Source: Bacteroidota bacterium
GTDB taxonomy: Bacteria; Bacteroidota; Ignavibacteria; UBA10030
Length of the DNA stretch: 48,818 nt
Assembly: GCA_026416125.1 (NCBI GenBank)
Contig: JAOAFT010000016.1
Span: 1 to 48,818 of the forward strand
Reading direction: 5' to 3'
Of this stretch, positions 1 through 48,818 are shown one piece after another. Position numbers and translations under genes: made by a program. The number at the start of each line of letters is the position of its first letter. Positions within the stretch are counted from its first letter, which is position 1. The notes under the pieces were generated by a model that was not told where the DNA came from, searched no databases, and saw nothing but the letters and a program-made list of their open reading frames with translations.

Positions 1-31
1 AATAAATCAACCGCCACTGCGCCCCGGGGGG

Positions 32-1282
32 ATGTCCACTATACCTGTACAACGCATACCGCTGGAACAATTCGATGTAAAAAATCTTTCTCGTGAGAAA
101 ATTAGAGAATTATTTCGTCTTGGGCGACTTCCAACCGCTGAACAAATTGCAGAGGAAATTTTAATTCGTGCGGTCTTAAGTGGTGCGAGTGACGTTCACA
201 TAGAACCGATTGAGGGTGAGTTACAGATTCGCTTTGCTATAGAAGGTGTCCTTCGGCGAATTGTATCTCTACCTCCAGATATGAATGAACCAATTCTAAG
301 TATATTCAAAACGAAGGCTGCACTTAACCAATTTGAAAAGAAAAAGCCTCAGGAGGGTCGTTTTTCGGGGGTCTATAACTCGGAAGGGTACGACTTTCGT
401 ATCAATACTATTCCAGTCCTTGCTGGTGAACGAGGACTCATTCGTGTTTTACGGAAAGCCATTGGAATAGCTAAACTCGATGAATTGGGCTTCTCAACTG
501 AAAGTTATGAACGCATAGTCCACCTTTTGAGAAGTCCACGTGGTCTTTTTCTAATTACGGGTCCTTCAGGAAGTGGAAAGACTACAACAGTGTATGCACT
601 TGTGAATCAATTGAACACACCAGAAAAGTGTATTATAACTGTAGAAGATCCGGTTGAGTATCGTTTACCATTTGCAAGTCAGGTCCACTTACCACCAGAT
701 AAGTCCTTTAATTTTATCGATGCACTGCGAGCTATCCTCCGCCAGAACCCAAATGTTATAATGATTGGGGAAATTCGTGATGCTGAAACAGGCGTTGTAG
801 CTGCTGAAGCTGCTTTAACAGGGAACTTAGTACTTAGTACCATGCTCGCAGATGATTCAATTGGTGCAATTCATCGCTTGTTCAACTTAGGAGTACCTGC
901 GTATTGGCTCGCTTCAACAATGGTAGGTGTTGTATTTCAAGTATTAATGAGAAAAATATGTGAACACTGTAAAGAAGAGTATGCACTCACTGCTGAGGAT
1001 CTAGAGTTTCTCGATGCTCCTGTGGATTTACCGGCATTAAGGTTATTCCGAGGTCGCGGGTGCCAAGCATGTGGTGGAACAGGATATAGTGGGCGTATGC
1101 CTGTATGTGAAGTTGTTACGATAACACCCTCTTTACGGGACTTAATCTTTCAAAAAGCTTCAATTTTGAAAATGAGAGAAGAAGCAATGAAATCGGGATA
1201 TCAAGGTATCCGCCAAGATGCGATTCGAAGAGTAATTGCGGGAACGACGACGGTTCATGAATTAGTTCGAGTGCTAGGATAA
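32..1282 (+). CDS. GspE/PilB-family secretion or pilus assembly ATPase (5' end uncertain)
   Basis: Hexameric ATPase of the type II secretion/type IV pilus family, which powers pseudopilus or pilus assembly at the inner membrane. Seen: an N2-like segment with SDVHIEP, Walker A GPSGSGKTT near residues 177-185, the Walker B region IMIGEIRDAETG near 243-254, and a zinc-type four-cysteine module (C310, C313, C344, C347) as in GspE and PilB. The visible protein is 416 aa, against about 550 for full-length GspE, and lacks the N-terminal MshEN domain. The frame stays open to the left edge of the window, so the ATG at 32 may be internal. That ATG has no spaced Shine-Dalgarno, only a G-run directly before it. 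No pilin or secretin gene is visible, so GspE and PilB cannot be told apart. Confidence 0.88.
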   Translation: MSTIPVQRIPLEQFDVKNLSREKIRELFRLGRLPTAEQIAEEILIRAVLSGASDVHIEPIEGELQIRFAIEGVLRRIVSLPPDMNEPILSIFKTKAALNQFEKKKPQEGRFSGVYNSEGYDFRINTIPVLAGERGLIRVLRKAIGIAKLDELGFSTESYERIVHLLRSPRGLFLITGPSGSGKTTTVYALVNQLNTPEKCIITVEDPVEYRLPFASQVHLPPDKSFNFIDALRAILRQNPNVIMIGEIRDAETGVVAAEAALTGNLVLSTMLADDSIGAIHRLFNLGVPAYWLASTMVGVVFQVLMRKICEHCKEEYALTAEDLEFLDAPVDLPALRLFRGRGCQACGGTGYSGRMPVCEVVTITPSLRDLIFQKASILKMREEAMKSGYQGIRQDAIRRVIAGTTTVHELVRVLG

Positions 1283-1298
1283 ATTTACTTTTTCTTTC

Positions 1299-1327
1299 TT
1301 GACTTTTTTTATTCAGTTAGTTATAAT
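1299..1327 (+). promoter_or_regulatory. Sigma70-type promoter upstream of the small lipoprotein gene
   Basis: TTGACT at 1299-1304 and TATAAT at 1322-1327 are separated by exactly 17 nt in the AT-rich gap after the secretion ATPase. Transcription would start near 1334, leaving a leader of about 40 nt that carries AAGGAG before the ATG at 1374. This is the closest match to the E. coli housekeeping consensus in the window. Confidence 0.75.
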
Positions 1328-1373
1328 TGTGTTGGTTTGTAGTGAGAATAATTCAAACAAAAGGAGATAAACC

Positions 1374-1628
1374 ATGAGAAAAGCATTAGGAGTTATGGTT
1401 ACTGGAGTAGCGATGGCGTTGGTATTCTTCATTGGGTGCAGTAATAAACCTTCTGAAGAGCAAATGCAACAATTGAACGCTCTACGTGCAGAAGTTAGTT
1501 CTCTTGAAAAGGAAATAGCAGCGCGCGAATCTGAAAAAGCTGCACTTTTACGTTCTATTGCCGATAAGGAACAACAGATTACCCAGTGCAATGAAGATTT
1601 ACAGGCATTGAAATCACGGATTCAGTAG
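1374..1628 (+). CDS. Small coiled-coil lipoprotein
   Basis: An 84-aa protein with a lipoprotein signal peptide (hydrophobic residues 5-20, lipobox FIGC with Cys22). The mature part is a short, charged helix rich in E, K, Q, A and L (residues about 30-80) that should form a coiled coil, so it resembles an Lpp-type or spacer lipoprotein in architecture only. AAGGAG lies 8 nt before the ATG, and a consensus promoter sits just upstream. The next gene starts 29 nt after the stop and also encodes an exported coiled-coil protein, so the two probably share a transcript and an envelope role. No known family is recognised. Confidence 0.8.
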   Translation: MRKALGVMVTGVAMALVFFIGCSNKPSEEQMQQLNALRAEVSSLEKEIAARESEKAALLRSIADKEQQITQCNEDLQALKSRIQ

Positions 1629-1657
1629 TAACACCCAATGTGAGAAGGAGAATAACA

Positions 1658-2407
1658 ATGGTAAAGAATATCGTAACAGTTGTATTGATGGTGTGTTTTA
1701 TTGGGAGTTCGGTAATTGCTCAAGAAGAAATTACAAAAGATCAATGGCAGAGACTTATGACTGAGCTCACAGCAAAAAGAACTGACCTTAAAAATAAACT
1801 CGATGCACTTGTAAAAGAGGTCAACGATTTGAAGCAACAAGAAGCACAACGCTTGGAAGCTTTGAAGCAATGCCAAGATGCGTTAGCAGCACTTGAAGTA
1901 GGGTATGTTGGCCCGATGAACGCTCTTCTCGATAAAATTGATGCTCGATTGAATGAATTATCAAGTCTTTCCAATCAGGATTTGTATGCTCGAAGGAAAG
2001 AGCTAGATACTGTACAAACATGGATTGACACTGCGCGAAAGAACCCCTTGAGTGCAACAAAGAAGTATGCAGCGCGTATCAACGACCAGCAAAATCGATT
2101 GGATGCATTAAAGAAATCACTTGAGCAGTTCATTGCTTCTGGTCAAGCAGGGCAGACATATAAGGTTGGTACATGGGCAAAAGATCGTGATTGCTTATGG
2201 AATATCGCAAAGAAGCCAAAGATTTATGATAACCCATTCCTGTGGCCAAAAATTTGGCAGGGCAATCGCGATCAAATCAAAAACCCTGATATCATTCATC
2301 CTGGTCAAGTCTTGAAGATTCCTCCAAAGGCAGAACTAACAAAGGAGGAAAAAGCAGCACTTCGCCGTTACTGGGAGAACAAAAAGGCCACACCTGCTAA
2401 TCCATAG
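1658..2407 (+). CDS. Exported coiled-coil protein with C-terminal LysM domain
   Basis: A 249-aa protein with a signal peptide (residues 1-21, cleavage after VIAQ or just before it), a long coiled coil (about 30-150) and a LysM-like module at about 165-220 (YKVGTWAKDRDCLWNIA through HPGQVLKIPP). LysM modules bind peptidoglycan N-acetylglucosamine, so the protein is likely periplasmic and wall-associated. I chose the ATG at 1658 because AGAAGGAG sits 7 nt upstream; the in-frame GTG at 1640 would put the Shine-Dalgarno inside the gene. It follows the small lipoprotein in a likely two-gene operon that ends at the terminator at 2449. Function beyond wall binding is unknown. Confidence 0.82.
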   Translation: MVKNIVTVVLMVCFIGSSVIAQEEITKDQWQRLMTELTAKRTDLKNKLDALVKEVNDLKQQEAQRLEALKQCQDALAALEVGYVGPMNALLDKIDARLNELSSLSNQDLYARRKELDTVQTWIDTARKNPLSATKKYAARINDQQNRLDALKKSLEQFIASGQAGQTYKVGTWAKDRDCLWNIAKKPKIYDNPFLWPKIWQGNRDQIKNPDIIHPGQVLKIPPKAELTKEEKAALRRYWENKKATPANP

Positions 2408-2448
2408 CGGAGGATAGCAACAAGGTAATGAAGCGAGTTGTTTATTGT

Positions 2449-2493
2449 AAGCGCCCTGGGGTTCAGAGGAGCCGAAGGGCGCTTGTTGTTTTT
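2449..2493 (+). terminator. Rho-independent terminator after the LysM gene
   Basis: A perfect 9-bp GC-rich stem (AAGCGCCCT at 2449-2457 with AGGGCGCTT at 2476-2484) has an 18-nt loop and is followed by GTTGTTTTTAT. It separates the lipoprotein/LysM pair from phoH. Confidence 0.8.
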
Positions 2494-2512
2494 ATAAGGA
2501 GATGAATCAAAC

Positions 2513-3487
2513 TTGACAGAGAAGAAAATACCATTGGCAGGTGTAGATGCTGTCCAATTACTTGGATTCAATGATTCTCACCTTCAGCTCTTAGAAGAAC
2601 GTTTTGATGCAACAATTGTAGTAAGGGGAGAAACTGTTACTGTCCGTGGTACAGTACAGGAAGTTGGAAGAGTTGAAAAAGTACTAAAGGAACTTGTTTA
2701 CTTACTCAATAAAAATGGAAACTTAACAATAAACGATGTTGAAACTGTCATTGATCTTGTTTCTGTTAATGGTACTACCTCAGACAACCCCGAAGAACTT
2801 CTCACCGATGATGGTGATCTACCTATTCTCTATACTAAGTCAGGAATTATAAAAGCAAAAACACCTGGTCAGAAACATTATATCCAACAAATTAAGAAAA
2901 ATGACATTGTCTTTGCTATAGGGCCGGCTGGAACGGGGAAAACGTACCTTGCAGTAGCTATGGCTGTTGCTGCCTTAAAAAACCGGGATGTGACACGTAT
3001 AGTTCTTACACGACCAGCTGTTGAGGCTGGTGAAAGTCTAGGGTACCTTCCTGGTGATTTTCGTGAAAAAGTCGATCCATATCTTCGTCCTCTTTATGAT
3101 GCGCTCGAAGAAATGATTTCGGTCGAGAAATTACGTTCATATATCGAAAAGCACATTATTGAAATTGCTCCCCTTGCGTACATGCGTGGACGAACACTCC
3201 ACAATGCATTTGTTATATTAGATGAAGCTCAGAATGCTACTGCATTACAAATGAAAATGTTTCTCACAAGATTGGGAACAAATTCCCGTGCTGTTATCAC
3301 TGGTGATGTAACTCAAATAGATCTACCGTCGAAGACAACATCGGGTTTAGTTCAAATACAGGAGGTATTGAAATCTGTGCAAGGTATTTCGTTTGTATAC
3401 TTCGATCGGAATGACGTTGTTCGACACAAGCTTGTAAAAGATATTATTGATGCCTACGATAGGTACCATGCAAACGGCGAAAAGTAA
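2513..3487 (+). CDS. phoH: PhoH-family ATPase (PhoH/YbeZ-like)
   Basis: A 324-aa cytoplasmic P-loop ATPase of the PhoH/YbeZ type, linked in other bacteria to RNA metabolism together with YbeY. Seen: an N-terminal KH-like segment (about 25-70), Walker A GPAGTGKT near 137-144 and Walker B with ILDEAQN near 234-240. Length matches the family (about 320-350 aa). The start is a TTG at 2513: AAGGAG ends 11 nt before it, while the nearer ATG at 2502 is out of frame and stops after four codons. The gene lies between the upstream terminator and convergent mazG, so it may be monocistronic. No ybeY is adjacent, unlike many genomes. Confidence 0.92.
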   Translation: MTEKKIPLAGVDAVQLLGFNDSHLQLLEERFDATIVVRGETVTVRGTVQEVGRVEKVLKELVYLLNKNGNLTINDVETVIDLVSVNGTTSDNPEELLTDDGDLPILYTKSGIIKAKTPGQKHYIQQIKKNDIVFAIGPAGTGKTYLAVAMAVAALKNRDVTRIVLTRPAVEAGESLGYLPGDFREKVDPYLRPLYDALEEMISVEKLRSYIEKHIIEIAPLAYMRGRTLHNAFVILDEAQNATALQMKMFLTRLGTNSRAVITGDVTQIDLPSKTTSGLVQIQEVLKSVQGISFVYFDRNDVVRHKLVKDIIDAYDRYHANGEK

Positions 3488-3504
3488 TGGAATTACATCT
3501 CATG

Positions 3505-4293
3505 CTATGTTTTAGGTGCTGGACTGTCATACTTCTGTTCATTCCAGATTGCATCCATTTCTTCAAATGAGGCAGAAAAAACAGACTTTCCTTGACGTTT
3601 AAGAGTTTCTTCAATTTTTTTAAATCGTTGCATGAATTTGCGTGTCGCTGATTGTAGAGCAAGTTCACTCGAAACATTGATAAATCGGGAATAATTTACA
3701 AGAGCAAAGAGGAGATCGCCAAATTCTTCTTCTATGCAGTGCTGGTTTTTTGATGTTTCCGCTCTTTTTAATTCTGTTACTTCTTCTTCAACTTTTTTCC
3801 AAACCTCGCTCTTTTCTTTCCAATCGAATCCTGCTTTCGAAGCTCGTTCTTGTACCCGTTGTGCTTTCATAAGAGCAGGTAATTCATGAGGAATTCCATC
3901 GAGTAGCGACTCACGACCCTCGGCAATCTTTTGTTCTTCCCAGTACTGTTTTACATCTTCTACGCTTTTTGCATCATGTGTACCAAACACATGTGGATGA
4001 CGGTTAATCATTTTAGTAGTGATAGAGGTTATTACATCATCTAAAGTAAAAAGCCCTCTTTCTTCAGCAATGATTGATTGTAGCACAATGTGGAGGAGAA
4101 GATCCCCGAGTTCCTCTTTGAGTTCATTGTATTGTTTGGTACTAATCGATTCAACAACTTCGTAAGCTTCTTCGAGAAATGACTGACGAAGTGAATCGGA
4201 TGTTTGCACACTATCCCAAGGACATTGCTTTCGTAGAGTGCGTACAATATTAACAAAATTTTGAAAGTTCGTGGAATTCATGGATTGGTCCAT
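3505..4293 (-). CDS. mazG: Nucleoside triphosphate pyrophosphohydrolase MazG
   Basis: Hydrolyses NTPs or dNTPs to the monophosphate and pyrophosphate, a house-cleaning and stress-related role. The 262-aa length is nearly identical to E. coli MazG (263). Both MazG repeats are visible: EEAYE at 41-45 with EELGD at 60-64 in the first, and EEEVTEL with EEFGD in the second, giving the Mg-binding acidic set. The CPWD motif at residues 24-27 is typical of the family. GGAG lies 8 nt before the ATG. It is the only minus-strand gene in the left 33 kb and converges on phoH with a 17-nt gap that contains no hairpin I can see. Confidence 0.95.
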   Translation of the reverse strand: MDQSMNSTNFQNFVNIVRTLRKQCPWDSVQTSDSLRQSFLEEAYEVVESISTKQYNELKEELGDLLLHIVLQSIIAEERGLFTLDDVITSITTKMINRHPHVFGTHDAKSVEDVKQYWEEQKIAEGRESLLDGIPHELPALMKAQRVQERASKAGFDWKEKSEVWKKVEEEVTELKRAETSKNQHCIEEEFGDLLFALVNYSRFINVSSELALQSATRKFMQRFKKIEETLKRQGKSVFSASFEEMDAIWNEQKYDSPAPKT

Positions 4294-4322
4294 TGTTTCT
4301 CCGAATTAGTTGTTTTTGTTGT

Positions 4323-4351
4323 AGAATAGAGAAAAACGAGATGAGAATCAA
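4323..4351 (-). promoter_or_regulatory. Candidate promoter for mazG
   Basis: On the minus strand, TTGATT (4351-4346) and TATTCT (4328-4323) are spaced by 17 nt, each matching four of six consensus positions. Transcription would start about 25 nt before the mazG ATG. Plausible but not decisive. Confidence 0.4.
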
Positions 4352-4394
4352 ACGTTGTTTTTTTAAGACTTTCTCAGTACTTTTGAATAGTAAT

Positions 4395-4467
4395 GGGGCT
4401 GTAGCTCAGTTGGGAGAGCGCTTCGTTCGCAACGAAGAGGTCGGGAGTTCGATCCTCCTCAGCTCCA
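4395..4467 (+). tRNA. tRNA-Ala (anticodon CGC)
   Basis: The cloverleaf folds fully: acceptor GGGGCTG with CAGCTCC, D-stem GCTC with GAGC, anticodon stem CTTCG with CGAAG around loop TTCGCAA (anticodon CGC, reading GCG), and T-loop TTCGATC. The acceptor has the G3-U70 wobble that identifies alanine tRNA in bacteria. The discriminator is A at 4467, and the following bases are CAG, so the terminal CCA is not encoded and must be added after transcription. Confidence 0.96.
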
Positions 4468-4580
4468 CAGGTATTGGAAAAGTGGTACAAGTTGACCCCT
4501 AAGTTACAAAGGGGGTGAAAAGTGTTGAAAATCAGCAGAAAGTTGCAGTATTAGAATTTATGGTTCATAGGTAATACATT

Positions 4581-4682
4581 GGGGTCAAGTCCTGTGCAAC
4601 GAAACCATGCTTAACCCCGCCAGGTCCGGAAGGAAGCAACGGTCGGCATAGTGTTTCGTGTGACACAGGGTCGCTTGACCTC
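4581..4682 (+). ncRNA. ffs: Signal recognition particle 4.5S RNA
   Basis: Small bacterial SRP RNA that binds Ffh for co-translational membrane targeting. The diagnostic domain IV apex CAGGTCCGGAAGGAAGCA (GGAA tetraloop plus asymmetric loop) is at 4621-4638. The arms pair back along a rod: GGTCAAG (4583-4589) with CTTGACC (4674-4680), CCTGTG (4591-4596) with CACAGG (4664-4669), and GAAAC (4601-4605) with GTTTC (4653-4657). At about 100 nt it is the short form without the Alu domain. A run of eight T from 4683 follows the closing stem and serves as terminator. The exact 5' end is inferred from base pairing. Confidence 0.95.
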
Positions 4683-4733
4683 TTTTTTTTAGATAAAAAA
4701 TCGAGTAACAAAACCTGAGCGGTGTTATACTCC

Positions 4734-4753
4734 GTGGTATTATGTGGTATTAT
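4734..4753 (+). repeat. Perfect tandem 10-bp repeat with two -10-like TATTAT boxes
   Basis: GTGGTATTAT occurs twice head to tail at 4734-4743 and 4744-4753, one helical turn apart. Each copy ends in TATTAT, which could act as a -10 element for the downstream RNase G/E gene. No good -35 box was found for either copy. Confidence 0.6.
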
Positions 4754-4757
4754 AAAG

Positions 4758-4780
4758 CTCATTCTCCTTGGTGAGATGAG
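4758..4780 (+). promoter_or_regulatory. Hairpin in the RNase G/E leader
   Basis: CTCAT-t-CTC at 4758-4766 pairs with GAGATGAG at 4773-4780, giving eight base pairs, one bulged T and a 6-nt loop. It begins just after the two -10-like boxes, so it would sit at the very 5' end of the transcript. Apart from this and the inverted repeat further on, I see no gene in 4691-4932. Confidence 0.45.
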
Positions 4781-4866
4781 TAGTGTGCTCAATCGGGAAA
4801 GTCGATGTGGAAGTACACTACAAGAAGTGTGTATCCGTGAGGGGAACCTTTTCTCATCCGGAAATG

Positions 4867-4927
4867 TTCCACTTCGTCTTCTTCCGAATGAGTGTGAGAA
4901 TGTGTTCAATACCAGAGTGAAGTGGAA
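4867..4927 (+). promoter_or_regulatory. Inverted repeat covering the RNase G/E ribosome-binding region
   Basis: TTCCACTTC at 4867-4875 is the exact reverse complement of GAAGTGGAA at 4919-4927, which lies 5 nt before the ATG and contains the only purine-rich Shine-Dalgarno candidate. A stem here would block initiation. A second, upstream GTGGAA at 4807-4812 could pair with the same left arm and release the ribosome site. Regulation is inferred; the repeats are visible. Confidence 0.5.
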
Positions 4928-4932
4928 ACGGT

Positions 4933-6564
4933 ATGAGAAAAGAAATAATTATCAATTCGACAGCAAACGAAAATCGCATTGCCATTCTTGAAGATGGGAG
5001 ACTCGCAGAACTGTTCGTAGATATTCCCGGGAAAGAGCGAAATGTTGGCGATATTTACCTGGGGCGTGTTGCAAAAGTAATGCCGGGTATTCGTGCAGCA
5101 TTCATAGATATAGGGCATGAACAAGATGCTTTTCTCCATTTTTCAGACATAGGGTCAATTGAAGAGTATAGCACCCTCTTTGAAGAAGAGGCAACAGAAG
5201 AAAATGGTGATGATGAGGTAGGTGATCTCGACAGCGGATCAGACAAAAGCCAAGTACGCACAAGTATTAGTGATACTGCTACTCATAGCTATGAGGAACA
5301 TGAAGAGAATGCTGAGGTTAATTCACAGATTGTACAGCGGGAGGTGAATCTCCAGAAGGGGCAAGAAATCCTTGTTCAAGTTATTAAAGAGCCTGTTGGG
5401 AAAAAGGGTGTACGTGTTCGCTCAGCAATATCACTACCAGGACGGTTCCTTGTACTTATACCATTCGATGGGAAAATTGGTGTTTCAAAGAAAATAACAA
5501 ATTTTAGAGAGAAGCGACGATTACGAAGAATCGTCCGAAGCATTCTTCCCAAGGGGTTTGGTGCTATTATCCGAACAGTTGCAGAAGGAAAATCGGAGGA
5601 ACTTCTCCAACAGGATCTCAATGAGCTTGTAAAAATATGGCAAGGCATCGAACGGTCAGTAAAGACAGAGAAGGCTCCTGCTTTAATTTATAAAGACTTG
5701 AACACAACATCGAGTGTTATTCGTGATTTATTTCAAGATACCGTTGAGCATGTTGTTGTTGATAGTAAAAAATTATACAAAGATATTCGAGCGTATGTCC
5801 AATGGATTTCGCCTGATATGGTTGACCGTATTGAGCTCTATAAAGACAAAGAGCCAATCTTTGATAAGTACGGTATTGAAAAGGATATTGAGACACTCTT
5901 TAGTAAGAAAGTATGGCTAAAAAGTGGAGGGTATATTTACATTGAACGTACTGAAGCAATGACTGTTATTGATGTTAATAGTGGTCGTTATGCTGCAAAG
6001 AAAGATCAAGAATTGAATTCATTAAGAACAGACTTAGAAGCTGCACGTGAAATATGTCGGCAGATACGATTGCGAGATATAGGGGGATTAATAATTGTCG
6101 ATTTCATTGACCTTGAGGATGAAAGGAACAAGAAAAAGATATACGATGAAGTAAAGAAAGAATTCCGGAAGGACCGTGCAAAAGTAACAGTACTACCTCT
6201 AACAGAATTTGGACTTATGCAGATCACACGACAGCGGATTCGACAGAGTGTACCAATGACATTTAGTGAACCATGTCCAACGTGTGGTGGTACAGGAATT
6301 GTCCAATCAAAATCAACCACCCTGAATCAAATTGAACGATGGCTACGGCGGTTTAAAACATCTGAAAAAGAGTTTCGTCTTGAGCTCCATGTGAACCCTG
6401 TACTAGCTGAGTATCTCACACGGGGTACACTAAGTCGTCTTACACGATTACAGTTTAAATTTTTCATGAAGATAAAATTGATATCCGATTCATCAGTTGC
6501 ACCAGATGAATTCAGATTTGTCTCTGTTAAACAGCAAAAAGATATTACTGATCTTTACAAATAA
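4933..6564 (+). CDS. rng: Ribonuclease G/E family endoribonuclease
   Basis: Single-strand endoribonuclease for rRNA maturation and mRNA decay. The 543-aa length fits RNase G or the catalytic core of RNase E, with no long degradosome scaffold tail. Seen: an S1 domain starting around residue 38 (GDIYLGRV), the DNase I-like domain with metal-binding aspartates in VIDVNSGRY (about 345-353) and IIVDFIDLEDE (about 388-398), and the Zn-link CPTCGGTG (about 448-455). An acidic, low-complexity insert of roughly 60 residues (about 76-135) interrupts the S1 domain. The gene follows a structured leader of about 180 nt. It is probably cotranscribed with the transaldolase 12 nt downstream. Confidence 0.95.
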   Translation: MRKEIIINSTANENRIAILEDGRLAELFVDIPGKERNVGDIYLGRVAKVMPGIRAAFIDIGHEQDAFLHFSDIGSIEEYSTLFEEEATEENGDDEVGDLDSGSDKSQVRTSISDTATHSYEEHEENAEVNSQIVQREVNLQKGQEILVQVIKEPVGKKGVRVRSAISLPGRFLVLIPFDGKIGVSKKITNFREKRRLRRIVRSILPKGFGAIIRTVAEGKSEELLQQDLNELVKIWQGIERSVKTEKAPALIYKDLNTTSSVIRDLFQDTVEHVVVDSKKLYKDIRAYVQWISPDMVDRIELYKDKEPIFDKYGIEKDIETLFSKKVWLKSGGYIYIERTEAMTVIDVNSGRYAAKKDQELNSLRTDLEAAREICRQIRLRDIGGLIIVDFIDLEDERNKKKIYDEVKKEFRKDRAKVTVLPLTEFGLMQITRQRIRQSVPMTFSEPCPTCGGTGIVQSKSTTLNQIERWLRRFKTSEKEFRLELHVNPVLAEYLTRGTLSRLTRLQFKFFMKIKLISDSSVAPDEFRFVSVKQQKDITDLYK

Positions 6565-6576
6565 GAGGAGAGTGCT

Positions 6577-7224
6577 ATGAAATTTTTCCTTGATACTGCA
6601 AATGTTCAAGAGATTCGTGAGGCAGCAAGTCTTGGTCTATTGGATGGAGTTACAACAAATCCAAGTCTTGTTGCGAAAGAAGGGAGGGAATTTATTCCTT
6701 TACTGAAAGAGATTTGTTCAATTGTCAGTGGACCAATTAGTGCTGAGGTAATTTCAACGCAATACAGTGAAATTCTTCAAGAAGCACGAGAATTGGCTGC
6801 TATACACCAAAACATTGTTGTAAAAATTCCACTTATTAAGGATGGATTGAAAGCGGTAAAAACATTATCCAACGAAGGAATTAAAACGAATGTTACACTC
6901 TGTTTTTCTCCATCTCAGGCACTTATGGCTGCGAAAGCAGGTGCAACATACATAAGCCCATTCATTGGTCGCCTTGATGATATTAGTCACGATGGTATGA
7001 AACTCATTAAGCAGATTGTCACGATTTATCGTAATTATGGATTTGCAACCCAGGTACTCGTTGCGAGTGTCCGACATCCGATACATGTTGTTCAGGCAGC
7101 ATTACTCGGAGCAGATGTATGTACGATGCCCTTTAAGGTACTCGAGCAATTAATTCATCATCCTTTGACAAATAGTGGTATTGAACGATTTTTAGCTGAT
7201 TGGAAAACGTTACAATCAAAATAG
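6577..7224 (+). CDS. tal: Transaldolase, short TalC/MipB-type
   Basis: Transfers a three-carbon dihydroxyacetone unit in the non-oxidative pentose phosphate pathway. The 215-aa length is right for the short subfamily. Seen: FFLDTAN (residues 3-9), GVTTNPSL (24-31) and the Schiff-base lysine K83 in VVKIP. The segment [12 protein letters not shown] matches the transaldolase branch (ASIRHP-HV) better than fructose-6-phosphate aldolase, so transaldolase is preferred. GAGGAG precedes the ATG. The stop is the string TAG-TAA-TGA, with the next gene's ATG starting 2 nt later, so translation is probably coupled to gcvT. Confidence 0.93.
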
Positions 7225-7226
7225 TA

Positions 7227-8318
7227 ATGAAGCATACACCATTTTACAACATTCATTGTTCTCTCGGTGCAAAAATGATATCTTTTGCAGGATACGAAAT
7301 GCCGCTTCAATATAGAGGAATTATTGAAGAACATAATGCTGTTCGTACAACTGCTGGTATATTTGATACCTCACATATGGGTGAAATTGTGGTGAGTGGT
7401 AAGGATGCGCAATCGTTCCTCCAAGAAGTCACGGTGAATGATGTATCGAAGTTATCCATAGGAAAAGTTCAATACACAGTAATGTGCAATGATCATGGTG
7501 GTATCGTTGATGATCTTTTAATCTATAGGCTCGATGAATGTGAGTATCTTCTTGTTGTCAATGCAATAAATCGCGATAAGGATTATAAGTGGTTACTAGA
7601 GCATCGGAGAGGTGTTGTTACTATTTCAGATCGTTCGGATGAATTTGCAATGATAGCGGTGCAAGGACCACAGTCCCTTGCGATTGTCCAAAAGCTGACG
7701 AATATTGACATAATGAATCTATATAACTACCATTGTACTTATGGCGAGGTTGCTGGAGAATCGATGATAATTTCGCGTACAGGATATACAGGTGAAATTG
7801 GGGTAGAATTATATTTTCAGGCAGATGAAACACTGTGTGCAAAAGTATGGAAGGCGCTTGTTGATGCAGGCAGAGAGTTTGGCATTGTACCAGCAGGGCT
7901 TGGTGCCAGAGACACATTGCGTTTAGAAATGGGGTATCGCCTTTACGGTCAGGATATTGATGAAACAACGTCGCCACTAGAAGCTGGCTTGGATTGGATA
8001 ACAAAGTTAGCAAAGCCAATGATGTTCATTGGGAAAAACGAATTACTACGAAAACAACAGCAGGGGATCAAACGAAGGCTCATAGGGTTTGTAGTATCCG
8101 ATAGTAAGAGGATAGCACGTCATGGGTACTCCATTACTGATGGGGTATCTTTCGTTGGAGTTGTTACAAGTGGAGGGTACTCACCTTCGTTACAAAAAAG
8201 CATTGGATTGGGGTATGTTACTGTTGATGTTCTTCAACGAGATCTACCACTCGCAATTGATATTCGTGGTACCCATGTTCCCATGAGCCTTACGAACATT
8301 CCTTTTTACAAGAAATGA
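7227..8318 (+). CDS. gcvT: Glycine cleavage system T protein (aminomethyltransferase)
   Basis: Tetrahydrofolate-dependent aminomethyltransferase that releases ammonia from lipoyl-bound aminomethyl and forms 5,10-methylene-THF. From the ATG at 7227 it is 363 aa (E. coli 364), beginning with the family-typical LGAKMISFAGYEMPLQY. The catalytic-Asp motif GGIVDDLL is near residues 91-98, RTGYTGE follows mid-protein, and GLGARDTLRLE (about 228-238) is canonical. An in-frame TTG at 7200 would overlap the transaldolase gene and is rejected. No clear Shine-Dalgarno is present, so expression likely depends on coupling to tal. No gcvH or gcvP is in the window. Confidence 0.95.
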   Translation: MKHTPFYNIHCSLGAKMISFAGYEMPLQYRGIIEEHNAVRTTAGIFDTSHMGEIVVSGKDAQSFLQEVTVNDVSKLSIGKVQYTVMCNDHGGIVDDLLIYRLDECEYLLVVNAINRDKDYKWLLEHRRGVVTISDRSDEFAMIAVQGPQSLAIVQKLTNIDIMNLYNYHCTYGEVAGESMIISRTGYTGEIGVELYFQADETLCAKVWKALVDAGREFGIVPAGLGARDTLRLEMGYRLYGQDIDETTSPLEAGLDWITKLAKPMMFIGKNELLRKQQQGIKRRLIGFVVSDSKRIARHGYSITDGVSFVGVVTSGGYSPSLQKSIGLGYVTVDVLQRDLPLAIDIRGTHVPMSLTNIPFYKK

Positions 8319-8334
8319 TTCGGAGGGATTACTT

Positions 8335-9105
8335 ATGAAAATCGATGTGAGTTTTTCAATTGCACCGTTCGACGAACTACAACTCCGAGGGAAAAATATT
8401 GTTGTTATCGACGTGCTGCGTGCAAGCACAACTACGACAGTAGCATTAGCAAATGGGGCTCGTGAAATAATTCCAGTTGCAAGTATAGAATCAGCGGTGA
8501 AGATATCTGGGAGCCTATTTGGTGACGTTACACTACGCGGTGGTGAACGGAATGGTAAAATGATTGATGGATTTAATCTTGGAAACTCTCCTTTAGAGTA
8601 CACAGAAGAAATGGTAAAAGGAAAGTCAATCATTTACTGTACAACAAATGGGTCGGTTGCAATGGCAAAAAGCCGTTATGCAAATAGAATGGTTGTTGGA
8701 TCATTTGTAAACATGACAACGGTAGTTGAGTATATAGCTACAGTGAACGATGATTTCCTACTAATATGTGCTGGTCGTGCAGATGGCATTGGAAACTTTA
8801 GTCTCGAAGACGTTGTTTGTGCTGGAATGGTTATAACTAAGCTCGAAAAAGAGAAAGGGTGTGTTCTTGATCTTTCAGATTCATCGAGAGCAGCTCGCGC
8901 TCTTTACAAATCATTTGGGCGATCATTGTATAAGATGTTGAGAGAGTCTGAGCATGGAAAACATTTAATTGACATAGGATACGCTGACGATTTGAAAGTG
9001 TGTGCATCTGTTGATTCGGTGCCAGTGCTTCCACAGTTGGTTGGAACCTCAGTACGACTTCTCAAAGAAGAGGCTAATGAAAATCTTGATATGCAAGGAA
9101 AGTAA
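8335..9105 (+). CDS. comB: ComB-family 2-phosphosulfolactate phosphatase
   Basis: Member of the ComB family, which in methanogens hydrolyses 2-phosphosulfolactate in coenzyme M synthesis. The 256-aa protein shows the family motifs: IDVLRAST (25-32), GGERNG (69-74), NLGNSP (81-86), TTNGS (103-107) and CAGR/EDVVCAG in the C-terminal half. GGAGGG precedes the ATG. It sits 16 nt after gcvT and before ftsK. ComB homologues are common in bacteria that do not make coenzyme M, and no comA or comC partner is visible, so the true substrate here is open. Family assignment is firm; the reaction is inferred. Confidence 0.88.
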   Translation: MKIDVSFSIAPFDELQLRGKNIVVIDVLRASTTTTVALANGAREIIPVASIESAVKISGSLFGDVTLRGGERNGKMIDGFNLGNSPLEYTEEMVKGKSIIYCTTNGSVAMAKSRYANRMVVGSFVNMTTVVEYIATVNDDFLLICAGRADGIGNFSLEDVVCAGMVITKLEKEKGCVLDLSDSSRAARALYKSFGRSLYKMLRESEHGKHLIDIGYADDLKVCASVDSVPVLPQLVGTSVRLLKEEANENLDMQGK

Positions 9106-9129
9106 GTTCCAGAGTAGTCTAACAAAACA

Positions 9130-11481
9130 ATGGCTGAACAGCAAAAAAATAATAAGAAGAACGGTACCTACTCCCATCGACAACAGATACTTGCGCTTGT
9201 CTGTTCTGTGCTATCGTTTCTCACACTGTTGAGTTTAGTTTCATATTCATCGCATGACCAAGCGAGTGGTGAGCTTTCGTTGTTTGATTTATGGAAAGTA
9301 GTAACAAATGATGAAGGAATACTTGCAAAAGCCGAGCAAACACAGAATTGGTTGGGATTAGTGGGAGCAATGCTCTCGAATTGGTTGATCAATGGTACAA
9401 TAGGATATGCTGTCCTCGTTGTTCCTCTCTTAGGATTTCTCTGGAGCGTGTACATATTAAACAGAAAACATCTCCATAAAAAAATTGTTTTCACAAATTA
9501 TACACTTTCTCTTGCAATCCTGTTTGCTTCTTTTGCAGGGACACTTCGGCATATCGATGATGATTTATCGATTGAATGGAGCGGTGTTGTTGGTCATTTT
9601 ATAGCCCATGTACTTGTGATGACAATCGGAATTGCTGGGGCTATAATAGTCTTGCTTACATTGATGCTCGTTGTACTTACATTCCTCATTGATCTCGACT
9701 ATCGTATAACAGTGGAGCGTGTTAAGCAAATTGGTGCATCTATTTTAAAGTGGTGGATAGAGTACCAACAGAAACAAAAACAACGACGACAAGAGAGCGT
9801 GGTTAATGAAAAGATCCGGGATGAAAAAAACATATGTAAAGAGGGAACCATTCAAGAGAACCATTCAATGCCTATCGAAGAAGATATAGCACCATTACTT
9901 CAAGGCAAAGGCAAAAAAGAATTAAACGTTGAAATTACGGCGATCAAAGCAGTACCAGATAATGAAGTACATCCGGCAACACCGCAATTTGATCCTGAAA
10001 TTAACTATGAATACCCGCCGTTGCGACTGTTACAGGAATACCCTGATGTGAGTGAGGAGTATACTAATGAAATAAACAACAATATACAGTTGCTCCGTAC
10101 AAAGCTTGCGGATTTTTCCATAGATATCGAGAATGTCACAGCTACAAGGGGACCCGTAGTTACGCTCTATGAATTTGTTCCTGCTGCTGGTGTCAAAATA
10201 AGCCGAATTGAGAGCTTGCAAGATGATATTGCCCTTGCCTTAAAAGCAAAGGGAATTCGCATAATTGCTCCTATGCCGGGAAAGGGTACCGTTGGTGTTG
10301 AAATACCAAATCACCATCCACAAATTGTTGGTATACGAAGTATTCTTGGTTCAACAACCTTCCGGGAAGCAAAAGCTGCATTGCCTCTAGCATTGGGGAA
10401 AACGATCAGCGGTGAGAATTACGTCGATGATTTGGCTCGTATGCCACACCTCTTAATAGCAGGAGCGACTGGATCTGGGAAGAGCGTCGGCATTAATACC
10501 ATCATCACCAGTTTGATTTACAGTCTCCACCCGAGCGAAGTCAAATTTGCGATTATCGATCCCAAAAAAATCGAATTAACTCCATATAGAAAACTACGGA
10601 ATCATTTTTTAGCGATCTGTCCTGATATTGGGGAGGATATTATTACAACTCCGACAAATGCTGTTGTACTCTTAAAAAGTATAGAACTTGAAATGGAAGA
10701 GCGGTACAATCGCCTTGCTGCTGCAGGTGTACGAAATATCGCTGACTATAACGAGCGGTATAAAGTTGGAAAACTTCATAATACAGAAACGATCCAGCAC
10801 TCAAAAATGCCGTATATCATAGTAATTGTTGACGAGCTTGCTGATTTGATGATTACAGCAGCACGAGAAGTTGAAGAACCAATAGCTCGGCTCGCCCAAC
10901 TTGCTCGAGCAGTTGGAATTCATCTTGTACTTGCTACTCAGCGCCCATCAGTCGATGTAATTACGGGTGTCATTAAGGCAAATTTTCCTGCACGCATTGC
11001 ATATCAAGTTTCATCAAAAATTGATTCCCGTACAATTCTTGATATGAATGGAGCCGAACAACTCCTTGGTAATGGCGATATGCTGTACTTACCAGCAGGA
11101 TCACCAAAACCAATTCGTATGCAAAGTCCTTTCATTTCAACAGAGGAAGTAGAAAAGGTAACACAGTTCATTGGAAATCAGACGGGTTACAAAATGCCAT
11201 ACACATTACCATCCGTTATTGCAAAGAAGAAAATGTCGAATAGTGGGCGTGACGGTGCATTCGATGAACTGTTTGAAGAAGCAGCACGAATCGTTGTCCG
11301 ACACCAACAAGGTTCTGTCTCATTACTTCAAAGACGATTAAAAATTGGATATTCACGTGCGGCTCGCATTGTTGACGAGTTAGAAGCTGCAGGAGTTGTT
11401 GGGCCCTTCGATGGAAAGTCACGAGAAGTACTTATAGAAACAGAAACAGAACTTGAAGAATTATTGAGAAACTTACAATGA
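9130..11481 (+). CDS. ftsK: DNA translocase FtsK/SpoIIIE
   Basis: Septum-anchored hexameric motor that pumps chromosomal DNA and activates XerCD recombination at division. The 783-aa protein has an N-terminal membrane domain of about four helices (residues about 18-190), a charged linker, Walker A GATGSGKS (about 444-451), Walker B IIVIVDELADL (about 564-574) with the following LARAVGIHLVLATQRPS, and a winged-helix gamma domain (about 708-772, with RRLKIGYSRAARIVDELE). The linker is short, so it resembles SpoIIIE in size. There is no Shine-Dalgarno before the ATG. The stop overlaps the lolA start by 4 nt (ATGA). Confidence 0.97.
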   Translation: MAEQQKNNKKNGTYSHRQQILALVCSVLSFLTLLSLVSYSSHDQASGELSLFDLWKVVTNDEGILAKAEQTQNWLGLVGAMLSNWLINGTIGYAVLVVPLLGFLWSVYILNRKHLHKKIVFTNYTLSLAILFASFAGTLRHIDDDLSIEWSGVVGHFIAHVLVMTIGIAGAIIVLLTLMLVVLTFLIDLDYRITVERVKQIGASILKWWIEYQQKQKQRRQESVVNEKIRDEKNICKEGTIQENHSMPIEEDIAPLLQGKGKKELNVEITAIKAVPDNEVHPATPQFDPEINYEYPPLRLLQEYPDVSEEYTNEINNNIQLLRTKLADFSIDIENVTATRGPVVTLYEFVPAAGVKISRIESLQDDIALALKAKGIRIIAPMPGKGTVGVEIPNHHPQIVGIRSILGSTTFREAKAALPLALGKTISGENYVDDLARMPHLLIAGATGSGKSVGINTIITSLIYSLHPSEVKFAIIDPKKIELTPYRKLRNHFLAICPDIGEDIITTPTNAVVLLKSIELEMEERYNRLAAAGVRNIADYNERYKVGKLHNTETIQHSKMPYIIVIVDELADLMITAAREVEEPIARLAQLARAVGIHLVLATQRPSVDVITGVIKANFPARIAYQVSSKIDSRTILDMNGAEQLLGNGDMLYLPAGSPKPIRMQSPFISTEEVEKVTQFIGNQTGYKMPYTLPSVIAKKKMSNSGRDGAFDELFEEAARIVVRHQQGSVSLLQRRLKIGYSRAARIVDELEAAGVVGPFDGKSREVLIETETELEELLRNLQ

Positions 11482-12122
11482 TAAAACAAGTTGTTTATAG
11501 TATAACGATTCTATTTCTAACATTCTCTGTGCATGCTCAAGACGATGCACTCACGGTAAAGCGTATTTCGGAGCAATTACAACGACGGTATGAAATGATT
11601 GACGATGCAACAATTGTATTTACGCAACATGTCAAATTTGGTTTTTCTAAAATTGAGCAATCATTCGAAGGTACACTGATAATGAAGAAACCGAAATGTT
11701 ATCGGATTGAATCAGAACACCAAACATTAGTAACTGATGGCACAACGGTATGGGCATACTCACCAGCAAATAAACAAGTTATCATTGATCATTACAGAGA
11801 GAATCAGAACACTATTTCACCAGAACAGTTTTTACTGACCCTCCCTTCACAGTACTATACGACGGTACTTGGTAAAGAGAAAGTAAAAGACCAAACACTT
11901 GTTATACTAAAACTTATTCCTAAAGATGACCGTTCATTTATTCAATCAGTGAAGTTATGGATTGATACTTCTACATGGATGATTATGAAGGTTCTCATTG
12001 CTGATGTAAACGAAACAGAGACGACTTATAGTGTTAAAAGTGCAAAATTTAATACCAATGTGAAGGAAAAATTATTTATTTTTATCCCACCATCAGATAC
12101 AGATGTTGTTGATTTACGGTAA
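11478..12122 (+). CDS. lolA: Outer-membrane lipoprotein carrier LolA
   Basis: Periplasmic chaperone that moves lipoproteins from the LolCDE complex to the outer membrane. The 214-aa protein has a signal peptide (MIKQVVYSITILFLTF, cleavage after VHA near residue 20) and LolA features: GTLIMKKPKCYRIE (about 61-74), TDGTTVWAYSP (about 84-94) and a C-terminal domain with predicted strands. It is translationally coupled to ftsK by a 4-nt overlap, a neighbourhood seen in other bacteria (ftsK-lolA). Its presence fits the several outer-membrane lipoproteins encoded in this window. Confidence 0.92.
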   Translation: MIKQVVYSITILFLTFSVHAQDDALTVKRISEQLQRRYEMIDDATIVFTQHVKFGFSKIEQSFEGTLIMKKPKCYRIESEHQTLVTDGTTVWAYSPANKQVIIDHYRENQNTISPEQFLLTLPSQYYTTVLGKEKVKDQTLVILKLIPKDDRSFIQSVKLWIDTSTWMIMKVLIADVNETETTYSVKSAKFNTNVKEKLFIFIPPSDTDVVDLR

Positions 12123-12134
12123 ACGGATCGCAGA

Positions 12135-13166
12135 ATGACCACAAAAACGAAGCACCTCATTAGAGGTATTCTCAGTACTTTTCTTGCTCTTTTTTTCCTC
12201 TACTATGCTTTTCGTGGAGTTAATTACCAAGAGTTACTCACTGCACTGAAAGGGGCAAATTACGGTTGGGTAATACTCTTAATACCTATCGTGCTTATGA
12301 GTCATTGGGTTCGTGCGGTGCGCTGGAAGTACTTGATGGAACCAATTAAACCAAATTGCTCAATTCGAAACTTGTTTGCTGCCGTAATGATTGGATATGC
12401 AGTCAATAACGTCGTAACACGTGTTGGAGAATTGGTACGCCCATACCTTCTTGGGAACTTGGAACATGTATCACGTACTGCAACACTAGCAACAGTTGTT
12501 GTAGAGCGAATACTAGATTTGTTGAGTTTCTACATTACGGTGTGTTTTGTGTTGTTTCTCTATCCAACAGCGCTTGATCCGTTCTTCGATGAACCTACGG
12601 CAATGCGTCCCATTTTGCTTCTAAGTTCACTCGGTGGTATTGTTTTTTTTCTTATCCTTTTTTTTCAGGTTGAAAACATCTTTCGCTTTATAGCTAAAGT
12701 ACAAACGATTGTGCCAGAAAAGTATTCACAGAGAATTCAATTGCTCTTTGAGTCATTCTACCGTGGCTTTGAAATTGTTAAAGTAAAAAAGCGGTTGGGA
12801 ATTATTCTTTTTTTGAGTCTAACAATTCAAGCTCTCTATGCCCTCGGTATGTATGAACCATTTTTTGTATTCACGTCAATGGTTAAACCATCGCTGGATT
12901 TTGGTGCGTCAGTTGTTTTACTCGTTGTTTCTTCTATTGCGTGGATTCTTCCTGCACCAGGAGCCCTTGGCACATACCATTCCTTTATTACTGTTGCATT
13001 GGTGAAACTCTACAACGTTGATTGGACAACTGCACTGAGCTATACCATTATTACCCATGAGATTGGGTATATTATTGTCATGGTTGTGGGAGCATACTAT
13101 TATATTCATGATCATATAAATGTTAAAGCAATTACTCAGTCTACTACAGAGAACGAACAGGAGTAA
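12135..13166 (+). CDS. Lysylphosphatidylglycerol synthase TM region/UPF0104-like membrane protein
   Basis: A 343-aa polytopic inner-membrane protein with about eight hydrophobic segments. It belongs to the AglD/MprF-TM (UPF0104) family of presumed lipid flippases: the conserved region SHWVRAVRWKYLM (about 55-67) and the loop GYAVNNVVTRVGELVRPYLL (about 85-104) are diagnostic. No soluble synthase domain is fused to it, so the lipid it handles is unknown. It lies 12 nt after lolA and 9 nt before uppP, which suggests a role in lipid or lipid-carrier handling in the envelope. Confidence 0.85.
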   Translation: MTTKTKHLIRGILSTFLALFFLYYAFRGVNYQELLTALKGANYGWVILLIPIVLMSHWVRAVRWKYLMEPIKPNCSIRNLFAAVMIGYAVNNVVTRVGELVRPYLLGNLEHVSRTATLATVVVERILDLLSFYITVCFVLFLYPTALDPFFDEPTAMRPILLLSSLGGIVFFLILFFQVENIFRFIAKVQTIVPEKYSQRIQLLFESFYRGFEIVKVKKRLGIILFLSLTIQALYALGMYEPFFVFTSMVKPSLDFGASVVLLVVSSIAWILPAPGALGTYHSFITVALVKLYNVDWTTALSYTIITHEIGYIIVMVVGAYYYIHDHINVKAITQSTTENEQE

Positions 13167-13175
13167 AGAATAACT

Positions 13176-13985
13176 ATGTCAATTATCGATGCCATTGTTT
13201 TAGCACTTGTTCAAGGAGTAACAGAGTTTCTTCCTATTAGTAGTTCTGGACATTTAGTGATTCTGCAATCACTTCTCAATTTGCAATCTAAAGCTCTCGT
13301 TGGTTTTGACGTGTATGTTCACTTCGGTACACTCCTCAGTCTTCTCTTTGTATATCGGAATGATGTGATCAACTTAGTACGTGGTACAGTGAAATCACTT
13401 ATGACGATGAAAGTAAAAGAAATGAATGCTTCATCTCAATCATTTCACGAAGCACTCGCAATAGTAGTCGGTTGTGTGCCAGCAGGTGTAATTGGTGTTG
13501 TGCTTCGAGAAGAGGTTGAATATGTATTTCAAGATCCTAAAATGGTCGCAGTCAATCTGGTTATTACAGGTCTAATTCTTTTTTTAACTCGCCTAGCTCA
13601 GTTTAAAGAACACCGAAAACTTACCCTTGTACATGCTTTCTTCATTGGTGTAGCACAAGCTGTTGCGATATTACCAGGAATCTCGCGATCGGGAATGACA
13701 ATCGCTATGGGATTATTTCTTGGGCTTAGTCCGATTTGTGCTGCACGGTTTTCATTCCTTCTTTCAATACCGATCATTGCTGGTGCAGCTATTCTTGAGA
13801 CGAAACATATTACCCAGTATGCATTGGAACTCGGTCTTTTCCCGATAGTTATTGGTGTTAGTGTTGCTGCCCTTAGTGGATATTGGGCAATTCGTTTTCT
13901 CTTGAGAATTGTTCAGCGAGGGAAATTTAATTTGTTTGCATTTTATTGCCTTGTTGTGGGAAGTATCGCACTCATCGCTCTGTAA
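13176..13985 (+). CDS. uppP: Undecaprenyl-diphosphatase UppP/BacA
   Basis: Integral membrane phosphatase that recycles undecaprenyl pyrophosphate to the monophosphate for peptidoglycan and O-antigen synthesis. The 269-aa length matches E. coli BacA (273). Both active-site signatures are present: EFLPISSSGHL at residues 17-27 and GISRSGMT at about 168-175. About eight membrane segments are visible. It follows the flippase-like gene closely, and the PPIase gene starts 19 nt after the stop. Confidence 0.96.
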   Translation: MSIIDAIVLALVQGVTEFLPISSSGHLVILQSLLNLQSKALVGFDVYVHFGTLLSLLFVYRNDVINLVRGTVKSLMTMKVKEMNASSQSFHEALAIVVGCVPAGVIGVVLREEVEYVFQDPKMVAVNLVITGLILFLTRLAQFKEHRKLTLVHAFFIGVAQAVAILPGISRSGMTIAMGLFLGLSPICAARFSFLLSIPIIAGAAILETKHITQYALELGLFPIVIGVSVAALSGYWAIRFLLRIVQRGKFNLFAFYCLVVGSIALIAL

Positions 13986-14004
13986 CTATAAAAAGGAGTA
14001 CTGT

Positions 14005-14577
14005 ATGCAAAAATTTATTGTAGTACTTTTAATGTGCATTGCATGCGGTTACATAATGATTGGATGTGGGGGACGCGATGTTATATATGCGACATTAGAA
14101 ACGTCGAAAGGTGTAATCGAACTTGAATTATATCCTTCCGATGCACCGAAAACGGTCGCAAATTTTATTGGGCTTGCAGAGCAGGGGTATTACAATGGTG
14201 TCATCTTCCATCGAATTTCAAAAGGGTTTGTTATTCAAACAGGGGATTCCACTGGTACAGGACATGGTGGACGGAGTATTTACGGAAGAGAATTCGAAGA
14301 TGAATTAAACCCTTCGGCACTTTCATACCAAGAAGGGTACAAGCGTGGTACTGTTGCTATGGCTAACCGTGGTCCTAATACAAATACAAGCCAATTTTTT
14401 ATCATGCTCACGGATGTACCTTTAATGCCAAAGAACTACACAATTTTTGGTAAAGTTGTTAAAGGAATGGATGTGGTCGATGCTATAGCTGCTGTGCAGA
14501 TAATTCCACAGTTAGGACCAATGGATGGTCGACCTATTGAGGATGTTGTGATACGGCGGGTAACCATTCGAAAGTAA
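14005..14577 (+). CDS. Lipoprotein cyclophilin-type peptidyl-prolyl cis-trans isomerase
   Basis: A 190-aa cyclophilin that should catalyse proline isomerisation in the periplasm. The start at 14005 has AAGGAG 7 nt upstream; a longer in-frame ORF reaching back into uppP is rejected. Residues 1-20 form a signal peptide with lipobox IGC (Cys18 to 20 region, followed by GGRD), so it is probably membrane-anchored. The cyclophilin core shows FHRISKGFVIQTGD, GTVAMANRGPNTNTSQFFI and YTIFGKVVKGMDVVD, which include the Arg, Phe and Gln catalytic residues. It may help fold the many exported proteins of the neighbourhood. Confidence 0.93.
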   Translation: MQKFIVVLLMCIACGYIMIGCGGRDVIYATLETSKGVIELELYPSDAPKTVANFIGLAEQGYYNGVIFHRISKGFVIQTGDSTGTGHGGRSIYGREFEDELNPSALSYQEGYKRGTVAMANRGPNTNTSQFFIMLTDVPLMPKNYTIFGKVVKGMDVVDAIAAVQIIPQLGPMDGRPIEDVVIRRVTIRK

Positions 14578-14611
14578 ATTGTAAGCCAACAGGTGAAGAA
14601 ATTCAGAGACC

Positions 14612-15676
14612 ATGAAGCTGATGCATGAAAAATTCCCATCTATAGAAGAGATCTACTGTTCATTAGAAAAAGGAACAGTAGGGTCACTCTACTTTTTGTT
14701 TGGAGAAGAAGATTTTTTAATCGATGAATGTGTTGACGCTATTATTGACTCCCTAATACCGAAAGGACTCCGTGCGTTTAATGTTGATATTGTAGATAGT
14801 GATAAAGCAACAGCAAATGATATTGTTTCTTTTGCTACAGCATATCCGATGATGACCGACCGTCGAGTAGTTGTTGCTAGAGAATTTCATAAGATGACAA
14901 ACACGGAGCGTGAACGAGATATTTTTCTATCATATGTGAAAAATCCTTTGGCAACAACTTGTTTTATCATGGTTTCTGATAAGAAGCCAGATTTTAGACT
15001 GAAGCTTTTTTCCGAATTAAAACGTTTAAATTGTGTGTATGAGTTCCCACGATTCTATGAACGTCAAGTACCAAGTTGGATTGAAAAACGTTGTCGTAGT
15101 TTTGGCAAAACCATAGAACCAGCAGCAATTGAATTGTTATGCTCTGTTGTAGGGACGTCACTTCGATCTCTGAACAACGAAATTATAAAAATTGTTACGT
15201 ATATTGGGGAAAGAGAAGTTGTTTGCGCTGAAGACGTTTCGAAGGTTGTAGGTGCAATTCGTGGGAGTACGATTTTTGATTTGCAACGTGCAATTGGCAT
15301 GCGCGATAGCACAACCGCATTTGCTATTCTTAAACGGATGCTTGATGCTAGCGAATCGCCTCAAGGAATCATTGTGATGCTTACACGATATATCCTTCAC
15401 CTCATGCGTGTGAAAGAGTTACTATTAAAGGGAACACCAGAAAGTGTTATAGCAAAAGAAATCAACGTGTATCAATTTTTTGTGAAAGACTACATTGACG
15501 CAGCGACAAGGATCTCGTTTGCTGAACTTGAGTATTCAGTACGTGTTTTGTGCGAAATAGACCTTCTTCTAAAAACAACAACCATTGAAAATTCACACGC
15601 AATGAAAATGCTTCTCTATAAACTTCTCAAGCCACAAGAAACAATTCATCCCATGTTTCATTTACTTGATTTGTAG
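14612..15676 (+). CDS. holA: DNA polymerase III delta subunit
   Basis: Clamp-loader delta subunit that opens the beta sliding clamp. The 354-aa protein starts with the HolA hallmark YFLFGEEDFLIDE (about 26-38), followed by a degenerate AAA+ fold without Walker A, RRVVVAREFHKM (about 87-98), the AAA+ domain II RLNCVYEFPRF region and a C-terminal collar domain (about 210-350). Sequence is divergent, as usual for delta, but length and the N-terminal signature are good. The ATG at 14612 is used; ATG 14624 is a possible alternative. It is followed after 24 nt by the lytic transglycosylase. Confidence 0.9.
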   Translation: MKLMHEKFPSIEEIYCSLEKGTVGSLYFLFGEEDFLIDECVDAIIDSLIPKGLRAFNVDIVDSDKATANDIVSFATAYPMMTDRRVVVAREFHKMTNTERERDIFLSYVKNPLATTCFIMVSDKKPDFRLKLFSELKRLNCVYEFPRFYERQVPSWIEKRCRSFGKTIEPAAIELLCSVVGTSLRSLNNEIIKIVTYIGEREVVCAEDVSKVVGAIRGSTIFDLQRAIGMRDSTTAFAILKRMLDASESPQGIIVMLTRYILHLMRVKELLLKGTPESVIAKEINVYQFFVKDYIDAATRISFAELEYSVRVLCEIDLLLKTTTIENSHAMKMLLYKLLKPQETIHPMFHLLDL

Positions 15677-15700
15677 TATCGGATAAAGTACTTTACTACC

Positions 15701-18031
15701 ATGTTGAGTATTGTAATGGAGTTTGTCGTGAATCGAACTATTACTTGCTTCAGTATTCTAGTCTTTGTTTTGACTGGTTGTACATCTCACAACACATTAT
15801 ATCGTTATCAAGGTACACCTTACGATTCAACTCGTGTATTGGAGCGGGTAGAGGTACTGCCGAATCTTCAATTGAACGACACAGTTTCCGTAGCCGAAGA
15901 TTCTCTTGGTGCAAATGGTGAGGTAGGAAATGGCTTTGATCCTTTTATTGCACAACGAATGGAAGAAGCAAGACAACGTTATATATCAGCATTAAATTTT
16001 CAAGAGAGTGGTGATACTCTCAACGCACAGCGAGAATTTGAAAATGCGATACAAATAATTAACGAACTTAGCGATTATCCAGATGTCGAAACCAACAAAG
16101 AGTTCATTGAACTCAGTCAGAGTATAGTTGATGATTATGAGAAATACATTGATAGAATTGATCAACTTAGTCCATACTCTTCACTCTACGCGTTTCTCGA
16201 AAAACTCAATCAAGCAATCGAGAGCGCAGATACAACAGCCATTGCAGATTCAATTCTTATACAAATCCCTCACGATATCGAATATGTTACGCAGGTACCA
16301 TTGCCATTAAATGAGTATGTTGAACGGGCTCTTTCGTTTTTCATGGGGAGAGGTCGTCATCACATTGAACGATGGCTGTACTTGTCCGGGAAATTTATGC
16401 CAATGATGAAACGAATCTTCAAAGAAGAGGGGATTCCTGAAGAATTGGTGTACCTCTCGATGACAGAGAGTGGCTTACGGTGCGATGCTAGGTCGTGGGC
16501 ACATGCTGTTGGTTTGTGGCAGTTTATGAAAGGGACAGGTGCACTCTATGGGTTACGGTCCAATTATTGGATTGATGAGCGACGGGACTTTGAAAAATCT
16601 ACACGTGCTGCAGCGCGACACTTGAAAGACTTGTATAATGAACTCGGCGATTGGAATTTAGTACTTGCATCCTACAATGCGGGAGCAGGGAGAATCTTCC
16701 GTGCAATTCGGCGGAGTGGAAGTACAGATTTTTGGGAATTGCGACGGTATCTTCCCCGGCAAACACGAAACTATGTACCTCAATACATTGCGGTGACGCG
16801 TATTGTCTTAGCACCCGAGAAACATGGATTTACAAATTACGAGATTGCTGATTCACTTGCTTACGATGTTGTAGAAATTAATGATTGTGTTGACCTTAGA
16901 ATACTTGCTCAGTGTGCAGGGACGTCTGTTGATACACTGAGAGAACTCAATCCAGAGCTTCTTCGATGGTGCACACCACCCGGGGTAAGTGGATATCGTT
17001 TTCGTATACCATTCGGACGGCGTGATGTGTTCATGCAACAGTATGCACAAATACCCCCTGAGCAAAAGAGAGATTGGTATATCCATATTGTTCGGCGAGG
17101 TGAAACGTTATCAAGAATTGCACAGAAGTATGGTGTGAGCACCTCAATTCTGCGTGAAGTGAACAATTTACGATCCGAAAGAAAACTTTCGGTTGGAAGT
17201 ACTCTCGCAATACCGATCCCATCGAACTCTGTTAGTGAGAAAGTTCCGTTTGATTACACACCTGATATTAAAGGAATGAATTTCAGTGGAATAAAAAGTT
17301 ATGCAACACGTGCTGAAAAGACTAATACATCACGAGGTACAGCACCCATTCCCAAAAATAGAGTGAAAGTACTCTACCATGTCAAAGCAGGTGATACAAT
17401 CGGACATATAGCAGAGTGGTATGGTGTACGTGCAAGTGACATTCGAAATTGGAATGATATTCCATATGGCAGTTACATTCGTACAGGTAGCACTCTCGTC
17501 ATTTATGTTGACTCTTCAAAGGTTGATTATGCTCGTCAAATTGATAAACTGTCATTCGCTGAAAAACAGGCACTTGTACAGCGGAATGATGAAAGTGAGA
17601 ATTTACCAGCGATAGCCAGAACATCACAGTCAACTGGTTTGAAGTGGATACAGCATGAAGTTAAGAAAGGAGAAACTCTCCAATCTATCGCTTGGCTTTA
17701 CCAAGTACGAATCGAAGATCTTAAAAAGTGGAATAACCTTCAATCATCAACAATTCGCATAGGTCAAAAGTTGCTCGTTAGTAATAAACAACTCAACGAT
17801 AAAGTTGATGATCAAACGATAGCTGTAGTAAAACAGTTTAAACCGAGCGTGCAAACAGTTAGTAAAGGAATTTTTTCTCCGCGTCATACTGTGAAAAAAG
17901 GTGAAACTCTTACAAGTATCGCTAAGAATTACGGAGTAAGTATCGAACAACTGAAGAAAGCAAATAACCTTCGTTCGAATCTTATTAAGGCTGGACAAGT
18001 ACTCACCATACCTCCGAAAGAAAAATCCTGA
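15701..18031 (+). CDS. mltD: MltD-type lytic transglycosylase with four LysM domains (lipoprotein)
   Basis: Cleaves peptidoglycan glycan strands to 1,6-anhydro products. Domain order: signal with lipobox LTGC, a low-complexity acidic segment, an SLT domain near residues 235-370 with catalytic Glu in SMTESGL (about 256) and the downstream SYNAGAG, a degenerate LysM-like stretch, then four LysM modules at about 458-503, 558-604, 650-696 and 727-773. The ATG at 15701 lacks a Shine-Dalgarno. An in-frame GTG at 15728 has TGGAG 6 nt upstream and would give a textbook lipoprotein signal peptide, so the true start may be 15728. Four LysM repeats is more than the two or three in many MltD proteins. 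A 159-nt gap follows with no gene. Confidence 0.93.
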
Positions 18032-18190
18032 CAATCCTGTTGGGGCTGAAGAATATTCAAGAACAAGATAGTTATTAATGATTTATTGTAAACTTAACAA
18101 ATATTTTTACTTCTGTATTTGCTTCTCGAAGTTTTTACGATAAATTTCATAAGCATGAAAACTGACGGGTGTAGGTATAAATAGTAACAC

Positions 18191-20341
18191 ATGGTAACTT
18201 TTAAGTACTCACGAATTATACAATACACTGTGATTGTTGTAGTTAGTCTCCGTATTCCTGTGTACCTTTACACGCAATCACTGAATAAGCCGTTGGATAA
18301 TGTAACAACGTATTATACCAATATTGGGAAAATTGGGTTAACCGTTACAAATTTTGGAACAATTGGGACACGGAATCAAATGTGGCCTAATCAACCGTCG
18401 TGCGAGTATCCACTCGGTTCTCGAATTGAACATATTGTCCAGGGTGGATTGTGGATTGGAGCACGACCACGTCAATATGGCTTTCCAGTAGTTTCGTGTG
18501 CGTTTTACAGAGGTAGTGCGGATGATATCTCCGAGTTTACAACTGAACGCGGTGCGACAATAATTCAGCGTTCCTCTCTTTCAACATCTCAATACTTCAG
18601 TGAAGCAGCAATTAGCCACCAAGATTTTGTCGCAGAATTCACAGATCGATATACACGGGTACCACAAACAGGTGATTCACTTATAAACCATTTTCCTATC
18701 GGTGTGAGAGTACGTTTAGAGAGTTATGCATGGAATTTTCCGTTTGCTGAGAACTACGTTATTCTCAATTATACTATTTACAATGAAAATCCGGATACAC
18801 TCGAAGATGTATACGTTGGACTATGTTGTGAAAATACAGTTCGAAACACTAACTATGTACGTCCTGGTGCAACTGGGTATTTTTTCTCATCAGGTAATGG
18901 ATATGATTCTCTCGCACGAATGATGTATGGCTTTGAAATAAACCCCAGTCCTGGCAGTGTACCAGCAGATAGTTATGTTGGTGAAGCTCTTTTAGGAACA
19001 ACGCCTTTTCCCGATGGGGTAACATCGGTGAGCGAACTCTCAAAGAAAATGTACATGAATGTGTGGCGTTACAGTTCTGGTGCGAACGATCTATACTACC
19101 CCAGCGTTGACTACGATGCTGCAAATCCATACAATAGCAAGTACACACGACTAACTCAATCAAATCCACGGCAAACACTCACTACGATTCGTACGAGTCC
19201 GAATAACTACATAACAATGATATCGGTCGGTCCGTGGACTCGCGTTGCTCCAAGGGATTCAATCAACGTGGTTTTTGCTATTATTTGTGCAAAGAAGGCT
19301 GGAACACAACACGAAATGAACGACACACGGGAAGCACGTGAGAATCTCTATAAAGCTCTTGCATGGGTACAACGTGCATACACTGGTGAGGACATTAATG
19401 GTAATAATCAACTTGATTTAGGCGAGGATATCGTTACTAGAGTACCAGGGGGGTTACTCGCTGTGCCTGATGGAAAACTTACAAGATATGTTTTACCAAC
19501 ACCACCGAATCAACCCAAAGTGCGCGTTCAAGTATCGAATCAATCAGTTGTATTATATTGGGATAAATCTGCAGAGTATTCTCTCGATCCACTTAGTGGA
19601 CGGTACGATTTTGCAGGGTACAGGATTTACAGGACAAAACCAGGTAGTGATTTTCGTACAAGTTCTACATGGTTAATGGATATTTCATTGATTGGTGAGT
19701 TTGATCGATCCGATGATACAATCGGTTACAATACAGGTTTAAAACGTATTCTCATTGATACATCAGCTTCATTTTCAGGTCTTACATTTCCAGGAGATAC
19801 CACACGGTACTACTACCGGTTCCCACCACTTGGTGATGCGATACCGCAACTCAATGGGTGGCAGTACGTTTACGGAGTATCGGCTTATGATCAAGGAGAT
19901 GCGCTCAACAACCTTCTATCAATGGAAAGTGCAATGACGTTAGTCAATGTATTAACAGGGGCACAACCCACAAGTGATCCGAATGTTGAGGTTGGCGTAT
20001 ACCCCAATCCATACTATGTGCATGCATATTGGGATGGTAGTGGTGAGCGAACTCGGAAGTTATATTTTACGAATTTACCTGCTCGTGCAACTATTACGAT
20101 CTACACGCTTGCAGGGGATGTGGTTGCTGAATTGGAACACACAACACGGAGTATCGGCACTGACATCGAGTGGTTCCGTAGGTATGGAAGTTCAATTCCA
20201 ATGGTTACCACAGGGGGTGAACATGCGTGGGATCTGTTAACAAAAAATGATCAGGCAATTGCGACAGGACTATACTTATTTACCGTAAAAGACCATGATA
20301 CAGGTATTGTAAAGCGAGGGAAATTTTTAGTTATAAAGTAA
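18191..20341 (+). CDS. Large secreted protein with FnIII-like and FlgD/T9SS-type C-terminal domains
   Basis: A 716-aa exported protein of unknown function. Residues about 8-28 are a signal peptide or anchor. The body is beta-rich and aromatic, contains a calcium-loop-like DINGNNQLDLGED at about 402-414, a fibronectin III-like stretch at about 445-500 (VVLYWDKSAEY, GYRIYRTKPGS), and a C-terminal FlgD-like Ig domain at about 640-716 (TITIYTLAGDVV, ATGLYLFTVKD, KRGKFLVIK), the fold used for type IX secretion sorting. The start lacks a Shine-Dalgarno; a TATAAA lies 10 nt upstream without a matching -35. It heads the surface cluster that runs to 29434. Confidence 0.8.
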   Translation: MVTFKYSRIIQYTVIVVVSLRIPVYLYTQSLNKPLDNVTTYYTNIGKIGLTVTNFGTIGTRNQMWPNQPSCEYPLGSRIEHIVQGGLWIGARPRQYGFPVVSCAFYRGSADDISEFTTERGATIIQRSSLSTSQYFSEAAISHQDFVAEFTDRYTRVPQTGDSLINHFPIGVRVRLESYAWNFPFAENYVILNYTIYNENPDTLEDVYVGLCCENTVRNTNYVRPGATGYFFSSGNGYDSLARMMYGFEINPSPGSVPADSYVGEALLGTTPFPDGVTSVSELSKKMYMNVWRYSSGANDLYYPSVDYDAANPYNSKYTRLTQSNPRQTLTTIRTSPNNYITMISVGPWTRVAPRDSINVVFAIICAKKAGTQHEMNDTREARENLYKALAWVQRAYTGEDINGNNQLDLGEDIVTRVPGGLLAVPDGKLTRYVLPTPPNQPKVRVQVSNQSVVLYWDKSAEYSLDPLSGRYDFAGYRIYRTKPGSDFRTSSTWLMDISLIGEFDRSDDTIGYNTGLKRILIDTSASFSGLTFPGDTTRYYYRFPPLGDAIPQLNGWQYVYGVSAYDQGDALNNLLSMESAMTLVNVLTGAQPTSDPNVEVGVYPNPYYVHAYWDGSGERTRKLYFTNLPARATITIYTLAGDVVAELEHTTRSIGTDIEWFRRYGSSIPMVTTGGEHAWDLLTKNDQAIATGLYLFTVKDHDTGIVKRGKFLVIK

Positions 20342-20359
20342 CCTGAAAGGAGTAATCCA

Positions 20360-22681
20360 ATGAAATGTTTGAGAACAATATCATTGCTTTTGTTAACTAC
20401 CTGTGTTCTTCTCGAAGCACAGGTAAAGATTCCTAAAAAAATATCGAAACTGCAGGAAGAAGCAAATCCATATCCATTAGTGTCTATTCGCGATATTCAG
20501 TTTGTACCATACGATTCCTTGGTTGAAGTTGAAAAAGTAGGTGCAAATGTTTCAACGAATTGGTTGAAGCAGGTCTCTCCACGTTCAGTTGCGAAACTTG
20601 GACGAAGAGATACCATTGAAGTTGTTGGTCAAATTATTGTACCGCCAAAAGTTATTACGTTTACAGGTATAGGTGGGTACAATATGGTGCTCCGTGATAC
20701 CTCTGCTGAAACCGCCTCTGGTGCATGGAGTTCGGTGTTCGTACGGACAGCTCAAGCAACTGATACATTTGCGCTCTTCAATGCGGGACTTCTTACCTAT
20801 AAACCAGGGGATATTATCCGGATTCGATGCTATGTAGATGAATTTCCATCAAATAATACTGTAAGCTATACCCAATTAGTACCTGTGGCAGCAAATTTTA
20901 GAGCAACTTCAACAATGAGTCAGTGTGTTGAGTATATTGATACAAAACCATTGCCACCTGTTCCACGCCTCACTGCAGGAGAGTTTATGCAAGGTACATA
21001 CGGGAGTGGGAAGGTAAAATTCACTACGGGCGAACAATGGGAATGTGCCTACGTTGAACTAACTGATCTTGTTGTTGTTTCGCATGTTAATAGTACAAAT
21101 GGAACGTTTGCGATGGTCGATAAGTATGGGAACGAAATCTCATCAATGGATGGCTCGAAATGGTTTACATTACGGGTTCATAAAGACCCATCATCTACGT
21201 ACACACTTCCAGCGTTAGGGCAAATGATTGATACGATTCGTGGGTATATTGCTTCCAATAGTGGTACTGAAGCAGCACGAGGGTATCGCATTTTCCCAGT
21301 ATTTCCTGGTGATATTGTGTATGGAAAAGTTGTTATGCCGAATATAAGTTCACATCGTCGTACACCAGTTGCAGTGACTACAAATGATTCTGTTCAAATT
21401 TCTATAAAAGCATATAATGTTGGTGATTCAACAACAGCAATACGCGCTGTACGATTATTCTATAGCATTAACAATGCTAAGTTTGATTCACTGCTTATGA
21501 TTCCTAACCCAATGGATTCAACCTATTCGGTGACACTTCCGAAATATCCAGTAGGGACTTTTGTACGTTATTTTTGTAGAGTTGAAACAAAAGTAGGATT
21601 GAAGGCGCACTACGCAAATGCAGCCGGTGGTACTGCGTGGTCCGATACTTCACAAGGATTTTTCTTCTATACAGTAAGTAATGGCAATTATACAATTCAT
21701 GATGTGCAATATACACCATTTAAGAACGGTACAAGCGGTTTATTAGGTGCTACTGTTACTGTGGCAGGAATTGTTACAGCTGATACGTCGGCCTTGAACA
21801 TTGGTTCCAATGGTATTACACCATGGTACATTCAAAGTAATAATCAACCGTGGAATGGTATTTGGATCTATGGTACTATCGATACCTTATACTCACTCCG
21901 TATTGGCGATAGTATACTTGTAACAGGTACAGTACAAGAGTTTTTACAAGGTACAACAGGGAGTGTCCATCGTGTTACTCGACTCGGTAATGTTTCGAAT
22001 GTTACAATTGTTGCGAGAGGGAAAGAATTGCCAACACCCGTTGTTTTGACAACGGGAGCTTTTGCTGGTTCGAATGCTTTTTTAACAGCTGAACCATACG
22101 AAGGAATGGTTGTCCGTTTTGAGAATGTTACTGTAACTGATACATATCCAACCTATTCCGATAATACAGAATATGCGATTAACGATGGAACTGGACAAAT
22201 TCTAGTTCGTTCAGCTGATGGGAAGAATAGTTATTCTCCAATACTTGGCGATACACTTTTCAATAAGACGATATTGAAGACAGGTGATCGGTTTAGTTAT
22301 ATCCAAGGAATTGTACATTATAGCTGGGGATTCTACAAAATTGTTCCCCGTACCAATAGCGACTTTGGTAAATATATTCCAGTAACAAGTGTTCAACAAG
22401 TTGCTGTACATGTACCGTCAGAGTATTTTCTTTCTCAGAACTATCCAAATCCATTCAACCCAACAACACGAATTGATTTTGCACTGCCAAAATCTGGCCC
22501 AGTATCGTTAACTATTTTCAATACCCTTGGCCAAGTGGTTGCAAAACTTGTCGATGGGTACTATACTGCAGGAACATACACAGTGCAATTCGACGGAAAA
22601 CATTTACCAAGCGGGTTATATTTCTATCGACTTCAAACAGAGCAACAAACATTAACGAAGAAGATGGTACTTTTGAAGTGA
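20360..22681 (+). CDS. Secreted protein with repeated OB-fold-like modules and T9SS sorting domain
   Basis: A 773-aa exported protein. Signal peptide at residues 1-20. Two pairs of OB-fold-like modules appear, in the style of those on extracellular nucleases (DUF5689/YhcR OB type): about 70-190, 200-320, 455-560 and 580-675, with recurring phrases such as GDIIRIRCYV, GDSILVTGTVQEF and INDGTGQILVR. No nuclease catalytic domain is present. The C-terminus (about 695-773) is a clear T9SS type A sorting domain, with QNYPNPFNPTT, FNTLGQVV and SGLYFYRL. GGAG precedes the ATG, 18 nt after the previous stop. The perfect terminator at 22699 follows. OB modules suggest nucleic-acid or carbohydrate binding outside the cell; this is inference. 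Confidence 0.83.
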   Translation: MKCLRTISLLLLTTCVLLEAQVKIPKKISKLQEEANPYPLVSIRDIQFVPYDSLVEVEKVGANVSTNWLKQVSPRSVAKLGRRDTIEVVGQIIVPPKVITFTGIGGYNMVLRDTSAETASGAWSSVFVRTAQATDTFALFNAGLLTYKPGDIIRIRCYVDEFPSNNTVSYTQLVPVAANFRATSTMSQCVEYIDTKPLPPVPRLTAGEFMQGTYGSGKVKFTTGEQWECAYVELTDLVVVSHVNSTNGTFAMVDKYGNEISSMDGSKWFTLRVHKDPSSTYTLPALGQMIDTIRGYIASNSGTEAARGYRIFPVFPGDIVYGKVVMPNISSHRRTPVAVTTNDSVQISIKAYNVGDSTTAIRAVRLFYSINNAKFDSLLMIPNPMDSTYSVTLPKYPVGTFVRYFCRVETKVGLKAHYANAAGGTAWSDTSQGFFFYTVSNGNYTIHDVQYTPFKNGTSGLLGATVTVAGIVTADTSALNIGSNGITPWYIQSNNQPWNGIWIYGTIDTLYSLRIGDSILVTGTVQEFLQGTTGSVHRVTRLGNVSNVTIVARGKELPTPVVLTTGAFAGSNAFLTAEPYEGMVVRFENVTVTDTYPTYSDNTEYAINDGTGQILVRSADGKNSYSPILGDTLFNKTILKTGDRFSYIQGIVHYSWGFYKIVPRTNSDFGKYIPVTSVQQVAVHVPSEYFLSQNYPNPFNPTTRIDFALPKSGPVSLTIFNTLGQVVAKLVDGYYTAGTYTVQFDGKHLPSGLYFYRLQTEQQTLTKKMVLLK

Positions 22682-22698
22682 GAACCTTATACGCACTG

Positions 22699-22730
22699 GA
22701 GGGAGTTGTTTTTACAACTCCCTCGTTTAT
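22699..22730 (+). terminator. Strong hairpin terminator inside the surface cluster
   Basis: A perfect 11-bp stem (GAGGGAGTTGT at 22699-22709, ACAACTCCCTC at 22714-22724) closes a TTTT loop and is followed by GTTTATAT. The T-tract is weak, so it may be partial or may protect the upstream mRNA end. It divides the two T9SS proteins from the receptor genes. Confidence 0.7.
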
Positions 22731-22747
22731 ATGGTGTAGTCTGCTAG

Positions 22748-24472
22748 ATGATGGATCGTAGAATGTACAAGACCATACTTTTATTAATCTTTACTTTTTT
22801 CCCATTTATATTCTTTGGTTGTGTTAAACGGCATCCTTCTGCCACGCTTCAAAATCAACCCCCAAGAACATACTTTTGGTTGGTACCAGACAGTGTGCTA
22901 GCAGATGGTATCAGTAAACAAACGCTCCATTGGTGGGGCGAAGATCCGGATGGTATAGTAAAGGCGTACCTACTTGCTGTTGTACCAGATCTCCAAGCAC
23001 TACCAACACCTGATACTCTTGAATATACGTTTACATACAAGAGTGACAGCCTCCTTAGTTTTCCTATTCGACAAGCTCGACAAACCTTCTTAGTGGCACT
23101 CCGTGCTGTTGATAATTCATTTTCGCCTACGTTGCCCGAAGGTATAAAAGTACGGCTATACCCCCAGTTCTACTGGGATGTTAATAGAAATGGGATCTAT
23201 GATGGTGGAGATGTTGATTTATCAGTGTATCGAGGTGCTGTTGATATGTATGGTGCACAGCAACAAATACCAATTAGAAATACACCTCCACAACTTCACT
23301 ACGTGTCTGATGAAGCAGATCCCAGTGTGTATGCTGAACCACCAAAAGTAACATTCCCAACTGCAAGTTTTTCATGGATAGGTACTGATATTGATGGGAA
23401 TGAAACAATAACTTCATACCGTTTATCGTTGAATGATTCGACGTTTACGTTTTCACTTGTCATTTCAGGAAGGTATACAACTGTAACACTCATAGTACCA
23501 CGACAACGTCTTGACAATACAAATACCACTGTAGTCGATGCCGATGTGGTTGTTGGAACATCGTCAAATCTTCGTAGTCTTGGTACGCTTTCTGGCTTAC
23601 GATTGAACGACACGAATAAGCTCTATGTGCAAGCTGTTGACATTGCTGGGGACAGAAGCAAACCACTTCGGTTCCCATCTCCTGGACGAACATGGTACGT
23701 AAAGAAACCTAGAGGTAAACTTCTCATCGTAGCCGATTACATTGGCGGAGGAGATTCTTCTCTTGTTCGGCGATATTATTTCGATAGTGTCTTCGCTCGG
23801 ATTCCAGCTGTAGTTGCTGATGGATTTGATTTTTTAAACATCCGAATAGGAACAACACAAACTCGTTCTCTCGGTGAGTATGTTCCAGCACTTCAACATA
23901 TAAATCCTGCATTTATCCAAATGTTGAGAATGTATGAGTGTGTCTTGTGGTACACTGATGGAACACCAAGTTACGCTGTTGCACGCTATTCATTACCGGA
24001 GTACTGTAATGCTGGGGGGCATTTAATCTTTACTATGAAATTTTTAAATCAGTATGACGATAACGGTGATCCAGGAAACGCACTACTAGATATTGTGCCA
24101 ATCGATACATTGTCAAGAACATCGTTTCGTGATACTAATGGTGTGAGTGTTACCCGTTTTTCAGGACTCATAGTTCCAGATTCATCGATGGGGAATGATA
24201 TATATCCACCACTTGTCTTTAAGTTAAATATACAAGCTGGAATTTGTTTATACCCCGTTGTAAAAAACGTAGCGGCTCGTTACCTATACTATTTACCGGA
24301 TTCAAAAGCACCATTTGTGTATAGACGTACACCAGTTGCAGTAATGGATGAACGAAAGCGCATTATTTTCCTAACGCTTCCACTAGATCGAATGTCCGCA
24401 GTTTATCCAATGGGCGGTGGAGTGATCGAATTTTTCAAGAAAGCATTTCGTGATTTTGGTATATATCAATGA
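22748..24472 (+). CDS. Large lipoprotein of unknown function
   Basis: A 574-aa lipoprotein: hydrophobic signal ending in FFGC, with Cys about residue 25 (from ATG 22748). ATGs at 22751 and 22763 are alternative starts, and none has a clear Shine-Dalgarno. The mature protein begins with Ig-like repeats (WWGEDPDGIVKAYLLAV; a similar SWIGTDIDGNETITSYRLSL further on), has a calcium-loop-like DVNRNGIYDGGDVD near 145-158, and ends in an alpha/beta stretch (KLLIVADYIGGGDSSLVRRYY, CVLWYTDGTPSY, GGHLIFTMKF) resembling class I glutamine-amidotransferase-like folds. Its stop overlaps the receptor start by 4 nt (ATGA), so it is probably a surface partner of that receptor, in the manner of SusD-type or accessory lipoproteins. 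It is not recognisably SusD. Confidence 0.75.
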   Translation: MMDRRMYKTILLLIFTFFPFIFFGCVKRHPSATLQNQPPRTYFWLVPDSVLADGISKQTLHWWGEDPDGIVKAYLLAVVPDLQALPTPDTLEYTFTYKSDSLLSFPIRQARQTFLVALRAVDNSFSPTLPEGIKVRLYPQFYWDVNRNGIYDGGDVDLSVYRGAVDMYGAQQQIPIRNTPPQLHYVSDEADPSVYAEPPKVTFPTASFSWIGTDIDGNETITSYRLSLNDSTFTFSLVISGRYTTVTLIVPRQRLDNTNTTVVDADVVVGTSSNLRSLGTLSGLRLNDTNKLYVQAVDIAGDRSKPLRFPSPGRTWYVKKPRGKLLIVADYIGGGDSSLVRRYYFDSVFARIPAVVADGFDFLNIRIGTTQTRSLGEYVPALQHINPAFIQMLRMYECVLWYTDGTPSYAVARYSLPEYCNAGGHLIFTMKFLNQYDDNGDPGNALLDIVPIDTLSRTSFRDTNGVSVTRFSGLIVPDSSMGNDIYPPLVFKLNIQAGICLYPVVKNVAARYLYYLPDSKAPFVYRRTPVAVMDERKRIIFLTLPLDRMSAVYPMGGGVIEFFKKAFRDFGIYQ

Positions 24473-27339
24473 AACGGTTAATTTTCCCATATAGTGTACT
24501 AGTGCTTTTATTTCCTTTAATTGGAAGTGCTCAAACTACAGGAATATTGAAGGGAAAAGTAATTGATAAAGCAACGAAAGAACCACTTCCAAGTGTTAAT
24601 GTTGTTGTCAAAGGTACATACTATGGCGCATCAACCGATTTCGATGGAAACTACACAATTCAACGTATTAATCCTGGAGTGTATGTTGTCGAAGTAAAAT
24701 TGCTTGGCTATAAGGTCGTTCAGTTTCCAGCTGTGAAAATTGTAGAAGGCAAAACAACAGAATTGAATGTACAGCTAGAAGAAACAGCCCTTTCTCTAGG
24801 TCAAGAAATTGAAGTTGTAGGTGAGAAACCAATGTTCGATATCGAGGAAACTTCGAGTAAACGGACTATAGGAACAGAAGAACTCGAAGCGGCAGCAGTA
24901 AAAAATGTGCAAGAAGTTGTTGCTCTTCAGGTTGGCGTTGTTCAATCGGACGATCAAATCCATATCCGTGGTGGACGAAGCTATGAAACGGCGTACATTG
25001 TTGATGGGATTTCTGTACAAGATCCGCTCTCTGGTACAGGATTTGGCTTACAATTACCACCCGGCGCAATTCAAGAAGCTGAAGTAATAACAGGTGGATA
25101 TAATGCTGAGTATGGACAAGCAACTTCGGGGGTGATCAGTTTGACAACAAAGGAAGGAAGTGATTCCTTTAATGGCACCCTCGGCCATAAACGTGATCAC
25201 TTTTGGCTTAATACGAATAGTCGAACCAATTTTAATACTGACATTTACGATTTCATGTTCAGCGGTCCTGAAATTCTTACGCGGTACATTTTACCAAAAC
25301 TTGGCCTTGAAATTCCTGGGAAGATCAGTTTCTTCATCAATGGTAATGTAAATTTAACGGATGGGTACACTCGATGGGTAGAACGCATCAATGCAGATGG
25401 TATTCCAGATGGTTGGATTCTCAAGGCACCACGAGGATTGAAGTCAGCTATTATCAAACAATCATGGTTAGCACCACGCAGGAGTAATAATTGGTCTCTT
25501 TTTGGAAAGGTAACGTGGAAGATTACTCCTACAATCAAAGTATCGTACGCAGGAACGTATGCAATAATTGTGAATCAGAATACTCAATCTATTCGTACAA
25601 CACTCGAATATCAAGAACCGCAGCCAGGATATCAGTACCTCTACCAGCAAATTCCTGATAGTGCGAATACGTTTGCTCAAATTAACATGCAGCAAGCAGT
25701 TTCATTAACACACACGATAAGTCCAAAGACATTCTATGAAGTACGATTCAGTCGTTTTATTGCTCATCTCCGTGCAGATGCAAATGGTAGAGGGTGGGAA
25801 TACTACCAAGAACCAAAGGATGTAGTTACACACCCCATAGTGTATCGTCAGATCGGTGTCGATTCTATTCTCGTGATTCCAGGCGATGGATTTTACGACA
25901 TGGGGAGTCCTTCGATGTGGCGAGATCAGTATGTTGATGAGTACACTGTAAAGTTTGATCTTACGAGTAACATTACAGAGAAAAATAAGTTTAAAACAGG
26001 CTTCGAATGCCGATTTCAGTACCTTCAAATGGTTGATATTTACAAACCTTGGGTTCGTCCTCTTGGTTATGATAATGACATATACTCAGTACACCCTGCA
26101 ATCGGTGCAGTGTATGTACAAAATAGTCTTACGCATAGTGGAATGATTCTCAATATTGGTTTACGTTTTGATTACTGGATTCCTGGGAAGTACGTAGACG
26201 ATGCTATGCGGAATGAGCAAGAATCGCTGGTGAGTCCAGTCATTCGTCGAGAATACTTCAAGAGCACATATTCAATTTTTGGAGTGCGCTGGAAAGGAAG
26301 GCTCAGCCCACGACTAGCAATTGCCCATCCTGTTTCAGATAACCAAACACTGTTCTTTTCATATGGGCATTTTTCAAAGTTCCCTCGACCACAGTACGTT
26401 TACACCAAGCTCCTTCGGAGCAGTGCTCGTTCAACCTCACAAACAATTGGTAATCCAAATTTAAACCCTGAGACAACCGTTGCATACGAACTTGGATTGC
26501 GGAACCAAATTACCGAAAACGATGTGCTTAATATTACAGCATATTACAAAGATATTTTTGATTACGTCACCACTCGAACTGTCCAGCTCCCCGTAACAGG
26601 ATACTCAACGGGAACATACACAACGTACATCAACCAGGATTATACGCGTTCACGAGGTTTTGAGATTGAATATAAGAAACGAATTGGTTCGTGGTTTCGA
26701 GGATCTCTTTCACTTGCTTACTCAATTACAACTGGAAAAAGCTCATCTGCAGAAGAGGCTAAGTATAATATACTAAATAACCTTGAAGAAAATGTAAAAG
26801 AAAAATACACAAGTTGGGACCGTCCCTTTCAAGGATCTTTGAATTTAAACTTTCGGGTACAAAAAGGTCAACCGCTCTTTGGTTTTGGTGGAGGAGTACT
26901 TGACGATTACAATGTATTTATTCGCATGTTCTATCAATCGGGAAAACGATATACCCCACAGATTCTCATTGGGCACGATCCAAGCAATGGCAGACCAGTA
27001 TATTCAGATGATTACTCGAATCCCTATGGTAAGGTTGGTAAGGATGTCATGACAGTGAATGTGAACTTTGAGAAGTACTTCACGGTCGGACCAACAAAGC
27101 TGACAGTGTCACTCGAAATTACAAATCTATTCAATCGTGATAATGCGCAAATATTGAACCCTGTTACTGGGGATGCATATAAGCCAAAGAATCCAAATGG
27201 AAGTTGGACTGCAGTGCCATACAGCTGGAATGATCCAGGATATCCCGATACTCAAGCGCCAATTAGTCCATACCCATATAATCCTGCTCGCTTTATGGAG
27301 CCACGACATATAACACTTGGAGTAGCAGTTTCGTTTTAA
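24469..27339 (+). CDS. TonB-dependent outer-membrane receptor with carboxypeptidase-regulatory N-terminus
   Basis: A 956-aa outer-membrane receptor that imports a substrate using TonB energy. Order: signal peptide (1-21, cleaved before QTTG), a CarboxypepD_reg-like Ig domain (about 25-110: GKVIDKATKEPLPSVNVVVKG, STDFDGNYTI), plug (about 130-250: QIHIRGGRSYETAYIVDG, GYNAEYGQATSGVISLTTKEG), then a large beta-barrel ending HITLGVAVSF with the C-terminal Phe used by BAM. This SusC-like layout without a SusD next to it is common in the FCB group. The substrate cannot be told from sequence. It is coupled to the lipoprotein upstream and 2 nt from the PorV-like gene downstream. Confidence 0.92.
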   Translation: MKRLIFPYSVLVLLFPLIGSAQTTGILKGKVIDKATKEPLPSVNVVVKGTYYGASTDFDGNYTIQRINPGVYVVEVKLLGYKVVQFPAVKIVEGKTTELNVQLEETALSLGQEIEVVGEKPMFDIEETSSKRTIGTEELEAAAVKNVQEVVALQVGVVQSDDQIHIRGGRSYETAYIVDGISVQDPLSGTGFGLQLPPGAIQEAEVITGGYNAEYGQATSGVISLTTKEGSDSFNGTLGHKRDHFWLNTNSRTNFNTDIYDFMFSGPEILTRYILPKLGLEIPGKISFFINGNVNLTDGYTRWVERINADGIPDGWILKAPRGLKSAIIKQSWLAPRRSNNWSLFGKVTWKITPTIKVSYAGTYAIIVNQNTQSIRTTLEYQEPQPGYQYLYQQIPDSANTFAQINMQQAVSLTHTISPKTFYEVRFSRFIAHLRADANGRGWEYYQEPKDVVTHPIVYRQIGVDSILVIPGDGFYDMGSPSMWRDQYVDEYTVKFDLTSNITEKNKFKTGFECRFQYLQMVDIYKPWVRPLGYDNDIYSVHPAIGAVYVQNSLTHSGMILNIGLRFDYWIPGKYVDDAMRNEQESLVSPVIRREYFKSTYSIFGVRWKGRLSPRLAIAHPVSDNQTLFFSYGHFSKFPRPQYVYTKLLRSSARSTSQTIGNPNLNPETTVAYELGLRNQITENDVLNITAYYKDIFDYVTTRTVQLPVTGYSTGTYTTYINQDYTRSRGFEIEYKKRIGSWFRGSLSLAYSITTGKSSSAEEAKYNILNNLEENVKEKYTSWDRPFQGSLNLNFRVQKGQPLFGFGGGVLDDYNVFIRMFYQSGKRYTPQILIGHDPSNGRPVYSDDYSNPYGKVGKDVMTVNVNFEKYFTVGPTKLTVSLEITNLFNRDNAQILNPVTGDAYKPKNPNGSWTAVPYSWNDPGYPDTQAPISPYPYNPARFMEPRHITLGVAVSF

Positions 27340-27341
27340 CG

Positions 27342-28352
27342 ATGAAAATAGTGTTTCGAAATATGTTCTTAATTGTTTTTACTGCACAAGTTGCTTTATC
27401 CCAGTTGTTGCCCAACCTAGGCGGACAACGTGTTGGTATATCATCGCTTCAATTTTTAAAGATAGGTGTTGGTGCTCGTGGTACAGGTATGGGGGAAGCA
27501 ACTGTTGCTGTGGCAACAGGTGCCTCGGCATTATTTTGGAATCCAGCTGGTATTGCAACTACACCAGAGAATGAAGTCCTTGCAGCGTACAGTGCCTATG
27601 TCGTTGATCTTCACCACCAGTTCTTTGGAATAACGTATCACCTTTCTATTGATGATGTTGTTGGAATATCATGTCTTTCATTGCAAACAGACGATATGCC
27701 GGTTACGACTGAAACACGGCCGTTTGGTACTGGTGAATATTTTAGGTACAGTGATCTTGCTGTTGGGATTACGTACGCACGAAAAATGACAACCCAATTT
27801 AATTTTGGTATAACTCTTAAGTATGCTGAAGAGAACTTAGCATCGTTAAAAATTCAGACACTGCTCTTCGACTTGGGAACGTATTACCACACAGGTGTTG
27901 GTTCACTTAGAATTGGTGTGGCTATGACAAACTTTGGATCCGATGTTGCTCCAAAGGGAACAGTAACGTTGTTTGACGGGACAACCACTAGCTCATTCCA
28001 ATCATTCTCACCACCAACAATGTTTAAAGTTGGTGTTGCATATGATGTGTTCACAATAAATGAACATATACTAACAGTAGCACTACAATTGAATCACCCG
28101 AATGACAATGCAGAACATTTACGGTGTGGTGTAGAATACAATTGGAATTCCTGGTTATATGCACGTGTAGGTTTGAAACGAACAATTGGAACCTCGTTGC
28201 TTTCAAAGGATCAAACTGGTGCTGAGAACTACTCTTTTGGGCTCGGAATTCGAATACCAATGACCTTAACAGTACTAACGTTTGACTATTCGTATACCGA
28301 CTATAACTTATTAGGGAATATACATCGAATTTCGTGTGGGTTTACGTACTAA
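27342..28352 (+). CDS. PorV/PorQ-family outer-membrane beta-barrel protein
   Basis: A 336-aa outer-membrane protein of the PorV/PorQ (UPF0164-like) family, FadL-like barrels that in T9SS organisms shuttle cargo from the translocon or associate with secreted proteins. Seen: signal peptide (1-20), the family N-terminus FLKIGVGARGTGMGEATVA (about 34-52) with ALFWNPAGIA (about 63-72), alternating beta-strands, and a terminal aromatic residue (GFTY). It starts 2 nt after the receptor stop, and its TAA shares one base with the next ATG (TAATG). The context suggests it serves the receptor and lipoprotein products as a dedicated surface assembly partner. Confidence 0.85.
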   Translation: MKIVFRNMFLIVFTAQVALSQLLPNLGGQRVGISSLQFLKIGVGARGTGMGEATVAVATGASALFWNPAGIATTPENEVLAAYSAYVVDLHHQFFGITYHLSIDDVVGISCLSLQTDDMPVTTETRPFGTGEYFRYSDLAVGITYARKMTTQFNFGITLKYAEENLASLKIQTLLFDLGTYYHTGVGSLRIGVAMTNFGSDVAPKGTVTLFDGTTTSSFQSFSPPTMFKVGVAYDVFTINEHILTVALQLNHPNDNAEHLRCGVEYNWNSWLYARVGLKRTIGTSLLSKDQTGAENYSFGLGIRIPMTLTVLTFDYSYTDYNLLGNIHRISCGFTY

Positions 28353-29434
28353 TGAAAAACTTTATTATTCTTCTTTCAGTCTGTATTGTTTTCATCATAA
28401 TCATTGGATGTGATGAGAAATATCCACTTGACACGGTCACATCACTTGCTAAACAAACGTACGTTGTTGGTGATACGACATACTTAGAAATAGTACCGCC
28501 ATTCATGGGCTTTAGGTCCCCATCGGTACTCTATGTTGGTAAGGATAATTTACTATACATTGCTGATTCGAATCGCATTGTTATGATGAACTTTGCCGGT
28601 ACAGTAATGGGTGAACGTGCCATAGATAATCCTTCTGCAATCGCACAAGATTGGACGCTTGATCTCCTTGTTGCTGGTACGGTTTCACAACAAACCTCGA
28701 CCGGTGTACGTACCATCGCTGCATTATTCCGAATTCACTTGGTAGATTCTCTCAGCAATGTGTACCACGATCTATCCCGTGCTCGGATTGACACAGTGTG
28801 GAAAGAAATAACAAGGCCAAATCGTCGATTCGTTGGTATTGGTACAATGCCTGATAATACGTACCTCGTTGCACGTACTGGTCCAGACAACAGTAGTCCT
28901 ATTGACCCTGATACACGTGTAATGCGTTTTTCAAAGAATGATAAATACATAACACCTGTTACAGATTTGGCAACGGGAGTTGGGAATGGAATTCAATTTA
29001 TTAACCAACTAACAACACTCATTACATTCCCTAATTCTCGGAATTTTCTCCTTGCGCAACAACAAGTAGGTGTTGCCTATGCTGTGCTCTGGCTTGTCTA
29101 TAAACAATCAGAAGAATTTGAAGGCTGGCAACCACGTTTTGATCCAACAAATCCAACTTCGATGAGTGTTGATTTTATTCGCCCATATCGATACGTACTA
29201 CCTAAAGGACTTGCAATTGACGATAGGAGACTTGATATTTTCATCGCTGATGCTGGACTCGATAGTATTGTAAAATTCAACAGTCGAGGACAGTTTAAGA
29301 AAGAGTCATTTGGCCCTTACAAAGTAGGTCACCCTTTTCATCCTACAGGTGTAGCATTCTTCGATAAAACACTCTATGTTTCAGATAAATCCCAACGATG
29401 CATCTTTCGTTTTAAACTCTCAACTGATTTTTAA
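28352..29434 (+). CDS. NHL/6-bladed beta-propeller lipoprotein
   Basis: A 360-aa lipoprotein: signal MKNFIILLSVCIVFIIIIGC with Cys20, then repeated beta-propeller blades. NHL-like phrases include SPSVLYVGKDNLLYIADSNRI (kept short here as LLYIADSNRI), GLAIDDRRLDIFIADAGLDS and HPTGVAFFDKTLYVSDKSQR. Such propellers bind proteins or ligands and are frequent surface lipoproteins in this group. I take the ATG at 28352, which overlaps the PorV-like stop by 1 nt; an upstream in-frame GTG/TTG extension is less likely because it breaks the lipoprotein signal. It ends the surface cluster, and 189 nt without a gene follow. Confidence 0.8.
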   Translation: MKNFIILLSVCIVFIIIIGCDEKYPLDTVTSLAKQTYVVGDTTYLEIVPPFMGFRSPSVLYVGKDNLLYIADSNRIVMMNFAGTVMGERAIDNPSAIAQDWTLDLLVAGTVSQQTSTGVRTIAALFRIHLVDSLSNVYHDLSRARIDTVWKEITRPNRRFVGIGTMPDNTYLVARTGPDNSSPIDPDTRVMRFSKNDKYITPVTDLATGVGNGIQFINQLTTLITFPNSRNFLLAQQQVGVAYAVLWLVYKQSEEFEGWQPRFDPTNPTSMSVDFIRPYRYVLPKGLAIDDRRLDIFIADAGLDSIVKFNSRGQFKKESFGPYKVGHPFHPTGVAFFDKTLYVSDKSQRCIFRFKLSTDF

Positions 29435-29571
29435 CGAACACCCGTTTGTTTCCCTTTAATTTTAAATTGTGAACAGTATGAACGTTGCTGGCAATGTTAT
29501 TTAGGTAGTCTTTGAAGTGGTTATAACAATAAAAGACTGAGTATTGAAGGATTCGTAAATGATTGGTACAT

Positions 29572-29596
29572 TATACTTACAATTCACACGCGTGTG
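29572..29596 (+). promoter_or_regulatory. Candidate -10 box and 12-bp palindromic operator before kduD
   Basis: TATACT at 29572-29577 is followed 7 nt later by the perfect palindrome CACACGCGTGTG at 29585-29596, where transcription would begin. No good -35 is visible. A central-CG palindrome is typical of LacI- and GntR-type operators and would fit control of a sugar-acid gene. The palindrome is visible; the operator role is inferred. Confidence 0.4.
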
Positions 29597-29623
29597 TAAA
29601 ACAATTGAATGGAGGATGTAGGA

Positions 29624-30379
29624 ATGATGAATTTATTCGATTTAAGCGGGAAAGCAGCAATCGTCACAGGTGCGAGTACGGGACTTGGCCAGGGTATGGC
29701 ACTTGGGTTAGCAGAGGCTGGAGCAGATCTCGTGTTGGTCGACTATGTATCAAGCGACGAAACAGCTGAAGAGATAAGAAAGCTTGGTCGGAAAGCTGTA
29801 GTCGTTGTGGCTAATCTAATGACGATCGATCCTATTCCATCAATTATCGAAAAGACTATAAGCGAATTTGGGAAGGTTGATATTCTCGTTAACAATGCTG
29901 GCATCATACGAAGAACACCAGCGATAGATTTCAGTGAGAAAGATTGGGATGAAGTTATGGCTATCAATGCGAAAACGGTGTTCTTTTTTGCTCAAGCTGC
30001 AGCTCGCGATATGATGAAGCGAAAATATGGAAAAATTATTAACATTGCATCGCTCCTTGCATTTCAGGGTGGTATTCTTGTTCCCTCGTACGCTGCAAGC
30101 AAAGGAGCTGTAGCACAAATTACGAAAGCTATGGCAAATGAATGGGCAGTACACGGATTGAACATTAATGCTATTGCACCTGGATACATGGCGACGAACA
30201 ATACAAAAGCACTGCGTGATGATCCTGTTCGATCGAAAGCGATTCTCGATCGAATCCCTGCCGGTCGTTGGGGACTTCCGAGTGATTTAAAAGGTGCAGC
30301 TATCTTCCTTGCTTCTGCAGCATCGGATTATGTGAATGGACACGTCCTCGTTGTAGATGGGGGGTGGTTAGCAAGATAA
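29624..30379 (+). CDS. kduD: 2-deoxy-D-gluconate 3-dehydrogenase (KduD-type SDR)
   Basis: NAD(P)-dependent short-chain dehydrogenase that reduces 5-keto-4-deoxyuronate-derived 2,5-diketo-3-deoxygluconate in pectin/uronate breakdown. The 251-aa protein closely follows E. coli KduD in the C-terminal third (ANEWAVHGLNINAIAPGYMA, DRIPAGRWGLPSDL, ASDYVNGHVLVVDGGWLAR). Rossmann motif TGASTGLG at 15-22, NNAG at 90-93, and the catalytic S143, Y156, K160 are intact. GGAGG lies 8 nt before the ATG at 29624; the ATG at 29609 would overlap it. No kduI, kdgK or lyase gene is next to it, so it is isolated from a uronate pathway here. Confidence 0.93.
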   Translation: MMNLFDLSGKAAIVTGASTGLGQGMALGLAEAGADLVLVDYVSSDETAEEIRKLGRKAVVVVANLMTIDPIPSIIEKTISEFGKVDILVNNAGIIRRTPAIDFSEKDWDEVMAINAKTVFFFAQAAARDMMKRKYGKIINIASLLAFQGGILVPSYAASKGAVAQITKAMANEWAVHGLNINAIAPGYMATNNTKALRDDPVRSKAILDRIPAGRWGLPSDLKGAAIFLASAASDYVNGHVLVVDGGWLAR

Positions 30380-30396
30380 CTACCTATGATTATAAT
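30368..30396 (+). promoter_or_regulatory. Candidate promoter for sua5
   Basis: TTAGCA at 30368-30373 and a perfect TATAAT at 30391-30396 are 17 nt apart, overlapping the end of kduD. The leader to the ATG at 30450 would be about 47 nt. Confidence 0.5.
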
Positions 30397-30449
30397 GTAA
30401 AAATCAAGGGTTCTTGTGGGTATGTGAGAGCCTACATTGTATACGAGCA

Positions 30450-31466
30450 ATGAGCATCAAGACAAAAATACTTTCAGTTAATGAACAATTTGAAGAAGCA
30501 CTTCACGATGCACTCGTAATTTTACGAGGTGGTGGAATTATAGCTTTCCCAACAGAAACCGTCTATGGATTAGGCGCTGATGCACTAAATACTTCTGCTG
30601 TGAAACGAGTGTACGAAGTAAAGGGACGTCCATCTAATAATCCACTTATTGTTCATATAGCATCGATTAGTGATGGTGTGATCTTTAGTAAAAATCTTCC
30701 ACCGGTTGCCTATAAGCTTGCTGAGTACTTTTGGCCAGGTCCACTCACGTTGATTGTTGAAGCAAACGATAAAGTCCCACGTGTCGTCACTGGTGGGTTA
30801 GACACTGTTGCACTACGAGTCCCTAAGCAGGAGTTTACACTCACTGTACTTCGTGAATTTGGAAGTGGAATTGTTGGACCAAGTGCAAATATATCAGGTC
30901 GACCAAGTCCTACGCTCGCTGCACATGTATTGCAAGATTTTGATGGGAAAATCGATCTAATACTCGATGCAGGTCCAACTCATGTTGGTGTCGAATCTAC
31001 TGTTCTCGATATAACACAGAAACCACCTGTCATTCTTCGCCTTGGTGGTCTTGCGCGGTCAGAGCTTGAATCTGTTGTAGGTCCAGTGCGAATTGCTCAA
31101 AAGGGAGAACATACTCAACGTCGTTCACCAGGCACGCAATATCGTCACTATGCACCACGTGCTGCTGTTTATTTGGTCGATGAAGGCAATGTTGAAGAGC
31201 TAGAGTATTGCTTTCATGAACAACAACGACGTGGGAAAAAACTAACCATCATTACACATTCTGATGTATTCGAAGGGAAGCGTTATTGCTCGATGCATTA
31301 TCATTTGTCCAATGATCTTAGGATGTATGCACGCAATTTATTTAGCATTCTCCGAAGTGCTGATAATGAAGGGTGTGATGTAGTACTTGTTGAAAGTGTC
31401 CGTTCAGAAGAGGGAATTGGTGCAGCGATTATGGATCGGTTACGTCGAGCTGCAGGAAACGAATAA
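30450..31466 (+). CDS. sua5: L-threonylcarbamoyladenylate synthase (Sua5 type)
   Basis: Makes threonylcarbamoyl-AMP from threonine, bicarbonate and ATP, the first step of the universal t6A37 tRNA modification. The 338-aa protein is the long Sua5 form: YrdC domain at about 20-205 ([45 protein letters not shown]) and a C-terminal Sua5 domain (about 240-338), joined by the linker [13 protein letters not shown] that closes the active site. ATG 30450 is chosen since the longer in-frame extension lacks homology; Shine-Dalgarno is weak. It is followed by purE after 31 nt. Confidence 0.95.
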
Positions 31467-31497
31467 CATTAACATAAAAATACGAAAGGAGTATGCA

Positions 31498-31974
31498 ATG
31501 ACACAAACTAAAGTCGCTATTCTCATGGGAAGTTCATCAGATATGGAAACAATGGAACCTGCGCGTCAGATGCTCAAGGAATTTGGTGTTGAATGTGAAG
31601 TAAAAGTGCTCTCAGCACACCGAACACCAGATCAGGCAATTCAATATGCCAAAGAAGCAAAAGAACGTGGCATACGCGTACTCATTGCGGGTGCAGGAGG
31701 TTCTGCTCACCTTCCGGGTGTACTTGCAGCAGTCTCTCTTCTTCCTGTCATTGGTGTACCAATCAAGTCAAAGGCTCTCAATGGTCTTGATTCGCTTCTC
31801 TCGATTGTGCAAATGCCAGCAGGGATACCGGTAGCAACTGTAGCGATTGATGGTGCTGCGAATGCAGCGCTACTTGCAATACAAATGCTCGCTCTCCAAG
31901 ACGAGTCCCTTTTTGAAAAACTTCAACAGTACAGGAAGAAACTACAAGAGAAAGTTCTCCAGGCAAACCAGTAA
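31498..31974 (+). CDS. purE: N5-carboxyaminoimidazole ribonucleotide mutase PurE
   Basis: Converts N5-CAIR to CAIR in de novo purine synthesis. The 158-aa length is typical of class I PurE. Seen: [10 protein letters not shown] (10-19), SAHRTP (39-44, with catalytic His41), [15 protein letters not shown] (about 66-80) and [25 protein letters not shown] lies 8 nt before the ATG; a longer in-frame extension into sua5 is rejected. No purK is next to it. A strong terminator follows. Confidence 0.97.
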
Positions 31975-31997
31975 ATTTCTTATGAAATTATAGATTC

Positions 31998-32053
31998 AAT
32001 AAACCTGTATGATCATCACCTTGAGATAGGTTATACAGGTTTATTCCTTTTTA
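31998..32053 (+). terminator. Rho-independent terminator after purE
   Basis: A perfect 13-bp stem (AATAAACCTGTAT at 31998-32010 with ATACAGGTTTATT at 32033-32045) is followed by CCTTTTTAAC. The 22-nt loop contains a smaller ACCT/AGGT pairing, so the element could fold as a branched hairpin. Confidence 0.8.
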
Positions 32054-32061
32054 ACTCTTTA

Positions 32062-33639
32062 ATGAAGAATACGATGAAACAGTCTTTATTTTATTTAATT
32101 TTTACTTTCTTTATTCCACTGTATGTCTATGCTGGACCAGATTCCATCATAGTAAATGGGAAACGGAATGGTGCTGTTGTACTTCAAGGGCAAATGCTCG
32201 AATGGAAAATCTATCTTAGTACACCTGGTGAAACGGTTGAAAATGAAGTATGGATAGATATTAATACCAATGGTGTTGTTGATCAAGGAGTTGATATTCG
32301 ATGGGCACGTTTTACTGAAACAGATGGTATCACATCATCTAGTGGTCCAGGTGATTTCGACGGCATAGCAAACGGAATAATTACTACTGGTTTTAAAATC
32401 GGTTTAGCACCTACTTCATACATTTTTATATCGTCAGGGAGTGGAAAGACGGTTACAGCGACATTCTCGTTTGTTGAAGTGCAAACGTATACATTTACCA
32501 TTCGTGGAACAGTCCGGTATTGGAATGGTAAGCCTGCCCCTAATGTACTTGTTGTTGCAGATGCAAAAGATGACAATGCTGTTGATGTTTTTCACTGGAG
32601 CGCTCTCACAGACAATAGTGGAAATTACACAATACGGTTACATGAACCGCTCGGAACAATATGGCATATCGAGCCCCAAGCCTGGAACGGATCATTCATG
32701 CCACAACCAAAAAGATTTGAGGTTGTTGGAACATCGAGCAACGAAAACATTAACTTTGTTCTTGTAGCTCCAAAGCTAATTATTGGTACAGTGAAAAATA
32801 GTACTGGTGAGCCATTGAGCAATGTTCGAGTTGAAGCTAAACAGCCATACCAAGCACCAATAGAAGAGACCTATACTGATCGTAATGGAAAATACGAGCT
32901 TTGTGTACAAGAAGGGAAGTATTTTGTAACCTTCAAGAAAGAAGGATACGTTATTACAACATACAATCAAAAATATGTTGAATGGCGAGGAGATACAGTT
33001 GTTGTGACACAAGCGGTTGATACAATTAAAAATATTGATGCCATTCTTATTCGTGGTGGTGTGATTACTGGCTCCATAAGAGGTGGGACATGCGAAGGAA
33101 TTAGTGCTTTTATTGGTTCACCATCTGGCCAGCCCTTTGCGTGGATATATCCGAGTACTCAGACAAGCTATATTTTTATGGTACCACCTGGAACATACTA
33201 TATTCTTTTCTGGGATAATGAGACGCAGTCTGGAATATGGTACAATCAAGTAAAAGATGGAACTGTAGCAGCATTTCCACACCCTATAACTGTTGGAGAT
33301 TATCCAGATACTGTACGAAATATTAATGTCGATTTTAGCATTACAGCAATTGAAGACAGAGGTCGTACCCCTCAGGATTTTATACTATTTCAAAACTATC
33401 CAAATCCATTTAATCCCTCAACGGTTATTGAATTTATTCTTCCGGTATCGTCGCATGCAACTGTTACAATTACCAATGTTCTCGGTCAAAAAGTTGAAAC
33501 ATTGTACAATGGTATTGTAATTGGTGGAAATCGTTATAGGATTTCATTCGATGGCGAAACGTACCCAAGTGGTGTATACTTTGCAAAGCTTGAATATAGG
33601 GGAAACGTTTTTGTTCGAAAGCTCCTCTTGATAAAGTGA
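32062..33639 (+). CDS. Secreted carboxypeptidase-regulatory-repeat protein with T9SS sorting domain
   Basis: A 525-aa exported protein. Signal peptide at 1-24 (ending YVYAG); ATG 32074 is an alternative start. A calcium-loop-like WIDINTNGVVDQG near 61-73 is followed by two clear CarboxypepD_reg-like Ig repeats (about 145-235 and 237-325: FTIRGTVRYWNGKPAPNVLV; IIGTVKNSTGEPLSNVRVEA) and a shorter third beta-sandwich. The C-terminus (about 447-525) is a T9SS type A sorting domain with QNYPNPFNPST, TNVLGQKVE and SGVYFAKLEY. Likely a surface adhesin or scaffold; no enzyme motif was seen. It stands alone between the purE terminator and the convergent minus-strand genes. Confidence 0.85.
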   Translation: MKNTMKQSLFYLIFTFFIPLYVYAGPDSIIVNGKRNGAVVLQGQMLEWKIYLSTPGETVENEVWIDINTNGVVDQGVDIRWARFTETDGITSSSGPGDFDGIANGIITTGFKIGLAPTSYIFISSGSGKTVTATFSFVEVQTYTFTIRGTVRYWNGKPAPNVLVVADAKDDNAVDVFHWSALTDNSGNYTIRLHEPLGTIWHIEPQAWNGSFMPQPKRFEVVGTSSNENINFVLVAPKLIIGTVKNSTGEPLSNVRVEAKQPYQAPIEETYTDRNGKYELCVQEGKYFVTFKKEGYVITTYNQKYVEWRGDTVVVTQAVDTIKNIDAILIRGGVITGSIRGGTCEGISAFIGSPSGQPFAWIYPSTQTSYIFMVPPGTYYILFWDNETQSGIWYNQVKDGTVAAFPHPITVGDYPDTVRNINVDFSITAIEDRGRTPQDFILFQNYPNPFNPSTVIEFILPVSSHATVTITNVLGQKVETLYNGIVIGGNRYRISFDGETYPSGVYFAKLEYRGNVFVRKLLLIK

Positions 33640-33707
33640 TGAAATTGATAAATTGCTTAAGTACAACTCAAGAAGAGAAGGGTGGGCACTTTACTATTTG
33701 TATTTCA

Positions 33708-34292
33708 TTACGAGTTGTGAAAATGTAGCAGTTCAGATACAGTGCAGATACCTCGATGGTGCTTCAAGTGAGTGAGCAATTTGAGAAGTAGAAGAGCTGT
33801 AGCGTATGCATCTCCAGATGCTCGATGACGTGCTGGAATACGTATTCCCAGGGCTGCAGTGACAACACCAAGCGTTTTACTGCGGAGATGAGGAAGAATT
33901 TTTTTTGAAAGCTTGACAGTACACAGGATTGGATTTGTTAATAAAATGTTGTTCTCCCGTAAGGCTGTTTGGCATACAAATCCCCAATCGAAGGGAGCAT
34001 TATGAGCTACGAAAATGCTGTTTCCAAGAAAGGAGACTATAGTTGGTACTATTTCCCGTGCAGTAGGAGCATTTTGGACCATAAGAGTGTCGATACCGGT
34101 AATTGCCGTGATTGCAGGTGGTATAGGAACAAGTGGATTAATGAGAGTTGAAAATTCATCAACGAGTACACCATTTTGAATCTTCATCATTGCTATTTCT
34201 GTGATCCTATCGTTCAACGGACTAAGTCCAGTTGTTTCGACATCGACAACAACAAAAGTTGCACTATCAATTGAAAGTGAGTGATCTATCAT
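33708..34292 (-). CDS. DEDDh 3'-5' exonuclease (DnaQ/PolC epsilon-like)
   Basis: A 194-aa exonuclease of the RNase T/DnaQ superfamily that removes 3' nucleotides from DNA or RNA. All catalytic residues are present: ExoI VDVETTG with D17 and E19, ExoII AHNAPFDWGF with D102, and ExoIII HRASGDAYAT with H156 and D161. No other domain is fused, so it could be a stand-alone proofreading subunit or a repair nuclease; the ExoII sequence resembles the DNA polymerase III epsilon/PolC branch. It is the last gene of the minus-strand run, 46 nt after the ABC exporter gene, converging on the T9SS gene. Confidence 0.92.
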   Translation of the reverse strand: MIDHSLSIDSATFVVVDVETTGLSPLNDRITEIAMMKIQNGVLVDEFSTLINPLVPIPPAITAITGIDTLMVQNAPTAREIVPTIVSFLGNSIFVAHNAPFDWGFVCQTALRENNILLTNPILCTVKLSKKILPHLRSKTLGVVTAALGIRIPARHRASGDAYATALLLLKLLTHLKHHRGICTVSELLHFHNS

Positions 34293-34338
34293 TATTCTAT
34301 TTATGTATCATGTGAACATTGAATTGAGAGAACGATAA

Positions 34339-36129
34339 TTAGTACTTATATAATTCCTGTTCTTTGTACTGCAGCTCATACAGTTTTCGGTAAATACCGT
34401 TTAGAGATAATAATTCCGAATGGGTTCCGAGTTCACGAAGCTCTCCTTTGTGGAGTACTATGATGCAATGAGCACGTTGTATCGTTGAAAGTCGGTGAGC
34501 AATCACTATTGAAGTCCGACCCTTAAGCATTTTTTTGATAGCGTTTTGTATCATTTGCTCTGATTCTGTATCAATATTGGATGTTGCTTCATCAAGTATG
34601 AGAATTTTAGGATTGTGGGCAAGGGCACGAGCAAAAGTGAGGAGTTGCTTTTGGCCTACAGAAAGAATAGCGCCACGTTCCTTTACGACTGTGTTGTATT
34701 TGTCAGGCAATTGTTCAATGAATTGGTGAAGTCCTACAAATCGTGCGACTGCTTGAACTCGTTCAAAAGAAATTGCGGGATCACCAAGTGTAATGTTATC
34801 GTGAATAGTGCCTGAAAAAAGGAAAATGTCTTGTGGTACTACGGTAATGATTCTTCGAACATTTTCAGGGGTGAGGGAAGATAAAGGTATCCCGTCGAGG
34901 AGGATTGTACCTTGCTGAATATCGTACAACCGCGTGAGAACATTCATAAGACTTGTTTTGCCTGCACCTGTGTGTCCGACAATAGCAACTGTTTGTCCTG
35001 CTTCAATAGTAAATGAAATATCTTTTAATACCCAATCAGGAGTGCCATCGGGTTTTGTTCCGTATGCAAACCATACATTCCTGAATTCTATTGAGCCTTT
35101 AACATTCTCAAGTTTATGAGGATGAAGTGGTGTACTAATTGTTAGAGGAGTATCAAGAAGTTGGAAAATGCGTTCTGACGATGCCATAGCTGTTTGGAGA
35201 ATGTTATACTTCTCTGATAAATCACGGATAGGTCGCCAGAACATTTCGTTGAATTGAACAAACGCCATGACGGTACCAAGTGTTATTGTACCATCAAGTG
35301 CGTGAATTCCAGAATACCAGAGGAGAAGTCCAACAGCGAGTGCACCCATACAATCAACACTTGGGTAGAACACAGCGTAGTAGAATATTGACTTGATGTT
35401 TGCATCACGATGATCAGCGTTAATGGACGAAAATTTGTTGAATGCATATACTTCGCGTGTAAAGAGTTTATCAATTAGTATTCCGGTAATATGTTCTTGC
35501 ATGAAGGTATTAATTCTTGCAAGATGGATACGAACATTTCTATATGCTTTTCGAACTTTCTCTCTAAACAGGAAAGTGCCATAGAAAAGGAAGGGCAAAA
35601 CACTTAAAGTAACGAGTGCGAGTTGCCAGTGAAGAGTAAACATAAAGTAGAGAATGCCAACGATTGTAAATATGTCACTAAAAACTAGTACAATACCCGA
35701 TGAAAACATCTCATTGAGCACTTCGACATCATTTGTAACTCTTGTAATGAGCCTTCCAATGGGGTTGCGATCAAAGAATGAGAGTGCTCGAGTTTGTAAG
35801 TGGTGATAGATTTCTTTCCGTAGGTCATAGATAGCTCGTTGGCCAATCCATTGTGTTAAGTAAGCGTTTGCGAATTGTATCGATGCACGAAGAATGATTA
35901 CGATAGCAAGGAGAGCAATAGTACTAAGAAGTCCTTGAGTATCATTGGTCTTGATGTTTTCATCGACAGCGATTTTAGTAAAGAGCGGACGTATTGCTTC
36001 GAGTATGCTCATGAGTATGCTCATGAGTATGCCAAGAATAACATACATCGTATAGGGTCTAAGGTATTTCAAAAGTCGTCGCATGAGACGACTATCGTAT
36101 GCTTTTCCAAGAACTTCTTCTTCATGCAT
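34339..36129 (-). CDS. Heterodimeric ABC exporter subunit, canonical-glutamate half
   Basis: A 596-aa type IV ABC half-transporter: six membrane helices (about 20-310) then a nucleotide-binding domain with Walker A GHTGAGKTS near 388, signature LSVGQKQ near 492 and Walker B ILILDEATS near 512 with the catalytic Glu, plus H-loop IAHRLST. The signature has Val in place of the usual first Gly (LSGGQ). With the next-door subunit this fits an asymmetric heterodimer like TM287/288 or BmrCD. The substrate (drug, lipid or peptide) cannot be told. A 12-bp tandem repeat lies in the first helix. Confidence 0.93.
   Translation of the reverse strand: MHEEEVLGKAYDSRLMRRLLKYLRPYTMYVILGILMSILMSILEAIRPLFTKIAVDENIKTNDTQGLLSTIALLAIVIILRASIQFANAYLTQWIGQRAIYDLRKEIYHHLQTRALSFFDRNPIGRLITRVTNDVEVLNEMFSSGIVLVFSDIFTIVGILYFMFTLHWQLALVTLSVLPFLFYGTFLFREKVRKAYRNVRIHLARINTFMQEHITGILIDKLFTREVYAFNKFSSINADHRDANIKSIFYYAVFYPSVDCMGALAVGLLLWYSGIHALDGTITLGTVMAFVQFNEMFWRPIRDLSEKYNILQTAMASSERIFQLLDTPLTISTPLHPHKLENVKGSIEFRNVWFAYGTKPDGTPDWVLKDISFTIEAGQTVAIVGHTGAGKTSLMNVLTRLYDIQQGTILLDGIPLSSLTPENVRRIITVVPQDIFLFSGTIHDNITLGDPAISFERVQAVARFVGLHQFIEQLPDKYNTVVKERGAILSVGQKQLLTFARALAHNPKILILDEATSNIDTESEQMIQNAIKKMLKGRTSIVIAHRLSTIQRAHCIIVLHKGELRELGTHSELLSLNGIYRKLYELQYKEQELYKY
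36001..36032 (-). repeat. In-frame 12-bp tandem repeat within the ABC exporter gene
   Basis: GAGTATGCTCAT on the + strand is present in two full copies (36001-36012, 36013-36024) and 8 bases of a third. On the coding strand it gives ILMS-ILMS-IL within the first membrane helix, so a copy gain or loss changes the helix by four residues without a frameshift. Confidence 0.9.
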
Positions 36130-36140
36130 ATGGTTACCGG

Positions 36141-37907
36141 CTAAAGAGATTCAAGTTCTTCTTCAATAAGTTGTTTGTGGTAGAGTTCGGAATACAATCC
36201 CTTATGAGCAATGAGTTCTTCATGTGTACCACTCTCAGCAATAGTCCCGTTTTCAAGAACGAGAATTTTGTCAGCATCACGAACAGTTGATATTCGGTGA
36301 CTGATGAGGATACAAGTTTTACCACGCATTGAATCACGAAGTTTGTGGAGTATACGATGTTCAGTATACGTATCAACAGCAGAAAGTGCATCATCGAGAA
36401 TAAGAATTTGTGGATTTCGAATAAGAGCACGCGCAATGCTAACACGTTGTTTCTGGCCACCGGAGAGAGTTATTCCTCGTTCTCCGATCATTGTTTGAAG
36501 TTGTAAAGGAAATGAATTAATATCAGGTGTAAGGTGTGCAAGCTCAACAACGCGATTGAGCTCACTTTCTGTACAGCTATCATAGAGTGAGCCATACTTA
36601 ATGTTTTCTGAAATTGTGTCGGAAAAGAGGAATGTTTCCTGTGGTACAACGCTTAGAAACTTGCGTAAGATCTGAAGGGGAATAGTGACAATCGGTATAC
36701 CATCGATAAAAATTTCACCTTCAGTAGGATCATATATCCGCGGAATAAGATTAATGAGCGTTGTTTTGCCGGCTCCAGTACGACCTACAATTGCAAAGGT
36801 CGAACCAGCAGGAAGTGTAAAAGAAATGTTTCGGAGGACCCATTTTCCCGTTCCAGGATATTGAAAAGAAACATTTCGAAATTCGATAGTTCCTCTTATT
36901 GAAGGTATAGTTATTGAGTGACTATTGGAATTAAGAATTGTTGGGTGAGTATCGAAGATCGTAGAAAGACGTTCCATTGATGCAGCACCTTGTTGGAGGA
37001 TGTTGGTAACCCAACCAAAAGCAATCATTGGCCAGATAAGCATCGAAAGATAGGTAATAAATGCTGTGAGTGTCCCAATGGAAATGGTGTGATGAATCAC
37101 TTGGATCCCACCAACGTACAGTGTAAGGAGTAAAGAAGTTCCTACAAGTGTAAAGAGAAGAGGCCAGAGAATAGCTTGGTAGAGAGCAAGGTGCATGTTT
37201 TTCTTGAAGTACTCGGTGCTTAGGACATCAAATTGATGTTCGAAGTATGTTTCACGTACGTATGATTGAATAACGCGAATACCAGCAAGACTCTCTTGCG
37301 TATGGGTTGTTAACTTTGAATACTGTTCTTGTCGTTCAGTAAATTTTACATGAATATGTTTACCAATGCGATACATGACAAATGATACAAATGGAAGAGG
37401 GAGTAGTGCAACGAGTGTTAGTTTCCAATCGCTTGTAAACATCATGGTAACAACCATTGTAAATGTAAGGAGTGTATCAGTTGGGTACATAATTCCAGGG
37501 CCGAGTACATTCCGTACAGCATTAATATCGTTTGTGGCATGCGCCATAAGATCACCCGTCGATGTAGTATGGTAGTATGTGGTGTCGAGAGTTTGGATGT
37601 GGCGAAGGAAATCGTTTCTCAGGTCAAATTCTATGTGCCGTGATGTGACAATAATCGTTTGTCGTGTTAGGTATGTAAGGAATCCAGCAATGAGTGCAAA
37701 AAGGACGATGAGTCCTGTCCAGAGCAGTAATGCCTTTATGTTAAGAGTACCATGTGATATTCCTATTGCAAGTATATCAATTGCGTATCCTAGAAATTTT
37801 GGCTGGAGGACATTGAAAATATTACTCCCAATAACAGTAAGGATTCCAGCGAGTAAAGCTTTTTTATATCGGCGAAGATATGGAAGAAGTCGAAGCAGTG
37901 AACGCAT
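36141..37907 (-). CDS. Heterodimeric ABC exporter subunit, degenerate half
   Basis: A 588-aa ABC half-transporter, paired with the gene 11 nt downstream. Six membrane helices occupy about 15-305. The nucleotide-binding domain has Walker A GRTGAGKTT near 374, canonical signature LSGGQKQR, and Walker B ILILDDALS near 502, where the catalytic Glu is replaced by Asp. His is kept in the H-loop ISHRIST. An Asp here marks the degenerate site of heterodimeric exporters, whose Walker site faces the altered signature (LSVGQ) of the partner. It lies 26 nt after serS and probably shares its transcript. Confidence 0.93.
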   Translation of the reverse strand: MRSLLRLLPYLRRYKKALLAGILTVIGSNIFNVLQPKFLGYAIDILAIGISHGTLNIKALLLWTGLIVLFALIAGFLTYLTRQTIIVTSRHIEFDLRNDFLRHIQTLDTTYYHTTSTGDLMAHATNDINAVRNVLGPGIMYPTDTLLTFTMVVTMMFTSDWKLTLVALLPLPFVSFVMYRIGKHIHVKFTERQEQYSKLTTHTQESLAGIRVIQSYVRETYFEHQFDVLSTEYFKKNMHLALYQAILWPLLFTLVGTSLLLTLYVGGIQVIHHTISIGTLTAFITYLSMLIWPMIAFGWVTNILQQGAASMERLSTIFDTHPTILNSNSHSITIPSIRGTIEFRNVSFQYPGTGKWVLRNISFTLPAGSTFAIVGRTGAGKTTLINLIPRIYDPTEGEIFIDGIPIVTIPLQILRKFLSVVPQETFLFSDTISENIKYGSLYDSCTESELNRVVELAHLTPDINSFPLQLQTMIGERGITLSGGQKQRVSIARALIRNPQILILDDALSAVDTYTEHRILHKLRDSMRGKTCILISHRISTVRDADKILVLENGTIAESGTHEELIAHKGLYSELYHKQLIEEELESL

Positions 37908-37933
37908 TGTTGTGATAACAGTGGTAAGGTAAT

Positions 37934-39199
37934 TTACCCAATAACTTCAAATTTGGTGTAAGGATGTAACACTTTTGGAATGATAACTTTCCCTTCTGGA
38001 GTTTGATAGAATTCAAGTAAAGCAGCCACAACACGTGGAAGAGCAAGACCTGAACCGTTTAACGTATGAACAAATTCAGGTTTTCCGCCATGGGCAGGAC
38101 GGAAACGTACGTTCATACGACGAGCCTGGAAAGCTTCAAAGTTACTGCATGATGATACTTCTAGCCACCGTTGTTGAGCGGGGGACCATACTTCAAGATC
38201 GTATTTTTTTGTTTGTGTAAAACCTAAGTCACCTGTACACATTAGTAAACGGCGATAGGGGAGCCCTAAAAGTTGGAGAAGTTCTTCGGCATCTTGTCGA
38301 AGAAATTCTAATTCATCATACGAGGTTGAAGGATGTACAAATTTTACAAGTTCTACTTTATCGAACTGGTGAAGTCTGTTTAAACCGCGTACGTCTTTAC
38401 CATACGATCCCGCTTCACGTCGAAAACAAGGTGTATACGCAGCATACCGGAGTGGTAAATCGCTTTCTTGGAGAATTTCGTCACGATGTATATTTGTGAC
38501 GGGTACTTCGGCTGTCGGGATGAGGTACAATTGATCTCGTTCAACAACATACATTAAGTCTTCTTTATCTGGTAGTTGCCCTGTACCGCGTGCACTGTCT
38601 GCATTGACAACAATTGGTGGCATTACCTCTTTATAGTGATGCTCCCGTGCCTTGTCAAGGAAGAAATTTATGAGAGCTCGTTCGAGTTGAGCACCTTTCC
38701 CAATGAGGAATGGAAAACCAGCACCGGTGACTTTTGCACCCCGGCCAAAGTCAATGATTCCGAGTTTATCTGCAAGTTCCCAATGCGGTTTCAGGTGGAA
38801 ATCGAAATCAGGTATGTCACCCCATTGGTAAACAACTTTGTTGTCGTCGGGAGATGTACCAAATGGTACTGAATTGTGTGGAATGTTTGGGATAGTGAGT
38901 AAAAGTTCTTCGATTGATCGTTCGATGTCTTTAAGCTCAGTATCTATTTGTTGGATACGCTCTTTTATGGTTTCCATACTCGCAATTAAATCTGTTACGG
39001 TGTCACCACTCCGTTTGCGTTTTCCGATTTCGTTTGAAACTTGATTTCGTTTAGCTTTTAAGGTATCACCTTCTTGAATGAGCTGTTTTCGTTTATCATC
39101 GAGTTTCAGTAAGGTAGTGAGATCGATGGAGATTCCTTTAGCTCTTGCACCAGCTTGTACTAGTTCAGGATTTTCTCGGATAAATTTAATATCTAACAT
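37934..39199 (-). CDS. serS: Seryl-tRNA synthetase
   Basis: Class II aminoacyl-tRNA synthetase charging tRNA-Ser. The 421-aa length is typical. Seen: an N-terminal coiled-coil tRNA-binding arm (about 25-100), motif 2 around FRREAGSYGKDVRGLNRLHQF (quoted in part: CFRREAGSYGKD) and motif 3 GSGLALPRVVAALLE near the C-terminus. It starts with MLDIKFIRENPE, the family N-terminus. It lies 12 nt after the RmlD-like gene. Confidence 0.97.
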   Translation of the reverse strand: MLDIKFIRENPELVQAGARAKGISIDLTTLLKLDDKRKQLIQEGDTLKAKRNQVSNEIGKRKRSGDTVTDLIASMETIKERIQQIDTELKDIERSIEELLLTIPNIPHNSVPFGTSPDDNKVVYQWGDIPDFDFHLKPHWELADKLGIIDFGRGAKVTGAGFPFLIGKGAQLERALINFFLDKAREHHYKEVMPPIVVNADSARGTGQLPDKEDLMYVVERDQLYLIPTAEVPVTNIHRDEILQESDLPLRYAAYTPCFRREAGSYGKDVRGLNRLHQFDKVELVKFVHPSTSYDELEFLRQDAEELLQLLGLPYRRLLMCTGDLGFTQTKKYDLEVWSPAQQRWLEVSSCSNFEAFQARRMNVRFRPAHGGKPEFVHTLNGSGLALPRVVAALLEFYQTPEGKVIIPKVLHPYTKFEVIG

Positions 39200-39211
39200 A
39201 GGATTCTGCTC

Positions 39212-40123
39212 TTAATTTTTTTGACAATCTTCTAGTTCTTGTTTTAGTTTCAATAAACCTTCTCGTGCAGTATGAAAGCGTATCCCTAATTCACGTTCTG
39301 CTTTTTCAACAATGAGGCCGCTCTTCATGGGGCGTGGGGCTGTTTGCTGAAGTTCAGAGCTTTTTATACGTTGTATAAGTGAGGGGTCAAATCCAAAAAC
39401 TTCAGCAATTTGTACTGCAAAGTCATACCGGGAAAGAATATCGCGCCCTGCAACGTTGTATACACCAACTTTGTCAAGCTCGAAGAGTTTGATCATAGCG
39501 ATTGCTAGATCACCTACATACGTTGCATTTCCTTGTTGATCATCAACAACTCTAATACGATTCCCTTGCCTTAAATTTTGGAGTACCCACAGTGCAAAGT
39601 TCGGTTTAACATTGATGCCATAACCAAATAGTACCATAGTTCGAACAATAGCGTAGTTGATGTTTGCACTTAGTACAACATTCTCGCTTGCCAGTTTTGA
39701 TTTGCCATAATAACCAAGAGGATTAGGTTGTGCTGTTTCGGTGTACGGACCAGCTTTTCCATCGAAGATATAATCTGTCGAGACGTGAATAAGTTTAGCA
39801 TTAACACGTCGAGCTGCTTCGGCAAGGTTTTCAACAGCAACAACATTGAGTTTCCATGTTTCTTCTCGATGTGTTTCACACCAATCAACATTCGTTGCTG
39901 CAGCGGCATTGAAAATAACAGTAGGTTGAAAACTGGATATGAGACTTTTTACGTCACTGCGTGATGTAATGTCAAGCTGAGTGTAGTCAAAGAGTTTATC
40001 ATCGAAAACAAAGGTTCGTTCAATTGAAGTGTTTAACACTTCATACTCAGTTCTGGTACTCAGGAGGAGCGATAAGCGTTGACCGAGGAGACCATTACTT
40101 CCGCAAATAAGAATTCGTTTCAT
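39212..40123 (-). CDS. rfbD: RmlD-like dTDP-4-dehydrorhamnose reductase / SDR reductase
   Basis: A 303-aa extended short-chain dehydrogenase of the RmlD (dTDP-4-keto-L-rhamnose reductase) family, last step of dTDP-rhamnose synthesis. Seen: nucleotide-binding GSNGLLGQ (8-15), FNAAAATNVDWCE, VSTDYIFDGKAGPY and the YYGKSK catalytic Tyr-Lys pair, then FGYG and VVDDQQGNATYVGDLA. No other rhamnose gene (rmlABC) is near, and it overlaps dapD by 4 nt (ATGA) in a lysine cluster, so its true substrate may be another keto-sugar nucleotide or S-adenosylmethionine-related (MAT2B-type) partner. Family certain, exact reaction tentative. Confidence 0.82.
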   Translation of the reverse strand: MKRILICGSNGLLGQRLSLLLSTRTEYEVLNTSIERTFVFDDKLFDYTQLDITSRSDVKSLISSFQPTVIFNAAAATNVDWCETHREETWKLNVVAVENLAEAARRVNAKLIHVSTDYIFDGKAGPYTETAQPNPLGYYGKSKLASENVVLSANINYAIVRTMVLFGYGINVKPNFALWVLQNLRQGNRIRVVDDQQGNATYVGDLAIAMIKLFELDKVGVYNVAGRDILSRYDFAVQIAEVFGFDPSLIQRIKSSELQQTAPRPMKSGLIVEKAERELGIRFHTAREGLLKLKQELEDCQKN

Positions 40124-40953
40124 TGGAGTGCAGTAATTAATGCAGTTTCAGCACTTAGGGTTTCTGGTCGGTATTGAACGATGAGAGGAGTGTATATACC
40201 AATACCATGTGTACGGGCAAAATCATTGGTCATTGTACGGGTGCCAGGAACCACAACAGCACCCTCTGGTACAATAAGTGGTTGTGAATCGTTCTTACAA
40301 TAGATAGTACTATTAACAAGGTCAACGAGCTGTGTCGTATGGGTAAGGTGTACTCCTTGTGCGAGTACTGCTCTCCGTTGAACTATAACACCATCACCAA
40401 TACTGCACATGCCTTGAATATACACATCATCTTCGACAATTGCGGGTGGAATAGTCAACTCTGTTAGTGTGCTGGTAATGTATGTCCCTGTTCCAATGTG
40501 TACACGTTTACCAATTTGTACACATGGTCCTAGAAATGAGTGAGTGTCGATGGATGTATACTCATCAACGAACGCACCGATAGTAATAGTTGTTGGGGAA
40601 AGAATCGTCACGTGTGGACCTAGATAAACACCATCGTGGATATACGTTCCACCAGGGGACAATCGGACTCTATGTTCAAGGGTTATTTTTTTCGGTGTAT
40701 AGGTGTTTTTATCGAAGAAACGAAATTGTTCGTTGAGTGAAACATCGACAAGATCGCCTACATTAAAACCAAGGAGAATACCCTTCTTTACCCACTGATG
40801 GTACGTCCAAGTATTTTGATGAGGACTTGCTGCACGAATCTCGCCATAGTTTAAGAAAAATTTTAACTCATTGAATGCTTGCAGGGCTGCTTGTTTATCA
40901 ATGGAAGCTTTATCTTGTTCATACAACTTTTCAATTTTTTCTCGAAGGAGCAT
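40120..40953 (-). CDS. dapD: Tetrahydrodipicolinate N-succinyltransferase, divergent (DapD-like)
   Basis: A 277-aa left-handed beta-helix acyltransferase (E. coli DapD 274). In DAP/lysine synthesis DapD succinylates tetrahydrodipicolinate. Seen: hexapeptide repeats about 95-215 (TITIGAFVDEYTSIDTHSF, CVQIGKRVHIGTGTYI, IVEDDVYIQGMCSIGDGVIV), with IGAFVDE and CVQIGKRVHI matching DapD. The E. coli DTWATVGSCAQIG core is DTHSFLGPCVQIG here, and the SGGVGIGGVLEP loop reads GTGTYITSTLTE, so the substrate loop differs. Position between dapA and the SDR gene supports the lysine role. AAGGG lies 7 nt before the ATG. Confidence 0.8.
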   Translation of the reverse strand: MLLREKIEKLYEQDKASIDKQAALQAFNELKFFLNYGEIRAASPHQNTWTYHQWVKKGILLGFNVGDLVDVSLNEQFRFFDKNTYTPKKITLEHRVRLSPGGTYIHDGVYLGPHVTILSPTTITIGAFVDEYTSIDTHSFLGPCVQIGKRVHIGTGTYITSTLTELTIPPAIVEDDVYIQGMCSIGDGVIVQRRAVLAQGVHLTHTTQLVDLVNSTIYCKNDSQPLIVPEGAVVVPGTRTMTNDFARTHGIGIYTPLIVQYRPETLSAETALITALQ

Positions 40954-40956
40954 ATA

Positions 40957-41856
40957 CTACCCTTTAATAAGTTTTAAGCTCATGAGTACCTGCCTCACTT
41001 TTTCCCGATTTTTTTCAGAAATCGGGCAAAGTGGTAGTCGATATGATTCTTCGATTAGTCCCATCATTGCTAAAGCTGTTTTAACGGGGATAGGATTTGA
41101 CTCAATGAAATTTACATTCATGAGTGGAAGAAGTTTATAATGAAGCTCACGTGCTTTATCCCATTTTCCTTTGAGACAGAAATTGATAAGCTGAGAAAAC
41201 TCTTTTGGTACTTCATTAGCAACAACTGAGATACAACCATCACCTCCAAGAGCAATGAGTGGAAATGCATAGGCATCATCACCGGAGAGAAGAGAAAAGT
41301 GCTGTGGTTTATTTCGTGCGATTTCCATAATTTGCTGGAGATTACCAGAAGCTTCTTTTACAGCTACAATGGATGGGATTTCTTCAGCCAAGCGGAGGAT
41401 TGTTGAAGCTTCGATGTTACCTCCTGTGCGACCTGGTACGTTGTAGACGATAATTGGTATATCAACAGCTTCAGCAATGGCTCTGAAGTGGCGATAGTAT
41501 CCTTCTTGTGTTGGTTTGTTGTAATAGGGACCCACGACGAGTGCAGCATCCGCACCAACAGCTTTAGCAATACGTGCTTTCTCGATTGCTTCGGCAGTAC
41601 TATTGCTTCCTGCGCCGGCAAAAATTTTCACGCGGCCTCGTGCTTGTTCTATAACGATTTCAAGTACTCGTTCATGTTCTTCTTTTGTTACCGTGGGGTT
41701 TTCTCCTGTTGTGCCAAGAGGGACGAGAGCATCAACTCCACCTTTAATTTGGTACTCAATGAACTTTCGTAAAGCCGGTTCATCAAGAGAACCATCTTTC
41801 TTAAAAGGGGTTACAATTGCTGTTGCCGTACCTTGGAACTTTTTTGGTGGTCGCAT
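40957..41856 (-). CDS. dapA: 4-hydroxy-tetrahydrodipicolinate synthase
   Basis: Condenses pyruvate with aspartate semialdehyde, the committed step of DAP/lysine synthesis. From the ATG at 41856 it is 299 aa, typical of DapA. Seen: TAIVTPF, GTTGENPT (about 44-51), YNVPGRTGG (about 135-143) with the catalytic Tyr, and the Schiff-base Lys in VAVKEASGN (about 164). The ATG at 41874 overlaps the dapB stop (TAATG), but AGGAGG sits between it and the 41856 ATG with 9-nt spacing, so 41856 is the likely start. Both starts are in frame. Confidence 0.95.
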   Translation of the reverse strand: MRPPKKFQGTATAIVTPFKKDGSLDEPALRKFIEYQIKGGVDALVPLGTTGENPTVTKEEHERVLEIVIEQARGRVKIFAGAGSNSTAEAIEKARIAKAVGADAALVVGPYYNKPTQEGYYRHFRAIAEAVDIPIIVYNVPGRTGGNIEASTILRLAEEIPSIVAVKEASGNLQQIMEIARNKPQHFSLLSGDDAYAFPLIALGGDGCISVVANEVPKEFSQLINFCLKGKWDKARELHYKLLPLMNVNFIESNPIPVKTALAMMGLIEESYRLPLCPISEKNREKVRQVLMSLKLIKG

Positions 41857-41873
41857 GTGTATGTACCTCCTCA

Positions 41874-42602
41874 TTAGAATAATTCGTTCATAATATCTTC
41901 GAACGTGAAAAGACCTTTTTTATCTTTTATCCATTCAGCTGCAAGTAACGCACCAAGTGCAAATCCTGAGCGATTCTTTGCAGCATGCATAATTTCGATA
42001 GTATCAGCGAAAGAATCAAATGTAACAATATGGGTACCGATGACGGTACCACCCCGGGTTGATGTTATGTGGAGTTGATGGGGATGAATTTTCCCATGGG
42101 ACGTTTCTGTTAGGAGTTCTTTCTTTCGTTCTATTGTATTGAGGAGTAGTTTCCCTATAGAAAGTGCTGTACCACTGGGACTGTCAGCTTTATCTTTATG
42201 GTGATACTCGTGGATAAAAACATCGTACTCATGAAAGCGATTTATGAGTGTTCCAGCTGTACGGAGTATTGCATAGAAGAGATTTACTCCTAGTGAGAAA
42301 TTTGCTGCATACACAATACCTATGTTGTACTGTTGTTGAATTGATTGAACATCAGAAAGGGAGTTGTACCAACCCGTTGTTCCAATGACAAGAGGTTTTT
42401 GCAGGTTACCCCAATATTTCAAATCATCAAGCATCCCATTTGCGGATGCAAAGTGGATAACAGCATCTGCTTGTGCACATTGTTCGGGTGTACATGGTGG
42501 CTGAGTGAGATCAATACGTGCACAAATAGACCATCCACGTTCAAGAGCTAACCGCTCAACTTCTTTTCCCATTTTTCCATATCCATGGAGAGCAAGCTTC
42601 AT
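41874..42602 (-). CDS. dapB: 4-hydroxy-tetrahydrodipicolinate reductase
   Basis: NAD(P)H-dependent second step of the DAP pathway. From the ATG at 42602 it is 242 aa. Seen: Rossmann GYGKMGKEV near the N-terminus, GTTGW, AANFSLGVNLF, and the catalytic EYHHKDKADSPSGTA with His and Lys. GGGAG lies 6 nt before ATG 42602; the in-frame ATG at 42617 would hold that Shine-Dalgarno inside the gene. It begins 20 nt after lysC. Confidence 0.95.
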   Translation of the reverse strand: MKLALHGYGKMGKEVERLALERGWSICARIDLTQPPCTPEQCAQADAVIHFASANGMLDDLKYWGNLQKPLVIGTTGWYNSLSDVQSIQQQYNIGIVYAANFSLGVNLFYAILRTAGTLINRFHEYDVFIHEYHHKDKADSPSGTALSIGKLLLNTIERKKELLTETSHGKIHPHQLHITSTRGGTVIGTHIVTFDSFADTIEIMHAAKNRSGFALGALLAAEWIKDKKGLFTFEDIMNELF

Positions 42603-42622
42603 AGGAATCTCCCTCATATTTG

Positions 42623-43978
42623 TTATTGGCCAAAAAATTCAGCATGCAATCGTTGTACAGCCTCTTCAACGTCGGTTTCATCTATAACCATACTCATGTT
42701 TATTTCGGATGCACCTTGGGAAATCATAATAATGTTAATGTTCTTAAGTGCATTGAAAACACGATGGGCAATCCCTTCTGTTGAACGTATTCGTTCACCG
42801 ATAACGCTAACGATTGCTTTGTCTGTAAGTACATTGACTTCAGCTGCTTCTTCTAATTCTACAACAATCTGGTCGAGATGGGTTGTCGTATCAATTGTGA
42901 GTGAAACTGCTACTTCAGAAGTACTCACAAGATCAACAGGAGTTTTGTACTTACTGAAAATTGAGAAAATCATTTCAAGGAATCCATATGCCATGAGCAT
43001 CCGCGTGGAAATCACGTTAATAACAGTAATTCCTTTCTTCGATGCAATTGCTTTGACAGCGAGAGTACTCGGTGGAGGATTGGAAATAATGCGGGTTCCA
43101 GTATTTTCAGGGTTCTTTGAATTTAGGACAATTACAGGAATATTTTTTTGGATTGCTGGAAGAATTGTACTAGGATGGAGAACCTTTGCTCCAAAGTAAG
43201 CAAGCTCTGAGGCTTCGTTGAAAGATATTACGTCGAGCTTCCGCGCATTGGGTACGATTCGTGGGTCGGCTGTTAGAACACCATCAACATCTGTCCATAT
43301 TTGAATTTCTTTTGCACCAAGTGCCGCTCCAAGAATGGATGCTGTATAGTCTGAACCACCACGACCAAGTGTTGTTGTAATACCTTTCGGTGTTACACCT
43401 ACAAATCCTTGTGTTATTGGAATCTTTCCAGCTTGTATAAGGGGTAAAAATATTTCGGTCGCTTTTGCGTTGATAAGGTCGAAGAGAGGATGTGCCGCTG
43501 TGAAATGATCATCAGTGATCATGAAAGTTCTTGCATCCACAAGTTCGACAGGAATGCCACGTTGTTCCATCGCTTCTGCGAGGATTAATGTTGAAAGACG
43601 TTCACCTATCGATGCAATTGCGTCAAGTGAACGAGGTGTAAGTTCGCCGAGTAATGCGATACCATGACATATATTTTTTAATTCTTCAAAACGGCGTTTG
43701 AAACTCAAGATAAGTTGTTGAATTGTCGGTCGATCGTCGATGAGGTTTTCAGCTATAGTGACATGGCGTTCGAGCAATTGGTTCAATCGAGCATGGGCTT
43801 CATCAAGCTGCCCCTCTAAAGACATCGATGCAGCTTTCAGGAGTGTGTTTGTTGCTCCGGCAATTGCCGAGAGTACGACAATCGGATGCTGGGATTGTGC
43901 TTTCAGAATGATATTAATAACATTATTCATGGCACGTGCATCTTCAACAGAAGTGCCACCAAACTTCATGACAATCAT
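42623..43978 (-). CDS. lysC: Aspartate kinase (LysC/AK-III type)
   Basis: Phosphorylates aspartate, the entry step for lysine, threonine and methionine. The 451-aa length fits E. coli LysC (449). Seen: KFGGTSVEDA (about 5-14), GRGGSDYTA in the kinase domain, FYEASELAYFGAKVLHPST-like FNEASELAYFGAKVLHP, and two C-terminal ACT domains (about 310-450: VINVISTRML, VSVIGERIRST) that usually bind lysine as feedback inhibitor. It overlaps the kinase gene upstream by 4 nt (ATGA). Confidence 0.95.
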   Translation of the reverse strand: MIVMKFGGTSVEDARAMNNVINIILKAQSQHPIVVLSAIAGATNTLLKAASMSLEGQLDEAHARLNQLLERHVTIAENLIDDRPTIQQLILSFKRRFEELKNICHGIALLGELTPRSLDAIASIGERLSTLILAEAMEQRGIPVELVDARTFMITDDHFTAAHPLFDLINAKATEIFLPLIQAGKIPITQGFVGVTPKGITTTLGRGGSDYTASILGAALGAKEIQIWTDVDGVLTADPRIVPNARKLDVISFNEASELAYFGAKVLHPSTILPAIQKNIPVIVLNSKNPENTGTRIISNPPPSTLAVKAIASKKGITVINVISTRMLMAYGFLEMIFSIFSKYKTPVDLVSTSEVAVSLTIDTTTHLDQIVVELEEAAEVNVLTDKAIVSVIGERIRSTEGIAHRVFNALKNINIIMISQGASEINMSMVIDETDVEEAVQRLHAEFFGQ

Positions 43979-44931
43979 ACGTATGCTACCTTCAGTTCTT
44001 GTTTAAGCGTTGTTATTTGTTCTCGTAATGTATCAAAATCTTCTGCAGATGCAAGTGTAGTGTTCAATGATGCTATAGCATTTGCAAACTCCGCAGCAGT
44101 AAAGGAATTTCGTGTCTTTAAGTATGCGTAGAGATATGCAGCTCCGAACACATCGCCACAGCCAGTCGGGTTAATGAATCGATTGTCAGTCGGAATTCCA
44201 GGAATATCTCTCCGTGATAGTTTCTTATGAATGTCTTGTGAAATTACGGAGACGCCCTTTTCACCTCGTGTGATGAGGAGAGTGTTCACCATGAGAGGCA
44301 TAAGATGGTTGATAAGAGTTGTTTCATCAAATTTTTCAGCCGTGAGACCAGCAGCTTCTTCTTCACTCATTTGTATGGAATGGAGCATGAAGCACCATCG
44401 GCGCCAATCTGTAAGCGGTCGACGAAAACGTACATGGTTGTGATCGATACCAAGGGTAAGAGAGTGAAAGTCAAAGTGAATAGGAATGCGTTGGTCACGT
44501 GTTTCTATTCGAATTGCATCGAGTGTTTCAAGTGTAATATCGAACCCTGAAACCATGTTGATAAGAATACCATCACAATCGAGGTACGGTTTAATCCGTT
44601 GGAAGGGTATTGGTGCTGCAATGTCGCGAGAACATTCGGTACGCGATTGCTTGTCATTGTGGTATGAGAGGTATACTGTATTCGTAATTCCTTTGAATTT
44701 GAATATACCACGTGTTTCAATATTTTTATATCGTGATAAGAGATTCATGAGTCGATCGTAGTCACCATTGCCAACACCAAAAACGGGGTAAAGAATATCG
44801 CTCTCATCAATGAGGGTAGCAAGTGCTGCTATTGTGTAGAATATTCCTCCAAACTGTTCACGAGACTTTTCATGGGGTGATTGAGGTGGGAGAATATCGT
44901 TGCAGATATGTCCAATAACAGTAATTACCAT
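43975..44931 (-). CDS. PfkB-family carbohydrate/nucleoside kinase
   Basis: A 318-aa ribokinase-like kinase, likely phosphorylating a sugar or sugar-like molecule. Seen: N-terminal VIGHICNDI and the C-terminal PfkB signature NPTGCGDVFGAAYLY (about 268-282), with the catalytic Asp in GCGD; the usual form is DTxGAGD. VNTLLITRGEKGVSV matches the family ATP-site strand. Substrate unknown. It starts 2 nt after the HisA-like gene and overlaps lysC by 4 nt, so it is tied to both in one operon. Confidence 0.85.
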   Translation of the reverse strand: MVITVIGHICNDILPPQSPHEKSREQFGGIFYTIAALATLIDESDILYPVFGVGNGDYDRLMNLLSRYKNIETRGIFKFKGITNTVYLSYHNDKQSRTECSRDIAAPIPFQRIKPYLDCDGILINMVSGFDITLETLDAIRIETRDQRIPIHFDFHSLTLGIDHNHVRFRRPLTDWRRWCFMLHSIQMSEEEAAGLTAEKFDETTLINHLMPLMVNTLLITRGEKGVSVISQDIHKKLSRRDIPGIPTDNRFINPTGCGDVFGAAYLYAYLKTRNSFTAAEFANAIASLNTTLASAEDFDTLREQITTLKQELKVAYV

Positions 44932-44933
44932 TG

Positions 44934-45698
44934 TTATAATCTTCGAGTGGGACCAAGATCGGTAAGTTGCGCCTCGTTAATTCGCCAAAGTGTTTGGCAA
45001 GGGAAACAATTTTCGTAGAGAGGCTTTCCTAAAATAATTGAGTCAACCCCATACTTTTCGAGTGTTTGGAGTCGAACAAGATCCTGGTAATTCCAAACAC
45101 CGCCACGTACAGTTACTCGTACACCAGTTTTGGTAACAAGTTCTTTGAGCATATCATAGGGGAGTGTTTTCCCAATGATACCTTCTTCGCGTTCACCATA
45201 CACAATGCGAGAAACACCAAGGTTTGCCATCTGAATTGCAAGTTCTATCGGAGAAATCTCAGCAGTTGTTGTACCACCTTTAATGATAACTTTTCCTGAC
45301 TCCGAAACAATACCTACTGCAATTTTCCGTGTGCCAAATTCTTTCACAAAGTCTTCTATAATTTTAGGATTTTCAACAGCGGCGGTATTGAGAATAATTC
45401 TGTACACACCTAAACTTAGTACTTTTTGAATTTCTTCGTACGTCCGAAGTCCACCAGAAACCTGTATTGGTATATCGACTGCATCGACCATCTGCTTGAT
45501 AATTTCATAGTTAACAATGCGACCTTCAGCTGCACCATCCTTATCAATTACGTGTATTGTTTTCGCATTTTCACCTCGCCAAAGGATGGCCATTTGTACC
45601 GGATCAACAGAGTATCGATGTTCCATACCCGGTGCTCCGTGTACAAACTCAACACATCGATGTTTGCTTATTTCAATGAGTGGGTAAATTAGAATCAT
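44934..45698 (-). CDS. HisA/HisF-superfamily beta/alpha-barrel protein lacking HisA catalytic residues
   Basis: A 254-aa (beta/alpha)8 protein of the HisA family, from the ATG at 45698. Matches to HisA include the second strand region TIHVIDKDGAAEG (E. coli HLVDLTGAKDP), QVSGGLRT and ILNTAAVENP. The HisA catalytic aspartate of PALDL is Glu here (PLIEI), the second catalytic Asp of ALDVR is Val (GIVSE), and the TDISRDGTL loop is YGEREEGII. So phosphate-binding glycines remain, but the isomerase residues do not. It is thus probably not a histidine enzyme. It heads the cluster with a PfkB kinase and lysC. An in-frame TTG at 45737 lies in a terminator-like hairpin and is rejected. Confidence 0.8.
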   Translation of the reverse strand: MILIYPLIEISKHRCVEFVHGAPGMEHRYSVDPVQMAILWRGENAKTIHVIDKDGAAEGRIVNYEIIKQMVDAVDIPIQVSGGLRTYEEIQKVLSLGVYRIILNTAAVENPKIIEDFVKEFGTRKIAVGIVSESGKVIIKGGTTTAEISPIELAIQMANLGVSRIVYGEREEGIIGKTLPYDMLKELVTKTGVRVTVRGGVWNYQDLVRLQTLEKYGVDSIILGKPLYENCFPCQTLWRINEAQLTDLGPTRRL

Positions 45699-45712
45699 AC
45701 ACTGTTTGTGTA

Positions 45713-45751
45713 TAAATAAATATAAAAGCTCAACCAACTCTGTGGTGAGCT
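45713..45751 (-). terminator. Terminator or attenuator before the HisA-like operon
   Basis: On the minus strand AGCTCACCA pairs with TGGTTGAGCT (9 bp, one bulged T, 6-nt loop; 45751-45727) and is followed by TTTTATATTTATTTA. It lies 15-53 nt before the HisA-like ATG. It could end the glycosidase transcript or act as an attenuator in the leader of the lysine cluster. Confidence 0.65.
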
Positions 45752-45780
45752 ATGTTAACTCTAAAATGCGCAAATTTTAA

Positions 45781-45808
45781 TAGATATTCAAGGAAAGGAC
45801 TTTGTCAA
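45781..45808 (-). promoter_or_regulatory. Candidate promoter for the HisA-like/lysine operon
   Basis: On the minus strand a perfect TTGACA (45808-45803) is 16 nt from TATCTA (45786-45781). Start would be near 45775, inside the small inverted repeat TAAAAT-6-ATTTTA (45779-45762). The hairpin at 45751-45713 then lies inside the leader of about 77 nt. Confidence 0.5.
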
Positions 45809-45815
45809 AGCATGC

Positions 45816-45852
45816 GAAGGGAAGTGAATACAACACGCTCTCACTTCCCTTC
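45816..45852 (-). terminator. 12-bp hairpin downstream of the glycosidase
   Basis: GAAGGGAAGTGA (45816-45827) and TCACTTCCCTTC (45841-45852) form a perfect 12-bp stem with a 13-nt loop, 9 nt after the stop at 45862. No T-run follows on the minus strand, so it may stabilise the mRNA end rather than stop transcription alone. Confidence 0.55.
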
Positions 45853-45861
45853 ACGTTATTA

Positions 45862-46653
45862 TTAATTTTGCACTGATTGAAGCATGTTGAGAAGAAGCCG
45901 TTGCCCGACAACATTTGCAGCTTCTCGGTTGTTTTGAAGCTCTTTGAATGCAGCTGTTTGGCCTTCGCTATCGTGAATGGGAGGTTGAGAAAGAGCAGCC
46001 CTAATACATGCAAACATGTCGAGTGCACAGAGGATTATTCTTCCACGTCCAGTTGGAATGATGCTTAATGCTGAGTAAACTTCTCTTTTATGGTCTGCTA
46101 CGCAACCTACAATAGTTTCACCGTTATGTACTCTCAAACCGATACGATTCCGTTCGTACGTAGCAAAACATTGATACTCCCAGTTAAACACACACGCCTG
46201 AGGCAAACCTCTAAAGAGTGTGTGGTGCTTTACAAAGTAGTTCCCACCATACCATGTTTTCCCAAGGACTTGGTACCCTCGGTAGTCCAGAATTTCTTTC
46301 TGAGCTAAGTACTCAGCCCACTTCGTAGCTGTGTTGACAATGATGAGCGTGTTTCCATTATTTACCCACTCGAGGATATCGGTAACGAGGGGTTTATCCG
46401 GGGGCGGATTAAATGCTCCAACAAGAAGCCATTTCCCGTGTGGCATACCTTTCGAGTACTCTTTAAAGTTCGTAATACCTTTCGATCGTAAAAATGATTG
46501 GAGAATACCCGATGTATCGGCAACCATTCCATCCGGAAAGTTATAAGGAATATTGAGTGAAACAGCAAATACAGTATCTGCACCTTCAGTAATGAGACGG
46601 TTCCCTGAAATGAGTGCAGCGTGGACAGCTGTGTACCCAGGATGGCGAAGTAG
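45862..46653 (-). pseudogene. C-terminal part of the glycoside hydrolase, downstream of an in-frame TAG
   Basis: Reading on in the same frame directly after TAG at 46656-46654 gives 263 codons with no stop until 45862: LLRHPGYTAVHAALISGNRL and onward. The first 40 residues look like the end of an Ig-like domain (GYTAVHAAL, ADTVFAVSL), and the rest is alpha/beta with LVTDILEWVNNGNTLIIVN, resembling the Rossmann-like trimerisation/GATase-like domains found on beta-galactosidases. An internal ATG at 46527 could start a separate 221-aa protein, but the conserved-looking stretch starts before it and it has only a poor Shine-Dalgarno. The best reading is that this was once, or still is, joined to the upstream part. 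Confidence 0.75.
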
Positions 46654-48818
46654 CTATTTATACCGTGGAAGAATGAGTTCACCATACGTTGCTCCACCTG
46701 TTATAGTAACAGAGTAATCATCTTTGGCAAGAACTCCAAGGGAATCTAACACAGTTACACGGAGGGTATAGGTCCCATTGAGATTTACCTGGTTAACGAT
46801 GTAGAAGTCAGCAATGAGTGTATCGGTGGATGCAGTGACTTTATTTGGAATTTTTATTGCAATATACAATGGTTGGAGATAGTACGAAAGTAACCGTGGA
46901 TTTCCTTTAAAGTTGCGATAGTTATCTACAATCCCTGAATGATTCTCAAGCATCATACTTTCCCAACCATTAATTGCATAGCCATCCGCAATGTTGTTAA
47001 TGCGAATGTTTTCAATGGCTCTTCCTTGGTAGTAGTATGCAACGTTTCCCATCGCGCAGGTAAGCTCATCTACGTTTCTAAAGGCGGAGGTGAAACCATG
47101 TTTTTTCAAGAATGTATCATACGCTTCATACCATTCGAGGTATGCAGCTGTTTCCCAACCGCGTTGTTTCCCTGTTTTTTGTATTTCATTGTAGATAAGT
47201 TGAAGACGTGGCGGAGTACCAATAGCTCCTTCCTCTCCCCAGTAAATAATTTCATCTGTTTTGTTTGTGTAGCGAATGTACTGGTTAGGGTTAACGTATA
47301 CCCCATTGTGGTAAACACCTGGCCCACCTGCGTGATGTTGGTCGAACCAGCCATAGTCATAGAAATTTGAATCGTAAGGGAGCATGTGAAGTTTGAACTG
47401 AGGGTCAGGCCCCATTTTTATTTCACCGTTACATGAGTTGTATGTAAGAATACGAGTTTCATCAAGTTTATGGGCATCAGCCATATCTATGCTGTCTTGA
47501 AAACTTGGCAGTGCCGCTCGTTCGTTGTGGAGGTTATAGATGATAAGCGATGGATGATTCCGATCACGCTTAATCATTCTGAATAGTTTCTCACGACGAC
47601 ATGGGATGTAAAAATTTCGCTGTTTTTGTTCCAAAGTATTCTTTGGAGTGAAAAGTTCGTAAGGGTATTGGTACCCACCCGGTTCCTCAAAATAAAGTAG
47701 ACCAAGTTCGTCAGCGTAATCGAGAACATTACTTGAACCAATTGTTCGATGGAAATTCAACATATTCAAACCAAGTTCTTTCGCAGCTTTTATTTGTTTT
47801 TTAGCCATTTCATCGGTAGGTGCTATACCGTTTAGAGGCCAGAACCCCCACGATATAGCTGTGAAAAGGACGATTCGTTTTCCATTCAAGTAGAACTGTT
47901 TATCACCGTTTATAGTTCGAACTTCAAACCATCGGAATCCAAACCGTTGTGAATAGAGATCTTTTGTTGAAGAGCCATTCCATTGGACGTTAAGGACATA
48001 AAGATGTGGTGATTCCGGACTCCATAATTTTGCTTGTTCTAGTTTAAGAGTATGTGTTATAAGAGTCTGTGTATCGAACGGTGGTACTTGGAGTGTCGTT
48101 GTAAGTAATGGTTTTGAGTTTTTTGAACCCCACTCAAACAGTGAGAAGGTGAGCATCCCAGGTTCGGAGGGAATACCACTATTTTTGAGAGTTACAACAA
48201 CATCGACCTCGTGTACTTTTGGTTTATTTTTAATAAATACATCATCGATGAAAATGGGGTCTGTTGCAATGAGTTTTACTTTTCCTGTAATACCACCGAA
48301 GCCATGTGATGGAATAGTACGGTACTCACCCCATTGGAACGTTCGAGAATCACGCCAATCAAAGTTACCATTAGGATCTGTTATTCGTACGGCAAGATGG
48401 TTCAGCTTACCAAATGTGACAGCGTCTGTTATGTCAACATCGAATGGAGTGCTGTTTACTATGTCGTAACCGACAAGTTTCTTGTTAACGAAAACTTCTG
48501 CTCTGAACCGTACGCTTTCAAAGTGAAGTACAATTCGTTTTCCCTTTAAAGATGATGGTACGGGAAAGATTGTTGAGAACCACGAAACGCCTAGGTAATT
48601 CCCAGTAACACCAAAGGTACTTCCCTGTGTTCCCCAGAAATATTCTTCTACAGTTGCAGGAAGATGTGTTCTAACAAACTTTTTGGCATTCTCGAGCATT
48701 TCCCACCCTCCTGTTGGAATGTTTACCGGTAACGTTGAAATATTTACTGGAGGGAGGTAAAGGGAGTCATTTTGCCACTGAGCAGATTCATCGAGTACGA
48801 TTTTCCAACTATTTGTGC
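46654..48818 (-). CDS. Glycoside hydrolase family 2 enzyme (5' end outside the window, ends at in-frame TAG)
   Basis: Beta-glycosidase of the GH2 (beta-galactosidase/glucuronidase) clan, likely acting on plant or algal polysaccharide. The frame stays open to the right edge (WKIVLDESAQW before the first visible Met), so the ATG at 48699 is internal despite AGGAGG before it. Counting from 48699: jelly-roll sugar-binding domain (about 20-180), Ig-like domain (about 190-270), then a TIM barrel with acid/base Glu in YNLHNERA (about 391) and the likely nucleophile Glu in YWGEEGAIG (about 488). Another Ig-like domain leads to ILPRYK and TAG, where the same frame continues. Substrate cannot be assigned from sequence. 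Confidence 0.85.
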   Translation of the reverse strand, partial: TNSWKIVLDESAQWQNDSLYLPPVNISTLPVNIPTGGWEMLENAKKFVRTHLPATVEEYFWGTQGSTFGVTGNYLGVSWFSTIFPVPSSLKGKRIVLHFESVRFRAEVFVNKKLVGYDIVNSTPFDVDITDAVTFGKLNHLAVRITDPNGNFDWRDSRTFQWGEYRTIPSHGFGGITGKVKLIATDPIFIDDVFIKNKPKVHEVDVVVTLKNSGIPSEPGMLTFSLFEWGSKNSKPLLTTTLQVPPFDTQTLITHTLKLEQAKLWSPESPHLYVLNVQWNGSSTKDLYSQRFGFRWFEVRTINGDKQFYLNGKRIVLFTAISWGFWPLNGIAPTDEMAKKQIKAAKELGLNMLNFHRTIGSSNVLDYADELGLLYFEEPGGYQYPYELFTPKNTLEQKQRNFYIPCRREKLFRMIKRDRNHPSLIIYNLHNERAALPSFQDSIDMADAHKLDETRILTYNSCNGEIKMGPDPQFKLHMLPYDSNFYDYGWFDQHHAGGPGVYHNGVYVNPNQYIRYTNKTDEIIYWGEEGAIGTPPRLQLIYNEIQKTGKQRGWETAAYLEWYEAYDTFLKKHGFTSAFRNVDELTCAMGNVAYYYQGRAIENIRINNIADGYAINGWESMMLENHSGIVDNYRNFKGNPRLLSYYLQPLYIAIKIPNKVTASTDTLIADFYIVNQVNLNGTYTLRVTVLDSLGVLAKDDYSVTITGGATYGELILPRYK

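What the first reader, a model, noticed from the sequence alone, without database searches (positions are those of the whole stretch)
44934..45698. HisA-fold protein without HisA catalytic residues heads a lysine/DAP cluster
Phosphate-binding glycines and barrel strands are kept, but the two catalytic Asp positions read Glu and Val and the TDISRDGTL loop is changed. It sits 2 nt from a PfkB kinase that overlaps lysC. This suggests a repurposed barrel working with a kinase on a phosphorylated sugar-like or amino-sugar compound, an uncharacterised pathway next to aspartate metabolism.
Basis: partly seen in the sequence, partly recalled or inferred. Interest (0 to 1): 0.6.

Follow-up and report, generated by a model that had tools for sequence, protein, structure and literature searches.

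The report
Displaced HisA barrel kept beside kinase
This gene descends from the old histidine-pathway enzyme HisA of green-sulfur-bacteria relatives; an unrelated histidine operon now does that job, the old enzyme's active site has decayed, and yet the protein is still strictly conserved beside a sugar- or nucleoside-type kinase, so it probably has a second, non-catalytic role.

Summary
Window 44934-45698 (-) encodes a 254-aa HisA-fold protein (Pfam His_biosynth 175 bits; AlphaFold pLDDT 90) that scores below the HisA equivalog cut-off. It has Glu for Asp8, Val for Asp127, Gly for Trp138 and a changed TDISRDG loop. The genome has a complete, separate hisGDC(NB)HAF(IE) operon with an intact HisA (only 30% identical) and its own trpF. 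The protein is not a new family: it is the vertically inherited HisA of the Chlorobi/Rhodothermia/Ignavibacteria line. In sister family f5 it still sits in hisH-hisA-hisF-hisI-pfkB with all catalytic residues. Across 47 his-operon members the catalytic set is intact wherever it can be read; 0 of 29 members from the window's family are intact. The family's copies stay under strong purifying selection (dN/dS 0.04-0.08). In at least 17 nearly complete order-level genomes a copy persists without hisD or a second HisA. Released sites are in the active site; phosphate loops and a C-terminal tail stay conserved, and no new catalytic set is fixed. Best reading: a displaced HisA kept as a ligand-binding pseudoenzyme, probably serving the adjacent PfkB kinase. 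The lysC/dap neighbourhood is variable and not diagnostic. The partner role is inferred, not shown.

The parts
44934..45698 (-). HisAL: HisA-lineage barrel without HisA catalytic residues (254 aa), first gene of the run
43975..44931 (-). PfkB/ribokinase-fold kinase (318 aa) with catalytic-base Asp260 (GCGD) kept; starts 2 nt after HisAL
42623..43978 (-). lysC aspartate kinase, overlaps pfkB by 4 nt; a variable neighbour of the pair
41874..42617 (-). dapB; downstream gene of the same run, a variable neighbour of the HisAL-PfkB pair
40957..41874 (-). dapA; downstream gene of the same run, variable neighbour
40120..40953 (-). dapD-like transferase
39212..40123 (-). rmlD-like reductase; the most constant downstream neighbour with serS
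37934..39199 (-). serS, at the far end of the conserved neighbourhood (named from sequence; relatives found by BLAST)

Best explanation
HisAL is the old, vertically inherited HisA of this lineage, displaced from histidine synthesis by a second his operon. It lost the residues for ProFAR isomerisation but is kept by purifying selection for a non-catalytic job. Mechanism proposed: the barrel still binds a phosphoribosyl-type ligand through its retained phosphate loops and, with its conserved C-terminal tail (LTDLGPTRR), acts as a binding or regulatory partner of the PfkB kinase co-encoded 2 nt downstream. Shown by computation: origin, loss of the catalytic set, independence from histidine synthesis, purifying selection, conserved pairing with pfkB. 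Inferred: ligand binding, physical contact with PfkB, regulation.
For: Tree: the window's clade is nested in the HisA lineage, grouped with intact f5/f10 HisA (SH-aLRT 95), with at least 3 losses of the intact set. The 47 members beside hisF/hisH keep D8-D127-W138-T164-D169 at every readable position (46 full, 1 with Asp8 missing at a contig edge); 0 of 29 window-family members do. Complete his operon with true HisA (273 bits, over cut-off) and own trpF. No hisD in 22 relatives that keep HisAL, 18 of them at least 90% complete, 17 of those with no second HisA. dN/dS 0.039-0.084 in window-family pairs against 0.020-0.044 in intact HisA. Released sites are mostly active-site positions; the only newly fixed letters at catalytic positions are E9 and G142; tail L245-R253 is invariant in six diverse family members although 250-254 is predicted disordered. 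HisAL and PfkB lie within about 123 nt in all 27 window-family loci; G015 shows neither gene. Other orphan branches sit beside cyclic-nucleotide-binding and UspA proteins, a sensor-like context.
Against: No direct evidence of ligand binding or of contact with PfkB. HisAL and PfkB are on different contigs in G032 and G042, and G053 keeps HisAL without PfkB, so the pairing is not obligatory. 13 of 29 family members keep acidic letters (E8, E127, D169), so some chemistry may remain in that subclade. The tail is also conserved in intact f5 HisA, so it may be only structural.
Confidence: 0.5

Rival explanations
1. Neofunctionalised enzyme: the barrel catalyses a different reaction (for example aldose-ketose isomerisation of another phosphoribosyl compound) on the substrate or product of the PfkB kinase, using Glu9 and the retained His49/Asp52/Asp54.
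For: H49, D52, D54, R85, T105 and the phosphate loops are kept and E9 is fixed; Trp to Gly opens the pocket where the imidazole stacks; the kinase is conserved and keeps its catalytic Asp. HisA relatives have taken new substrates elsewhere (PriA/SubTrpF, AdeK: PMC5404923, PMC13055916).
Against: Positions 127, 164, 165 and 169 vary inside the family, unusual for a new active site; no newly fixed polar residue at the former catalytic positions other than E9; other orphan branches sit beside unrelated genes.
Confidence: 0.33
2. It is still a working HisA or a HisA/TrpF bifunctional enzyme, redundant with the operon copy.
For: HisA fold and profile match.
Against: All five catalytic or stacking residues lost; below the HisA (175 < 229) and HisA-TrpF (113 < 306) cut-offs; intact hisA and trpF elsewhere; orphan kept where hisD and hisF are gone.
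Confidence: 0.04
3. A decaying relict of the ancestral his operon with no function, carried because of its place at the head of an essential operon (for example translational coupling to pfkB).
For: The active site decays in several branches in different ways; the gene heads the operon and nearly touches pfkB.
Against: dN/dS 0.04-0.08, close to intact HisA; full-length open frames in nearly all species; fold core and tail conserved; the protein is better conserved than PfkB in the same genome pairs. Coupling alone would not conserve protein sequence.
Confidence: 0.05

Closest known systems
HisA (ProFAR isomerase, TIGR00007), Chlorobi/Rhodothermota type with C-terminal peptide (PMC8305728)
   Same: Direct orthologous lineage, same barrel, phosphate loops and LYENxFPCQxLW tail start; operon hisH-hisA-hisF-hisI-pfkB in sister families.
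   Different: Catalytic Asp8, Asp127, Asp169, Trp138, Thr164 lost; not in a his operon; below the equivalog cut-off.
PriA / SubHisA / SubTrpF and AdeK of Actinomycetota (PMC5404923, PMC13055916)
   Same: HisA homologues retained or recruited after loss or replacement of his/trp genes.
   Different: Those remain active isomerases, as the papers report; here the catalytic pair is gone, and selection on close pairs looks strong rather than relaxed.
PDX1.2, non-catalytic pseudoenzyme of vitamin B6 synthesis (PMC6829848)
   Same: Biosynthetic enzyme paralogue turned regulator; a model for how a dead enzyme can be kept (its barrel fold is from my own knowledge).
   Different: PDX1.2 regulates plant vitamin B6 synthesis beside its active paralogue; HisAL's proposed partner is a kinase of another fold.
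Ribokinase-family nucleoside/sugar kinases (BthNK, MJ0406, ribokinase), for the PfkB partner
   Same: Fold and C-terminal ATP/GxGD region.
   Different: 14-19% identity in structure matches, no equivalog match; invariant W-R-R-W motif; substrate unknown.

Membership tests
HisA (TIGR00007 equivalog) | Profile score at or above curated cut-off 228.95 bits | tested here: not met
   175.1 bits; the genome's operon HisA scores 273
HisA (TIGR00007 equivalog) | Catalytic Asp8 and loop-6 Asp169 (D7/D176 in Salmonella), plus Asp127 and Trp138 | tested here: not met
   E, G, V, G in the window protein
HisA (TIGR00007 equivalog) | (beta/alpha)8 barrel with two phosphate-binding loops | tested here: met
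   AlphaFold2 pLDDT 90, TM about 0.8 to PriA/HisA; G82/G83, R85, G199/G200 kept
HisA (TIGR00007 equivalog) | Evolutionary descent from HisA | tested here: met
   Nested in the HisA lineage tree
HisA (TIGR00007 equivalog) | ProFAR isomerase activity | not testable with these tools
   Needs enzyme assay or complementation
PriA / HisA-TrpF bifunctional isomerase | TIGR01919 cut-off 306 bits; genome without trpF | tested here: not met
   112.6 bits; trpF present on G000:C77
HisF / WbuZ / AglZ-HisF2 | TIGR00735 (294.6), TIGR03572 (299.7), NF038364 (310) cut-offs | tested here: not met
   74, 87 and 86 bits
TIGR00734 hisAF_rel | Cut-off 179.85 bits | tested here: not met
   21.7 bits
PfkB carbohydrate kinase family (partner gene) | PF00294 gathering score and catalytic Asp in GxGD | tested here: met
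   45.6 over 25.8 bits; G259-D260 invariant in 35 aligned relatives
PfkB carbohydrate kinase family (partner gene) | Assignment to a substrate-specific subfamily | tested here: inconclusive
   No NCBIfam equivalog near its cut-off

The most novel reading that the evidence does not exclude
The ancestral HisA of the Chlorobi/Ignavibacteria line already had a second, non-catalytic function (a binding or sensing role that needs its fold, phosphate loops and lineage-specific tail). When histidine synthesis was lost or taken over by an imported operon, that function kept the protein alive as an orphan in several branches, each pairing it with a different partner (PfkB kinase; cyclic-nucleotide-binding plus UspA; urocanase).
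Probability: 0.25. Interest if true: 0.72.

Novelty: new variant of a known kind. Interest (0 to 1): 0.5.

Why it matters
A 2021 survey of his genes in this superphylum noticed that two Ignavibacteria probably have imported his operons and lack the long-tailed HisA of their relatives (PMC8305728); the sections read here do not mention what became of the original. This work indicates that in this class it is still there, outside the his genes, with an eroded active site under strong selection. It gives a natural series (intact HisA in an operon, partly altered orphan, fully altered orphan) in which to ask what a core enzyme does besides catalysis. It also warns annotation pipelines: orphans in genomes without hisD look like HisA and would wrongly suggest a histidine pathway.

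Tried and rejected
TrpF replacement (PriA-like): rejected, the genome and 50 of 61 genomes searched have PF00697 trpF. A dedicated second PurE working with HisAL in f3/f6: rejected, it is the only normal PurE of those genomes. A lysine-linked function: lysC and dapBA are absent between pfkB and rmlD in 10 of 27 family loci and in f5. Pseudogene: rejected by dN/dS. Test of correlated evolution between his neighbours and the intact set: only 3 independent pairs on well-supported branches, not enough for significance, so the 47-against-29 contrast is phylogenetically clustered. Literature search for a HisA pseudoenzyme found nothing in the held library. Plasmid search gave HisA-type matches of no more than about 34% identity in the rows shown. 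Class-level counts of HisA-type barrels without hisD (34 of 76 at E <= 1e-45) mix intact and orphan types, and HisF can ring at weaker E-values, so they are not used as main evidence.

Full report
OBSERVATION. The gene at 44934-45698 (-) encodes 254 aa. It matches Pfam His_biosynth over its whole length (174.7 bits) but falls short of every HisA equivalog cut-off (TIGR00007 175.1 against 228.95). AlphaFold2 gives a confident barrel (pLDDT 90.2), nearest to PriA/HisA crystal structures. Relative to T. maritima HisA it has E at Asp8, V at Asp127, G at Trp138, G at Thr164 and G at Asp169. The Salmonella enzyme was crystallised with its substrate using D7N and D176A changes at what I take to be the first and last of these (titles), and the Trp stacks on ProFAR (PMC9088769). 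The pfkB gene begins 2 nt downstream and overlaps lysC by 4 nt.

THE GENOME HAS ANOTHER HISA. Two further strong His_biosynth genes lie together on contig C76 inside a complete hisG-D-C-(NB)-H-A-F-(IE) operon, whose HisA scores 273 bits and is about 30% identical to the window protein. A trpF is also present. So by gene content the window protein is not needed for histidine or tryptophan synthesis.

ORIGIN. Relatives were taken from 61 order-level genomes, 296 phylum-level genomes and a named genome collection (Ignavibacteria, Chlorobiaceae, Rhodothermia). The protein belongs to one lineage shared by all of these. In family f5 and f10 members it is hisA of hisH-hisA-hisF-hisI followed by pfkB, with every catalytic residue intact and (f5) no other hisA found in the genome. 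In Chlorobiaceae and Rhodothermia it is likewise intact, usually beside hisH and often hisF. The tree, built without the catalytic columns, nests the window's clade with the intact f5/f10 HisA and needs at least three losses of the intact state (quick tree, some forks open). The second HisA copies sampled from genomes of f1, f3, f6, f7, f9, f13, f14 and f15 are all intact and fall outside this lineage. This agrees with a published survey that inferred horizontal transfer of whole his operons into Ignavibacterium album and Melioribacter roseus, and that described the C-terminal peptide of Chlorobi/Rhodothermota HisA which the copies in those two species lack (PMC8305728). In the sections read, that paper does not mention a retained original copy.

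WHAT WAS LOST AND WHAT WAS KEPT. All 47 members next to hisF/hisH read D-D-W-T-D at the five key positions wherever readable (one lacks the first because it is cut at a contig edge); 0 of 29 members of the window's group do (that group counts one f1 genome from two sources). Sites conserved in intact HisA but free or changed in the window's family include Tm 8, 16, 125, 127, 128, 138, 164-166, 169, 174 and 194: mainly the active site. Kept are phosphate-loop glycines, R85, H49, D52, D54 and T105. Only E9 and G142 are newly fixed at former catalytic positions. In six diverse family members residues L245 to R253 are nearly all invariant, although 250-254 is modelled with pLDDT under 50. Pairwise dN/dS of close family pairs is 0.039, 0.043, 0.056 and 0.084, against 0.020-0.044 for intact HisA pairs. 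The protein is not a pseudogene.

INDEPENDENCE FROM HISTIDINE. hisD is absent from 23 of 61 relatives; 22 of these keep the orphan, 18 of them at least 90% complete, and in 17 no second HisA was found. These counts rest on draft genomes, so single absences may be gaps; the pattern over whole families (f2, f4) is not.

THE PARTNER. A PfkB-fold kinase (AlphaFold2 pLDDT 91.5) lies within about 123 nt downstream in all 27 window-family loci of the named collection, and after purE in several f3/f6 genomes. It keeps the catalytic Asp and has an invariant WRRW motif. Its closest solved relatives by profile are ribokinase and the nucleoside kinases BthNK and MJ0406, by fold ribokinases; no substrate can be named. 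The next genes vary: lysC follows in 17 of the 27 loci (with dapB-dapA where the contig reaches), otherwise dapD or rmlD follow directly; rmlD, and serS where the locus reaches far enough, are the constant neighbours. The lysine genes are therefore poor evidence for function. Exceptions to the pairing: G032 and G042 have the two genes on different contigs; G053 has HisAL and no close kinase; G015 shows neither.

OTHER ORPHAN BRANCHES. Members from f7/f14-type genomes (D8, D127 kept; Trp to Arg; Asp169 to Asn) sit directly beside a cyclic-nucleotide-binding protein and a UspA protein in 7 of 7 loci, four of these with an IF-2B-family protein as well. f18-type members (Thr164 to Gln, Asp169 to Val) sit beside urocanase in 6 of 9 loci, most of them close relatives. 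These contexts are regulatory or unrelated to HisA chemistry and favour a binding role.

MECHANISM. Most likely: displaced HisA kept as a ligand-binding pseudoenzyme serving PfkB. The first half (displaced, ProFAR activity lost, selected) I hold at about 0.9 from the computations above; the second half (binding partner or regulator of PfkB) is inference, giving about 0.5 for the whole statement. A new enzymatic function is the main rival (0.33): in 13 of 29 members acids remain at three of the positions, though in the window's own subclade they do not.

LIMITS. No biochemical test, no complex prediction, a quick tree, draft genomes without names for the G handles, and too few independent contrasts for a formal correlation test.

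Noticed in passing
L089, L090, L091, L158, L178, L185, L206 (f7/f14-type genomes): Orphan HisA with Trp138 to Arg and Asp169 to Asn directly beside a cyclic-nucleotide-binding protein and a UspA protein in 7 of 7 loci, in four also an IF-2B (eIF2B/ribose-1,5-bisphosphate isomerase/MtnA-type) protein: a conserved module of unknown function.
   Followed up: partly
L088:6304-8804 and L171, L175, L176, L181, L183: Orphan HisA with a shared altered loop (Q at Thr164, V at Asp169) near urocanase (hutU) in 6 of 9 loci; the sampled f18 genome G317 lacks hisD.
   Followed up: partly
L087 (G305) and L131-L147: Apparent ancestral order hisH-hisA-hisF-hisI-(purE)-pfkB-rmlD-serS, with hisB-proC upstream in G305: the pfkB gene was once the neighbour of his and purE genes.
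   Followed up: partly
window 45862-48816 (-): Glycoside-hydrolase family 2-like frame (open at the window edge) ends at 46654, and a second frame without any family match follows at 45862-46527; possibly a frameshifted or split C-terminus.
   Followed up: no
window 40120-40953 (-): dapD-like protein scores just under an NCBIfam DapD cut-off (194.9 against 204), a divergent acyltransferase.
   Followed up: no
G000 whole genome: No IF-2B-family (MtnA-type) gene found, although 26 of the 31 genomes searched have one; may be an assembly gap or loss of methylthioribose salvage.
   Followed up: no
L154 and L182 (G053-type, 1.7 Mb genome): Most divergent HisA-lineage proteins of the set (long branch, Trp138 region deleted), in loci without PfkB: erosion is strongest where the kinase is gone.
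   Followed up: partly

Follow-up and report, generated by a model that had tools for sequence, protein, structure and literature searches.

An in-frame TAG codon divides a GH2 glycosidase gene at the end of a contig in a bacterial draft genome

Results and discussion

Structure of the locus

The stretch of DNA analysed here (hereafter the window) is an entire contig of 48,818 bases, one of the 77 contigs that make up a draft genome of 2.41 Mb with an estimated completeness of 98.65%. At its far end the minus strand carries a gene for a GH2 glycosidase, visible as a reading frame from 48816 down to 45862 that is divided by a single in-frame TAG (Table 1). The gene runs off the contig at 48818 and hence misses its 5' end; the TAG lies 2.2 kb from the contig end. 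Judged from its relatives, the full gene would comprise about 1,050 codons. A first-pass annotation of the same DNA had drawn attention to this TAG and the long open frame behind it, and both its coordinates and its codon count are correct.

A search of the genome's other contigs for the missing N-terminus gave no match beyond the window itself, and the sequence at the contig end does not recur in the genome. A search of the genome for a second GH2 copy able to explain the lesion yielded distant paralogues only (26-29% identity). Around the TAG we find four promoter-like sites against 2.8 expected, and no terminator-like site. Directly downstream of the GH2 gene lies a HisA/HisF-family gene (PF00977; window positions 44934-45737). 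Next to it are a PfkB-type kinase and several consecutive genes of the lysine pathway (aspartate kinase, DapB, DapA and DapD types).

Table 1. Parts of the divided GH2 gene, in window coordinates
Feature	Position	Strand	Remarks
GH2 gene, part 1 (sugar-binding, Ig-like and TIM-barrel domains, first strands of the C-terminal Ig-like domain)	46657..48816	-	720 sense codons; Pfam PF02837, PF00703 and PF02836 over cut-off; 5' end lost at contig end
In-frame TAG at visible residue 721, in predicted beta strand 712-722 of the Ig-like domain	46654..46656	-	hydrophobic residue in 71/71 aligned relatives
Remainder of the same GH2 gene (final Ig-like strands and C-terminal alpha/beta domain)	45865..46653	-	263 sense codons; 54/54 near-invariant residues kept
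Natural stop of the full-length frame, TAA	45862..45864	-	roughly the same end point in most relatives

Domains and predicted structure

The part ahead of the TAG (the head) resembles GH2 enzymes in its sugar-binding, Ig-like and TIM-barrel domains, each with a Pfam match over its cut-off, which bears out the earlier assignment to this family. Catalysis in GH2 relies on two glutamates, the acid/base in an N-E motif and the nucleophile. N431-E432 and E528 are present in the window and each is found in 71 out of 71 relatives; E432 and E528 would form the catalytic pair.

We predicted the structure of the visible protein with AlphaFold2 from 24 sequences, the underlying alignment drawing on 23 of the 73 related loci described below (mean pLDDT 80.3, pTM 0.80). 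In the model the strand that holds the TAG position is followed by two further strands of the same sandwich (727-737 and 740-752) and by an alpha/beta part that starts at approximately residue 763. We read this sandwich as Ig-like from the order of its strands and from what the GH2 fold looks like. The predicted catalytic domain is intact and lies wholly ahead of the TAG. The model thus agrees with the first-pass expectation that the rest of an Ig-like domain and a further alpha/beta domain are encoded behind the stop.

The best Foldseek match of the model is PDB 8u01, a GH2 enzyme of Phocaeicola plebeius (E 2.3e-35). Residues 1-984 of the visible model align with this structure over 773 residues (Z 22.3, rmsd 3.6), though at a low identity of 16%, and the window's copy differs by its in-frame TAG and missing 5' end. 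As modelled, head and tail together look like a known GH2 architecture. In the alignment of the full visible model, 8u01 also seems to contain the tail region. The 263-residue tail on its own has no match in Pfam or NCBIfam up to an E-value of 1, and among PDB sequences only an irrelevant one (E 0.077). The tail is conserved in dozens of Bacteroidota GH2 enzymes; those of two relatives likewise give no match over the Pfam cut-off.

Relatives across the site

Scanning genome contigs with the tail yields 73 loci, mostly from Bacteroidota, with up to 61% identity over approximately 255 residues. In 71 of them one full-length open frame of 979-1307 amino acids passes through the site, which confirms that the two pieces in the window belong to one gene. 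These 71 loci form our alignment of relatives, and at the column of the TAG they have phenylalanine (35), leucine (14), isoleucine (13), valine (7), tyrosine (1) or tryptophan (1), so that a hydrophobic residue takes the place of the stop in every case. A sense codon within one frame, as expected if the TAG marks a recent nonsense pseudogene, is therefore found in all aligned relatives. The alignment leaves out two loci. The first (L078) is cut by the start of its own contig, but is open through the site with phenylalanine there. The second (L079:6001-6381, from a Bacteroidales MAG) is limited to the 126 C-terminal residues of the tail; a TGA precedes them, and no head lies within 6 kb upstream. 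This second locus does not reach the site and is described here as a putative remnant or rearranged copy. Two relatives have frames of 1307 codons, one running on for 267 codons past the tail (L054) and the other being longer upstream (L071). Both are possible fusions.

Since these loci were found through the tail, tailless relatives could not appear among them, and a search based on the head was run for that reason. Among 395 genomes of the phylum it finds seven relatives besides the window's own gene (E up to 1e-100), with frames of 1021-1228 amino acids in which head and tail share one frame according to tblastn. None of the seven stops at the site. Relatives that end there naturally, followed by a separate downstream gene, would have spoken against a split gene; they were looked for in these genomes and not found.

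The distribution of the tail is patchy. No match is found in 30 out of 31 genomes of the same family and the remaining one is weak (E 5e-5), while tails of 52-61% identity occur in Hymenobacter, in Chitinophagaceae-type genomes and in one Ignavibacteriae genome of the same order. Judging from these sequences, lateral gain is possible, as is loss in the other genomes of the family. The 98 genomes of the order that we examined include no other member of the same genus.

A division of the gene into two proteins, with the tail starting at the ATG at 46527, is hardly credible. An in-frame ATG is indeed available 43 codons past the TAG, but nothing marks this codon out within the protein (methionine in 25 of the 71 relatives, otherwise serine, leucine, valine and others) and the coding sequence continues unbroken ahead of it. 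Moreover, a start at 46527 would drop the last predicted strands of the Ig-like domain.

Conservation past the TAG

Constraint on the tail was compared with that on the head using columns conserved among the relatives. For near-invariant columns (95% of the relatives) the window keeps 206 out of 212 residues before the TAG and 54 out of 54 after it. At 90% these numbers are 265/280 and 70/72, and at 80% they are 312/337 and 91/103; at this last level only eight of the 71 relatives keep a smaller share after the site. The ratio of tail to head identity of the window ranks tenth lowest of 72. In the tree the window forms a long lone branch, and its tip accounts for 2.4% of the tree before the TAG against 2.6% after it. 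The mild extra divergence of the tail could reflect slightly relaxed constraint, or simply a protein terminus that varies on a long lone branch.

Because there is no clear decay past the TAG, the stop must be recent, false or tolerated. No other lesion is seen in the visible part of the gene, and as far as the sequence can tell the lesion is either single and young or false.

Use of TAG in the genome and the case for readthrough

We scanned the window and 20 further stretches of 20 kb (448,818 bases in total, approximately 19% of the genome) for other split genes. In a first version of the scan, with 345 gene-like frames, many same-frame continuations were merely neighbouring genes. The scan reported here uses an additional background model and takes into account how far away the first start codon is and how well the first 40 codons score as coding. 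It counts 326 gene-like frames. Splits are detected when the first piece has 120 codons or more and the second 50 or more; smaller ones escape the scan. Out of 70 continuations scored, those with a total score above approximately 0.05 were listed. The GH2 gene is the only one of the 326 frames where the continuation codes from its first codons and lacks a start among the first 20 (the first is at codon 42). One other listed case, at window positions 31972-31974, also has no start in its first 20 codons (the first is at 29), but its first 40 codons are not coding-like. Given that the tail matches relatives and that this is the sole such case among the frames scanned, the split gene is far beyond chance.

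TAG is a normal stop in this genome, as the first-pass annotation had stated: in the initial scan it ends 73 of the 345 gene-like frames. The four examples given at the time (1626, 2405, 7222 and 15674) are all TAG triplets; the last three end listed frames, whereas the one at 1626 ends an open run of 85 codons. The suppressor tRNA(CUA) proposed as a target for searching did not turn up. Among 42 tRNAs (RF00005 matches, typed with ARAGORN) none has a CUA anticodon, although with the genome 98.65% complete a miss is possible; the tRNA-Leu whose anticodon is tag decodes CUA rather than UAG. For PylS, the model TIGR02367 scores far below its cut-off (22.3 of 178.15 bits). Reassignment would need in-frame TAG codons to recur in genes, and in the part of the genome scanned a single frame has one. 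Genome-wide amber recoding, already judged unlikely in the first pass, is rejected on the tRNA set, the PylS search, the use of TAG as a normal stop and the split-gene scan of approximately 19% of the genome taken together.

Suppression or programmed readthrough confined to this gene, giving a major short form and a minor long form, is improbable as well. The tail does look selected, which Belinky et al. 2021 (PMC7918605) take as a sign of possible readthrough in bacteria. Against this, the site holds a residue and never a stop in all 71 aligned relatives, no CUA tRNA or PylS over cut-off was detected, and no second gene of this kind is seen among the 326 frames. Programmed readthrough would moreover be expected to show a stop conserved in relatives and a signal 3' of it; no relative has the stop and the RNA 3' of the TAG folds like shuffled sequences (z 0.05). 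We regard it as very improbable that a genuine TAG is routinely bypassed at low frequency, so that a short GH2 form without the C-terminal domains exists beside a minor long form.

Mutation or assembly error

The best account of the locus, to which we assign a probability of roughly 0.63, is a recent nonsense mutation, fixed in the strain or present as a population variant, that truncates the GH2 glycosidase gene. A codon for a hydrophobic residue would have changed to TAG, and ribosomes would stop there. The product would retain the whole catalytic domain but with an unfinished Ig-like sandwich and without the C-terminal alpha/beta domain, and would probably be unstable or inactive. The sequence past the TAG would have had little time to decay so far. 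We infer that the organism itself carries the TAG; the truncated product is presumably non-functional.

The main rival, which we consider less likely but clearly ahead of readthrough or fission, is an error in the consensus or assembly, in which case the cell carries a normal full-length GH2 gene. An assembly error would give the same picture as a real mutation: a lesion of one codon without clear decay beyond it. The draft state of the genome with its 77 contigs and the closeness of the site to a contig end are in line with such an error, as is the cutting of the gene by that end, albeit that the end has no second copy in the genome and the N-terminus was not found on another contig. Nothing speaks directly against it. 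Still, just one such split occurs in the 448,818 bases scanned, so this type of error is not frequent in the assembly, and substitutions outside homopolymers are not the commonest kind of assembly error.

Among the options raised in the first pass, a recent nonsense mutation and a sequence error both fit the data, whereas nothing speaks positively for suppression or programmed readthrough. As for phase variation, no repeat tract is reported near the site by a search that omits units of one to three bases, and the sequence there contains no long homopolymer.

Published parallels and implications

According to Belinky et al. 2021 (PMC7918605), in-frame stops occur widely in bacterial genes, for the most part do not last long, and in many instances leave purifying selection in place; the GH2 TAG therefore fits a known kind of event. 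As in the cases treated there, a single stop interrupts a frame that is otherwise open, the sequence past it shows no clear decay, and the gene belongs to carbohydrate metabolism. The difference is that their stops are common to at least two species, whereas the stop in the window is found in one genome only. The event is thus an ordinary one and points to no novel decoding.

Readthrough would become relevant only with proteomic evidence of the long form. The consequence is mainly one for annotation: both open frames belong to a single gene that should be flagged as disrupted, and the genome should be kept off any list of TAG-recoding genomes.
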